Shown one piece after another: positions 1 to 48,170 of a stretch of 48,170 nt of DNA. The stretch is from a virus. Each line of letters begins with the position of its first letter. Positions within the stretch are counted from its first letter, which is position 1. Made by a program: the position numbers and the translations under genes. A model generated the notes under the pieces. That model did not search any database, had not been told where the DNA came from, and worked only from the letters and a program-made list of their open reading frames with translations. The DNA lies in IMG/VR virus record IMGVR_UViG_3300010158_000104, positions 1 to 48,170 of that record. One strand, 5' to 3'.

Positions 1-1377
1 GCCTTCTCTTGGTAACAAGCCCAACTGATCCGAAATATAATCTTCATCGTAACTTAGATAATAACGAATGGCTTTTGAACTCATTCCTGATTTCTTCATA
101 TATTGAGCCATCAAGTTGATTAGTTCATTCTCTTTTTCTGGACTATATGTTATACCATCATTAGCCATCATTTGACCAATTTCGTTGTTGCCTGCATCTT
201 CGTTAGTCTGGCCTCCTGATTTAAGTCTGCCGTCAGTTTCTGCTGAACGTAGCAGTGCGGCGCGGTCTGCATAGCTACCACGTTTAACATCTTTGGCAGC
301 ATCTTTCTCGCCCTGTGTAGGATTCTTAACATGCTTTAATGGATCAAACTTTTCAGCTGCGCCTTCTTTGGTGTTTCGTACAGCATCTGCAGAATCACCA
401 GATGCTGCTTTACGTTGATACGCAGGAACATTAACTGGGTTCTTTGTATCTAGATCTTTCAAACGATCCTCAATACCTTCTCCCATGCCTTCTTGACTCA
501 TATCAGGATATTGAGACATGATAGTTGAGCCGTCTAACTTACCAGCACTTGCTGGGTAAATGGTCATGAATGGTGGGTTTACAAATGTATTTTTAGAAAG
601 AGCATGTTTAATTACTTCTTCTGCTCGGGCACGACTTGTAGGTTTTGTTCTTTGTACAATTGCTTGACCCGAACGGTTATGTTGCACTACGCAGGCAACA
701 TACTCCTCATTATCTTCCTCAGCTTCTTCTGATTCACTGATGAACTTTTTGTATTGTGCAAATAGATCTGATACTGCTTCGTTCATATCTGCGTATGCTT
801 TTGGCATGTTGCCATCCATACGATCGCCTTGCCCCGGTTGATTCTCTCGGCGTGCAAATTCATTTGCATCAAACTCATTCTTTTTATTAGGGTCAGCTGG
901 GCTGTTGTCATACTGCCCTTCATCTGTCTCTTCTTGGTCTTTTTCCATTTCATGATCTTGCATGTCATGGTCGCCATCATGATCACGATCTAAACCGGCA
1001 ATACCGTCATCTTCACCATCCATTGGATTTAATCTATCGATAACACCACGCATTGTATCAGCTGGAGTTTCGTCTCCAATTACTGGTTCTAATGTTTGTG
1101 GCTCAGCAACAACGGTAGGTTCTTCTGCATGTTGAGCACCCATACCTGCTAAAGACATAATATCTTTTAATAGGGTACCTAATTCTTCGCCACTGCCGGC
1201 TGTCATGTTGATAGTAGCAGGAGTACTTGGACGATCAGAAACCATCGATGGGGATTCCATCTCCATTCCTATGCCTGGCATAATGCCACATTCGGCTACT
1301 GCATTTTCTTTAACAATGTTAGGATTAGCAGAATCTAATTCGGCCAAACGTTTCATTACGTCGATCATATTCATCAT
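1..1377 (-). CDS. Acidic virion-type protein of unknown function, C-terminus cut by window edge
   Basis: An open frame of 459 codons runs from ATG at 1377 to the first base of the window, so the C-terminus is missing. A second ATG follows directly at 1374. AAGGA lies about 8 nt upstream of the first ATG, and the preceding gene stops just before it. The N-terminus (MMNMIDVMKRLAELDSANP) looks helical. Residues about 120-165 are strongly acidic and His/Asp-rich (DRDHDGDHDMQDHEMEKDQ), and the rest is charged and low in hydrophobics. I recognise no enzyme motif. Its place after gp16 in the virion gene run suggests a structural or assembly role, which is inference. The large terminase, which follows gp16 in T4, is not in this position. 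Confidence 0.75.
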   Translation of the reverse strand, partial: MMNMIDVMKRLAELDSANPNIVKENAVAECGIMPGIGMEMESPSMVSDRPSTPATINMTAGSGEELGTLLKDIMSLAGMGAQHAEEPTVVAEPQTLEPVIGDETPADTMRGVIDRLNPMDGEDDGIAGLDRDHDGDHDMQDHEMEKDQEETDEGQYDNSPADPNKKNEFDANEFARRENQPGQGDRMDGNMPKAYADMNEAVSDLFAQYKKFISESEEAEEDNEEYVACVVQHNRSGQAIVQRTKPTSRARAEEVIKHALSKNTFVNPPFMTIYPASAGKLDGSTIMSQYPDMSQEGMGEGIEDRLKDLDTKNPVNVPAYQRKAASGDSADAVRNTKEGAAEKFDPLKHVKNPTQGEKDAAKDVKRGSYADRAALLRSAETDGRLKSGGQTNEDAGNNEIGQMMANDGITYSPEKENELINLMAQYMKKSGMSSKAIRYYLSYDEDYISDQLGLLPREG

Positions 1378-1378
1378 A

Positions 1379-1984
1379 TTATTTCCTTGTAGGATTGTAG
1401 TCCGATTGCTTTAGCAGGGTCTGTGTTCCTGCAGGACTATCTGTATTAAATTTGGCAGTACCAGCGGATGGAATTTCTTCGCCGCGTTCCTTACGTTGTA
1501 ATTTAAGAATATCATTCAATTCTTTTACAAAACCAGTGTTATATTTGTCGCCATAGTAGTCTTCAAATTGAGGATTACCTGCTTCTTTGTAGTCAGGATC
1601 ATTTAACAAAGCACCTTCACGCTTAGTTGGTTCTTGGTGCTGATATTCTTCGCTAGGCTCACCTGGTCGACGAACAACTAATCGATCTTTTCCAATTCTT
1701 AGTTCAGCTGTTAGATATTCTGTAAGTTCTTGTTGGGTAGTTGGATAGTCTAACGATACTTCGTAGATATTAACTTCGCAGTTTTTAACTTGCGGAAAGT
1801 CTAATGGAACAGATTGGATTGGAGTAGTGGATTTCTTAAAGTCTTTAAGATCCTCGCCAACTGTATAACGGCCCAGCAATGCTTTCATTGCTGTCTCTTT
1901 TTCAAGAGGCATGTCACTAGCGATTTTGATTCTAAAATCGTAACGCTTTACTGACTCGTTTAGATGTTCTTTGAATGATTTCAT
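1379..1984 (-). CDS. Conserved phage protein of unknown function
   Basis: A protein of about 201 aa. The ATG at 1984 (MKSFKEHLNESVKRYDFR) is preferred to an in-frame TTG two codons upstream. No Shine-Dalgarno is visible. AATAAATA, a T4-type late promoter motif, ends 7 nt before the ATG and overlaps the gp16 stop codon. The first half (residues about 15-100) looks like a small alpha/beta domain. The second half is polar, with PGEPSEEY and many Asp, Glu and Lys, and is likely flexible. The gene sits between gp16 and the acidic protein. No function is assigned; a minor virion or packaging accessory role is only positional inference. Confidence 0.7.
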   Translation of the reverse strand: MKSFKEHLNESVKRYDFRIKIASDMPLEKETAMKALLGRYTVGEDLKDFKKSTTPIQSVPLDFPQVKNCEVNIYEVSLDYPTTQQELTEYLTAELRIGKDRLVVRRPGEPSEEYQHQEPTKREGALLNDPDYKEAGNPQFEDYYGDKYNTGFVKELNDILKLQRKERGEEIPSAGTAKFNTDSPAGTQTLLKQSDYNPTRK

Positions 1985-1990
1985 AGTCAA

Positions 1991-2473
1991 TTATTTATTC
2001 ATATTCTTAAGTTTTTCGAGAATACTATTTCGATCTGTGACAATATATCCCTCGCCTTCAACTGTTCCATTACCGTCACCGCCGCCATTTTTCTTATCAA
2101 TAGCTAACTTTTTTAACTGTAAGTCCACCATTTTTAACTTTTTGTCAATCTTGTTAGTTTTAGCAGTAATGGCTGCGTTCATCATTTGTGCTGCAATTTC
2201 AAACATTCTAGAACCGTATCTTGGTTCAACATTCATACCCAAATCCATTAGATCGTCGTAGGCCTGTTCTGCTTTGTTAGCCAGTGCATCCAACTCGCTG
2301 TCGGCCATATCACCCAACCCCTTAACACGGGGTAATGCAGATGCAATTTTGTCAAATTCTTCTAATTTGTCTTGTAGGTCAATTGTAGCTACCGGTTCTG
2401 CGTCAACAGGCTTTGCTTCTACAAGTGATTCTGTAGATTCGATGTTTAGTAATTCTTCTAACTTTTTTGTCAT
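1991..2473 (-). CDS. 16: Small terminase subunit, gp16-like
   Basis: A protein of 160 aa, close to T4 gp16 (about 164 aa). It begins MTKKLEELLNIEST. The central helical core (residues about 65-125) contains an AYDDLMDLGMNVEPRYGSRMF-type stretch followed by AAQMMNAAITAKTNKIDKK, the usual gp16 arrangement of a coiled-coil/oligomerisation core, and ends YIVTDRNSILEKLKNMNK. In the T4 family this subunit forms a ring that recognises DNA and stimulates the large terminase during packaging. The gene follows gp4 with a 12-nt gap. Its last codons, Asn-Lys-stop, spell out a late-promoter motif for the next gene. The gp17 ATPase must lie outside the window. Confidence 0.85.
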   Translation of the reverse strand: MTKKLEELLNIESTESLVEAKPVDAEPVATIDLQDKLEEFDKIASALPRVKGLGDMADSELDALANKAEQAYDDLMDLGMNVEPRYGSRMFEIAAQMMNAAITAKTNKIDKKLKMVDLQLKKLAIDKKNGGGDGNGTVEGEGYIVTDRNSILEKLKNMNK

Positions 2474-2484
2474 ACTATTACTTA

Positions 2485-2925
2485 TTATGTATTTCGTCCA
2501 TTATGGAAAATATCATGTTCGTTTAATATACGGAATTTGATACCTTGATTCCTACACCATATACTAGCTGCTGCCCACTTGGCCTGATTCTTAACAAACT
2601 GTGCTTGATTATAAGGATTCTTGCCTACCTTTTCTAATATCTGTTGATTGGCAGGTTTTACTTCCCATAACTCTGCATGTTTCCGTTGATTCCTATCAAC
2701 AAATGTCACTAAGAAATCTGGAACATATACAGATTGTTTTCCTGTTAACGGATCTCGATATGGTATTTTTATTGGTTCGCTAGCCCATTGTTGGATTGAC
2801 GGATTCTCATCGCACATACGCATGACTGCAACTTCCCAACCACTTCGATAAATTGGAGCAGTTGATCCTACATATTTTTCGGGATACTTTAACTTATAAG
2901 CTCCCCTAGAAAACTTTAAGCTCAT
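2485..2925 (-). CDS. 4: Head completion protein, gp4-like (TnsA-like nuclease fold)
   Basis: A protein of 146 aa; T4 gp4 (also called gp50) is about 150 aa. It opens MSLKFSRGAYKLKYPEKY and continues YRSGWEVAVMRMCDENPSI, then IPYRDPLTGKQSVYVPDFLV and ELWEVKPANQ. The order WE...PDF...E.K is the PD-(D/E)xK-like nuclease core of this family: catalytic candidates are E at about 33, D at about 72 (YVPDF) and the E-x-K of LWEVKP at about 88-90. In T4 this protein acts on filled heads before tail joining. The start codon overlaps the stop of the preceding gene as ATGA, which suggests translational coupling. Family assignment is confident; nuclease activity is family knowledge only. Confidence 0.85.
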   Translation of the reverse strand: MSLKFSRGAYKLKYPEKYVGSTAPIYRSGWEVAVMRMCDENPSIQQWASEPIKIPYRDPLTGKQSVYVPDFLVTFVDRNQRKHAELWEVKPANQQILEKVGKNPYNQAQFVKNQAKWAAASIWCRNQGIKFRILNEHDIFHNGRNT

Positions 2926-3293
2926 GCAAGTATGTTTCGTGCAATTTCAGGATTAGGGCGAAATGGTTGTGCGTACCCTAGGCTACTAGATTTAAATCTG
3001 TTGTAGTTTAAAATTTCAGAAACAATTGCAGATAACTGTACTGTATCAACACCTTTTAGTGTATCTAAGATCTGCATGGGATTATATCCATCTTGCATCG
3101 CTTGTCTAATGATAGTAACTGCAATCGATTCAGCTGCTACTTCTCCAAAGTCTCTACTTGTAAAGAATCCCTTCATAGCGGCCAGCACAGTTGCATTTAT
3201 TTCAACTGGCTGTGTACCGTAAGCATCAAATGCTTGGACTGTTTGATTCTGACTAGAAGAATTAACGGGAATATTAGAATAATTTTGATTCAT
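2922..3293 (-). CDS. Small conserved structural-type protein
   Basis: A protein of 123 aa. The N-terminal 30 residues are Gln/Asn/Ser-rich and probably disordered. After that come helices (LAAMKGFFTSRDFGEVAAES, then IIRQAMQDGYNPMQILDTL) and a polar tail. AGAGG lies about 7 nt before the ATG. The gene is between a tube-fold baseplate protein and gp4, separated by 2 nt from the former's stop and overlapping gp4 by ATGA. The surrounding genes are all virion morphogenesis genes, so a virion or assembly role is likely. I do not recognise a named T4 homologue. Confidence 0.7.
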   Translation of the reverse strand: MNQNYSNIPVNSSSQNQTVQAFDAYGTQPVEINATVLAAMKGFFTSRDFGEVAAESIAVTIIRQAMQDGYNPMQILDTLKGVDTVQLSAIVSEILNYNRFKSSSLGYAQPFRPNPEIARNILA

Positions 3294-3295
3294 GA

Positions 3296-4462
3296 TTAAC
3301 CTCTTGGGGGAAATAATATTGCAGCAGGATTAGCTCTAATTTTTCCATCAACACCAGTGTTAAATGCTTTAAAGATATTAATGCCTACACCACCTGGTAA
3401 ATTAAAGACGCCTGTTGCAGTATCTGGACTCGGTGGATCTGCATATTTTCCCGGAGAACTTGCTGTTAACGCACCCAACGACCCGCTGGCAATATTATAT
3501 GCGCCTGCCTTGGTGCGTACAATACCATTTGTATTAACATAATTTTTAACAAGGGCTTTACCTATGTTAAACAATGGATTTTCAGAATTGTAACTACCAC
3601 CTACCTTACCAAATACTTGTTGAGCCCCCGGTTTATCGAATCCTGTTCCTTGTTTAATGTAAGTTGGATTGTTGATTGGATTGCCAGCAATAGACAACGG
3701 ACTAGGCGTTTTGTCATAATACACTGATGTAAATCCAGGAGGATTTGTTTCAGGAACAATACTACCGTAGTCGTATAATACATTTTCAAATGATACTGAC
3801 ATTCTGTTTTGTAATGTTCTGTTGCCGTCAGCTTGATTTAATGAGTCATGCGACCATTCTGTAATTTTAGGATTAACTAAAGTTATTTTTGTAAAATTTT
3901 GTTGATGCAAAGAGTATACATCTACTGATGTTATAAAAGATTCTTTAATACCACTATCATAAACACCATATTGATAATCGGTGCTACCATACTTTGTATT
4001 CGAAAAAGATACAGGAAGGCCGTTTCTTGACTGGTTGCCCGCTGCCGGAGTACCGTAATTACTATCTGCAAAATAATGCTTATAGTAGTTAATCCATAGT
4101 TTATTAATAACATCTATGTTGTCATCATGGAATTCAACACTAATTGGATTATAAGTTAATTTTGTTTGTACTACAGTTTTTCTATTGTATTGGTTTACAG
4201 TTTCTGTGGCAATGTTAAATTTAGGAAGATCAATTTTCTTTACTAAAAGACCTACATCGAGTGATCCAGTATTTTTCCATGTTTCGTCGAGGATTGCATC
4301 TTTGTTAAGATTGAAAACAACATAATAAAGAAACGCAACTTTTGGAGAGTACGCATACTTATTACTGTGATACAATCTATCAGCATGTTGATAATCTTTT
4401 AGATTAGGATATCCACTAAGGTACCCTGTTGAAGACAAGAAATTGTTAAATGCGTTGCTCAT
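3296..4462 (-). CDS. Tail-tube-fold baseplate protein (gp48/gp54-type candidate)
   Basis: A protein of 388 aa. Residues about 60-130 read GLLVKKIDLPKFNIATETVN, then QYNRKTVVQTKLTYNPISVEFHDD written continuously in the protein, followed by NKLWINYYKHYF. This is the signature of the tail-tube fold seen in gp19 and in the baseplate tube-initiator proteins gp48 and gp54. Residues about 170-250 contain a second half (ESFITSVDVYSLHQ, then ITLVNPKITEWSHDSL). The C-terminal 140 residues are Gly/Pro/Ser-rich. It follows the tail tube gene. I infer a baseplate cap or tube-initiation role; which of gp48 or gp54 it matches I cannot decide. There is no Shine-Dalgarno, and CTAAATA ends 5 nt before the ATG. 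Confidence 0.65.
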   Translation of the reverse strand: MSNAFNNFLSSTGYLSGYPNLKDYQHADRLYHSNKYAYSPKVAFLYYVVFNLNKDAILDETWKNTGSLDVGLLVKKIDLPKFNIATETVNQYNRKTVVQTKLTYNPISVEFHDDNIDVINKLWINYYKHYFADSNYGTPAAGNQSRNGLPVSFSNTKYGSTDYQYGVYDSGIKESFITSVDVYSLHQQNFTKITLVNPKITEWSHDSLNQADGNRTLQNRMSVSFENVLYDYGSIVPETNPPGFTSVYYDKTPSPLSIAGNPINNPTYIKQGTGFDKPGAQQVFGKVGGSYNSENPLFNIGKALVKNYVNTNGIVRTKAGAYNIASGSLGALTASSPGKYADPPSPDTATGVFNLPGGVGINIFKAFNTGVDGKIRANPAAILFPPRG

Positions 4463-4467
4463 GCAAA

Positions 4468-4474
4468 TATTTAG
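4468..4474 (-). promoter_or_regulatory. Late promoter motif, predicted leaderless
   Basis: CTAAATA on the minus strand ends 5 nt before the ATG at 4462 (TAAATATT-N3-ATG). It lies just downstream of a terminator hairpin. In T4, transcription starts roughly 6 nt after the TATAAATA box, which here would be the A of the ATG. Confidence 0.55.
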
Positions 4475-4480
4475 TCAAAT

Positions 4481-4507
4481 AAAAAGCCCAGGTATTAAGC
4501 TGGGCTT
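4481..4507 (-). terminator. Intrinsic terminator after the tail tube gene
   Basis: An 8-bp stem (4484-4491 with 4500-4507: AAGCCCAG/CTGGGCTT) with an 8-nt loop is followed on the minus strand by TTT-ATTT. It lies just past the gp19 stop and just before a late promoter motif. Confidence 0.8.
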
Positions 4508-4527
4508 GTTTATTGTTAAATTTAATA

Positions 4528-5178
4528 TTAACCTGTACTTAGACCTTGTGCGCCTGCTGGACGTACAACACGACCAACATCTAGACCAATACCAGTAGCT
4601 GTTCCGCCAGGTGCATCTAGTTGGATTGCATTATCATAAGTGATAGTCAGTGCAATATCCATTGGGTTAGTTGCATCGCTATAGTCACCGCCTTGATAAG
4701 TGGCAGTTTTGATAAAGCAACCTAAGAATTCAAAACTTTCTAGTGTAACTGGTTCAAATGCACCGTTGCCACCGTCAAGAATTTCAACACGCATTCTGAA
4801 CTTATAATCGATACCGCTAGCAGCACCGCTTTGTTCAAAGAAGTCGAATTGCTTCTGTAGTTGTTCACCAACCTTGCGGCTAACAATGCCGGATGCATCA
4901 TCACGGACTGTTAACTTAGCATCGGTGAAACTGTGTTTGCCCAGTAGCTTTACTGTACTGTTATATACAGGTAATTTAATTTCGTCAAAAGTAACTTCGG
5001 GGCGGGTTACGTTCATAACTTGCTTGGTTAGTTCTGTAGATTGTACGCCGCCTACACCAAAGCTGTCTAGTGTAACACGGAAGCGATATTTCAGCTTTGG
5101 CATCAACAGACCTTGAGAGGACGAGTCTTGGCGCCCACTCAACGGTACTGTAAATCTTGATAAACTTGCGATTGGCAT
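4528..5178 (-). CDS. 19: Tail tube protein, gp19-like
   Basis: A protein of 216 aa (T4 gp19 is 163 aa). It begins MPIASLSRFTVPLSGRQDSS and has RFRVTLDSFGVGG, then VTRPEVTFDEIKLPVYNSTV, GKHSFTDAKLTVRDD and FEFLGCFIKTATYQGGDYSD: the beta-rich tube fold. In the T4 family it polymerises into hexameric rings inside the sheath. The ATG at 5178 follows AAGGAG, with GGTAAATA at 5202-5209 as promoter, so this abundant protein has its own late promoter although it lies right after the sheath gene. A strong terminator follows. Confidence 0.9.
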   Translation of the reverse strand: MPIASLSRFTVPLSGRQDSSSQGLLMPKLKYRFRVTLDSFGVGGVQSTELTKQVMNVTRPEVTFDEIKLPVYNSTVKLLGKHSFTDAKLTVRDDASGIVSRKVGEQLQKQFDFFEQSGAASGIDYKFRMRVEILDGGNGAFEPVTLESFEFLGCFIKTATYQGGDYSDATNPMDIALTITYDNAIQLDAPGGTATGIGLDVGRVVRPAGAQGLSTG

Positions 5179-5201
5179 GTGTAATGCTCCTTATTCTTTG
5201 T

Positions 5202-5209
5202 TATTTACC
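5202..5209 (-). promoter_or_regulatory. Late promoter for the tail tube gene
   Basis: GGTAAATA on the minus strand, 23 nt before the ATG at 5178, with AAGGAG between. It matches the GGTAAATA found upstream of the sheath gene and of the gene at 33779. Confidence 0.65.
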
Positions 5210-5211
5210 TA

Positions 5212-8139
5212 TTATAGGCCCTTGGCAATATCACCAGTATTCTTGATTCTCAATGGAATATAGATGTACTCGACTGCCTTGACTGGCTCGATAGCAATAT
5301 CTAAATACAACTCGTTTCTATCAATTCTAGAAGGTGTGTTGTTTGTGGTATCGCAAACTACAGCGTAGTCGTATAGGGCACGTTGTCCTACTAATTCTAA
5401 CAATAGGCTTTCAGCAGCCGCTTTAATTTCACGGCGTGTCTGTGCATCGTTAGGTTCAAACAAGAATGGTCTTGCAAGAATGTCTAACTGTCTACGCAAG
5501 TAAATTACTAAACGACTGACGTTAATTCTATCTAATGCACTAGCGTTTTTAGCACGAGTGCGTTGACCATATGCAAGAACACCAACACCTGTTAGTGTAG
5601 CAATCGGGTTGATTGCAACTTTAGGATCTTGTAATACATCTCGCAGACCTTGGTGCAATGCAACTGTCTTAAATTCACCTTCCATAGTAATGTAACCAAC
5701 ACTAGAAGCATTGTCAACACCACCACGACGTGTACCAGCCGGAGCAAACCATGGGTAGCTCTTTGCATCGCTATTAATGATTGTGCGCAACATCATATGG
5801 CTTGGAGGAACAACAATGTTGTTGCCTGTTAGGTCATTTGTATAACCACTTGGGTAATACATGGCCATATACTCGTCATGACTTGTACCGCCGTCGTCAC
5901 CATTGTCTGCTGCGCCAGCAGTGTTCATACCCCAAGCACTTAATGCAGTACCTGTTGGCTCTAAACGGAATGGTGTATCACCTAATACAAATGCTGTTAA
6001 CCCACGATCTGTGTTTAATGCAATCATGTTCTGAATAGCTTCTGGATAACCAGGTGTTGCCATCAAATTAAATCCTAATGTATCACTGTCACGTACCGCT
6101 GCGTTGTTGTCGATTAAAGCCTTGAACGCTTGGACAACTTGTTGTCGTTGAGCCATTCTACCAAACAATGGACTACCATCTACCGCTGTAGGATGCTGTG
6201 AAACCCAACGATCAGCATTATAGCCGGCCATTGATGCATTGTTTTGACGTGGGTTTTTTGCATTTTTATTGATATATCCTGATACGTATTTCTTAACTGT
6301 AAATCCGCTACGACGAGTATTCCATAGACGTGTGCCTTTTGGATGTAGTGCTGGATCAGGTGCGTCTGGATCTAAATAGCTGCTATTTAATAATGCACTA
6401 ATTATTGCAGGCTCAGTAGCTGCGCCACTTGTTCCCCAACGTGCATCGGCAAATACCCAACCGTTTGGTGTAGATTGATCTGTTGGATCTTGTTTAATCC
6501 ATCCGGCGGTAGTACTGTAAACATAAATGTTTTGACCATACATGTCCATGTCGCTGGTATCAATCCAGATATCATTATCAACTAACGCACCTCCTTGACT
6601 ATTGCCGGTTGCGGCAGCTGGTTCAGTTGCACTAATGATTGGGCCATTAAGGTCAGTGCTTCCAAATTGGGTACGGTAACCTACCCAGGTAGTTCCATTA
6701 TGATAAAGAATATCTGCAAACAAATTGGTATCATACCATAACTTACCATCTGCTGGAGTTGTATAAGGAGCAGCACTTCTTGCCTCATACACTAATGGCT
6801 TCCAAGTTGTAGCAATGTAATCAAATGAATCATATACTGGTGCAGCTGATAAGTTAGCAGTATTTGCTAGTGTGAATAAAGTAGCCAAAGGTGTGCCAGT
6901 GCCGTCTTTTAATTCAAATGCACCGCCAGCAGTATGAGTCATTGTTAATATATTTGCATCATCGTCCCATGTCGCAGTAATATATGTTAATCCCTGAGAC
7001 GATAAAGCAGCAGGAACTAGAGACCCTAATTCAATGCCCACTGTTGGGGTAAACAATGTTACTGTTTTAGTTGCTCCCCATGTTCCTGCTAAGGTTGTTT
7101 CTCTAACAGTAAACGTAGCTGTAGTATTTACAGTCAACTGAATTGAGTTTGCACTACCAGTAATGCTGGTAGTGCCGCTGGCAGATTTTCTCCATACTTT
7201 AAAACTTGCTTCTGTAGAGTTGTTAAAATCAGATTCTACAAATAGTGTTCCAACTGCAATATTTTTACCGCCACCTGTTGCATCAAATGCAAAGTTTGCA
7301 GATGCAACACTGTCATAGATAGGTGCTGTTACAGTTGTCCAAGACTGGCTTGAACTGTTATACAATTTAATAGACCAGTTAGCACCGTTAGATGGTGTAG
7401 TAGTTGTAACCCAAACACTACCGGTTGCTGTACTACCGTTAAAATTAGGGTATGTATAGTGCGGACTGATCTGTAATGATTTTCCATTATCAAATGCGGT
7501 ATATACAGGAGACCATGTGTTATCTGCTCTTTTGTAATACAATTCATTAGCATTAGCGGTAGTAACTCGCATACAGTAGTCGCCGATATTTCCAACAACC
7601 GGTGTTGGTGTATATGCATAGAAATATAGTGCAGGAGAGTCATCGTTTAGTACTATAGGAGTCTTAGCAGTAAATGCTTGTGTGCTAGAATTCCATTCTT
7701 TTACACCAAACACGCTAGCTGCTGTATCAACCCAATATGTACCTGCTACAGGGCTACCTACTGGAACTGTACTAGTAGGTGTAAGATCAGCTAGGTCTAA
7801 ATCAGCACGAACAATATATGCACGAGAGCTTACACCTAATGAGCTGTATGCTGCTTGCAATCCATATTCGTTTTGTTCGCTGCCGTGTTGTGGGTTGCCG
7901 CTAGCATCTGTAGGGAACAACGGAGTTCCAAATGTGTCTGTTAGATCACGTTGGCTAGTGATCAACCAAACTTTACCAGCATTAGCGGCTGTTGTTCCTA
8001 GTGCGGTTGTTCCGCTAGGATTCTTTTTATCTTGTTTAGACGCTACAAATAATACAGGCACAGTGCCCGGTGCAGACGGAGTATAGAAACTCTCGTCGAT
8101 TACATTTACTTGTACGCCTGGTGAATTCAATGTTGCCAT
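5212..8139 (-). CDS. 18: Tail sheath protein, gp18-like, enlarged
   Basis: A protein of 975 aa, against 659 in T4. The N-terminus (MATLNSPGVQVNVIDESFYT, then LITSQRDLTDTFGTPLF) is typical of contractile sheath proteins. The conserved C-terminal region starts at about residue 618 (SGYINKNAKNPR) and includes AFKALIDNNAAVRDSDTLGF, YPWFAPAGTRRGGV and DPKVAINPIATLTGVGVL. Residues about 130-600 are an extra Thr/Ser/Gly-rich stretch with repeated strand-like units (TYWVDTAASV, KLWYDTNLFA, DIWIDTSDMDM), probably surface domains. The ATG at 8139 follows AAGGGGA and a GGTAAATA late promoter. It forms the contractile outer tail in this family. Confidence 0.92.
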   Translation of the reverse strand: MATLNSPGVQVNVIDESFYTPSAPGTVPVLFVASKQDKKNPSGTTALGTTAANAGKVWLITSQRDLTDTFGTPLFPTDASGNPQHGSEQNEYGLQAAYSSLGVSSRAYIVRADLDLADLTPTSTVPVGSPVAGTYWVDTAASVFGVKEWNSSTQAFTAKTPIVLNDDSPALYFYAYTPTPVVGNIGDYCMRVTTANANELYYKRADNTWSPVYTAFDNGKSLQISPHYTYPNFNGSTATGSVWVTTTTPSNGANWSIKLYNSSSQSWTTVTAPIYDSVASANFAFDATGGGKNIAVGTLFVESDFNNSTEASFKVWRKSASGTTSITGSANSIQLTVNTTATFTVRETTLAGTWGATKTVTLFTPTVGIELGSLVPAALSSQGLTYITATWDDDANILTMTHTAGGAFELKDGTGTPLATLFTLANTANLSAAPVYDSFDYIATTWKPLVYEARSAAPYTTPADGKLWYDTNLFADILYHNGTTWVGYRTQFGSTDLNGPIISATEPAAATGNSQGGALVDNDIWIDTSDMDMYGQNIYVYSTTAGWIKQDPTDQSTPNGWVFADARWGTSGAATEPAIISALLNSSYLDPDAPDPALHPKGTRLWNTRRSGFTVKKYVSGYINKNAKNPRQNNASMAGYNADRWVSQHPTAVDGSPLFGRMAQRQQVVQAFKALIDNNAAVRDSDTLGFNLMATPGYPEAIQNMIALNTDRGLTAFVLGDTPFRLEPTGTALSAWGMNTAGAADNGDDGGTSHDEYMAMYYPSGYTNDLTGNNIVVPPSHMMLRTIINSDAKSYPWFAPAGTRRGGVDNASSVGYITMEGEFKTVALHQGLRDVLQDPKVAINPIATLTGVGVLAYGQRTRAKNASALDRINVSRLVIYLRRQLDILARPFLFEPNDAQTRREIKAAAESLLLELVGQRALYDYAVVCDTTNNTPSRIDRNELYLDIAIEPVKAVEYIYIPLRIKNTGDIAKGL

Positions 8140-8169
8140 TTTTTTGTCCCCTTAATGGATTACTTGAAT

Positions 8170-8177
8170 TATTTACC
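8170..8177 (-). promoter_or_regulatory. Late promoter for the sheath gene
   Basis: GGTAAATA on the minus strand, 30 nt before the sheath ATG at 8139, with AAGGGGA between them. Confidence 0.65.
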
Positions 8178-8199
8178 ATAAAGTGAATAAAAACCCAGT

Positions 8200-8207
8200 G
8201 TTAAATA
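8200..8207 (+). promoter_or_regulatory. Possible late promoter for the zinc-finger/HNH-like gene
   Basis: GTTAAATA on the plus strand, 30 nt before the ATG at 8238. It is divergent from the sheath promoter at 8170-8177. The match is weaker than at the other sites. Confidence 0.4.
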
Positions 8208-8237
8208 CACTTGAAAAGGGCACTAAAAGGGCGGGGT

Positions 8238-8573
8238 ATGAGAGATTTATGTAAAATTTGCGGAGCTAGGCCGGTAGCAATCAATTATTACAAGGAAGGT
8301 AAGCCATTCTATAGGTCTAAATGCGACCACTGTGCTAATCAACGTGAGGAAGGCAGACCACTATGGACCATTGCAGGCTATAAGAAAAAAGCCGCGTGTG
8401 ATAAATGCGGCTTTGTTTCTAAATATCAAGAACAGTTTAATGTATTCTACGTTGACGGTGATCCTACGAATTGTAGGTATACTAATTTAAAAACTGTCTG
8501 CGCCAACTGTCAGCGTATATTGCATAAACTTAAATTGCCCTGGCGCCAGGGAGATCTAAAACCTGATTTTTAA
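8238..8573 (+). CDS. Small zinc-finger protein, degenerate HNH-like
   Basis: A protein of 111 aa from ATG 8238. An upstream in-frame TTG at 8211 is possible but less likely; GGGCGGGG lies just before the ATG. There are three Cys pairs: CKIC with CDHC near the N-terminus, then CDKC and CANC. The order CDKCGF ... FYVDGDPTN ... NLKTVCANCQRILHK follows the layout of HNH endonucleases, but the usual first His pair is replaced (FYVDGD instead of HHxDG). It may therefore be an inactive or altered HNH protein, or a zinc-ribbon DNA-binding protein. It stands alone on the plus strand between the sheath and dNMP kinase genes and converges on the latter, sharing a TTAA at the stop codons. Confidence 0.7.
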   Translation: MRDLCKICGARPVAINYYKEGKPFYRSKCDHCANQREEGRPLWTIAGYKKKAACDKCGFVSKYQEQFNVFYVDGDPTNCRYTNLKTVCANCQRILHKLKLPWRQGDLKPDF

Positions 8574-9247
8574 CCAAGCAAATCTAATACAATTTTTGTA
8601 CTGAAGGGGAGGTCCTGGCTCGGCAACAAGTTTTCTATCTGCGAATATAAATCATCAATAGTGGTATCGTTGAGTACAATGTGATCAATATCACCACCTA
8701 CCCATGCTGTTTCACTAGCGTGAATTCCTAATTGTTCTATTCTAGTTTTAGAAATCATCCAGTTCATATTATGGTCGCCGTCGTTCATATTAACAGCATC
8801 CTGATACCATTCGGGATCATTACCTCGCTTGATACGTACTACAATGCCGCCTGCATTATGAATAGATTGAATCTCATTAGGAAAACGTACATCACTGATA
8901 ACAATATTATCGCCTGTTTTACGCATTTTGTTTTCTACAGATGCAATCCAGATATCATCGTGGAAGCCTTTACGGCAAACTTCTGTACCCCAGTATTGTA
9001 AGACCCATCGTGGAGTTAATTTGGGCATGTTAAGACGTTCTGCCCACCATGCGTCAACTTCTTCCCTCCACGCACGGGCTTCTGCGGTGCGACCTTCTAG
9101 CAGGGTACGATCCCAACCAAATACGTTTGCGACAGCATCTTTCAGTGTATTAGCGAAACTGTCTCGCCTAAATCCATGAAAATTAACCAAATAGTCTGCG
9201 GCTGTGTCTTTTCCTGCCGATATGAATCCAACAAATCCTACAATCAT
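8570..9247 (-). CDS. 1: Deoxynucleoside monophosphate kinase, gp1-like
   Basis: A protein of 225 aa (T4 gp1 is 241 aa). The P-loop GFISAGKDT is at residues 7-15, followed by AADYL. LQYWGTEVCRKGFHDDIWI and NIVISDVRFPNEIQSI carry conserved positions of this kinase family (Q-x-x-G-T-E and D-V-R-F-x-N-E). The family phosphorylates dNMPs to dNDPs for phage DNA synthesis in the cytoplasm. The ATG at 9247 follows GGAGAG. Unlike its neighbours it has a perfect sigma70 promoter, which fits early expression by host polymerase and a metabolic rather than virion role. It lies between the zinc-finger gene and gp13. Confidence 0.85.
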   Translation of the reverse strand: MIVGFVGFISAGKDTAADYLVNFHGFRRDSFANTLKDAVANVFGWDRTLLEGRTAEARAWREEVDAWWAERLNMPKLTPRWVLQYWGTEVCRKGFHDDIWIASVENKMRKTGDNIVISDVRFPNEIQSIHNAGGIVVRIKRGNDPEWYQDAVNMNDGDHNMNWMISKTRIEQLGIHASETAWVGGDIDHIVLNDTTIDDLYSQIENLLPSQDLPFSTKIVLDLLG

Positions 9248-9274
9248 AGCATCTCTCCAAGCGTGATGCTTATA

Positions 9275-9303
9275 ATTATATTACGTACAGATTACAGTGT
9301 CAA
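9275..9303 (-). promoter_or_regulatory. Consensus sigma70 (early) promoter
   Basis: On the minus strand TTGACA (9298-9303), a 17-nt spacer (9281-9297) and TATAAT (9275-9280): all twelve bases match the bacterial consensus. Transcription should start near 9268, about 20 nt before the ATG at 9247. Confidence 0.88.
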
Positions 9304-9311
9304 TAACTGAA

Positions 9312-10070
9312 TTATCCAGTGACCCAGGTCAAGGGAGTCCCGCCCTCTTTGTAATTTACTAGATCTAACTCTAAAATATCCATTTCAGCTTTGCCTTCAG
9401 ATTTCATAGCAGTACCGTTAAGAGTAGTGCCGCCTTGCGGGCTAGCAATTTGACTGAATTTTTCACGAGCTTCTCCCAGCATGATTTTGCATGTTGCCAG
9501 TGAGTAGTCTTTTAGCCATTGATTGGCCAAGGGGTCCTGCAGCAGATTGAAATCCGGTCTATAGTTGTATAACCATACAAGGACTTCTTCCTCACTTCTA
9601 GGTCTCTGCATCAGGGTCAACTTCTTGGTTGTTTTGTTAAACGTGAAGTTGATGTCGGCTCCGAACATTTTGCCCACTTGTTTTTGGTAGCTTGCAAAGG
9701 CGTAGTAAGTGGCTAGGCCACCCATGTTCGTTGAAGTTAATAAGTATGTATTTGAATAAGCAAGGTTGAACGGCTCGAACAATGTTCCGCCTTGCCCGCC
9801 ACCTGACCTAGAACCAATGCTGCGTCTAAAAATCTGTCGAACGGCCATAACTTCTGATGGTAAAACATAGTCGTTTTTGTCAACCTCTACCATTAAAAAT
9901 CCAAAACTTTCTTCTACAGCATTGCTACTTCTTTGACGGAACTTGTTTAGGGCTCTATCAATAGCAGTATTGTAATGTGCAGGATCTAATTCTATATCGA
10001 TCATACCATCGCCCAGCATGAGCTTGCAGTAATCGATTACTTTTTGGCGTTCGTTTTCGTTCTCGGTCAT
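9312..10070 (-). CDS. 13: Neck protein, gp13-like
   Basis: A protein of 252 aa from the ATG at 10070 (MTENENERQKVIDYCKLMLG). Upstream non-ATG starts would run into the gp14 gene. The motifs YCKLMLGDGMIDIELDPAHY and ALNKFRQRSSNAVEESFGFL, then LPSEVMAVRQIFRRS near residue 75 and LANQWLKDYSLATCKIMLGE, with ILELDLVNYKEGGTPLTW at the C-terminus, follow the T4-like gp13 pattern. In T4, gp13 and gp14 form the neck that joins the head to the tail. There is no Shine-Dalgarno; CTAAATA ends 5 nt before the ATG. It is divergent from gp14. Confidence 0.8.
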   Translation of the reverse strand: MTENENERQKVIDYCKLMLGDGMIDIELDPAHYNTAIDRALNKFRQRSSNAVEESFGFLMVEVDKNDYVLPSEVMAVRQIFRRSIGSRSGGGQGGTLFEPFNLAYSNTYLLTSTNMGGLATYYAFASYQKQVGKMFGADINFTFNKTTKKLTLMQRPRSEEEVLVWLYNYRPDFNLLQDPLANQWLKDYSLATCKIMLGEAREKFSQIASPQGGTTLNGTAMKSEGKAEMDILELDLVNYKEGGTPLTWVTG

Positions 10071-10075
10071 ATCAA

Positions 10076-10091
10076 TATTTAGCGATAAATA
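10076..10091. promoter_or_regulatory. Back-to-back late promoters for gp13 and gp14
   Basis: CTAAATA on the minus strand (10076-10082) and GATAAATA on the plus strand (10084-10091) sit side by side, separated by one base. They lie 5 nt and 7 nt from the ATGs at 10070 and 10099. The whole divergent control region is 28 bp and contains no Shine-Dalgarno for either gene. Confidence 0.6.
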
Positions 10092-10098
10092 GAATACT

Positions 10099-11292
10099 AT
10101 GCCGAAACTCTCATTATACAAACCAGAAAAAGGTGCCGATTTTAGATTTATAGATCGTGCAATCTTTGAACAATTCCAAGTAGGCGGAACAGATGTCTAT
10201 CTGCACAAGTACCTGGGAGCAGTAGATCCATTAGAGGGTGAGAGTAGCCCTACCAAACCTGCCAATGTAAGTGAAAAAGGCGAGTTGGGAATACAGGATG
10301 TCTTGTTCATGGAGAACAGAGATCGTCATTATGAGCCCGATGTCTATACTATTCGTGGTATCTATACTTTACAAGATATTGATTTTAATTTAAGTCAATT
10401 TGGATTGTTTTTACAGAACGACAATATTATGATCAACTTCCACTTACGTGGTTCTGTGGATGCACTGGGACGAAAAATCATGGCAGGTGATGTAATTGAA
10501 TTGCCTCATCAGAAAGATGAATATGCGCTAGACGATGCACTAGTAGCATTAAAAAGATTTTATGTAGTAAGTGAAGTTAGTCGTCCAGCAAGCGGATATA
10601 GTGTCACATGGTATCCACATTTGGTTAGGGCCAAATGTGCTCCACTAGTCGATACACAAGAATTTAAAGAGATACTCGACCAAGATAGCGGTGCAGGAGA
10701 CGGTAGTACCCTACGTGATCTAATGTCAACATACAAAAAGAGTATTGAAATCAATGATCAAATCATTGCCCAAGCACAAGAAGATGTGGGTAAGAGTGGA
10801 TATACAACTAATCAGTTTTTTGTTATACCTACTAGAGAAGATGGAAGTGTTGATGTTGCAGATGTTAGTTCAACTAACGATGATGTTAGCATTACAGATC
10901 ATTCACTAGATGCCAGTATCGTGTTAAGGAGTCCGGACAGGGATCTGTATGTGGGCTACTTAACAGGCGACGGTATGCCACCCAATGGTGCTCCGTTTGG
11001 TCATGGAATAAGTTTTCCGTCAAATCCTACCAAAGGTCAATTTTATCTTAGAACAGATTATTTGCCTAATAGATTGTTTAGACACGACGGAAAACATTGG
11101 ATAAAATATGAAGACAATGTTAGAATGACCACTAATACATTAGGTGATGGTCAAACTACTGATCCTACTAAAGTTAGAAGAACACAAAAAGCAAGTTTTG
11201 TTAATAATACAAATACTGCAACAATTGCTGGACAAGTTATTCAAGAACGTCAGGCATTAAGTCAAGTATTGAAAGCAAAGGCAGACAACTAA
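10099..11292 (+). CDS. 14: Neck protein, gp14-like, with C-terminal extension
   Basis: A protein of 397 aa (T4 gp14 is 256 aa). Residues about 60-200 carry the gp14-like core: GIQDVLFMENRDRHYEPDVY, then IRGIYTLQDIDFNLSQFGLF, AGDVIELPHQKDEYALDDAL and KRFYVVSEVSRPASGYSVTW with YPHLVRAKCAPLVDTQEF. The C-terminal 190 residues are an extra region containing YVGYLTGDGMPPNG and GQFYLRTDYLPNRLFRHDG, a fold-like stretch often attached to phage structural proteins. It begins the plus-strand cluster gp14-gp15-Nudix, and gp15 starts one base after its stop. Role by family: neck ring for head-tail joining. There is no Shine-Dalgarno; GATAAATA ends 7 nt before the ATG. Confidence 0.78.
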   Translation: MPKLSLYKPEKGADFRFIDRAIFEQFQVGGTDVYLHKYLGAVDPLEGESSPTKPANVSEKGELGIQDVLFMENRDRHYEPDVYTIRGIYTLQDIDFNLSQFGLFLQNDNIMINFHLRGSVDALGRKIMAGDVIELPHQKDEYALDDALVALKRFYVVSEVSRPASGYSVTWYPHLVRAKCAPLVDTQEFKEILDQDSGAGDGSTLRDLMSTYKKSIEINDQIIAQAQEDVGKSGYTTNQFFVIPTREDGSVDVADVSSTNDDVSITDHSLDASIVLRSPDRDLYVGYLTGDGMPPNGAPFGHGISFPSNPTKGQFYLRTDYLPNRLFRHDGKHWIKYEDNVRMTTNTLGDGQTTDPTKVRRTQKASFVNNTNTATIAGQVIQERQALSQVLKAKADN

Positions 11293-11293
11293 A

Positions 11294-12658
11294 ATGGATT
11301 ATTTTTACGATTCGCAAATTAGGAAGTACCTAACACAATTCATGCAAATCATGAGCAACTTTGCCTATAAAGATGCTAAAGGTCAGTTAGTACGTGTACC
11401 AGTTCGCTATGGAGACATGAGCAGACAAGTCAGTCAGATACTTAAAAAGAATAGTGAAAACGCTATTCCCAGTGCTCCGTTTATTTCCTGCTATATTAAA
11501 GATTTTCAATATGACTTAACTAGATTGCAGGACCCTACATTTGTCAGCAAGGTAAATGTAAGAGAACGTGACTTTGATGAAGTTAATAATCAATACTTAA
11601 ACACACAAGGTAATAATTATACCATTGAAAGAATTATGCCTAGCCCGTTTAAACTGGCATTTGCCTGTGACATATGGACAACAAATACAGAAATGAAATT
11701 GCAAATTATTGAGCAATTGGTAATATTTTTCAATCCTAGTTTTGAAATACAAACAACTGACAACTATATCGATTGGACCAGTTTGTCTGTTGTCACATTA
11801 GACAATGTCACATGGAGTAGTCGAACAGTTCCACAAGGTGTAACTGAAGATATTGATATTTGTTCAATGACATTTAACACACCTGTATGGATTACACCGC
11901 CAGCAAAGGTTAAGAAATTAGGAATCATTACTAAAATCATTTCTAATATATTTGCCAGTGGTGCCCAAGGAACAATTCAATCAGAATATAGCACCGTAGG
12001 TACTGCTGAAATGTTTGAAAACATCAGTCCGGATGCTACTATTACAATTACACCAGGTAATTATGATTTGCTTGTCCTAAATAATACGGCAAGATTAATT
12101 AATTCTCAACATGACACCAACGGAACAAATAGCACAGCATGGACTAGATTGTTAGATTTACATCCTGGAAAATTCAGGGCAGGATTGAGCCAATTAAGAT
12201 TTACTCAACCTGCAGGTAATGACATCATTGCCTATATTAGTTTAAACCCTAGCGATGAATTTTCAATGGCGTTGAACATTGACCCCGACACTGTTCCGGG
12301 AAATACAGTCATTGCAGGTAGAGGAACAGTTGATGCTGTAATTAATCCTGAAACATATAATCCTAAAAATATAGTAATAGGCACACGCTACTTAATTTTA
12401 GAAGATATTCACAGCACTACCGAAGATGGACCTATTGCATGGCAACAACAGAACGGTGATGGATTTAGTGCCAATGCCAACGATATTATCGAATGGTCAG
12501 GAACACAGTGGGATATTGTATTCAATTCCACTGTAGCTACAGATGTTAATTACATAACTAATTCATATACAGGTACTCAATACAAATGGAGCGACGGTTC
12601 CTGGAGTAAAAGTTATGAAGGCATCTATGATGCAAGGTTATGGCGTCTAATTCTCTAA
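11294..12658 (+). CDS. 15: Tail sheath stabiliser, gp15-like (gp3/gp15 family)
   Basis: A protein of 454 aa (T4 gp15 is 272 aa). It begins MDYFYDSQIRKYLTQFMQIM with VRVPVRYGDMSRQVSQIL, then PFISCYIKDFQYDLTRLQDP, RIMPSPFKLAFACDIWTTNT and EQLVIFFNPSFEIQTTDNY: the characteristic order in T4 gp15. In T4 a hexamer caps the tail tube and sheath and binds the neck. Residues about 220-454 are an extra beta-rich region with IWNT-like strands. The gene is directly after gp14, consistent with their joint role. Its 3' end overlaps the Nudix gene by 19 nt. Confidence 0.83.
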   Translation: MDYFYDSQIRKYLTQFMQIMSNFAYKDAKGQLVRVPVRYGDMSRQVSQILKKNSENAIPSAPFISCYIKDFQYDLTRLQDPTFVSKVNVRERDFDEVNNQYLNTQGNNYTIERIMPSPFKLAFACDIWTTNTEMKLQIIEQLVIFFNPSFEIQTTDNYIDWTSLSVVTLDNVTWSSRTVPQGVTEDIDICSMTFNTPVWITPPAKVKKLGIITKIISNIFASGAQGTIQSEYSTVGTAEMFENISPDATITITPGNYDLLVLNNTARLINSQHDTNGTNSTAWTRLLDLHPGKFRAGLSQLRFTQPAGNDIIAYISLNPSDEFSMALNIDPDTVPGNTVIAGRGTVDAVINPETYNPKNIVIGTRYLILEDIHSTTEDGPIAWQQQNGDGFSANANDIIEWSGTQWDIVFNSTVATDVNYITNSYTGTQYKWSDGSWSKSYEGIYDARLWRLIL

Positions 12659-13080
12659 ATCAAATCATTTGCAGCGGTGGTATTTTCCTTGCAAAAGACA
12701 CCAAAAGGTTCTTGTTTTTGCTAAGAACCCAGGGTAAAACTGCGGGATCTTGGGGATTAGTAGGCGGTCGCAAAGAGCCCACTGACATTACTGCATATGA
12801 TGCATTAACTAGAGAAATACAAGAAGAAGTAGGCAAGATTCCTACAATAAGAAAAACTATTCCTCTCGAATTATTTGTCAGCAACGATCAACACTTTCAA
12901 TATAACACCTATGTGCTGTTAGTTGATCGAGAATTTATCCCTACACTAAATGAGGAACATGCCGGTTATGCTTGGTGTGATTACGATAACTTTCCCAAGC
13001 CCTTACATCGGGGTGTTAAGAACTCGTTCTCAAATAAAATTATTAAAGCTAAAATTGAGCTGTTGCTAGATTTAATCTAA
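12640..13080 (+). CDS. Nudix hydrolase
   Basis: A protein of 146 aa. The Nudix box is GGRKEPTDITAYDAL followed by TREIQEEVGKI, at residues about 41-66. The REIQEEVG core is intact. The usual GE is TD, and there is one extra residue before the catalytic REIQEE. Before the box it has SGGIFLAKDTKRFLFLLRTQ, the beta-strand that precedes it in the family, and later HAGYAWCDYDNFPKPLHRG, typical of MutT-like domains. Substrate is unknown: nucleoside diphosphate derivatives are the family norm. It starts inside the end of gp15 (AAGG 4-5 nt before the ATG), so it is translationally linked to a virion gene although its role looks metabolic. Confidence 0.85.
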   Translation: MASNSLNQIICSGGIFLAKDTKRFLFLLRTQGKTAGSWGLVGGRKEPTDITAYDALTREIQEEVGKIPTIRKTIPLELFVSNDQHFQYNTYVLLVDREFIPTLNEEHAGYAWCDYDNFPKPLHRGVKNSFSNKIIKAKIELLLDLI

Positions 13081-13728
13081 CAAACTGGGATTAAATGCAT
13101 AAGTTCCAAGATGATGCAACTCTTGACTCAATGCTGTATCAACTTTAATAGTATATCCTGCGGCATTGATTTTTTGGCATAGATACATATCTTCACCCAA
13201 GAAGTCATTAGATTCTGGGCTCCACTGGAAATCAAACCAAGGCTTGCTAAGTTCTTCAAAGATACTGACTTTGGTTAATATGCACCCCATACCGATACCT
13301 TCAATAGGTACTAGGTCATCTTGCACATCAAAGGCCAACGGATTTTCCCAATCACCTATAGTTTCATAGGCAACCCCTTTGTAGGGTTTCTGTCTGCGAA
13401 CATAGTTTGCAGCAACAACAGGTTCATTATGTTTTAGCAATCTAACTGCGGTGGTTGCGGGAAATACCATATCGCTGTCTAACCATAGCGCATAGTCTGC
13501 ACCTAGTTCAACTGCTGAGGTAGCAAGTCTTTCTCGTTGGGTGAGTAATACTGTGCTGGCATCCATAAACACATGAGTGTCGATGTCGTTCATTGTATTA
13601 AATTTAACCAGCTCGGCCAGTGCAAGCGCATGGGCAGAATGCAGAGTATCCCTGCAAGGAATAAGAACTGCTAATTTACCTTTTTTACTCGACCAGCTGC
13701 TTGATGCAAATACTGATTGTTTTTTCAT
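13072..13728 (-). CDS. Glycosyltransferase-like protein (GT-A fold)
   Basis: A protein of 218 aa. GKLAVLIPCRDTLHSAHALA at residues about 16-35 is the nucleotide-sugar-binding start of GT-A enzymes. ADYALWLDSDMVFPATT at about 78-94 contains the D-x-D motif (DSD) that binds the metal and sugar nucleotide. GIGMGCILTKVSIFEELS and FLGEDMYLCQKINAAGY follow, where the ED pair is the usual catalytic-site region. A target in the virion or host glycans is possible, given the fibre genes upstream, but is inference. The start overlaps the stop of the previous gene as ATGA; the end overlaps the Nudix gene by 9 nt tail to tail. Confidence 0.75.
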   Translation of the reverse strand: MKKQSVFASSSWSSKKGKLAVLIPCRDTLHSAHALALAELVKFNTMNDIDTHVFMDASTVLLTQRERLATSAVELGADYALWLDSDMVFPATTAVRLLKHNEPVVAANYVRRQKPYKGVAYETIGDWENPLAFDVQDDLVPIEGIGMGCILTKVSIFEELSKPWFDFQWSPESNDFLGEDMYLCQKINAAGYTIKVDTALSQELHHLGTYAFNPSLLD

Positions 13729-14192
13729 GTGCCTGCGACATCCATACTAAGTGTTTCACCTTTAACAACCAATCCCTGCACGGCATTGATTAAATCTTGG
13801 GTACGTTTAGCACATAGTATAAATTCATTAGGTGACAATTTGCAAGCGGTATTCATTGTTTCGAAGTTTATTTTTCCGCCAGTTAGGATTTCAATAGCAC
13901 TGGTTCTGGCCAAATCTTCAATAAATTGATTTTTAGAGTCTTCATCAGGTCGTTCAATAAGTTCAAAACATTCTTCCTCATCAAGTTCTTCCAATAATTC
14001 TAAAAGATGCACTAGTTCCTGCTGTTCACTGACAGTGCCCTCAATTGATTGGAGTGTTTGTATTCTTGTTAAGAATGCTGCAAGTGTAGCGGGATTAGTC
14101 GTTCTGTCATAATATACAACAGTGTCTAATTCCCATTTGCTAGGGCTTGTGTTGATTTTTGATAATAGGTCTGTTATTTGTTCAGTTTTCAT
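13725..14192 (-). CDS. Acidic protein of unknown function
   Basis: A protein of 155 aa from ATG 14192 (MKTEQITDLLSKINTSPSK). A longer version from 14297 would overlap the previous gene and is rejected. The middle is highly acidic and helical (LLELLEELDEEECFELIERP). The rest looks like short helices with LTRIQTLQSIEG and CKLSPNEFILCAKRTQDLIN. There are no known catalytic motifs. It lies one base after the small 74-aa gene, and its stop overlaps the glycosyltransferase start (ATGA). A chaperone or assembly role for nearby fibre proteins is a guess from position and acidity. Confidence 0.65.
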   Translation of the reverse strand: MKTEQITDLLSKINTSPSKWELDTVVYYDRTTNPATLAAFLTRIQTLQSIEGTVSEQQELVHLLELLEELDEEECFELIERPDEDSKNQFIEDLARTSAIEILTGGKINFETMNTACKLSPNEFILCAKRTQDLINAVQGLVVKGETLSMDVAGT

Positions 14193-14193
14193 G

Positions 14194-14418
14194 TTATGCG
14201 TAAGGTCCGGTTTTGCCGCCGAATGTTGCTGAGAATTTAATTTGCGTACCAGCTGTCTGTCCAATACCGTAAGTGGCATTATTACCCAATACTGCACTTA
14301 GTTTAATGTTTTGACCACCGGCCGGAGCGTTACCAGCCGCACCCGGAGTTTGGTTAGTAAAGACTCGGTTAACTTGTCCAAATGATATCTGCGATCCTGT
14401 TGCGGGTAATGTTGCCAT
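14194..14418 (-). CDS. Small virion-type protein
   Basis: A protein of 74 aa: it begins MATLPATGSQISFGQVNRVF and contains IKLSAVLGNN and IKFSATFGGKTGPYA. The ATLPATGSQISFGQVN start resembles short phage tail-associated proteins with a SGQISF-type leader, but I cannot name the family. It follows the S74 fibre gene. AATAAATA at 14440-14447 overlaps that gene's stop codon and gives it a possible promoter of its own. Confidence 0.6.
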   Translation of the reverse strand: MATLPATGSQISFGQVNRVFTNQTPGAAGNAPAGGQNIKLSAVLGNNATYGIGQTAGTQIKFSATFGGKTGPYA

Positions 14419-14438
14419 AAGTTTTCTCTAGCGGCCTC

Positions 14439-17333
14439 CTATTTATTGGCTAGGTTTTGTAGGGCCTGCGAGATCTGATTAATTTGTTGTTGCTGATCTT
14501 TAACAGCTTCAATTAACAAGGCTACAAGCTTCTCATATTTAACCACTTTGGTTCCATCTTCTCTTGTGGCAACAATTTCTGGTAATACTGCTTCAACTTC
14601 TTGTGCTATAACTCCGATATCGTGTTTACGTACAAAATAGCCGTCCTCACCGCCACGGCTTTGCATGTGCTCATCAGTCCAGTCAAATCTAACACCCCTA
14701 ATCTGTTCTACTATACTTATAGGATTGCTGATAACATGGATATTTTCTTTAAGTCTACGGTCTGAACTGTAGTAGGCTGTGATTTCGTTAGTAGCACGTA
14801 TTTCACCAGTCGTACCACTCGGTGCTGTACCAATTCCTAAGCTAACGGCCTGTAACCCACTAGCATTTAATATCATTGGATTAGTCATTGTGACAGCACT
14901 GCCTATTGCAACAGTTTGACTAGCACCTACATACCATTGGTGCGAGTTTCCAGCTTGTGTGTATGCGGCTCTAGTTAATGCTAATCCTGATGAGCTAAAA
15001 AATGCTCCTGTGCCCGCAGTGCTTGGGTATACTCCGTAACTTAATACTGGTCCGCCACTACTATATTCTGTGCCTAATACAGTGATTGCCCCAGTTCCGT
15101 ATTGTCCCTGCATTAAAATAGAACCGTTGGTACTGGAAGCATTTCCAGCTACAATACTTCCGCTAACGTTTAATCTGTTAGTAAAACCAGTGTTTAACTG
15201 TGAAGCAGTACCTATTAATATATTTTGACTACCGTCTATATACATAGCAATTGTAGCAGACGTATATAATGACATTACATCAGTACTGTTATTATAGTTA
15301 ATTAACCCATAAGGTCCAGATGCAGAGCCTTTACTAAACAACAATCCCATGCTGTTAGTTGCTGTGTTAGCTATTTCTAAATATGCATCTGTTGCGGCTG
15401 TGTTGTTTTCTATGTATACTGATGTAAATCCACCACCACGTTTAGAAGGTAAAGATGTTGTTCCTGCACCTAATACATGGAATTTACTACTAGGTACAGA
15501 TGTGCCAATACCAACAAATCTTGTTGATGGATTAACTACAAAACTGCTAGTAGTATAGACTGTTTCGGCAGTAGCACTAGCATTATTACTATCAACAAAT
15601 GTTAGATAATGACTGGCATTGGTAATTGTTGCCACCGTTTGTACTTGAGTACTTGTACCTACTGTTGCACTGCTTACTGGAACCCAAGTTGGTGCGGCAT
15701 CGCCATTGCTTTGTAGTATTTGCCCAGCTGTGCCGTATGCAGTACCGCTAGTTCCAAAACTCACGCCGCCGTTGCTGGTAATGCGTAACTTTTCTGTGGC
15801 GGCTGCATCCATTGCTGAAGTATAAAACACCAGCCCCATTGCTCTGCCGTAAACATAAGTAGCAGGATCGGCATTGATACCGTATATACCAGATGTACTT
15901 AATCCTCCAGAACTAGTATAATCAACTGTTCTATTATTAAAAGTAATACCAGTACGAGCACCAAGAGCATTACTGGCACCGTCTGCAAGAGACTGCAATA
16001 AAATGTGATTAAGTTGAGTTGATGTTGTTAAGGCTGCAAATCTAATATCTAGTCTAGAATTTGGAGTAGTAGTACTAATACCCACGTTGCCGGTCATCGG
16101 ATTAATAACAAAACTAGCAGTAGTATACACTGGCATATATGCGTTACTAGCATTGTTAGCACTTACAAAAGTTGGATAATAACTTGCATTACCTGTTTGT
16201 TGAACTGTTCTAACGTTGTCAGCATAGGTTGCACTACCTGCACTGACACCACTAGCTGATACCCAAGTAGGCGGACTACCGGTTCCGTTAGTTTGTAATA
16301 TATATCCGCTGGTGCTAGCTGCTAAGAAAGCTGTGTTATCTGGTGAGCTTTGGTAAACAATAGACATAGCTGTTCCGCCTGCTAGGTTTACATCCATTGC
16401 CCCTTTGGTTCCGCTGACTACCTCACCTGTGATTGTGGCCGTGGTAATATAGGTAAAATAACCAGTAGTATCTTTATAACCAAAGAAACCTGTACTAGTA
16501 GAACCACTATTGTTGACCCATTTAAATGCAACACCACGATCTTTGTTATCGTCCGCAGTGGGTGCAGCATTACCAGCACCACCACCTAGCGTAATAATAG
16601 GATCTGCGATATTGGTAACTGTACTATCAACGATAGTCGTGGTACCTTGGATAGTCAAGTTGCCCGATACAACTAAATTGTTTCTTACAGTAGTAGTGCC
16701 GTTGTTACTAGCACCCATAATAATTGTAGTGGCCGCACCAGCAAAGTTAACAGTGGTTGCAGTTGTATTAATTAAATTATAAGTAGTTGCTAAAGTAGCG
16801 TGCGTACCGCCAACTTGAGTAATGGTTCCACTTAGATATAAATCGCCTCCTACACCAACACCACCTACTACTTGTAACGCACCTGTGTTAGTTGATACAG
16901 ATGCAGTTGTACCAGTCAATGTCAGTGTGTTATTATATGTAGGAGCATTTGTTCCGTTACTAACCAAAACGTTGCCCAAAGTACCTGTGCTGACAAATGC
17001 TGTAATATTTGTGGCCGATTGATAAAGTAATTGCCCGGCGGTACCACCACTGATATTTGTAGCCGATGTAATAGTTCCCAAGACTGGGCCTGCTATTGAC
17101 CCGTAAATTGTTCCGCCAACCCATAAATTGCCGCCGATGCCTGTGCCACCAATGACCTGTAGAGCACCTGTATTAGTTGCAGTTGCCTGAGTATTTCCAG
17201 TTACTAACAAACTAGTAGTGGCTGTAACATATTGAACAATACGAGTCCACGACAAGTTAGAACTGCTATAGATGTATGTTTGTCCATTCAATACGGCAGT
17301 TTGATTATTTGACGGGGATAGTGGAAAACTCAT
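14439..17333 (-). CDS. Modular tail fibre with C-terminal S74 intramolecular chaperone
   Basis: A protein of 964 aa. Residues about 30-180 contain two modules of the type GALQVxGGxGIGGxLxVGG, shared with neighbouring fibre genes. The middle is Thr/Ser/Ala-rich with strand-like repeats. The C-terminus from about residue 856 (SSDRRLKENIHVI) through GVIAQEVEAVLPEI and KVVKYEKLVALLIEAVKD is a peptidase S74 domain. In this family the Ser-Asp dyad region cleaves the chaperone off after the trimeric fibre has folded; the conserved SSDRRLKENI is present. The final 25 residues (DQQQQINQISQALQNLANK) form a coiled coil. It is likely a receptor-binding fibre. GATAAATA at 17363-17370 and AGGAT precede the ATG. 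Confidence 0.88.
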   Translation of the reverse strand: MSFPLSPSNNQTAVLNGQTYIYSSSNLSWTRIVQYVTATTSLLVTGNTQATATNTGALQVIGGTGIGGNLWVGGTIYGSIAGPVLGTITSATNISGGTAGQLLYQSATNITAFVSTGTLGNVLVSNGTNAPTYNNTLTLTGTTASVSTNTGALQVVGGVGVGGDLYLSGTITQVGGTHATLATTYNLINTTATTVNFAGAATTIIMGASNNGTTTVRNNLVVSGNLTIQGTTTIVDSTVTNIADPIITLGGGAGNAAPTADDNKDRGVAFKWVNNSGSTSTGFFGYKDTTGYFTYITTATITGEVVSGTKGAMDVNLAGGTAMSIVYQSSPDNTAFLAASTSGYILQTNGTGSPPTWVSASGVSAGSATYADNVRTVQQTGNASYYPTFVSANNASNAYMPVYTTASFVINPMTGNVGISTTTPNSRLDIRFAALTTSTQLNHILLQSLADGASNALGARTGITFNNRTVDYTSSGGLSTSGIYGINADPATYVYGRAMGLVFYTSAMDAAATEKLRITSNGGVSFGTSGTAYGTAGQILQSNGDAAPTWVPVSSATVGTSTQVQTVATITNASHYLTFVDSNNASATAETVYTTSSFVVNPSTRFVGIGTSVPSSKFHVLGAGTTSLPSKRGGGFTSVYIENNTAATDAYLEIANTATNSMGLLFSKGSASGPYGLINYNNSTDVMSLYTSATIAMYIDGSQNILIGTASQLNTGFTNRLNVSGSIVAGNASSTNGSILMQGQYGTGAITVLGTEYSSGGPVLSYGVYPSTAGTGAFFSSSGLALTRAAYTQAGNSHQWYVGASQTVAIGSAVTMTNPMILNASGLQAVSLGIGTAPSGTTGEIRATNEITAYYSSDRRLKENIHVISNPISIVEQIRGVRFDWTDEHMQSRGGEDGYFVRKHDIGVIAQEVEAVLPEIVATREDGTKVVKYEKLVALLIEAVKDQQQQINQISQALQNLANK
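14440..14447 (-). promoter_or_regulatory. Late promoter motif inside the S74 gene's stop
   Basis: AATAAATA on the minus strand is formed by the last two codons and stop (Asn-Lys-TAG) of the S74 fibre gene. It lies 21 nt before the 74-aa gene's ATG, with GGAGG directly after it. Confidence 0.5.
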
Positions 17334-17362
17334 TTATATTATCCTATTTTACAATATAGTTC

Positions 17363-17370
17363 TATTTATC
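17363..17370 (-). promoter_or_regulatory. Late promoter for the S74 fibre gene
   Basis: GATAAATA on the minus strand, 29 nt before the ATG at 17333, with AGGAT about 8 nt before the start. Confidence 0.6.
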
Positions 17371-17405
17371 GGTAATTTCTTTGTAATATTAAGCATGAAT
17401 GAGTT

Positions 17406-19166
17406 TTAAAAGAACATCATAAAGATGTTATTGGAAGCAGCGGCACCATCAGATGACACAGTGTATGTAAGTACAACCAAGCCTTGTCCGCCGCTGGCGC
17501 CGGGAGTAGTGTTATACGTAGATCCGCTACCTGTTGCGCCGCCACCGCCGCCGCCTCCGCCGTATGTTCCGCCTGCTCCTGGAATTGTTCGAGTAGTTGA
17601 ATAGGTCCTGCCAGAGCCGCCACCGCCGCCGCTTGGGCCAAAGATTTCGCCTATCGGATTAGTCCAATACGGATATACACTACCCGAAGCTCCGGTTGTA
17701 TAATTTGAGCCTCCTCCTCCGCCGCCGCCTCCAGCACTACCAGGTGCGGCTGGTGAAGTTAGGGTTCCTCCGGCGGCTGCTGTTCCAGCCGCCGATCCTT
17801 TACCTCCTGCGCCACCGGTAGCAGCAGTGCTGCCAAAGCCAAAGCCGGATGCAGAAGCTCCGTCAGTGTTACCAGCTGCTCCACCCGCGCCGCCACCACC
17901 TCCACCGCCTGAAAAATCGCCGTATGAGCCAAAGTCGTTACCGCCTCGGCCGCCTGCACCGCCGGGTCCACCACTGCCGCCGCCCCCTGCCGAACTAGGG
18001 TATACATCTGGCCTAACGTTAACGCCGCCGCTGCCGCCGCTAAATTTTGTATCACCGATGCTGTTAGCAGCAGTCCCCTGATTGGTAGCGGCATTGCTAG
18101 CGCCACTTCTTGCGCCACTGGCGAGGACGCCTGTTGTTGATGTAGTTGGTGGGCTGTTTGAGAGATTAAACCAAGAATCTCCACCGCCGCCGACCCCCGG
18201 TACCATACTAGAAGCAACTGTAATATACGCAATAGTTCCAGTTGACACTGTTATTGCGGTGGTGGCCGCATACGCGCCACCACCACCACCACCTGCGCCG
18301 CTGGGGCCGCCGCCATAACCGCCACCGCCAATGCCACTGCCGCCACCACCAATTGCTTCAGCTTTTATAGATATCACACCCGCCGGAGTGCGCCAAGGTG
18401 CCGTTCCGGGATTAACAAATACCTCTGTATATGTACCTGGAATTTGCGTGGGAGTGTAGGTAATAATAATGAGTCCATTATTAGGCGTAGGATTGTAGCC
18501 GCCGCCGCCAGAGGCAGTACCAAAACCCTGAAGAGCATAATAGTTGCCGGATTTGCTGGTTACGTAGTTGCCGCCATTGGCGCCGCTGGCTGGTCCATAT
18601 CCATTACCTGCAAAATCTGTATATATGACTTCTTTTTTACCCAACGGGGAACTAACAGTACCGCCATTATAGCCAACAGCATGACCGTTGCTACTGCCGC
18701 CGTCTCCGGGTGTCCCCAATGACGGTGAAGCTACACCATTGCCGCCAGGGCCACTTGGCCCGGCAGCGCCTCCACAACCTTGCCCAGAGCTAGAGGCGGG
18801 CGAGTTGTTCCCGAAGTCTGGGGTCGGACCGTTGCCGCCACTAAATGTTACACCTAAGATATTTGGTATGCAGGCACTTGCTAGGCCACCGGCACCAGTG
18901 CTAGTAGATGCGCCAGCAGCTTTGGCACCAAGCAAGGCATTTGTGGGCACAGCATTTGTGGTATTTATCCAGGTATTTTCTAAAAAATTAACATAGAATT
19001 TTTTGCCCGGACCTGCACCAAGTGTATTTTTAGTATAGGCTCCGCCGCCGCGACCCCCGGGGCCAATGAGTTCCACCGTAATACTGCCGTTGCAATCCAC
19101 AGGAGCATACCAGATACCAGTGTTACCAATAGTGGCAGCGGTTAAGGCTATTACAACAGTTGCCAT
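17406..19166 (-). CDS. Glycine-rich adhesin-type protein
   Basis: A protein of about 586 aa from ATG 19166, 3 nt after the cupin stop, with AGGA upstream. Most of it is runs of Gly with Ala, Ser, Thr and Asn (GGGGSGGPGGAGGRGG and similar), arranged in several blocks separated by strand-like segments such as GTYTEVFVNPGTAPWRTPAG, GVISIKAEAIGGGGSGIGGG and LIIITYTPTQ. The architecture recalls phage adhesins in which glycine-rich motifs pack as polyglycine II helices, as in the gp38-type adhesins of some T4-like phages; similarity is of style only. Surface exposure at a fibre tip is inference. The gene lies between the cupin and S74 fibre genes. Confidence 0.7.
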   Translation of the reverse strand: MATVVIALTAATIGNTGIWYAPVDCNGSITVELIGPGGRGGGAYTKNTLGAGPGKKFYVNFLENTWINTTNAVPTNALLGAKAAGASTSTGAGGLASACIPNILGVTFSGGNGPTPDFGNNSPASSSGQGCGGAAGPSGPGGNGVASPSLGTPGDGGSSNGHAVGYNGGTVSSPLGKKEVIYTDFAGNGYGPASGANGGNYVTSKSGNYYALQGFGTASGGGGYNPTPNNGLIIITYTPTQIPGTYTEVFVNPGTAPWRTPAGVISIKAEAIGGGGSGIGGGGYGGGPSGAGGGGGGAYAATTAITVSTGTIAYITVASSMVPGVGGGGDSWFNLSNSPPTTSTTGVLASGARSGASNAATNQGTAANSIGDTKFSGGSGGVNVRPDVYPSSAGGGGSGGPGGAGGRGGNDFGSYGDFSGGGGGGGAGGAAGNTDGASASGFGFGSTAATGGAGGKGSAAGTAAAGGTLTSPAAPGSAGGGGGGGGSNYTTGASGSVYPYWTNPIGEIFGPSGGGGGSGRTYSTTRTIPGAGGTYGGGGGGGGATGSGSTYNTTPGASGGQGLVVLTYTVSSDGAAASNNIFMMFF

Positions 19167-19169
19167 CAA

Positions 19170-19547
19170 TTAATCCTGTATTGTAGAATTTAAAAGCAGT
19201 TGATCACTATCATTCAAAATATTTATAGGGTGCTCGATGCCAGCCGGTATTTGATTGTGTGCAAAAATATCTTCTTGGCGTTCACCGCGAATTGGATGAA
19301 TACAGTAGGCCACTGTGCCAGGCTCTAAAGCAGTAATTTCGTGAAGTTTATCTTTTGAAATAAAAATAATATGTGGTGCTTTAAAAACTGTATCAACACC
19401 CTCCACGGTTACACGCACACTGCCATATGCCACTAGGGTGGGATGATCAAATTTGTGCGAGTGACCCTGCATGGTATCACCTGTATCTTCAAAATGCATT
19501 TGTTTGACCCATAAATTACTTACTAATATAATATCTTCGTTTAGCAT
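19170..19547 (-). CDS. Small cupin-fold metal-binding protein
   Basis: A protein of about 125 aa from ATG 19547. A GTG at 19562 is in frame, but GGGAAAA precedes the ATG. Cupin motif 1 is visible as MQGHSHKFDHPTLVAYGSVR with candidate metal ligands His in GHSH and DH, and motif 2 around KDKLHEITALEPGTVAYCIH. A single beta-barrel of this size usually binds a metal. The gene overlaps the end of the 2OG-Fe(II) oxygenase gene by 32 nt, so the two are made together, and the glycine-rich protein follows at once. A role in fibre modification or as a structural add-on is inference. Confidence 0.72.
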   Translation of the reverse strand: MLNEDIILVSNLWVKQMHFEDTGDTMQGHSHKFDHPTLVAYGSVRVTVEGVDTVFKAPHIIFISKDKLHEITALEPGTVAYCIHPIRGERQEDIFAHNQIPAGIEHPINILNDSDQLLLNSTIQD

Positions 19548-20328
19548 TATTTTCCCAATCACTTTCGTTTATTTGAAACCCAAACATCCACAATGTACGT
19601 GGGCGACTACCACTAACCATACTAACTTTATGCAGATGTTTACTTGCCAAATAACAATGTAAATCTCCACATTGTACATCATAAAATTTGTCGGCTACTG
19701 TTAATTCTGCACCCGATTCGGCAGCTTGTGATATAATATTACAACGAAGTAATTCTAAGTCACCTTCTTTACCATCTACATGCTGATATACATCACCGCC
19801 CGGTAGTGTACTACTGACTACAATTCCTTCTCTACCGCCTCCATTCGTGCTGATAGGTAAATCAAATATATTTAATGCGGCACGAATTTGATCACGGATG
19901 GTATAGGCTAAGTCTGGATACTTATCAAATCTATGCCCATACATTCTAGTAGTTAATCTAGATTGATAAACAACTTGATTGTTTGTGATACCAAAATCAA
20001 GCCATTTTAAATCAACAGCTTTTTTAGTCCATCGATTTAATATATCACATTCGTCTGGTGTAATAAAATTAGGTATAATGGTTACCTTATCACGCATATT
20101 AGACCATGTGTTTGCTATAAAGGTTAGTGGTTCAGCATCCATACTTGTTGCACCCCAAGCAGATGGTGGTCTAGGAGCATTTGTGTCTGGTGAGATATAT
20201 ATATCACCGGGTGCATACTTTATATCGCTGCTATGTTCAAACCAAAAATCACTGCTAGTATCACTTGTATAAGGTTCTAGTGCCGTGGTATTTATCATGC
20301 CATTTATTACTCTTGAATATACAATCAT
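19516..20328 (-). CDS. 2OG-Fe(II) oxygenase, prolyl 4-hydroxylase-like
   Basis: A protein of 270 aa. The C-terminal half has the double-stranded beta-helix signature: GGDVYQHVDGKEGDLELLRC gives the H-x-D iron ligands (residues about 184-186), KHLHKVSMVSGSRPRTLWMF gives the distal His and the Arg that binds 2-oxoglutarate. The N-terminal half contains VTIIPNFITPDECDILNRWT, the usual start of this fold. The family hydroxylates protein side chains such as proline, or other substrates. Its ATG directly follows the TAA of the 1272-aa fibre gene. Position in the fibre operon suggests a virion or host-surface substrate; this is inference. Confidence 0.82.
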   Translation of the reverse strand: MIVYSRVINGMINTTALEPYTSDTSSDFWFEHSSDIKYAPGDIYISPDTNAPRPPSAWGATSMDAEPLTFIANTWSNMRDKVTIIPNFITPDECDILNRWTKKAVDLKWLDFGITNNQVVYQSRLTTRMYGHRFDKYPDLAYTIRDQIRAALNIFDLPISTNGGGREGIVVSSTLPGGDVYQHVDGKEGDLELLRCNIISQAAESGAELTVADKFYDVQCGDLHCYLASKHLHKVSMVSGSRPRTLWMFGFQINESDWENNAKRRYYISK

Positions 20329-23300
20329 TTAAACTTCCTGACCAACTGCAACGACATCCCAGCGGCTGCTAGAAGCATTGTATACACATCCAACGTAAAC
20401 AAGTTTTGAAGCAACAGTGTTAGTAGGTAGCGTCACTCCAATTATTCTAAAAGAGTTTGTAGTACCTGTTGTCCATGTTAATGTTTGTGATGTTCCGTTG
20501 TCTAATACTCTTATCATTAATTTTTGACCGTCGTTGGGGTTAGTAGTAGATGTGGTACTAAAAGTAGTAGCAGTCGATAATGATGTGATATTATATTGGT
20601 CTGTAATATTTACATTGATGACAGCAGCAGCAATACTAGAAGTGGTATACACAAAAGGTACATATTGGCTAATTCTAACAGTCCCCGATACAGTTGGTCC
20701 AGACATATCTAACCAATAAGTGCTAGTTCCGTCACTTGTAAATCGATAAACATCATCGGTTGATGTATTATACCAAATGTCTCCCACTACGGGCGCTGGA
20801 CTGGTTGGTGCTGTAGGGCTAGATGTACTTCTAATGCCGCCGCCAATAACCGTACCGCCCACATTTAAATTACCGCCAATGCCAACACCTCCTGTTACTA
20901 CTAACGCACCAGTCGTAGTTGAAGTTGAACTTGCAGTATTTGTAATGCTAATTGCATTAGTGGTTGTAGAACCTCTACCAGTAACTGACTGTAATGTACC
21001 AGTATTCCAAATTGTAACAGCACCAGTACTTGTATTAACCGCAGTATCAGTACCAGCAGTTATTGTTGTTTGACTAGCGTACTGATTTATTGTAGCAGTT
21101 GTTATTATTAGTGAGCCATTAATATACGACGATGTTCCTACATACAATGCGCCGCCAATGCCAACACCTCCTGTTACTACTAACGCACCTGTACTAGTTG
21201 ACGTACTTGTAACAATACTGGCCAACGTTAGTGTATTATTGTATGTAGGAGCATTTGTTCCATTGCTGACTAGTACATTGCCAGCAGTACCTGGTCCGTA
21301 GAAACTTGTTACACCCGGTGCTGTTTGATAAGGAACTTGTCCGGCAGTACCACCAGTTAAATTGGTAGCAGTGGTAATATTACCTGCTATAGTTGCATAC
21401 AATGTTCCGCCAACATATAAATTGCCGCCAATACCAACACCGCCATAAACTTGTAGTGCGCCGGTAGCAGTCGAAGTAGCACTGGTCGAATTTGTAATAC
21501 TGATTGCATTAGACGAAGAAGAACCTCTACTTGTTATTGTTTGTAATGTGCTCGTATTCCAAACAGTTACAGTTCCTGTACTCGAGCTTACTGATGTATC
21601 AGTGCCAGCCGTTAATGTTTGAACACCTAAGTTGGTCAACGTCACACTTCCAGTACTTGAGCTAACAGATAGGTATGTAGTACCAGTTAAGTTCGTTACA
21701 CCTAAGTTGGTCAACGTCACACTTCCAGTACTTGAGCTAACAGATAGGTATGTAGTACCAGTTAAGTTCGTTACACCTAAGTTGGTCACTGTAAAGACTG
21801 CGGTTACCCCAGTTGAAGAATTAGTTACACTGATATAAGTAGAACCGTAACCAGTTACAGATGTTAATACTCTGTTACCGGAATCATATAAAGATCCTGC
21901 ATACAATGCTCCGCCGACGCCTGCACCCCCTGTTACAGTGAACGCACCAGTGGTTGTCGATGTTGAACTAGTAGTATTCGTAATACTGATTGCTTTATTA
22001 GTTGTTGCACCACGAGCAGTCACACTCTGTAATGTGCCAGTATTCCAAATTGTTACCGCACCTGTTGAGCTACTAATTGCAGTATCAGTGCCCGCAATAA
22101 TACTACTAACACCGGCTGTTACATAGCTATTGACATTACTGGTAGTAAGTACTAGGCTTCCGCCACTGTACATATTTGTAGCATTGATTGTTCCGCCAAC
22201 ACCTACACCTCCTGCTACAATTAATGCGCCTGTTGTTGTACTATTAGATACCGTGGTGTTTGTTAATATTATTCCACCAGTTTTAAATATACCATAATTA
22301 CCGGCTGAAAATACAGTGCTTGTTCCGGTGCTTTCCACGCCAGTTGAAAACCATTCTAAATATTTTGAATTGTTAGATAAAATTAGTGCAGCATTTTGGT
22401 CGCCGTTGTTATAGTAATGGATTTTAAAACCAATATCCGTGCCGTCGTCAACTAACCATGTACTAGATGATATCCCCGGACTATGTAGTTCAATAATGTT
22501 ATCAGTGTAAACAGTGTTGGTGCTGTATACATAGGTAGTAGCACCACTAAATGTAACATTATTTTGAAATATCGCTGGTCCTGTAACCAATAATGATTTT
22601 GCAATGCCGACTCCGCCTGCAACATATAAAGCATTAGATATAAGGGTAGACGTATTTGATGCTGTACTTGATATAGTAATTGTGCCACCAACATTGATAT
22701 TGCCGCTAATGCCGGCTCCACCTTTTAATATAAAAGCACCAGTTCCAGTAGAAGTTGATGTAGTATTAGGTGCGTTAATGGTTGCAACAATAGACTGTGA
22801 ACCTATACCGCCTGCAAAAAATCGAACAACACTGCCTGTAGAACTTGCACCAATAACTAAATTGCCTTGTCCTGGATTAGTTGTATTTCCCTGCACATAT
22901 AAATATCCATCATTGGGGCCAACTGCTGTTCCAATACTGCCATCTTGTGAGCCGTCCCATGTACCACTGGCAATAGCCATGTCAATAAAATTAGCAAAGT
23001 TTTCGCCATCTGCACTAGTCAGTACCCAATCAGTGCTGGCCTTAGGGCTGTTGTTGATATTTTGAAAATTACTCTGTGCATAGTCAGCAATATTAGCAGT
23101 TAGTTGTAATACTGTGCTTGGTAGTACTGTAAAACCCACAGGAATACCTGCATACAATGCACCAAATCCGTTAGTATCACCAAAAAATTGCGCACTGGTG
23201 CCGTACACCTGTGTGATAGTAGCAGTAACACCTGCAATACTTCCGCCAACTGTTAAGTCTTTGGTAATCCATGCGCCGCCGTTTACATATAATGCATTAT

Positions 23301-24147
23301 TAGTATTGGTTAATGTGCTAGAGGCAGTGTTTGTAATACTAATTAATCTATCTGTAGTATTGCCTCTACTAGTTATAGTTTGTAAAGTACTGGTATTCCA
23401 AATAGTAATTGCACCGGTACTGGTATTGATTGCAGTATCTGTCCCAGCAGTAATCGATGTTACACCAAATTGTGACAATGTGGCAGTGGTAATAATTTGT
23501 GCATCGGCTACATAACTAGTTAACCCGGCCCATAATGCTCCGCCAATTCCTGCACCACCAGTAATTTGTAAAGCGCCAGTATTAGTTGACGTAGAACTTG
23601 TAGTGTTTAATATTGATATTGCAACAGTTGTGGATGAGCCTTGTAATGTAACTGCTTGTAGCGTGCTGGCAATAATGTTTGCAGTAGTTAATACTTGATA
23701 TCCGTTTACAAATGCTTGGCCGCCTACCCACAAATCTTTTTGTATCCCAACTCCGCCTGTTACCTGTAATGCACCAGTAGTAGAAGACGTTGAATTTGTA
23801 CCATTGGCTATTGTTGCATTATTAAGTTGACTTAATCCGCCTACTGCCAGCCTAGTGACAACATCTAATTGTGTAGCTGTAACAACACCTGCACTTACAA
23901 CGGTTAAATTAGAAGTACCAGTAATATTTAAGTAAGGTATTGTGCCTTTAACTTCTAAATTACTAAATGCTGTAACATCTCCGTATAGTTGAGATGTAGT
24001 ACCTACTATAAGATTTTTTGCAACAGCCGCTCCGCCTGCTACCTGTAGAGTAGATGTATTACCGGTTGAGCTTGTTACTGTAGAGGTGCCTTGGACATTT
24101 AAACCAGATGTTACAACAAAGTCTTGTGTCGGAGATGAAAATGCCAT
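20329..24147 (-). CDS. Long modular tail fibre protein
   Basis: A protein of 1272 aa. It is composed of repeated modules: GALxVxGGxGIGGxLxVGG (about eight times), each followed by blocks of the type ITAGTDTAxxxSTGAVTIWN and RGxTTNAISITNTxSSTST. Two exact 25-residue tandem repeats lie at nucleotides 21631-21780. Near the C-terminus SPAPVVGDIWYNTSTDDVYR is a strand-rich cap found in several window proteins. No enzymatic motif is present. It is probably a long beta-structured trimeric fibre. AAGGAAG precedes the ATG. Its order in the minus-strand fibre operon is after the 293-aa fibre protein. Confidence 0.8.
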   Translation of the reverse strand: MAFSSPTQDFVVTSGLNVQGTSTVTSSTGNTSTLQVAGGAAVAKNLIVGTTSQLYGDVTAFSNLEVKGTIPYLNITGTSNLTVVSAGVVTATQLDVVTRLAVGGLSQLNNATIANGTNSTSSTTGALQVTGGVGIQKDLWVGGQAFVNGYQVLTTANIIASTLQAVTLQGSSTTVAISILNTTSSTSTNTGALQITGGAGIGGALWAGLTSYVADAQIITTATLSQFGVTSITAGTDTAINTSTGAITIWNTSTLQTITSRGNTTDRLISITNTASSTLTNTNNALYVNGGAWITKDLTVGGSIAGVTATITQVYGTSAQFFGDTNGFGALYAGIPVGFTVLPSTVLQLTANIADYAQSNFQNINNSPKASTDWVLTSADGENFANFIDMAIASGTWDGSQDGSIGTAVGPNDGYLYVQGNTTNPGQGNLVIGASSTGSVVRFFAGGIGSQSIVATINAPNTTSTSTGTGAFILKGGAGISGNINVGGTITISSTASNTSTLISNALYVAGGVGIAKSLLVTGPAIFQNNVTFSGATTYVYSTNTVYTDNIIELHSPGISSSTWLVDDGTDIGFKIHYYNNGDQNAALILSNNSKYLEWFSTGVESTGTSTVFSAGNYGIFKTGGIILTNTTVSNSTTTGALIVAGGVGVGGTINATNMYSGGSLVLTTSNVNSYVTAGVSSIIAGTDTAISSSTGAVTIWNTGTLQSVTARGATTNKAISITNTTSSTSTTTGAFTVTGGAGVGGALYAGSLYDSGNRVLTSVTGYGSTYISVTNSSTGVTAVFTVTNLGVTNLTGTTYLSVSSSTGSVTLTNLGVTNLTGTTYLSVSSSTGSVTLTNLGVQTLTAGTDTSVSSSTGTVTVWNTSTLQTITSRGSSSSNAISITNSTSATSTATGALQVYGGVGIGGNLYVGGTLYATIAGNITTATNLTGGTAGQVPYQTAPGVTSFYGPGTAGNVLVSNGTNAPTYNNTLTLASIVTSTSTSTGALVVTGGVGIGGALYVGTSSYINGSLIITTATINQYASQTTITAGTDTAVNTSTGAVTIWNTGTLQSVTGRGSTTTNAISITNTASSTSTTTGALVVTGGVGIGGNLNVGGTVIGGGIRSTSSPTAPTSPAPVVGDIWYNTSTDDVYRFTSDGTSTYWLDMSGPTVSGTVRISQYVPFVYTTSSIAAAVINVNITDQYNITSLSTATTFSTTSTTNPNDGQKLMIRVLDNGTSQTLTWTTGTTNSFRIIGVTLPTNTVASKLVYVGCVYNASSSRWDVVAVGQEV
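21631..21780. repeat. Exact 75-bp tandem duplication in the 1272-aa fibre gene
   Basis: Two identical 75-bp units (21631-21705, 21706-21780) follow each other, and a third begins at 21781 before diverging. Each encodes 25 residues, so the frame is kept. The identity at DNA level points to a recent duplication. Confidence 0.9.
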
Positions 24148-24162
24148 AGTAGTGATCTTCCT

Positions 24163-25044
24163 TTACGATGCCATACCGGTTCTAAGAACTTTAATTGTTT
24201 TATTTGTTGCCAATGTAGGATTAAAATATAATCTAACTGTGCTATCTATTAAACTCAAATCTGCCTGGAAGGTTCCTAAACTAGCTCCTCCGCTTATACC
24301 GCCAGTAACTACTAAACCATATTCAGTTGCGTATACCGCACCAGTGTTATCTGCTACTAATATCAATTCAACCGATTGAAACGTAGCTGTATTTAATGTA
24401 TGGTCTCCTCCACCGCCTGATGCAATTTGAACAAAATATTTTGCCGATCTAAAATCTGCCAACAAATAACTGTCTATAACTGTACTAGCAGTTGTATTTA
24501 CCCGTACTAAACTAGAATCAAATACCGAGTCTTGTATTCTTAGGCTTTCACAATTTATTCGTTTACCTACACCAATGCCGCCTGCTACTACCAATGCGCC
24601 TGTATTGGTTGATACTGATTCAGTGGCATTAGAAAATACCATTAAGTTAGTAGTAGTGTGTCCCCTACCTGTGACTGTTTGTAATGTGCTAGTGTTATCA
24701 AATCTTAGATATGATGTAGAACTAGTACCCGTGCTTGTAACAGTAATATCAGTACCGCCAAATACTTGTCCGCCGAGGCTAGATGTAGTAAGGACTGGAA
24801 TACTATTTGAATAGATAGTTCCACCAATCCATAGATCTCCGCCCATTCCTATACCGCCCGCCACTACTAATGCTCCTGTAGTGGTGCTAGTTGCATTTGT
24901 TGTACTGGTAATAACAACCATGCCTGATGCAAGATTATTTTGACTCTGGACTAGCCAAGCTGATCCGTTCCATTGATATGTTTTTGACCCTAGAGTCCAT
25001 GTATCGCCGGAGTTAGGATTTGCTGGAAAATTTAATGATGCCAT
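24163..25044 (-). CDS. Modular tail fibre protein, short
   Basis: A protein of 293 aa. It begins MASLNFPANPNSGDTWTLGS and continues with KTYQWNGSAWLVQSQNNLAS, a common N-terminal cap of marine phage fibre proteins. Two GALVVAGGIGMGG-type modules follow, at residues about 55 and 140. The C-terminal 140 residues (VFDSSLVRVNTTASTVIDSY ... KYFVQIASGGGGDHTLNTAT) form a beta-rich domain unlike the repeats. It lies in the middle of the fibre operon and ends 15 nt before the 1272-aa fibre gene. No promoter motif stands before it. Confidence 0.75.
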   Translation of the reverse strand: MASLNFPANPNSGDTWTLGSKTYQWNGSAWLVQSQNNLASGMVVITSTTNATSTTTGALVVAGGIGMGGDLWIGGTIYSNSIPVLTTSSLGGQVFGGTDITVTSTGTSSTSYLRFDNTSTLQTVTGRGHTTTNLMVFSNATESVSTNTGALVVAGGIGVGKRINCESLRIQDSVFDSSLVRVNTTASTVIDSYLLADFRSAKYFVQIASGGGGDHTLNTATFQSVELILVADNTGAVYATEYGLVVTGGISGGASLGTFQADLSLIDSTVRLYFNPTLATNKTIKVLRTGMAS

Positions 25045-25063
25045 GTTTTTTTACTCTTTATAA

Positions 25064-26200
25064 TTATACCGCACCTACCTGAATCCAGAAAGTGCTAGTA
25101 CCATCTTTTATATACTGTAGGTACGCTGGAATAGTAGGATCAATCCATATGTCTCCAATCCTCGATACCGGGGGTTTAGTCGACGTAGTGAAAACTTGTG
25201 GGGTGTACAACAGATAATCTTCTTGTGGGTTGCCAGTCTCACCACTATATACTTTTCCTGCAATACCAACTCCGCCAGAGACAATCAATGCACCTGAATT
25301 AGTGCTCGTTGAGTCAGTTCCTAATCCTACTGAAGTATCAGCAGCAATATAGGCATACCCTCTACCGTCGTAGTAGAATACTGATCCAATATTAACCTGA
25401 TTGTCTAATCCATCAACAATATTGTCTCCGCCGATGCTAATAATACCAGATCCGCTATTGATAGATGTTAATGAGAGCTGACCTAAAATAATGTTGTACG
25501 ATCCAGTATTCCATGTATTTGCTGTTTCATGGCCCATAAAAATATTGTATTGGCCTGCTATTAAACTCTTTCCAGCTCCAACACCAATACCAATATTGCT
25601 GTCATTAATTGTAGAAGTTGTACCTACTAATCGTAATGCTCCGTCACCAATACCAATGTTGTTAGATATATTTGTGCCGCTTTGTAGTACAAACCGTCCA
25701 ATACCAATGTTTCTATAAGAACTAGAAATGCCTTCTAATGTGTTATAACCAATTGCAATAGTTTCTTGGCCGTTTTCAAAAGTGTCCACTTGAGGGGATG
25801 CAGTTCCCCTAATGATGATGTTATTAAGACCTTCAAACCCTTTACCAATGGTAATACCGTTGACTGTAATATCTTTCTGAATATTCATTGTGCCGCCGAC
25901 ACCAATATCTCCCTGAACTACCAATAAGCCGGTATTGGTTCCAGTAGATGTTATATTAGTACCGGTAGCAAGGATAATTATTGTGCCAGAAGTTGCTAAG
26001 TTACTCCACATAGCAGCATTGTTAAATTCAATATTACCTAAACTTGACCTATAACTAGTTCTTAATAAACTATCAGTAATTAGTGTGTAGCCTGTAGAAG
26101 TCGTAAGAGTAGGCGGTAGCTGAGGTTGCGCATTAGCTAATTTAATGAAGTCTCCACTTCCCCCACTACGTAGTAATGATCCGCTTAGTAGATTAAGCAT
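25064..26200 (-). CDS. Fibre/adhesin with YadA-head-like repeats
   Basis: A protein of 378 aa. Residues about 150-280 contain a run of xIAIGxxx/NIGIGxxAL units (TIAIGYNTLEGI, NIGIGRFVLQSG, NIGIGDGALRLV, NIGIGVGAGKSL, NIFMGHETANTW, NIILGQLSLTSI), which match the left-handed beta-roll head repeats of trimeric autotransporter adhesins. GALIVSGGVGIAGKVY follows and then KPPVSRIGDIWIDPTIPAYL as a C-terminal cap. It overlaps the preceding 131-aa gene by 8 nt and is probably translated by coupling. A trimeric adhesin role is family-style inference. Confidence 0.76.
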   Translation of the reverse strand: MLNLLSGSLLRSGGSGDFIKLANAQPQLPPTLTTSTGYTLITDSLLRTSYRSSLGNIEFNNAAMWSNLATSGTIIILATGTNITSTGTNTGLLVVQGDIGVGGTMNIQKDITVNGITIGKGFEGLNNIIIRGTASPQVDTFENGQETIAIGYNTLEGISSSYRNIGIGRFVLQSGTNISNNIGIGDGALRLVGTTSTINDSNIGIGVGAGKSLIAGQYNIFMGHETANTWNTGSYNIILGQLSLTSINSGSGIISIGGDNIVDGLDNQVNIGSVFYYDGRGYAYIAADTSVGLGTDSTSTNSGALIVSGGVGIAGKVYSGETGNPQEDYLLYTPQVFTTSTKPPVSRIGDIWIDPTIPAYLQYIKDGTSTFWIQVGAV

Positions 26201-26588
26201 TTGCAGTCTCTAAAATACTTAAAGTTAATTGACAAGTTCCAGTAGTCGAAGCATATGCTTGAACACTATCTAAACTTTCAACAATTAATTTTCCAGATAA
26301 TGCACTACCTGCATCCCCTGCGGGAATAGTAAAGTCTTTTACGAGATAGCTGGGTGTTTCTGCATCTTGAAATCCGTTGCCTTGAGCATCTCGTAGTACT
26401 GGACGTTTTCTATAATGAATAAAACTTACAGTTTGTGTTTGAGTACTTATGTTAGCAATCTGTGCCATAAGTACAATTGATGTTACCCCAATTGGTGCAA
26501 CATATGCGGTTACAGTTGCTGTAGTTAATGAATAACCTGGCAACAGTTTAGTCTTTGTTTTAAATGTGTTTAATGGAATTAACGCCAT
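26193..26588 (-). CDS. Small beta-rich virion-type protein
   Basis: A protein of 131 aa. It begins MALIPLNTFKTKTKLLPGYS and reads as alternating strands (TSIVLMAQIANISTQTQTVS, FIHYRKRPVL, LVKDFTIPAGDAGSALSGKL). There are no catalytic motifs. AGGAAA lies before the ATG. The gene stands between the 2208-aa fibre and the YadA-like protein, overlapping the latter by 8 nt. A connector or attachment protein for the fibre apparatus is plausible from its place. I cannot name the family. Confidence 0.7.
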   Translation of the reverse strand: MALIPLNTFKTKTKLLPGYSLTTATVTAYVAPIGVTSIVLMAQIANISTQTQTVSFIHYRKRPVLRDAQGNGFQDAETPSYLVKDFTIPAGDAGSALSGKLIVESLDSVQAYASTTGTCQLTLSILETANA

Positions 26589-26600
26589 AATATTTCCTTT

Positions 26601-29600
26601 TTAACCTGCTTCAATAGCTAAGATGAACGGTGTCATATTAGCAAATAATGATTTAGTAAATGTTCTACCACTTAGAACACCTGTTGCTTGACTGATAACT
26701 AGTCCAGGACCAATACGGAAGTCACCGTTTTGGTCAGTACTTGTAAAGAATACCTTACCACTATCTAACTGTACAGTTTCTTTAGTTTGTACAGGATCAG
26801 CACGGCCTACTTGTGGTAATGCTCCGTAGTTAGTTCCTGCACCAACATATTCAAATACATAACCAGATGCACTAATGTAACTACGTTGATAAAAATTAAC
26901 ACTAGCACCGTCAGGTAGTAAGTCTGTTCTAGTAATATTTTCACCTAATTGAATTATGTGGTGTGTCCCTTCTCTCTGCCAGTAACTTAATCCACTCATA
27001 ACAGTATTATATCTTCCGCCAGTTTCAATATCGTATATCAAACGTTGTAATATCAACTTAACATCTCTCTGACATTTTGCTTTGTTATATGTTAATGTAA
27101 AGGTTGCCTGTACATAAGCATATATTTCTTCAGCAAAGAATTCCATATTCTGTTCAATTAAGGAAATTGCTGAACCGGCGCCCTGCACTGCTGGCCCTGT
27201 TTTTGTCCTTAATGCTGGTTTAACAACTGATTCGGCCCCGGTAAGGTCATCTGATAACGGAGGGGATGCCAGCGTTGGATTAATAATTTGAATTAAGTTT
27301 TCAAATCTTTGATTGATAAATGTTTCGGCAAAACCACCATCGGTTAATAATGGTTCAAACGATTGTTTTGCTACTACATAGGTAGTAGAAGTAGTAATAG
27401 CCTGATTCTTAATAGCTTGGATAACAATAGAATTTAATCTCTGTAATGAAGAAATATGTGCAGGACGCTGATCTCCTGTAATTACATCACGTATCACATT
27501 TGTTCCAACTGGCACAGGATTATCACCAATTTCGCTACTCAATACTGTATAGTATGCATTACCACAGAAATACAAATTAAAATAGTTAGAATTAACTGTT
27601 GATGTTGTATTTGTAGGATCGAATCCGCCACTAGTTAATGCTTTGTTTAATGTAACACTTTGATATCCTACATCGGTAACAATAGTATCCTTAGCAGCAT
27701 ATAATATGCCATTTGTACCAGTTTGGCTACCATTTTGATCTCTTATGTATAATGCATTACCTACAGCAATGCCAGTAGTATCAATACCAGTTAATGTAAT
27801 AGTTCCCGTAGTTAAGATTCCCAAATTAGGAACAGCATTTAAGAATCCTGAAAATCCTTGTTCGTTTGCCTGAGGTACGACCAATCCTGTATAATCTACC
27901 ATTGTATCGGGAGGTACAACTTCCATTACTAGAGAAATATGTGGACGATCTGCTAGGTCAGGGATAAAGACTCTTGCACGAGCATTATTTGGCCAATATC
28001 CTGCCGGGTAATAATTGTTAAATTCTGGATCATCTGGGTATGACTTGTTTACAGGATTATAAACAGTGCCGCTGAATTTGCGTTGTCCATAACCTTTAGC
28101 AACTAAACAAAGATCGCCAAAGTTGGCGTTACTGTTAACAATAGATGCAATTCCGCCGTTGTCAACTTGCACTCCGGTAGAACAGAAAATTGTAAACACA
28201 GAAACTAATTGTGCATATCCATCATTAGTGATTCTAATGCCGCGGCCTCCTTGATTAACCTGCGTAAATGCATCATATACAAAACTGTTAATAGGACTAC
28301 GTGAGCTGATAACTGCACCATCAACTAAACTACCGCCCATGCCACCGATAGGATCAACCTTACGTCGATTCCATGTGGTTGCATCGCCTGTGTATTCTAA
28401 ACTTAGTGCTTCTACTTCTGCATTTTGTTTAGGATAAACTAATGTATCACCAAAGTATAATGTTGCGTTGTTGCCAAAGCCGACTGTTGAAGTATCTAAA
28501 CCTACAATGTATGTGCCAGTTGTCACTGTGGTAACTGACGTTACTCTAGGAGAAATTTTAACATCGGCTCCATTGATACCAACTAGAGCAAATAATCCTC
28601 CCCCCATATAACGGGGTGGAGCATACATTGGACCCTTCTGAATAATATCAGTAATAATTTTAAAATTGCGTTTTATTGCTTCTTGTGGCATATAGTCGCC
28701 ACCGTATTCAAAGAATGGATTAATAACTTGTGTTATACTAGTTTGTGTTTGAGGAGTAACGGGTGTATTGGCAATGATTTGTAATGCTATATCTCTAGCA
28801 TAATTTAACGCCATAGTAGTTGTGGTTTCTTGACCAGCTACTTGGTTGTAACCAAAATTCCAATAAGCTAAACCAGCTTCTACTGATTTGTAATTTCCGC
28901 CTAATAAAATATCTTGGCTCACTGCATCGACAATAAGTCCCGTATCACGATAGCATAGTTCCTCATTATAATCAAAACTAGACCTATTATAGTTCCAATC
29001 GATAAAATGTATTACATCATCAACTATGAATTTCTTGTTGGCCTGTAGTAAATTAAAACCATTTATTACAGAAGTTACAGTACTTGCAGTTAAGGCAATA
29101 CTGGTTAATCCACTTGATATGCTAGGACCATAAATTATGATATCTGTAATAGTAGAGATAGATTGTTGAACATATCTTACTTCACTCAAAGTAGCAACAT
29201 TAGGTAATATTACTTGTGAAGCAATAGTTCCAGTACTTGCTGCAACTAAGTTGCCAGTCATAATTCCATCAACAATATCTTTAATCCTATTAAAGGCAAC
29301 AATTGTTTGTGTTTCCTGACCGTGTATAGTATTTGTAGAGCCAGACACTGAATAATAACTTAGGCCTGCTTGAATTGCTTGTCTATTACCGCCATGTTTT
29401 AAATCAAATGCAATCGAATCAGTAATTAACCCAACATCACGAGCACAGGTAGATGTACTATATGCGGTAAAATTAGGATGAACTGCTGTGATATATGCAA
29501 TTACTTCAGCTGCCATATATGCTTTGTTAGCTTCTAATAAATTAAAAGCATTTTTAATACCTAATAAATTAGTTTCTGGTCCGTTAGGAACTATTTTGTC

Positions 29601-32600
29601 AGTCCATCCTTTGCTATTTCCTTTAACAATGGAAAGTATAATATCAAAATTTGCAGCAATTAATGCGGCCTCTACTGAGCTAGCAGATTCTAATGACGTA
29701 TTTTGAGAAACAACAAACTGATATCTATTAACTAGGTCGTCAGTAGGTTTAATATTTTGTACAACTTTAACTGATAATTCTTTTAGATATTTAATTGCAT
29801 CAATTGTTGGGCCAAGTTGAGCTTCAATAATGCCTGTGTAATTTCCTTGAGACCAATATTGTAATGCTGAGAAAGTACTTTGACTTCTCTTAGCAGTAGG
29901 ATACAATAAGTCGTAAGCTATAGAATCAACAATAATATTAATATCTCTCTTGCACTTTATTCTGCTGTAAGGGAATGCCTTAACAGTGTTGTTGATCCAG
30001 TTGATTGTATCTTCTTGAATAAATCTACGATTTGCCTGCATTAAAATTTCAGCACTGACAAATGCCGCATCGGGGCAGCCTGACTTATACATAGCAGGTG
30101 CTGCTGTTGGACCGTTATTAATGATAACGGTAATTGTGTTGAAACACTGATCTATTGCGCTTGAGGCAACAGCACCCCGTGTCATCACAGTGTTTCTAAC
30201 TTGGTTATGTGTGCCATAAGGTGCAATAACTGCCGGCACCGTTAAAATATTAGTCCATGTGTTATTAACAATGATGGACTGGACCATTTTACTTAGATAG
30301 TCAATGGCAGCAGAAGTTTGGGTTTCTTGTCCAGATATCCTACTAATAACTCCGTCGTAATATGCTAAACCACTTTGGATGGATTTTTCATTACCACCAA
30401 AAGCAGCATCATATGCAACGTTTTCAATTAATATTCCAGTGTCTCTATAGCAAAGTTCTTTACTATAATTAAATGTGTTTGCGTTTTTATTTAAGTAAGC
30501 TATTACTTCTGCTTTAATAAAATCTTTATTAGTTAACAACATATTAAATGCGTTTACTTTTTCTTCATTGATCGAAAGAGTAACATACTCGGGTGTTTGA
30601 TTAACTGCAACACTAGGACCATGCCTAATAATATCAGTTATAATATCAATTTTATTTTGTAAAGAAATTGCTTCGTAACTACTGGCTATAGGCTGGCCAA
30701 TAATAACTTGAGTAGTAGCTGTTTGGTATACTGTAGGTAACGGAATACCAGTTACAATATTAGTAATAATTGATTTAATAAAATTATATGCTAATGTAGT
30801 CTGTGGAATTTGATTTGCAATTGTTGTACTAGTTGTACTGTAATTGTAATAATAAACTCCAGATTTAATACTCTGTCTATTGCCGGAGTGCAGAACATCA
30901 AATGCTACGCTATCGATAATGTATCCAACGTCTCTTGCACATGTAGATGTATTATAAACAAATGTTGGATAGTTAGACCCAATCCATGATAGAACTTGTG
31001 TCTTAAATGTTTCTTTATTTGCCAATAAAGCAGTATATGCATTAGTGTACTGAGGATCAGTACTAGGTAATCCGTTTGCAATAATCGAATCACTTACTCC
31101 AACAGTACCATTGGTTATAATATCAGTAATAACTGTAAACAGCGTGTTTACTCTTGTTTGTGCAGATGAACTACCTGCGTTTAATGCAACAGTTGCAGCT
31201 AACCCTTTTAGATAATTAATTGCATTTGTAGTAGTAGTTTGTTCTCCTGCAATAGCAGAACTAGTTTGATTCCAATATTGTAAGCCAGCAAATGTGCTAT
31301 CACTAGTATCGTTGTATAGCATGTCGGTAGAAATGCTGTCTAAAATTAACCCAATATCTCGACGACATTTTGTTACATTATAACTAAAAGAGCTCGTGTT
31401 AAATGTAACATCAACATAAGCAACAACTTGTTCTTGCAAGAAAGGTTTATTGGCTAGCATCAATGTGCGGGCTTCAAAAAATCCTGGATTTTGTTGTCCA
31501 GCATTAATATAATCGCCTTGAGCAATTGTGCCAGTAGTTGCATGAATAACCAAAGTAGTTGTGTTAGCGATCCATGTACCTGTGCCAACAACTCTAGGAA
31601 TTTGCACAGTTTGATTTGGAACAAACATAGTACCATCTGTTAACCATGGACCATTTTGATTAGTACAGTTTTGAATGTATGGCGAATGGAACAGATCAAT
31701 ACGTGCATCACCTTCTAGAGGAGGAAATGATGTGCAATATGCTCCTCGATTATATTGAGGATCATATGGGCCTTCTAACAATCCACTACGTCCGTTCAAG
31801 AATTGCATGAATGCAAGATAGCATCCGCTATTAACATGGAATAAATCTTGTGTTTTATTAATTGGTTCAATACTACATGTCCTTAAGTCCGAACCCATAA
31901 TACTTGTATATGGTTTCAATTGTAGAGGATTGTCTTCTAAGTAATGTCCCGGTGCAACACGTATTTGTGTGCCAGACTGATAATAAGGACTCTTCAATGC
32001 TGCCCCAATTGTACGACAAGCCCGGCTTGGATCCATTGCGCGACCATCATTAGTATCGGCGCCGTCCATAGTGACATATAAGATGTTTGTAACAACAGGA
32101 GCAGTACCGATTGGATTCTGTCCTCTTACTCTAATATCGCTAAACATGTCAACAACGCCAGCATCTGGACGCATTTCAATTGTACCAGTAGTAGAACCAA
32201 TTACCCTAGTATATAAATTATGTACGTATGCGTCTGCCCATTGGCTAGAATTAACACCAACCGAGTAAATTTCTGTTGCAACATCTGCATCATCAGGGGG
32301 TGTAATTTCTTTAGTAACAATGTTCTTACCAACACTAATACCACCCTCAACTCTTACAGCACCATCGGTTGAATTTGCAGCAGAAGTGGATACAACTTTT
32401 AATAATTCTGTTCCCAACTTACCAGTATAGGGATTGTATGTCAGTCCTGCTGAGCCTCCTTGGTCAATACCTTGGATATCTACAAATAAAAATTGTTCGC
32501 CGGTACTTCTTGCAAATAACGGATGAAATACAATGTCCGCATTTGTTGCGGTAACAACAATTTGGAAAGATGTGTTGGCAATTTCAATACGACCATAAAT

Positions 32601-33227
32601 TCTACCACCAACGTTTAAATCTTTCTCAATACCTACACCACCGTGTACGTATACTGCACCAGTTTTTCTGTGTTCAGCAGTATCATATATGTCAGCTGGG
32701 TTATAAGGTCGGCCATTAACGCCGTATTCTAAGTATTGATTGCCTACGTTATTTTCGCTAAAATATTCTCCCTCATCAAAAAAAGATTTTTTCCAAATAT
32801 TACTAGCATCGCCTATGTTATAATTAGTTCCTTTAGGCAGAATATTACTTTTAATTTTTGATTTAAATTCAGTTGTATCAGTCCCAACATCGGATCCTAA
32901 TACAGAATCATGTAAAATATCAGTTTCGGGAGCATCTACAATAGCCTTGCCTCTAGCAGTAACTGTAACATCAGTTGCTGCTTTTATAGTTATTTTGTCG
33001 GCACTCGATTCAATTGCAACAATACCGCCTTCAGAAATTATTTTTACATCACTGTTTGCGTCAATTTCTGCTTTTCCGCCGGCTGTGATACTAGTATCAG
33101 CACCGGACTTGAGATTTATTTTTGCTTTAGCGTTTAAAAAATAATCGTTAGGAATGTTTTCAACAGTAATATTCGTTGTTGATGATGCTGCACCAGGCGG
33201 TGTATTAGAAAAGTAAGTAGTTGCCAT
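26601..33227 (-). CDS. Giant fibre/baseplate protein, 2208 aa, with repeated C-x-R-D domains
   Basis: The largest gene of the window. The N-terminus (residues about 30-110) has strand repeats of the type AKINLKSGADTSITAGGKAE, then a GGVGIEKDLNVGGRI module at about 195. Residues about 380-480 (LYVTMDGADTNDGRAMDPSR, RVAPGHYLEDNPLQLKPYTS) look like a right-handed beta-helix start of the pectate-lyase style. From about residue 620 to 1430, six domains of about 140-170 residues each share CxRDxGxIxDxxxxD ... GLxYxxxxx ... GQxTQT; a seventh lies at about 2050. Another beta-helix-like section lies at about 1600-1750. It heads the fibre operon. AATAAATA at 33243-33250 and GAGGA precede the ATG. I infer a structural adhesin; no enzyme motif was recognised. 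Confidence 0.82.
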   Translation of the reverse strand: MATTYFSNTPPGAASSTTNITVENIPNDYFLNAKAKINLKSGADTSITAGGKAEIDANSDVKIISEGGIVAIESSADKITIKAATDVTVTARGKAIVDAPETDILHDSVLGSDVGTDTTEFKSKIKSNILPKGTNYNIGDASNIWKKSFFDEGEYFSENNVGNQYLEYGVNGRPYNPADIYDTAEHRKTGAVYVHGGVGIEKDLNVGGRIYGRIEIANTSFQIVVTATNADIVFHPLFARSTGEQFLFVDIQGIDQGGSAGLTYNPYTGKLGTELLKVVSTSAANSTDGAVRVEGGISVGKNIVTKEITPPDDADVATEIYSVGVNSSQWADAYVHNLYTRVIGSTTGTIEMRPDAGVVDMFSDIRVRGQNPIGTAPVVTNILYVTMDGADTNDGRAMDPSRACRTIGAALKSPYYQSGTQIRVAPGHYLEDNPLQLKPYTSIMGSDLRTCSIEPINKTQDLFHVNSGCYLAFMQFLNGRSGLLEGPYDPQYNRGAYCTSFPPLEGDARIDLFHSPYIQNCTNQNGPWLTDGTMFVPNQTVQIPRVVGTGTWIANTTTLVIHATTGTIAQGDYINAGQQNPGFFEARTLMLANKPFLQEQVVAYVDVTFNTSSFSYNVTKCRRDIGLILDSISTDMLYNDTSDSTFAGLQYWNQTSSAIAGEQTTTTNAINYLKGLAATVALNAGSSSAQTRVNTLFTVITDIITNGTVGVSDSIIANGLPSTDPQYTNAYTALLANKETFKTQVLSWIGSNYPTFVYNTSTCARDVGYIIDSVAFDVLHSGNRQSIKSGVYYYNYSTTSTTIANQIPQTTLAYNFIKSIITNIVTGIPLPTVYQTATTQVIIGQPIASSYEAISLQNKIDIITDIIRHGPSVAVNQTPEYVTLSINEEKVNAFNMLLTNKDFIKAEVIAYLNKNANTFNYSKELCYRDTGILIENVAYDAAFGGNEKSIQSGLAYYDGVISRISGQETQTSAAIDYLSKMVQSIIVNNTWTNILTVPAVIAPYGTHNQVRNTVMTRGAVASSAIDQCFNTITVIINNGPTAAPAMYKSGCPDAAFVSAEILMQANRRFIQEDTINWINNTVKAFPYSRIKCKRDINIIVDSIAYDLLYPTAKRSQSTFSALQYWSQGNYTGIIEAQLGPTIDAIKYLKELSVKVVQNIKPTDDLVNRYQFVVSQNTSLESASSVEAALIAANFDIILSIVKGNSKGWTDKIVPNGPETNLLGIKNAFNLLEANKAYMAAEVIAYITAVHPNFTAYSTSTCARDVGLITDSIAFDLKHGGNRQAIQAGLSYYSVSGSTNTIHGQETQTIVAFNRIKDIVDGIMTGNLVAASTGTIASQVILPNVATLSEVRYVQQSISTITDIIIYGPSISSGLTSIALTASTVTSVINGFNLLQANKKFIVDDVIHFIDWNYNRSSFDYNEELCYRDTGLIVDAVSQDILLGGNYKSVEAGLAYWNFGYNQVAGQETTTTMALNYARDIALQIIANTPVTPQTQTSITQVINPFFEYGGDYMPQEAIKRNFKIITDIIQKGPMYAPPRYMGGGLFALVGINGADVKISPRVTSVTTVTTGTYIVGLDTSTVGFGNNATLYFGDTLVYPKQNAEVEALSLEYTGDATTWNRRKVDPIGGMGGSLVDGAVISSRSPINSFVYDAFTQVNQGGRGIRITNDGYAQLVSVFTIFCSTGVQVDNGGIASIVNSNANFGDLCLVAKGYGQRKFSGTVYNPVNKSYPDDPEFNNYYPAGYWPNNARARVFIPDLADRPHISLVMEVVPPDTMVDYTGLVVPQANEQGFSGFLNAVPNLGILTTGTITLTGIDTTGIAVGNALYIRDQNGSQTGTNGILYAAKDTIVTDVGYQSVTLNKALTSGGFDPTNTTSTVNSNYFNLYFCGNAYYTVLSSEIGDNPVPVGTNVIRDVITGDQRPAHISSLQRLNSIVIQAIKNQAITTSTTYVVAKQSFEPLLTDGGFAETFINQRFENLIQIINPTLASPPLSDDLTGAESVVKPALRTKTGPAVQGAGSAISLIEQNMEFFAEEIYAYVQATFTLTYNKAKCQRDVKLILQRLIYDIETGGRYNTVMSGLSYWQREGTHHIIQLGENITRTDLLPDGASVNFYQRSYISASGYVFEYVGAGTNYGALPQVGRADPVQTKETVQLDSGKVFFTSTDQNGDFRIGPGLVISQATGVLSGRTFTKSLFANMTPFILAIEAG

Positions 33228-33242
33228 TTTTGATCCTCACTG

Positions 33243-33250
33243 TATTTATT
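33243..33250 (-). promoter_or_regulatory. Late promoter for the 2208-aa fibre gene and fibre operon
   Basis: AATAAATA on the minus strand, 15 nt before the ATG at 33227, with GAGGA between. Confidence 0.62.
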
Positions 33251-33254
33251 TTTT

Positions 33255-33779
33255 TTAATATATCCTAAGCTCAACCGCATCAATCAAAGGACTACTTCTA
33301 TGAGGCCAACTTGGGTGGCTTTGGAACCTTACTATAACTCCAAATGACGAATCTTGAATTTGTGCCATATTTAAATTGCTACCCCAAATAGAATTAGCAT
33401 TTCCGTATATTTTTTTAGTGTCTAAATTTAAAGACGCTTGATTTTCACCTACTATATTACCATAAGAACATAATTGTATAGTTTCATCAGTGATTCTACC
33501 ATACCTATTAATAGTTAATTGCATTCCAATACCAGATAATGTTTCTGGTAAATTTACAAAATTAAATCCTGTTAATTTTAAATAATATGTTTTTTGTAAT
33601 ATATCATGTCTAGGATCTCTAGCAATGTGAAATAAATCTCTAGTTGTCCGCACCGACTTACCGTCGATATCTTTTAGACCATGGAAGTTATCTGTTTCTA
33701 ACCAAGAAACATGAGCATCTTCTCCGCCTTCTTCTGCGTACTGAATTACATTTGTTGGTAAGGTCCAATTAGTGGTCAT
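33255..33779 (-). CDS. Virion-type protein of unknown function
   Basis: A protein of 174 aa: it begins MTTNWTLPTNVIQYAEEGGE and includes LETDNFHGLKDIDGKSVRTT and FGVIVRFQSHPSWPHRSSPL, ending DAVELRIY. It looks like a small beta-sandwich. There is no Shine-Dalgarno. GGTAAATA ends 5 nt before the ATG, the arrangement seen at other predicted leaderless genes. A terminator-like hairpin stands just before the promoter, so the gene starts its own transcript and precedes the giant fibre gene. I do not recognise the family. A tail or baseplate accessory is likely from position. Confidence 0.72.
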   Translation of the reverse strand: MTTNWTLPTNVIQYAEEGGEDAHVSWLETDNFHGLKDIDGKSVRTTRDLFHIARDPRHDILQKTYYLKLTGFNFVNLPETLSGIGMQLTINRYGRITDETIQLCSYGNIVGENQASLNLDTKKIYGNANSIWGSNLNMAQIQDSSFGVIVRFQSHPSWPHRSSPLIDAVELRIY

Positions 33780-33784
33780 ACCAT

Positions 33785-33792
33785 TATTTACC
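33785..33792 (-). promoter_or_regulatory. Late promoter motif, predicted leaderless
   Basis: GGTAAATA on the minus strand, 5 nt before the ATG at 33779 (TAAATAAT-N3-ATG). Confidence 0.58.
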
Positions 33793-33803
33793 TAGATAAG
33801 AGA

Positions 33804-33824
33804 ATGGGGGGACAAGCCCCCCAT
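33804..33824 (-). terminator. Terminator-like hairpin after the post-capsid gene
   Basis: An 8-bp stem (33804-33811 with 33817-33824: ATGGGGGG/CCCCCCAT) with a 5-nt loop, followed on the minus strand by TCTCTTAT. The T-tract is poor, so termination is less certain than at 34853-34874. Confidence 0.6.
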
Positions 33825-33841
33825 AATATTTTTACAAAATA

Positions 33842-34753
33842 TTAAACTGTGTGGCTTAGAGAAACAATAGCAGTTCCAGTAGTAGTACCAGATGCACTGC
33901 CAATTGTCCATGGTGCTACTTTGATAGTACTATAGATAGATGTACCTGTATTTGATCTTGGATACAAGTTTGCTTTGCGACTTGTTAACTTAGTAACCCA
34001 ATATGTGTCACCTGCAGAATCTGTAGCAATAATGTGCATGCCACCAGCAACTAATGTACCAGTAGACAATTTGCAGATTCCTTGACCTTGTGCATTTTGA
34101 ACTAGGTAACGGCGGCTTCCTTCTTGCTTCATGATGTCGCCACCACTGATACCACTTGAACCATTTGGAACATAAGAGATGATTTGTATAGCGTTAAATG
34201 TAGTAGTTGTTAACGCTGTGACTGCGGCAAATCCAGAACCTGCGTCAAGGAAGACCACTGCGCCACTAACTGCTCCTGCGTTTGCAGCCGATACAACAGT
34301 ACCTGTTGAGTAGACAGCAGTAACGTATGTTGCACCTGCGTTAATACCTGTACCAACAACTTTCATACCTACTTGAACTCCAGTTGTATCTGCAGGATAA
34401 ATGATATTTGTTGAAATTGTACCAGTTGTTGTTTTAGTAACAGAACTAGCAGTAGTAACTGTTATGGTAGCAGTTGCAGTATAACCAGTTCCAGCTGTAC
34501 CTAATGTAACAGCAGTAATACCGCCGATACCAGGAAGACTAATTGTAGGTGTGGCAGTGGCTCTGATACCACCTGCAATGTTTGGTGCGCTTACTACTAG
34601 TGTTGCACCTGCGGAATACAATGTTCCTGAACTAGCAACAGCAATTACTGATGTTACGCTTTCGCCGCCGACACCAGTACGGCCGCCAACGTTGGCGTTT
34701 TGATAAGGGGTAGTTGAACTACCGAAAAATTTGTCTTTAATTGGACGTCCCAT
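33842..34753 (-). CDS. Virion protein following the capsid gene, candidate head decoration
   Basis: A protein of 303 aa from ATG 34753 (MGRPIKDKFFGSS), preceded by AAGGAG. A longer frame to 34894 would cross the terminator and promoter and is rejected. Residues about 50-200 are Thr/Val/Gly-rich strands (GIGGITAVTLGTAGTGYTAT and similar). From about 210, GGDIMKQEGSRRYLVQNAQG and QGICKLSTGTLVAGGMHIIA form a conserved-looking C-terminal domain. It has its own late promoter 80 nt upstream, placed right after the capsid gene's terminator. High expression as a capsid decoration or other abundant virion protein is inference. Confidence 0.72.
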   Translation of the reverse strand: MGRPIKDKFFGSSTTPYQNANVGGRTGVGGESVTSVIAVASSGTLYSAGATLVVSAPNIAGGIRATATPTISLPGIGGITAVTLGTAGTGYTATATITVTTASSVTKTTTGTISTNIIYPADTTGVQVGMKVVGTGINAGATYVTAVYSTGTVVSAANAGAVSGAVVFLDAGSGFAAVTALTTTTFNAIQIISYVPNGSSGISGGDIMKQEGSRRYLVQNAQGQGICKLSTGTLVAGGMHIIATDSAGDTYWVTKLTSRKANLYPRSNTGTSIYSTIKVAPWTIGSASGTTTGTAIVSLSHTV

Positions 34754-34833
34754 TTTATTTTCTCCTTGTGTTAAGATCGTTCTATGATCTACGCGGATGG
34801 TACCGCATAAAACCCTTAAAGGGCGAACAAAGC

Positions 34834-34841
34834 TATTTATT
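34834..34841 (-). promoter_or_regulatory. Late promoter after the capsid terminator
   Basis: AATAAATA on the minus strand, 12 nt beyond the T-tract of the capsid terminator and 80 nt before the ATG at 34753. Confidence 0.62.
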
Positions 34842-34852
34842 GGATAGTCAAC

Positions 34853-34874
34853 AAAAAACCCGCCGAAGCGGGTT
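34853..34874 (-). terminator. Intrinsic terminator of the major capsid gene
   Basis: On the minus strand AACCCGC-TTCG-GCGGGTT (34874-34857) then more T: a 7-bp stem closed by a C(UUCG)G tetraloop, with a run of six T in all. Confidence 0.93.
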
Positions 34875-34902
34875 GATTGTTTGTGTAAAAACAAGTAACG
34901 GA

Positions 34903-36084
34903 TTACTTGAAGCTTACGTTTGCGCTAGTGATAGCAACTTTTCCTAAGTAGTCAGCAGCATTACCTAGAGAAGAAGCAGTGTTGCTCAACTCTACATAAC
35001 CGTAACGTGTTAGGAAGCCAACTACTGGCTCAAATGTTGCTGGATCTAGAACAACACCAGAACTCATCAACGGAATATAAGGGCAGTAGAACGCAGCAGC
35101 ATCTGCTTCGCTAGAACCTTTATATCCAACTAGGATCTGGTTATTATCGTCTGTATCAGACTTATATGCGTCAACATAAATTCTCATTGCGCCATTTAAT
35201 GTACCAACAAACTTAGTGTTTGTAGGAGCTTCAAATGTACCTTCTGTTGTACGAGCAAATGCGCTTGTAGTAGCAGATTGTAGAATTGTCAATGCTTGGT
35301 TAGAAACAACAGCCCAGTTAGCAGAACCACGACGTGTACGCTGAGCAATCAAATTGCTTACGCGGTTGATCTGGATCGCTAGAGCAGCATGTTCGTCACC
35401 AACGAATGTAGCTGTACCAGAAACTAACGACTGGTCGTATGTTTCTTCAACAGAAGCCAAGCTACGTAAAGAAGCTAGGATCTCTTGATCAATTTCAGCT
35501 GTGATTTCTTGTGCTAGTGCAGCCATGATTTCTGCTTCGATGTCAATGCCTTGTTGGGCTTGTGCATCTTGAGCAGCTTCAAAGGTCCAACGAGCAGATA
35601 GCTTGCGGCTTTTTGCTTCAACCGGTGTCTTCAAGATCTGGATGCTCATACGCTTACCTGGAGAACCTTCTAGGTTAGCAGTTGTAGCACCACCAGCAGT
35701 GGCACTGTTGTTACCGGAGTAAGCAGCAGCGATCTTGAATGGGCTTAGTGCTTCTTCACCGGCTGTTACTACATCACCAGAGTTAACACCATCAGCATAA
35801 CGAACACGTAGTGTGTGGATCTGTGCAACAGGTCCTGTCATTGGCTGAACGCCGATGATTTCGTTAGCAATAACTGTCGGCATAACACGACGAATTACTG
35901 GAAGAATAACACGGTTAAGTGTTGCGATGTTGCCGGCACTTGTAGCACCAGCGGTTGCGCTTTCAGCCAAATGACGGCGTGTATTTTCTAGGCAAACTGC
36001 CATAGAAGACTTACGGGTACCGGATAGGCCTTCAAGCAGAGCTTCTTTGGTCTCTGACCATCTTTCATTTAATAGTTGTGACAT
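34903..36084 (-). CDS. 23: Major capsid protein, gp23-like
   Basis: A protein of 393 aa (T4 gp23 is 521 aa). It begins MSQLLNERWSETKEALLEGL; then RVILPVIRRVMPTVIANEII with GVQPMTGPVAQIHTLRVRYA follows the strongly conserved gp23 pattern. IQILKTPVEAKSRKLSARWT and IDIEAEIMAALAQEITAEID are also typical. A protease site of the (I/L)-x-E type is present as LAE at residues 39-41, so the mature protein would start at Ser42. AAGGAGA precedes the ATG. It follows gp22 in the T4 order 67-21-22-23 and ends in a strong terminator. It forms the head lattice. Confidence 0.93.
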   Translation of the reverse strand: MSQLLNERWSETKEALLEGLSGTRKSSMAVCLENTRRHLAESATAGATSAGNIATLNRVILPVIRRVMPTVIANEIIGVQPMTGPVAQIHTLRVRYADGVNSGDVVTAGEEALSPFKIAAAYSGNNSATAGGATTANLEGSPGKRMSIQILKTPVEAKSRKLSARWTFEAAQDAQAQQGIDIEAEIMAALAQEITAEIDQEILASLRSLASVEETYDQSLVSGTATFVGDEHAALAIQINRVSNLIAQRTRRGSANWAVVSNQALTILQSATTSAFARTTEGTFEAPTNTKFVGTLNGAMRIYVDAYKSDTDDNNQILVGYKGSSEADAAAFYCPYIPLMSSGVVLDPATFEPVVGFLTRYGYVELSNTASSLGNAADYLGKVAITSANVSFK

Positions 36085-36102
36085 TTACGTCTCCTTGAAT
36101 TA

Positions 36103-37191
36103 TTATTTTGTTAAACCCGCTAACTTGCGGATATCAACAATATTATCTAAGCCTACCGCTGGCTTGCTTTCACGATTACCAGTTACTTCAGTGCCTTCGG
36201 CTAACATCTTTTTAGGTGCTTGCTTTTGGGCGCCTTCCATTACTGCGGGTAGGTATTTCTCAAATGCGGCGTGCAATTTTACAGTCTGAACTGACTCTAA
36301 AAGGTCTTGCATAACCACTCTCTTTTCACCAGCTAGTGGTGATAGCAATTCTGCCATAACGGTTTTACGCTCTATTAGATCTTTTGTAACGCGAATTTCA
36401 CGTTGCGCAGATTCTACTAGATTTGCTTTTTCCGATACCACTTGTTTTGCTTCTGCTAGTTCTTGATCTTTCTTAGCGATGATCTTTAACAATTTACTTG
36501 TCTCGGACTTTTCATTTAGGAAGGAACCAGAATACTCTTGTGCAAACGCTTCATACAATCTACGACCAAAGTCATTGTTACGGGCACTGTCAATATCTTC
36601 TTTCAATTGCTTAATTTCAGATGTTAACTTTTTAGTGACTGTACTTTCAACTACTCTTGCGCTTTGTGTAATAAAGGCTTGACGGATTTGATCAAACTTG
36701 CTCTTTGCTTCACGTACCAACTTAACTTTCGTTTCAGCTAGATCACGCTTGTCTACAGCGAATTCACCAATTTCTTTTGCTAGAGCATGTACAACAAACT
36801 GCTCTAACTTACCAAAGTTCTCAGAAACTTTCTTACGGTCTCCTTGGAACTCGACTAACTCTCTGCCTAATTGATTAATAACAAAACCTTCTAGTTTTTT
36901 AGCATCTTCAGCAATACGTTGTTGGTACGCTACTTTTGCTTCTGCTAGAGACTTCTTGTCATTATACAATTCGGCCATTTCTGCGGCCAATCGCTCGCTT
37001 AACATCTTGTCGATCGCTTCTACCATCACAGTTTTATCATGATTGTATTTTTGTGCGAATTCTTCACGAAGTTCAGCGGTAACATGGTCGCGATTCTCTT
37101 GAATCTTTTGAGTGAAGGCAGCTTCAATAGAAGTTTTAACTTCTTCTGACATTACTCCAGACTCTACTAATTGTTTGAATGCGTCCAACAT
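36103..37191 (-). CDS. 22: Prohead core scaffold protein, gp22-like
   Basis: A protein of 362 aa (T4 gp22 is 269 aa). It is almost wholly helical and charged, with coiled-coil stretches (TAELREEFAQKYNHDKTVMV, KKSLAEAKVAYQQRIAEDAK, SEIKQLKEDIDSARNNDFGR). Near the C-terminus MLAEGTEVTG contains a LAE gp21-type cleavage site. In the T4 family the protein builds the inner core on which gp23 assembles and is digested during maturation. GAGGAGA precedes the ATG. The place between gp21 and gp23 is as in T4. Confidence 0.87.
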   Translation of the reverse strand: MLDAFKQLVESGVMSEEVKTSIEAAFTQKIQENRDHVTAELREEFAQKYNHDKTVMVEAIDKMLSERLAAEMAELYNDKKSLAEAKVAYQQRIAEDAKKLEGFVINQLGRELVEFQGDRKKVSENFGKLEQFVVHALAKEIGEFAVDKRDLAETKVKLVREAKSKFDQIRQAFITQSARVVESTVTKKLTSEIKQLKEDIDSARNNDFGRRLYEAFAQEYSGSFLNEKSETSKLLKIIAKKDQELAEAKQVVSEKANLVESAQREIRVTKDLIERKTVMAELLSPLAGEKRVVMQDLLESVQTVKLHAAFEKYLPAVMEGAQKQAPKKMLAEGTEVTGNRESKPAVGLDNIVDIRKLAGLTK

Positions 37192-37208
37192 TTTTTTCTC
37201 CTCGGGCT

Positions 37209-37838
37209 TTATTTTAGACCTTTAATAATTTGCATGAGAGACTCTTGCAAATATTTCTGGGCCTTTGGATCTTCTTTTACTTCTTTTGCTACCTGTAGTG
37301 CTCTATACCCGCCACGATTGTTCATCAAATGCTCATAAACAGGTGTAGGATAAGCGCCAGGTGCGCTAGGTTGTGCAACTATATCGACAGTGATAATTTC
37401 GAAGTCAGAAACTTTGCCAGACATATCGTCAACGTTGCCGCTGCCTCTACTACTGACTCCAAGTTTTACACCAGCTTCGAGCATAGTGCGAATCAAGTTA
37501 CCCATTGGTGTAGGCAAGATTTTAAACTTGCCATAACCGTTAGGACCTTCCATCCACATTTGAGTGATCATATGGGATACACGGTCCAAATTTACTTTTA
37601 AATCATCTGGGTGATCAACTTCACCTAATACAGAATAACCATTTTGAATCTGATCATTTAGTGTCTTCACAGCACGTTCAATTTCATCTACAGGATAGAC
37701 TCGTTGATTCGCATTGCGAATACCACCTTGAATGGCAATGCCCTTCAAGTGAAGATTTTTGCCATCTTTATCGTCCGACTCCATTACGATGCCGGACTGA
37801 TCGAAACTTAGGTGTTCTCTTAGATAAGTGGGTTTCAT
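37209..37838 (-). CDS. 21: Prohead maturation protease, gp21-like
   Basis: A protein of 209 aa (T4 gp21 is 212 aa). The catalytic region is clear: GYSVLGEVDHPDDLKVNLDR contains the active-site His (DHPDD, residue about 76) and GVKLGVSSRGSGNVDD the nucleophile Ser (SSRG, residue about 127). SDFEIITVDIVAQPSAPGAY follows, as in the family. In T4 the enzyme digests the core and trims gp23 and other head proteins after assembly. It overlaps no neighbour; the gp67-like gene ends 13 nt before it and gp22 follows after 17 nt. Confidence 0.92.
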   Translation of the reverse strand: MKPTYLREHLSFDQSGIVMESDDKDGKNLHLKGIAIQGGIRNANQRVYPVDEIERAVKTLNDQIQNGYSVLGEVDHPDDLKVNLDRVSHMITQMWMEGPNGYGKFKILPTPMGNLIRTMLEAGVKLGVSSRGSGNVDDMSGKVSDFEIITVDIVAQPSAPGAYPTPVYEHLMNNRGGYRALQVAKEVKEDPKAQKYLQESLMQIIKGLK

Positions 37839-37851
37839 CCAGATTCTCTAA

Positions 37852-38829
37852 TTATAGTTTCTTAAGGAAAGTAGGGATTTTGCCAACGCTAGTTTGTCCA
37901 GCCTTGTCACCTGTACCGGATCCAACTGGTCCAGGACCTGCGCCCTTCTTCTCTGCCCCGTGTCCACCTTTAACACCTGCTAGTGTCTTAACGCCAGACT
38001 TCATACCGTCCACGTTGTGGATACCTTTAGCAAACTTTTCGCCAGAAACTGGATTAATACCTTTGCTGCCTTTAGCTGGGCTTGTACCAGTGTTACTAGA
38101 ACCTTCTGTACCACCTTGAACTAAATTCTTGGCATTTGCACCGCTTGTTGGCTTACCAGAACCGCTGCTGATTGGGCTCTTACCTTCAACTGGGGCACCT
38201 TCTTTATCACCGGAACCTGCACCTACGTACTGTCCTTGTGTTTTCATGCTGTTCTTATCCCAGTCGTTTCCAACTTTTTCTGTGTACTCACGTGTCATAC
38301 GACGACCTTCGTGCATACCCATCATCATACCTTCATCTTCATCTTCGCCATCCATTTCTTCATCGCCAAATTCATCATGTGGCATTTCAGAACCTTGGGC
38401 TTGCTCTAGTTCAGCAAATGCTGCTTCTAGTTCAGCAATAGCATTCTTGATGTCAAAAATAGCTTTGTCTTCACCAGCTTCTGGACCTTCTTCTCCGTCC
38501 ATGTCATCATCACCGATGTCAGCACCGAAGTCGTCAGTAGCGTCGCCGCCCATTTCATCTTCTTCGTCGTCGGCTTCCATGCTGTAGCTGTCTTCTAGAT
38601 CAATGTTTTCATCCATTTCTTCGTCGTCTTCTTCAGCAGACTCATCCATTTCTTCGTCGTCTTCTTCAGCAGACTCATCCATTTCTTCGTCTTCTTCTGC
38701 TTCTTCAGCAATTAAATTCTCATATATATCTCTTGACTTTTCAACAACGATTTCATGGAATAGCTCATTGGCTTTATCCATTTCTTCATTGACAATTAAG
38801 TCTAATAGTTGTTCAAACTTTGTAGACAT
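37852..38829 (-). CDS. Acidic prohead core protein, gp67-like N-terminus, extended
   Basis: A protein of 325 aa, much longer than T4 gp67 (80 aa). The N-terminal 45 residues (FEQLLDLIVNEEMDKANELF, HEIVVEKSRDIYENLIAEEA) resemble gp67 in style. Then follow acidic repeats of 11 residues (EEDDEEMDESA, two full and one partial) and Asp/Glu-rich sequence to about residue 150. The last 150 residues are Gly/Lys/Ser-rich and low complexity. LIAE at about residue 40 is a possible gp21 site. Its order before gp21 and gp22 matches T4 gene 67/68. A role as core protein cut by gp21 is inference from position and composition. AGGAG precedes the ATG. Confidence 0.72.
   Translation of the reverse strand: MSTKFEQLLDLIVNEEMDKANELFHEIVVEKSRDIYENLIAEEAEEDEEMDESAEEDDEEMDESAEEDDEEMDENIDLEDSYSMEADDEEDEMGGDATDDFGADIGDDDMDGEEGPEAGEDKAIFDIKNAIAELEAAFAELEQAQGSEMPHDEFGDEEMDGEDEDEGMMMGMHEGRRMTREYTEKVGNDWDKNSMKTQGQYVGAGSGDKEGAPVEGKSPISSGSGKPTSGANAKNLVQGGTEGSSNTGTSPAKGSKGINPVSGEKFAKGIHNVDGMKSGVKTLAGVKGGHGAEKKGAGPGPVGSGTGDKAGQTSVGKIPTFLKKL
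38609..38674. repeat. 33-bp tandem repeat in the gp67-like gene
   Basis: Two identical 33-bp units (38609-38641, 38642-38674) followed by a shorter diverged copy. Each encodes 11 acidic residues. Confidence 0.85.
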
Positions 38830-38872
38830 TGCGGTTATCTCCTATGTTAGTTTCGCGGCAAGGCTGTGTTGT

Positions 38873-38880
38873 TATTTAAG
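38873..38880 (-). promoter_or_regulatory. Possible late promoter for the prohead core/capsid genes
   Basis: CTTAAATA on the minus strand, 43 nt before the ATG at 38829. It is the nearest match upstream of the head operon and lies after a hairpin at 38903-38926. Confidence 0.42.
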
Positions 38881-38902
38881 TGGGATTGTATAAAGGTATG
38901 GG

Positions 38903-38926
38903 AAATAGGCCAAAAACGGCCTATTT
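38903..38926 (-). terminator. Hairpin between the small head gene and the gp67-like gene
   Basis: A 9-bp perfect stem (38903-38911 with 38918-38926: AAATAGGCC/GGCCTATTT) with a 6-nt loop. No T-run follows on the minus strand, so terminator function is uncertain; an RNA-processing or stability role is an alternative. The 175-bp gap here holds only this and the promoter motif at 38873. Confidence 0.5.
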
Positions 38927-39004
38927 CAGATAAAAGCGTGAAGAATTTTTGCAATTTCTTGTTAAAATATTTAAGTTTTCACTAAAAATATTTAAACTAT
39001 CAGT

Positions 39005-39250
39005 TTATGCAGGTGCAGCTTCCGGAGGAGGAGCTGCGTACATCTTTCTAACCAATACTAGTTCTTCTTTTTGCTCTGCTGCATGAGCATCGCCTGCTTT
39101 GCGTAAATCGTTTAACATTTTTAAGGTTAATCTAGTTTTACGAAGATCTTTAGACTTCAATACACTCGTATCATTATCAGAATCGTAACGATTGTCATCG
39201 GACATATCTGCCTGATCTTTGTCAAAATAAATAAATTCTCTTAAAAACAT
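39005..39250 (-). CDS. Small conserved head-region protein
   Basis: A protein of 81 aa: it begins MFLREFIYFDKDQADMSDDN, continues RYDSDNDTSVLKSKDLRKTR with LTLKMLNDLRKAGDAHAAEQ, and ends in an Ala/Pro tail. T4-like marine phages carry similar short proteins between portal and core genes, but I do not know the function; it sits near the gp67 place of T4 yet does not look like gp67. CATAAATA ends 5 nt before the ATG and overlaps the portal stop codon; no Shine-Dalgarno is seen. Confidence 0.72.
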   Translation of the reverse strand: MFLREFIYFDKDQADMSDDNRYDSDNDTSVLKSKDLRKTRLTLKMLNDLRKAGDAHAAEQKEELVLVRKMYAAPPPEAAPA

Positions 39251-39255
39251 AACAA

Positions 39256-39263
39256 TATTTATG
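39256..39263 (-). promoter_or_regulatory. Late promoter motif at the portal stop, predicted leaderless
   Basis: CATAAATA on the minus strand includes the TAA stop of the portal gene and ends 5 nt before the next ATG at 39250. Confidence 0.55.
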
Positions 39264-40992
39264 CTGGAGGAGCAGTTGTAGCACCTGCACCGCCTGCTGG
39301 TGCAGCTTCGCCGCCGCCTTCTTCACCAGGTAAAGGTTGGGTAGTTGCGCCATTCAATGCGCTCATATCAGCTCCCATGGCGTTTGCAGTAATGCCTACA
39401 CCACGTAATTCAGCATTAGCTGGCAGTGTTGTATCTGCATCAACATTCTCTTCTTGCCACATTTTTTCGTTTTCTGTAATTTCTTCTTGGCTTAGACCTA
39501 AGAATCTCTTTAAAGAAAAACGCTTACTTAGGTAAGGAACTTCGGCTAAACTGGTATATGTTGATACACGGGCTGTATCCATTTCAGTTTGACGGTAGCT
39601 GGCAAAGTTTTGCGGTGGACTAAACTTAACATCAAAAATATTACTGTCAATATTAATACCTTTGTTGTGCAAATACAGTTTAAATTCTGTATCAAACACG
39701 TCATTCATTAGACTTTGGAGACGCTCGCAATATTTGTTAAATCGCAATTCTTGGATGTAGGCTGTCCCAACTCGACCATCATTAAAACTACTTCCGCCAT
39801 CGTCGCTGCCAGTAGGTAGATAACTGCTAGGTATGCGCAAAGCACGAAACAGTTTATTAGTAAAATACTTAAGATCATCAATCTCACCTAGATTAGTACC
39901 ACCAGGTAGTACTTCAACTTTACTTCCGCGGCCTTCAGCGGTTTGTGGGAAAAAGTAATCTTCGTTGATACTTAATGGGTTATAACCAGCATCAATCATT
40001 GTCTGGCCACCACCTGTAGCACTGGGAATTCTGCGTTGATTTACTTCGTTTTTGACACGTTCTACAAAGCCCATTGCCAAGTGGCTTGGCATATTACCAA
40101 CGTCAATGTAGAAAACTCTACGCTCTGGAGCACGTTGTATACGATAGATGATAATAGCATCTTCTAGCAATTCTTTTTGCTTGTAAACTTTAAAAATGCT
40201 TTCTAAAAGACTAGTTCCAAATGGGTAATTGTTGTCTAAACCTTCGCTTAAACTGATGTGTAGCACATGTCTTGCATCAATATTATATTGATTTTCATTT
40301 CGACTAAATCGATTACCGTTAAGATTTGTAGGGAACGCACCTGTCATTCCTCGTGAGCCGCCAGCGCCACCTTGCCCTGCGGCATAGCTACTGGCGTATT
40401 GACTGCCGCCACCTGTTACATTGCTAGGACTAATGGCAGTTGTAGCCAGTGTTTCTAAATTAGGATTAAAATCACGGATAACATATTGTTCAGGTTTCTT
40501 GCCTTCACTTTCATTAACAATAATACGATCAACTTTTTGTGAATCGACAAACATCCAAGCCTGTGTTTCAGGATCGCGAACAAAAAATACATCACCGTAT
40601 TTGAAAGTATTTCGGACTATTTTAAAAATTCGTTTGTCAAATTTATTAAGTTTAGTCCACTGTTGCATGTACTTTTTAATGACAGTTACTTCAGTTGGAG
40701 TAGCTTGATCTTTGTAGAATACACGGAAAGGTGTTCCAGTTTCTTCATTCATTTGGCTGCAAAATTCAGCTAAAATGTCCAAGGCAGCATTAACTTCACT
40801 GTCAGCATCCATTGTATCGTATTGACCATAACGCTCTAAACGATTTGGGTGTCCAGAATATACATCTGGCAAATAGCTAGAGTAGTTTCTGTGTGTAGGG
40901 TTGGCGCGACTATCTGCATTGACAGACCCGTTTATAGGGCTCATTGCACCAGATGTATCAACTAAAGTAAAATATTTTCTCCAACCCGCCAT
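39259..40992 (-). CDS. 20: Portal vertex protein, gp20-like
   Basis: A protein of 577 aa (T4 gp20 is 524 aa). Characteristic stretches: ERYGQYDTMDADSEVNAALD, ILAEFCSQMNEETGTPFRVF, KLNKFDKRIFKIVRNTFKYG with DVFFVRDPETQAWMFVDSQK, then RIQRAPERRVFYIDVGNMPS and EDYFFPQTAEGRGSKVEVLP. These follow the T4-family portal order. The C-terminal 60 residues are Ala/Gly/Pro-rich. A dodecamer of this protein forms the DNA entry channel and starts head assembly. It follows the tape measure gene on the same strand with a 20-nt gap. Confidence 0.92.
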   Translation of the reverse strand: MAGWRKYFTLVDTSGAMSPINGSVNADSRANPTHRNYSSYLPDVYSGHPNRLERYGQYDTMDADSEVNAALDILAEFCSQMNEETGTPFRVFYKDQATPTEVTVIKKYMQQWTKLNKFDKRIFKIVRNTFKYGDVFFVRDPETQAWMFVDSQKVDRIIVNESEGKKPEQYVIRDFNPNLETLATTAISPSNVTGGGSQYASSYAAGQGGAGGSRGMTGAFPTNLNGNRFSRNENQYNIDARHVLHISLSEGLDNNYPFGTSLLESIFKVYKQKELLEDAIIIYRIQRAPERRVFYIDVGNMPSHLAMGFVERVKNEVNQRRIPSATGGGQTMIDAGYNPLSINEDYFFPQTAEGRGSKVEVLPGGTNLGEIDDLKYFTNKLFRALRIPSSYLPTGSDDGGSSFNDGRVGTAYIQELRFNKYCERLQSLMNDVFDTEFKLYLHNKGINIDSNIFDVKFSPPQNFASYRQTEMDTARVSTYTSLAEVPYLSKRFSLKRFLGLSQEEITENEKMWQEENVDADTTLPANAELRGVGITANAMGADMSALNGATTQPLPGEEGGGEAAPAGGAGATTAPPA

Positions 40993-41012
40993 ATTACGTT
41001 GCCTCTATCATT

Positions 41013-43184
41013 TTAAAATTTGAAAAGATCACCACCTAAAGATTTAGTAGCATCGTGAGTACGTCTAGTGTATTCTGCCGTTTCTTTCATGTACCTAATC
41101 ATTTCCATTGTTTGCTTATTTAACGTCTCTAGCTCTGATTGTAAATTATTAAAGTACTTGATAGGAGATATAATTTCTGGTCCTGCTTCACCTGCGGTTA
41201 TATTGGTTGCTTTGGAAACTATAGCACCATCAGCAGCTTTCTTTGAGTCACTTCCTAATCGTTCTCCAGCAGTTTTACCAAGAGATCCTACGACCATAGA
41301 GCCAAGAATACTGCCAATAATAGCGCCAGGTGCTGCACCAATGCCGAAAAACAATGATCCAATAGATGCACCTAAGGCCGTACCCACCGCGCTGCCAGCT
41401 GCTTCGCCCCAGGCTCCACCTTTGGCTTTATTTGCTTCTTCTTTAGATATTGTTCCTTCTTTTTCTTGCTTTTTAATATCGCTAAGATCACTAGCTAGCA
41501 TTAATCCACTGAGTACAGTACCAATCACACTAGGGCTTTTAAGAAATCTTTTTACGGTTCCTCCTGCACCTCCACCGCCCTTAGGAGGTTTATCGCCCTT
41601 ACCTGTTTTATCAAGTAAGTCACCTAATCCGCCACTAGCAGCATCTTTTGCAGCTTCTGCTGTTTTAGCAGCAGTAAAATTGTTAATAGCAAGCACAGCA
41701 GCACCCAATGCAATAACAAATCCCCCAAAGCCAAATGTAATAATGTCAAACCCTTTTACAACTTTGGTAATAATTGTGGCTAGTGCATTAACTACCGGAG
41801 TTAATACTTGTACAATTGGTGCAATTAATTTCATTATTGCTTGGCCAAACTCTTGAATAGCTTGTTGAGATTTTGCCGCATCTTTTGCTTCAGATTCTTT
41901 TCTTTCTGCTGTTTCTTTAGCAGCTTCAGAATATTGTTCTTTAATTGCTTGCTCGCCTGCAATTCTATCTTTTGCAGCCAGTTTAACTGCATCTTCGTTG
42001 CCTTTTAGCACACCACTGTACGAGCCCACTGCTCCAGCGAGTCTGCCTAGATCTCTAGCATTAGATTGTCTGCCTTTAATTTCGTTATCTTGAACTTCTT
42101 GACTCTTTGCACCGTAGGTACGTCTTAGATCTAGATCTCTTTTTATAGAATCGGCTGTTTGTCCGCTAAGTGCAGTTAATTTTTTACCTGCTTCTCCCTG
42201 TACTGCAACACCCATTGCACTGGCTTTGGCAATATCTGCACCGCCTTTTCCATATAATGATGTAGCTCGCTTAACGTTCTGTTCAATTAATTCACGTTCT
42301 TCTTTTGATTTGCTTGCAAGGAACAGTTGGAATTCTGCTTCTTCCATTTCTTCTTTTAATTTCTTTTGCTGCTCTTCTCTGCTCTTGCCTGTAATTTGAG
42401 CCAGCTGATCTAATTCTTCTAGATACAGTGTAGTACCTTTGGTAAGAGCAGCAGTGTCCTGCATCTCTTGTCTATTACGACCACCTGTCAATGAAATGTA
42501 ATTTAACATTCCTTGATTAACTTCTTCAGTAGTGTAGCCCAATGCTCTTAAATTATTACCTGCGTCACTGCTTAACAAAGTGTTGCTGGCCTTAACAAAC
42601 GATTTAGCACCTTGATTAACGGTGCCGCCCATCTTGGCAAACACTTCACCGTTGTTTTTCATCATGCTAGAAAACTGATCTAATGTCATATAAGTGCTGA
42701 GAGCAGCTTGACGCAATTGCGTCAAACTACCACCAAAATTAACACCAGATGTACTTACCTGCTGGTACATCTTCATATTTTCGTCTTGAAAATCAGAAAC
42801 ACGTTTTAGTGCTGTGGCAAATACACCCAGTATTCCGGGCATTGCTTCAAACGCACCAAACACATTTCCTAGAGTAGCAGTACCTTTGGTTAAATTATCA
42901 ACCAACGGAGAAATGCTTCTGTCCAATGTTCGAATCTTATCAGCAGTTTGCCAACCTACTGTGGATAAGTTGCTAAACATTCCCGAAGACTGTTTAGCAT
43001 TGGTATTCATCTGCTCAACTATCTTAGGATCTAGTCCTGATTTAGTTGCCAGCTCTTTAATAGCTTCTTTTTGTGCTTTGGTAGTTGCAAGAGATGCTTG
43101 AAGTATCAGCCGTAGCGTAGCTTCAGTAGCCGCATTATTCAGTACTACTTCTTCGCTGCCTATTGATCCGGTGACTTCTGCCAT
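41013..43184 (-). CDS. Tail tape measure protein
   Basis: A protein of 723 aa. The N-terminal two thirds are helical with heptad-like sequence (EEEQQKKLKEEMEEAEFQLF-type stretches, ESEAKDAAKSQQAIQEFGQA). Hydrophobic segments lie at about residues 440-520 (MKLIAPIVQVLTPVVNALAT, FGFGGFVIALGAAVLAINNF) and about 590-650 (AAGSAVGTALGASIGSLFFG, PGAIIGSILGSMVVGSLGKT). ITAGEAGPEIISPIKYF near the C-terminus is the GExGPE-type motif common in tape measures. T4 uses gp29 here; I see only architectural similarity. It is divergent from the gp26-like gene, whose end carries a frameshift signal of the kind normally found next to tape measure genes. Confidence 0.8.
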   Translation of the reverse strand: MAEVTGSIGSEEVVLNNAATEATLRLILQASLATTKAQKEAIKELATKSGLDPKIVEQMNTNAKQSSGMFSNLSTVGWQTADKIRTLDRSISPLVDNLTKGTATLGNVFGAFEAMPGILGVFATALKRVSDFQDENMKMYQQVSTSGVNFGGSLTQLRQAALSTYMTLDQFSSMMKNNGEVFAKMGGTVNQGAKSFVKASNTLLSSDAGNNLRALGYTTEEVNQGMLNYISLTGGRNRQEMQDTAALTKGTTLYLEELDQLAQITGKSREEQQKKLKEEMEEAEFQLFLASKSKEERELIEQNVKRATSLYGKGGADIAKASAMGVAVQGEAGKKLTALSGQTADSIKRDLDLRRTYGAKSQEVQDNEIKGRQSNARDLGRLAGAVGSYSGVLKGNEDAVKLAAKDRIAGEQAIKEQYSEAAKETAERKESEAKDAAKSQQAIQEFGQAIMKLIAPIVQVLTPVVNALATIITKVVKGFDIITFGFGGFVIALGAAVLAINNFTAAKTAEAAKDAASGGLGDLLDKTGKGDKPPKGGGGAGGTVKRFLKSPSVIGTVLSGLMLASDLSDIKKQEKEGTISKEEANKAKGGAWGEAAGSAVGTALGASIGSLFFGIGAAPGAIIGSILGSMVVGSLGKTAGERLGSDSKKAADGAIVSKATNITAGEAGPEIISPIKYFNNLQSELETLNKQTMEMIRYMKETAEYTRRTHDATKSLGGDLFKF

Positions 43185-43208
43185 TGTTTTTTAGTGGTTA
43201 TCTGCGTA

Positions 43209-43216
43209 GATAAATA
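43209..43216 (+). promoter_or_regulatory. Late promoter for the gp26-like gene
   Basis: GATAAATA on the plus strand, 40 nt before the ATG at 43257. CGGAG lies before the start. Confidence 0.6.
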
Positions 43217-43236
43217 TATGGTCTAATCGCATTGTT

Positions 43237-43244
43237 TATTTATC
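43237..43244 (-). promoter_or_regulatory. Late promoter for the tape measure gene
   Basis: GATAAATA on the minus strand, 52 nt before the ATG at 43184. It lies to the right of the plus-strand promoter at 43209, so the two divergent transcripts overlap at their 5' ends. Confidence 0.58.
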
Positions 43245-43256
43245 GGAGATAAAATT

Positions 43257-44129
43257 ATGGTAGCTAACCTAACCAACATACAACCAAACCCGCTTGCTTC
43301 TTTCATGAGGCAACCAAAAATCTACATTCGTTTGCCCAGCAATGGACAATTTTGGCCAGCAGGCAGTTTAGAAATGTCTGAAAATGGAGAACTACCCGTG
43401 TTTTCCATGACTGCCAAAGACGAACTAATGCTTAAAGTTCCAGATGCTGTAATGAGCGGGCAGGCCGTTGTAGATGTTATCCAACATTGTATTCCAAATA
43501 TTAAAAATGCATGGATGGTGCCCAGTATCGATTTAGATGTGTTGTTAATTGCAATTCGATTGGCAACCTATGGTGAAAAGATGACAACTCCTATTACGTT
43601 TGGAGAAGATATTGAAATGGAATACACAACGGATCTACGTACCATAATGGATTCGTTAATGCAAAACATTACCTGGGAAAGTGCTGTACAGGTAAGTCAA
43701 GATCTAACTGTGTATGTTCGTCCTTTGAACTACAAGCAGATCAGTGAAAGTGCTGTAAAAACATTTGAAACTCAAAAGATTTTGCAAATTGCCAACGATG
43801 CTGCAATGAGTGAAGCTGACAAAATTGCTGCATTTAAAGAAAGTTTTAGCAAGCTATCAGATGTTACCATTGGTATAGTTGAGAAAAGCATTTACAAAAT
43901 AGATTCAACTAACGGCGGCACTGAAGATCCAAGGCACATTAAAGAATTTATTGACAATGCCGACAAAGATATTTTTAATATTGTTCAAAATCACATTGAA
44001 CAATTGCGAGAAATAAATTCTTTAAAACCAATTACTGTTCAAGTTACTGACGAAATGAGGGCAAATGGCATCACTGGTGAAACAATTGACGTTCCATTAG
44101 TATTTGATCCTGCAACTTTTTTCGTATAA
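43257..44129 (+). CDS. 26: gp26-like baseplate/tail-assembly protein, probable shifted chaperone (0-frame product)
   Basis: A protein of 290 aa (T4 gp26 is 208 aa). It has FMRQPKIYIRLPSNGQFWPA, then GELPVFSMTAKDELMLKVPD, GQAVVDVIQHCIPNIKNAWM and VPSIDLDVLLIAIRLATYGE with ITFGEDIEMEYTTDLRTIMD, the T4 gp26 baseplate family pattern. Its last codons are ACT TTT TTC GTA TAA: T-TTT-TTC is a -1 slippery heptamer two codons before the stop. A -1 shift there would fuse the first 289 residues to the next ORF (365 aa in all). With the tape measure gene next door, a tail assembly chaperone role is likely; that is inference. Late promoter GATAAATA; Shine-Dalgarno CGGAG. Confidence 0.85.
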   Translation: MVANLTNIQPNPLASFMRQPKIYIRLPSNGQFWPAGSLEMSENGELPVFSMTAKDELMLKVPDAVMSGQAVVDVIQHCIPNIKNAWMVPSIDLDVLLIAIRLATYGEKMTTPITFGEDIEMEYTTDLRTIMDSLMQNITWESAVQVSQDLTVYVRPLNYKQISESAVKTFETQKILQIANDAAMSEADKIAAFKESFSKLSDVTIGIVEKSIYKIDSTNGGTEDPRHIKEFIDNADKDIFNIVQNHIEQLREINSLKPITVQVTDEMRANGITGETIDVPLVFDPATFFV

Positions 44130-44200
44130 GGCTTTTGTATCTTGATACTAATGGTATCAATAAGCTCATAAAAGAATACGAGACTGATACAAAAGCCTTA
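44117..44200 (+). promoter_or_regulatory. Predicted programmed -1 frameshift signal with stem-loop
   Basis: The slippery heptamer TTTTTTC (44117-44123) is read as T-TTT-TTC in the gp26-like frame. A 15-bp perfect stem follows after 3 nt: 44127-44141 pairs with 44186-44200. Its loop contains a further 7-bp hairpin (44142-44148 with 44154-44160) directly stacked on the first stem. Confidence 0.8.
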
Positions 44201-44353
44201 AAAGAAGAACTTTTTAGATTCGCTTGGTATATGAGAGGTGGTCTAAGTTTCTCAGAGGCATTTTTATTATCGCCTGAAGATAGAGAACTGCTTACTAAGA
44301 TTATTGAAGGTAATTTAGAAATGACCAAAGAAACGCAGATGCCGTTCTTTTAA
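44135..44353 (+). CDS. Frameshift-linked C-terminal domain of the gp26-like protein
   Basis: A 72-codon ORF in the -1 frame relative to the gp26-like gene. The first possible start is a TTG at 44135; there is no ATG near its beginning, and only a poorly spaced AAGG precedes it. The frame is open back through the slippery site, where 76 codons would be added to the gp26-like protein. The sequence NKLIKEYETDTKALKEELFR, FAWYMRGGLSFSEAFLLSPE, DRELLTKIIEGNLEMTKETQ is one helical domain with a conserved-looking WYMRGG. It ends at a stop that shares TTAA with the convergent gene. Independent translation from TTG by reinitiation remains possible. Confidence 0.75.
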   Translation: MYLDTNGINKLIKEYETDTKALKEELFRFAWYMRGGLSFSEAFLLSPEDRELLTKIIEGNLEMTKETQMPFF

Positions 44354-44967
44354 ATTACTAGACCTAGAAAATTACTTTTATAACCAACAGTCAAACTTTC
44401 TTTAACTCCTGCGTCAATCGCTGCAATGCTTTGTCTTGCTTGACTACGTTGCGGATCTGGTAAAGATTTGTATGCTTTTTCAACAGCGGCTACTCCCTTT
44501 GGACCTACAAGACGACGAGGAGGGGCACTCGGTGCCGCAGTTGCACTTGGTTGTGGAGCAGCCTGTTGGGTAGCATTATGTGCATCTTGTGCCTGTATCT
44601 GAGCAATTATTTTAGCATCAGCTGGATTCTTAGGATCTAATTTGTTGCCATTAATTGACATTGTTCCACTGTTAGGCACCGCATTAGCTGCTGGTGCAGT
44701 AGGAGGAACAGCGGCTATTGGAGTAGGTGCTACAACTGGTGCGGCGGGCTTTTTATAACCACCTGCTTGTTCTGCATTTCTTTGAGCTACAGCCGCCACT
44801 CTATCTCTTTTTTGATTATATACATTTTGCATTCCAGCCCATTGTCCTTGCACGCCACCAACAGCACCTCCAACTGCATCAGCAGCCTTGCTTAGACCTT
44901 GACCGATACCTTTAAGAGATATTTCATCTATTTGATTGTTTTCAATTATTAATTCAGTGATACGCAT
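44350..44967 (-). CDS. Ala/Pro/Gln-rich protein of unknown function
   Basis: A protein of 205 aa from ATG 44967 (MRITELIIENNQIDEISLKG). That start is chosen because TATAAATA lies 29 nt upstream and AGGA precedes it. An in-frame ATG at 45087 would add 40 residues, but that stretch carries the promoter and a hairpin. Residues 20-45 (GIGQGLSKAADAVGGAVGGV) are Gly/Ala-rich. The middle is Pro/Ala-rich low complexity (APVVAPTPIAAVPPTAPAAN, AAPQPSATAAPSAPPRR). The C-terminus has AVEKAYKSLPDPQRSQARQS. I do not recognise it. Short MRITELI proteins of this style occur among virion genes of related phages; the role here is unknown. Confidence 0.65.
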   Translation of the reverse strand: MRITELIIENNQIDEISLKGIGQGLSKAADAVGGAVGGVQGQWAGMQNVYNQKRDRVAAVAQRNAEQAGGYKKPAAPVVAPTPIAAVPPTAPAANAVPNSGTMSINGNKLDPKNPADAKIIAQIQAQDAHNATQQAAPQPSATAAPSAPPRRLVGPKGVAAVEKAYKSLPDPQRSQARQSIAAIDAGVKESLTVGYKSNFLGLVI

Positions 44968-44996
44968 AAAGGGATTTCCTAAGAAGTTGTTTCTTT

Positions 44997-45004
44997 TATT
45001 TATA
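44997..45004 (-). promoter_or_regulatory. Perfect T4-type late promoter
   Basis: TATAAATA on the minus strand is the exact T4 late consensus, 29 nt before the ATG at 44967. A 6-bp hairpin (45005-45010 with 45015-45020) lies directly upstream. The site decides the start of this gene. Confidence 0.7.
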
Positions 45005-45106
45005 ATGAGCTGACGCTCATTTGCTTCTTCGTAATCGCTTACGCTCTTACTTGAAGCAATTGTTTCAGCGAAGCTTTTTAAATTCATGTAGATTATTTTG
45101 GTCAGA

Positions 45107-45135
45107 CGGAACCGTTTTGAGCGGTTCCGCTTTTT
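45107..45135 (+). terminator. Intrinsic terminator on the plus strand
   Basis: An 8-bp stem CGGAACCG/CGGTTCCG (45107-45114 with 45122-45129), 7-nt loop, then CTTTTT. It would end plus-strand transcription. The last plus-strand gene stops about 750 bp earlier, so it may end a read-through transcript or an unannotated plus-strand RNA. Confidence 0.72.
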
Positions 45136-45470
45136 GTCTTCATGTGAGTTATCACAGGCCGAGACATTGGAAATAGGTGTTTTTACCGTAATGCTAATGG
45201 GCTCTGATCTTTCCCAACCTACATCGACTCGCATAATGCGTCTTAGACCTCGTTCCTAGTGTCTAAGTGTTTATAGCACGGTTTTTCGTATGCTAACATT
45301 CATACTATGACAATGCGTTGAGCGTAGGGTTCGTGCTCTTAGACTCGCGACCAATTTTTCAGGCTGGTGGGATATACCCACGGGAGTGCATCATCATGTT
45401 ACGTGTCTGGTTATTCCCCAGTTTTTCCACAGCGGTATTACAAACTGGCCCGCCAACCTTTGGTGTTAGA

Positions 45471-45899
45471 TTAAATTTTAGATTTTATGTGAGAGCCATG
45501 GACACGGACTTGGATATGTCCGTTATAGTAATCGTCGGATTCTAATACTTTGCGGTCGAATTGTTCGCGGGCCTCAATGTAAGATGTTTCTGCTTTGGAT
45601 TTACAATAGTATAGTATTTCGCGAGAGAAGTTGTCTTTGCCTAGGGTGTTGATATCTGCTGTTAAATTAGGACTGGACCCGTAATATTCCTGCCAGTCGC
45701 TGTCGATTTTGCTTCGAATCTTCTTTTTCTTTTTTGTGCCGTTCTTCAACGTGATCGTCTTGTAGGTCGTTTTAGAGAATTTTGCTAATTTTTTGCCAAT
45801 GTATTGGCGTCCTGAGGTTATATTGGTTATGCAGTAAACATAACCGATACAATCTTCAGGAAGTTCGTTAACTATAGAGCCTTTGTAGGTCCAAGTCAT
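45471..45899 (-). CDS. GIY-YIG-like nuclease domain protein
   Basis: A protein of 142 aa. GYVYCITNITSGRQYIGKK at residues 19-37 is a GIY-YIG core (G-Y-V-Y ... Y-I-G). WQEYYGSSPNLTADINTLGK and FSREILYYCKSKAETSYIEA follow, with a Glu in YIEAREQ as the possible metal ligand. A Lys-rich insert (about residues 50-65) separates the two parts. Such proteins in T4-like phages are nucleases, some of them homing endonucleases. This one is small, with no separate DNA-binding domain visible. Its place next to gp46 and basic DNA-binding proteins suggests DNA repair or processing as an alternative. Confidence 0.78.
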   Translation of the reverse strand: MTWTYKGSIVNELPEDCIGYVYCITNITSGRQYIGKKLAKFSKTTYKTITLKNGTKKKKKIRSKIDSDWQEYYGSSPNLTADINTLGKDNFSREILYYCKSKAETSYIEAREQFDRKVLESDDYYNGHIQVRVHGSHIKSKI

Positions 45900-45902
45900 T
45901 GA

Positions 45903-46100
45903 TTATTTTGTTGCCTTGGCTTCCTTGCGAGCATTCTTCTCGGCAGTGATTTCGTTACGGCGGGCTTTAACTAACTTGCTTAACTCTGCTAGAGCCTTGC
46001 GTGAGCGTGTGCCAGCGGCAGAGTTACCACCTGTAAATTTTGCATCTTCAGCTAAGAATTCTGCAAAGGTTGCTTGTAATTGTGTATTAGTATCATTCAT
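45903..46100 (-). CDS. Histone H1-like (Hc1-type) small basic protein
   Basis: A protein of 65 aa: LQATFAEFLAEDAKFTGGNS, then AAGTRSRKALAELSKLVKAR and RNEITAEKNARKEAKATK. The GGNSAAGTRSRKAL...L..L.K..R.EI pattern is that of the histone H1-like Hc1 family and its phage relatives, which bind DNA and affect its condensation. It starts within the stop of the previous gene (ATGA), so the two small basic proteins are translated together. A role in organising phage DNA is family inference. Confidence 0.75.
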   Translation of the reverse strand: MNDTNTQLQATFAEFLAEDAKFTGGNSAAGTRSRKALAELSKLVKARRNEITAEKNARKEAKATK

Positions 46101-46402
46101 TTTATAGTTCCTTTTGGCTTACGGCCTCGTTTTTTTGGTATAGCGTTAAGCCTTGCTTGTTCTGCTATTGCAGCTTTCTTCTCAGCTCTTCTATTAGCTG
46201 TGCTTTCTTTTCCAACTTTTTGCCCCTGTCTTTTTAATTCAGTGGCAATATTTGATATTGCTCTCAGATGTCTCCTACAAGCATTGCCGGTATCTCTACC
46301 AACATTCCTAACAAACGAAGCATGGGTATTATGCAAGCCAACTAATTCACTAATCAGTTGACTATACAGTTCCTTATACTTGTTTATCTCTTCATTCGAC
46401 AT
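46097..46402 (-). CDS. Small basic protein with AT-hook-like C-terminus
   Basis: A protein of 101 aa. The N-terminal 70 residues are helical (MSNEEINKYKELYSQLISEL, RRHLRAISNIATELKRQGQK), and the C-terminus has AIPKKRGRKPKGTIK. RGRKPKG is close to an AT-hook (core RGRP), which binds the minor groove of AT-rich DNA. It overlaps the end of gp46 by 11 nt and the histone-like gene by 4 nt, making one operon of DNA-handling genes. DNA binding is inferred from the motif; the helical domain is not recognised. Confidence 0.72.
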   Translation of the reverse strand: MSNEEINKYKELYSQLISELVGLHNTHASFVRNVGRDTGNACRRHLRAISNIATELKRQGQKVGKESTANRRAEKKAAIAEQARLNAIPKKRGRKPKGTIK

Positions 46403-48170
46403 AGTCTACATCGTTTGAGTAACTGGTAAAACCGTTTTCTTTAATAACTCTAAGTACATTATTAACTCTGCCCACTAATTCGTCTTTATGCGATATTAAG
46501 TATATATTCTTATTTCTCTCTCTGGCCATTTTTTTCAATACAGCCAGTGCAGATTCCACCCCCGCTGTATCCATGCCAGCATCTACAAGCTCATCGATGA
46601 ACAATAAGTTCATGCTTTGATATAATCCTTCCCAAACATCTCGGAAAGCAAAACTCATAGATAAAATTAATCTGTTTCTCTCACCACGACTTAAATTATC
46701 AAAATCTAAATCTTGTCCTAACTGCGTAATCTCAACACTTAGATCATTTTGAAAAATAACACGATGCGGCAAACCCAGTTTATCAATATAGTAGCTCAAT
46801 CTCTTGTTCAAGTAGCTCAAGTTTTGATCGATAATCTTTTTACGGATAAAACTATCTTTGTTTGTCAGCAGTTTGTGCAAGAATTCCTGATGATCTTTTA
46901 GCTTAGTTAGTGAATTAACAGTGCCCCAGTTGATTTCTTGGATCGCAGTCTTTTTCAATTCTTCGATCTGCTCATTATAAGGATTGGCTTCTACAACCTT
47001 TGCGTCTAATGATCTTTCTAAACTGGCAAGATTATTTTTATGACCCAACGCTTCTGCTTCTGTATCATAGTAAGTAGAAGGTTTGTGTGGCAACTCACCA
47101 ACAGCAGCAATTTCTTCTGTTATCTGTTTAAGTTGTGCCCGCATCTTCTGCCAGTATTCATAGGCTTCGTCGTAATGCTGCGTAGCAGTAGCAGTCATTT
47201 CTTCGTGCTTGTGGTCGTGAAGTTCTTGCTCGCAAGCATGACACTTTTTATTTCCAAGGCTTTCTAACTCTGTTTTATATTTCTTAAGAGTCTTTTCAGC
47301 TTGCCCTACAGCAGATTCCAATGTTGCACGTTGTCTAGTTAGGTCGCGTAGCTTATTATTGTTCTCTGTCCACTGTTGCAATGCAATATGTGCTGATAAC
47401 TCTGCTTCAATATCAACAGCTTCAAGATTAACAATGGCACGACCTAGATTTTCTAGTTCGCTGTCGTGCTTATTTTCCCATGCTGAACTTTTTAAGTGCA
47501 AACTATCGATACTTTTTTGCACATTTTCATTTGCACCGTTAACAGCATCAATTCTAACTGTCTCAATCTGTATAGAATCTTTGCTTTCTTTGATTAATGT
47601 TTTAAGTGCTTCTGCTTTTTCACTTAGTAAAGTAATACCCAATAGTTGTTCAATAACTTCACGCTGCTCCGCAGCCTTCATAGATAGGAACGGCTCAGTG
47701 TAAGTGTTCAGTGCAACCAAGTGCTTGAACATAGTGTGACTCATTTCCAGCATCTGCTCGATTGCTTTCTGTGTTTCACGGCTATCGCCTTGGCTATCAT
47801 CCTCTGAATCTTTAGATTTTAACTCCTGATCGTTGACATATAATTTAAGAACATTAGGTTTGCGACCCCGCTCGATACGATAAATGACGCCATTCTTCTC
47901 AAACTCAACTGTGACCAACATGGATTTGCCATTGGTCTTGTTAATTAAATTTTCTTTTTTAATATTAGTAAGGGCTTGCCCGTACAATGCATAACTCAAT
48001 GCATTGATCATTGTAGTTTTGCCGGTACCATTGCGCGATCCTGTGTCGTCACCGCCTAGATCTAAGTTAGATCCCAGTACCAATGTTAGATGTTGCTTGT
48101 CAAAATCAACAGCCTGTGTCTGATTTCCCACGCTAAGAAAGTTCTTAACTGTGATTGTCTTGATGTTAAA
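46392..48170 (-). CDS. 46: Recombination endonuclease ATPase subunit, gp46-like (SbcC/Rad50), N-terminus cut by window edge
   Basis: The frame continues to the last base of the window (13 codons upstream of a GTG at 48131, reading FNIKTITVKNFLSVGNQTQA), so that GTG is internal and the true start lies outside. At least 592 residues are present (T4 gp46 is 560). Walker A is GSRNGTGKTT, preceded by a LDLGGDDT insert. The coiled coil carries a zinc-hook CHAC. Near the C-terminus are NLSRGERNRLILSMSF (signature), NLLFIDELVDAGMD (Walker B) and IYLISHKDEL. With gp47 it processes DNA ends for recombination-dependent replication; gp47 probably lies just upstream, outside the window. Confidence 0.92.
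   Translation of the reverse strand, partial: FNIKTITVKNFLSVGNQTQAVDFDKQHLTLVLGSNLDLGGDDTGSRNGTGKTTMINALSYALYGQALTNIKKENLINKTNGKSMLVTVEFEKNGVIYRIERGRKPNVLKLYVNDQELKSKDSEDDSQGDSRETQKAIEQMLEMSHTMFKHLVALNTYTEPFLSMKAAEQREVIEQLLGITLLSEKAEALKTLIKESKDSIQIETVRIDAVNGANENVQKSIDSLHLKSSAWENKHDSELENLGRAIVNLEAVDIEAELSAHIALQQWTENNNKLRDLTRQRATLESAVGQAEKTLKKYKTELESLGNKKCHACEQELHDHKHEEMTATATQHYDEAYEYWQKMRAQLKQITEEIAAVGELPHKPSTYYDTEAEALGHKNNLASLERSLDAKVVEANPYNEQIEELKKTAIQEINWGTVNSLTKLKDHQEFLHKLLTNKDSFIRKKIIDQNLSYLNKRLSYYIDKLGLPHRVIFQNDLSVEITQLGQDLDFDNLSRGERNRLILSMSFAFRDVWEGLYQSMNLLFIDELVDAGMDTAGVESALAVLKKMARERNKNIYLISHKDELVGRVNNVLRVIKENGFTSYSNDVDYVE

Follow-up and report, generated by a model that had tools for sequence, protein, structure and literature searches.

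The window analysed here is a virus record of 48,170 nucleotides (IMGVR_UViG_3300010158_000104, positions 1 to 48,170) from an uncultivated T4-like virus, and it carries a gp26-like gene adjoining a tape measure-like gene, the latter being divergent rather than downstream (Table 1). The gp26-like open reading frame (ORF) ends ACT TTT TTC GTA TAA, with a T-TTT-TTC heptamer three bases ahead of the stop codon. A first-pass annotation of this DNA had described such a T-TTT-TTC heptamer near the end of the gp26-like frame, together with a −1 ORF that is open back through it and adds 76 codons; the heptamer is located at 44117–44123, and the −1 frame runs without a stop from 19 bases upstream of the 0-frame stop through 44350, giving products of 290 residues in the 0 frame and of 289 + 76 = 365 residues after a slip. 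The identification of the adjacent divergent gene as a tape measure gene likewise stands, through its match to PHROG 167. On the minus strand, a 142-aa ORF (45471–45899) has a product whose beginning looks, by eye, similar to GIY-YIG endonucleases.

Table 1 Features of the gp26-like locus (window positions)
Feature	Position	Strand	Evidence
gp26-like gene (0 frame; short form of 290 residues)	43257..44129	+	PF12322, E 5e-7; PHROG 150, E 3e-10
Slippery heptamer T-TTT-TTC	44117..44123	+	Kept in near relatives, jumbo phages and cyanophage-type loci
6-nt spacer, contains 0-frame stop TAA (44127-44129)	44124..44129	+	Alignment A1
Hairpin 5' arm, 12-bp core	44130..44141	+	Covariation in 58 distinct sequences; recoding control
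Hairpin 3' arm, 12-bp core	44186..44197	+	Covariation in 58 distinct sequences; recoding control
-1 frame extension, 76 codons (44123-44350) plus stop (44351-44353)	44123..44353	+	Complete in 79/80 relatives; codon-position entropy
Tape measure-like gene, divergent neighbour	41013..43184	-	PHROG 167, E 7e-12; PHROG 794, E 6e-11; both tape measure

The gp26-like protein matches PF12322 (T4_baseplate) with 30 bits, the curated cut-off being 24.5, and PHROG 150 is a baseplate hub family; matches to chaperone families are weak (PF16459, E 0.04, below cut-off; PHROG 1749, E 0.0016). Compared with predicted viral structures, its good-quality model (pLDDT 83.7, pTM 0.77) finds its best hit, at E 2e-20, in a T4-like baseplate hub assembly protein. 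A PDB search with this model returned nothing at E 0.001 or better, and the HK97 tail assembly chaperone 2ob9 (Z 5.5, r.m.s.d. 4.5, 101/107 residues), at rank 47, is a suggestive match that falls within the noise of the method. Among the predicted viral proteins matched by the model of 43257–44126 are some of ~500 residues from other jumbo phages (for instance RSF1 and RP12 of Ralstonia and phiEaH2 of Erwinia); these may share the gp26-like fold. The extension is predicted to be helical (pLDDT 84, pTM 0.54); taken alone, the window's extension scores above cut-off with none of the Pfam families and matches no PHROG, and a fold search with the extension only gave nine weak matches, none of them at E 0.001 or better.

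Near relatives were taken from a scan of viral contigs, of which the best 80 of 174 were analysed; over the gp26-like protein, L001 and L002 do not differ from the window, the 81 heptamer-to-stop regions reduce to 61 distinct ones, and statistics were computed on distinct sequences. T-TTT-TTC lies three bases before the 0-frame stop, followed by an open −1 frame, in 80/80 of these best relatives, and the −1 frame closes 221–224 bases past the start of the 0-frame stop in 79/80, the remaining one (L078) being cut by the contig end. Among 64 distinct genes including the window, the codon before the two Phe codons is ACT in 58, AAT in two, GTT in two, GCT in one and AGT in one, with the final T invariant, and the Phe pair is always TTT TTC, whereas of the 669 Phe codons further upstream 114 are TTC. 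By itself the heptamer is common in the window, with six TTTTTTC words on the plus strand and one on the minus strand; its conservation in place and phase exceeds chance. The conserved element has the form of a frameshift site, an X-XXY-YYZ word read in the 0 frame ahead of the stop.

Variation in the extension follows the pattern of an evolving protein: across 54 distinct near-relative sequences, mean base entropy is 0.79, 0.46 and 1.26 at the first, second and third codon positions, and the extension has no in-frame stops, the other two frames having means of 7.4 and 7.6. As the first-pass annotation had stated, no ATG marks the start of the small ORF; the window's −1 frame has neither ATG nor GTG, and the earliest codon that could serve as a start is a TTG at 44135–44137, which sits within the 5′ arm of the hairpin described below. 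Of 58 distinct near relatives, 49 share this TTG and seven have an ATG as the second extension codon, where it overlaps the 0-frame stop; in eight, the first 25 codons contain no ATG, GTG or TTG, and a candidate start with at least four Shine–Dalgarno bases occurs in one. Because no start is conserved, an independent start of the small ORF is judged unlikely in the window's clade; it is possible for the members with an overlapping ATG. The −1 frame is coding and has no conserved start, the absence of a start being clear only for the window's clade.

A covarying hairpin follows the heptamer; it was beyond the reach of the first-pass annotation. The 104 bases from the heptamer onward fold at z = −6.5 in the window, and in 58 distinct sequences the 90 bases past the heptamer have a mean z of −4.7, versus −0.25 for a control stretch in the same genes. 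After a 6-nt spacer, 44130–44141 pairs with 44186–44197; in the window, two additional A–U pairs from 44128 extend the pairing to 44199. In the 58 distinct sequences of alignment A1, 93.7% of cells in the 14-pair stem are paired, and at seven of the 14 pairs both partners have changed. In 500 shuffles, the observed percentage paired, number of two-sided pairs, two-sided cells and covariation score were never matched; four of 500 reached the observed number of further pair types, and shifting the partner by 1–3 columns left 27–52% paired. Relatedness alone can outdo shuffles, as the tool itself warns, and recoding was therefore needed as a second control: both arms, which are also coding, were rewritten for identical amino acids at the codon usage of the clade in 500 runs. 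The 12-pair core is 96.4% paired, versus a mean of 63.9% and a maximum of 68.7% in these same-protein recodings. Synonymous permutation of 3′-arm codons within columns, a weaker control with little room to vary, gave a mean of 96.0% versus the observed 96.4%, with one of 1,000 permutations as high. The amino acids of the arms co-vary as pairing demands (for example, Tyr with Asp-Thr, Asn with Asp-Ser and Thr with Glu-Ser). That the hairpin is a by-product of coding is ruled out by the same-amino-acid recoding of both arms. The hairpin is demonstrably under selection in the window's clade, where its 6-nt spacer falls within the 5–9 nt at which a stimulatory RNA structure would be sought.

From a phages collection, 61 jumbo-type records were matched and 16 picked for spread: Phosso, MIJ3, PA5oct, XaC1, BF, Vibrio 2.275, RaK2, CBB, Atu_ph07, GAP32, 121Q, SCTP-2, Munch, CM1, XbC2 and XacN1, of which MIJ3 and PA5oct are close relatives. 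The heptamer is present in 16/16, as T-TTT-TTC in 14 and as T-TTT-TTT in CM1 and XacN1, and in each the −1 frame is open for 176–227 bases past the stop. The extension is annotated as a separate gene, hypothetical or predicted, in 12 of the 15 annotated records and has no annotated gene in MIJ3, PA5oct and RaK2; a join of the extension to the gp26-like gene is annotated in 0/15. A stop-overlapping ATG (TAATG or ATGA) stands in the −1 frame of five of the 16 (121Q, BF, XbC2, Phosso and Atu_ph07), and reinitiation could add a product in those five. Fold z-scores, given as the best of four lengths and hence biased toward structure, are −3.5 or lower in 4/16 (Atu_ph07, −8.2; XacN1, −4.8; CBB, −3.8; Phosso, −3.5), and a stem at the window's position is found in Atu_ph07 and Phosso and not in the others. 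A comparison of near-relative and jumbo extension profiles was excluded from the evidence because the window row is present in both alignments.

Cyanophage-type loci were collected by a scan with S-RIM8 gp26 (best 80 of 598; L107–L186). T-TTT-TTC is present in 80/80 of this best set, and in 79/80 over 90 bases of the −1 frame are free of stops, L128 being cut by its contig (a contig end falls inside the extension in L078, L128 and L146). Three RaK2-like loci also agree; L187 is a RaK2 sequence. In 71 of 75 distinct cyanophage-type sequences, an ATG lies among extension codons 1–25 or immediately ahead of them, and reinitiation is possible in loci with such ATGs. The cyanophage-type sequences have a mean z of −1.2, and in 74 of them RNAalifold detected no shared structure; the hairpin is not general across heptamer-bearing phages. 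In L107–L186, GAGGG or GAAGG is kept ~10–14 bases upstream of the heptamer. At least four Shine–Dalgarno bases lie within 22 nt upstream of the heptamer in 77/77 cyanophage-type genes, versus ~17% of control stretches. Glu-Gly is conserved at this stretch and either Glu codon yields a Shine–Dalgarno match; GAG is used at the key codon in 46 of 77 genes, versus 536 of 1,765 Glu codons elsewhere. The stretch could be a Shine–Dalgarno-like stimulator or merely conserved Glu-Gly codons.

Four further isolates were compared. S-RIM8 and Bakedbeans fit the pattern of heptamer and −1 frame. Synechococcus phage S-SCSM1 (L101, 3185–3374) keeps the heptamer, but its extension occupies the other frame, where in-frame ATGs are present; bases inserted past the stop, or an error in sequencing, may account for the change of frame. 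Pseudomonas phage Cygsa01 (L100, 2801–2985) has one PF12322 copy and no heptamer, and its extension starts at a TAATG overlap, possibly a switch from frameshifting to stop–start coupling. The small ORF is named baseplate hub assembly catalyst in the S-RIM8, Cygsa01 and S-SCSM1 records, a name given to gp51 in other T4-like records. The first-pass annotation had proposed aligning homologues to see whether heptamer and −1 phase are conserved and whether the downstream ORF always lacks a start. The former holds throughout the three samples (80/80 near relatives, 16/16 jumbo phages, 80/80 cyanophage-type loci), with Cygsa01 and S-SCSM1 as exceptions among the further isolates; the latter holds in the window's clade, which has no conserved start, and is less clear in the cyanophage-type sequences with their frequent ATGs.

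T4 gp26 and gp51 each match the whole length of PF12322 and are therefore paralogues, gp51 having ~48 residues more. In profile comparisons, the cyanophage extension aligns to gp51 columns 207–246 (P 2.6e-8, probability 95%) and the jumbo and window extension to columns 221–255 (P 2.4e-4, probability 43%). PHROG 634 matches both the S-RIM8 extension (E 9e-30) and gp51 residues 147–246 (E 1e-23), with no match to the Atu_ph07 or window extensions. By these profile matches, the long form carries a gp51-type tail, as a member of the T4 gp26/gp51 family would. PF12322 copies were counted in 34 records, some of them fragments and MIJ3 not among them: two copies were found in six (T4, RB43, FL15, phiAS4, P4-3 and PhT2), one in 25, and none was detected in three, where the gene was found by BLAST. 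The window record has one match. An in-frame T-TTT-TTN heptamer is present in none of the six gene 26 sequences of the two-copy phages. Other X-XXY-YYZ words do occur in them: RB43 gene 26 has TTTAAAG 16 bases before the stop, where the −1 frame is shut 11 bases on. In T4, FL15, phiAS4 and PhT2, the −1 frame of gene 26 continues into the following gene, which overlaps gene 26 (in T4, it is gene 25). Among the examined records, signal and second gene copy are mutually exclusive, and single-copy records carry the signal, Cygsa01 and S-SCSM1 apart. The two PF12322 genes of RB43 (L102, 1501–2794) are in tandem on one strand; the T4 pair is divergent.

In phages lambda (G/GT) and P2 (E/E′), a single gene close to that for the tape measure protein yields a short product and, by a −1 slip near its own 3′ end, a long one, the slippery run of P2 being six T followed by G. 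The window's locus is like these in its closeness to the tape measure gene and in the position of the putative slip near the 3′ end; it differs in that the tape measure gene is divergent, in that a covarying stem lies downstream and in that the likeness comes without a known sequence match. With T4 gp26 and gp51, it shares the PF12322 domain and an extension that the gp51 tail resembles; unlike the window's clade, which has one detected copy and the frameshift signal, T4 has two genes and its gene 26 lacks T-TTT-TTN. A comparative argument of the same kind appears, in the excerpted text of PMC12846349, for the tail assembly chaperone of Vandenendeviridae (phage Adele), where a poly-T motif ends the short frame and the −1 frame is open for more than 200 bases. 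That is a different phage family, with the motif GTTTTT, and the excerpt mentions no covarying hairpin. In their excerpted text, the PRFect paper (PMC10885494) and PMC12846349 both credit Vladimirov et al. 2022 with T4-like chaperone genes and poly-T signals. Going by these excerpts, the idea of frameshifting in T4-like chaperone genes is already in print, and the covarying hairpin is the added part; within a literature search limited to open papers, no description of the hairpin or the clade was found in titles and the openings of abstracts.

The conserved heptamer, its phase and the pattern of starts support the programmed −1 frameshift that the first-pass annotation had read here. We infer slippage, at some rate, and a chaperone role for its products: very probably, a −1 frameshift yields the short and long tail assembly chaperone forms of a T4-like phage. 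The majority of ribosomes would terminate after the gp26-like frame, giving the short form of 290 residues. The hairpin six bases downstream would stall ribosomes at T-TTT-TTC, and a fraction of them would slip back by one base and read the 76 codons into the long form of 365 residues. By analogy with lambda G and GT, both forms would jointly hold the tape measure protein and recruit tail tube subunits. T4-type phages would produce the same pair via paralogous genes, 26 for the short form and 51 for the long form, in which the extension is fused in frame.

If the small ORF were instead a separate gene, it would be translated by reinitiation after the gp26-like stop, from the TTG at 44135 or from the overlapping ATGs of relatives. 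The frequency of that TTG (49/58) and of the stop-overlapping ATG (7/58) in near relatives, the TAATG or ATGA overlaps in 5/16 jumbo phages, the annotation as a separate gene in 12/15 jumbo records and the TAATG overlap of Cygsa01, which has no heptamer, all speak for such a start. Yet neither the type nor the position of a start is conserved, 8/58 near relatives have none up to codon 25, just 1/58 has one with at least four Shine–Dalgarno bases, the TTG lies in a stem arm, and reinitiation would leave both the invariant heptamer and the spacing of the hairpin unexplained; we consider it quite unlikely. Slippage of RNA polymerase on the six-T run, reaching the −1 frame via an altered mRNA, would account for the site being a run of T, which in CM1 and XacN1 is seven long. 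Polymerase slippage generally requires longer runs, and an RNA stem 6 nt downstream is typical of ribosomal frameshifting; here, the T run ends in C except in CM1 and XacN1 and a downstream stem is present at this spacing in the window's clade; transcriptional slippage is highly improbable. Chance occurrence of the heptamer, sequencing error or gene decay could be entertained given seven TTTTTTC words on the two strands of the window, but the same place and phase recur across independent contigs and isolates, and the extension has the pattern of coding sequence. A chance heptamer is contradicted by the in-phase conservation, and the probability left for any of these three is next to nil.

A further alternative accepts the frameshift and questions the role: the product would be a structural component of the baseplate hub and not a chaperone of the tape measure protein. 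The Pfam and PHROG family names indeed read baseplate hub, and a T4 review cites genetic support for gp26 as part of the hub; hub membership of gp26 would not fit a pure chaperone. Against this, the same review classes gp26 and gp51 as hub assembly chaperones, with gp51, an essential protein of unknown function, not in the final particle. The gene also adjoins the tape measure gene, as a chaperone gene would, if divergently, and the citing papers, in their excerpted text, handle the short and long T4-like forms as tail assembly chaperones. A purely structural hub protein is, on this balance, unlikely.

As to how the frameshifting and two-gene arrangements are related, it is about as likely as not that one frameshifting gene is ancestral among T4-like chaperones, with a heptamer that outlasted deep divergence while its stimulators changed by lineage (the hairpin in the window's clade; perhaps the Shine–Dalgarno-like stretch in cyanophages). 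T4-type phages would then have swapped the frameshift for the duplication into genes 26 and 51, and rare lineages for a stop–start overlap.

The locus provides a clear comparative case of −1 frameshifting in T4-like phages, with a hairpin that is under demonstrable selection. In jumbo phages and cyanophages, small ORFs now listed as genes of their own, hypothetical or for a 'hub assembly catalyst', would encode the latter part of a single protein. The finding also bears on why T4 uses two related hub chaperones, a question that now becomes testable.
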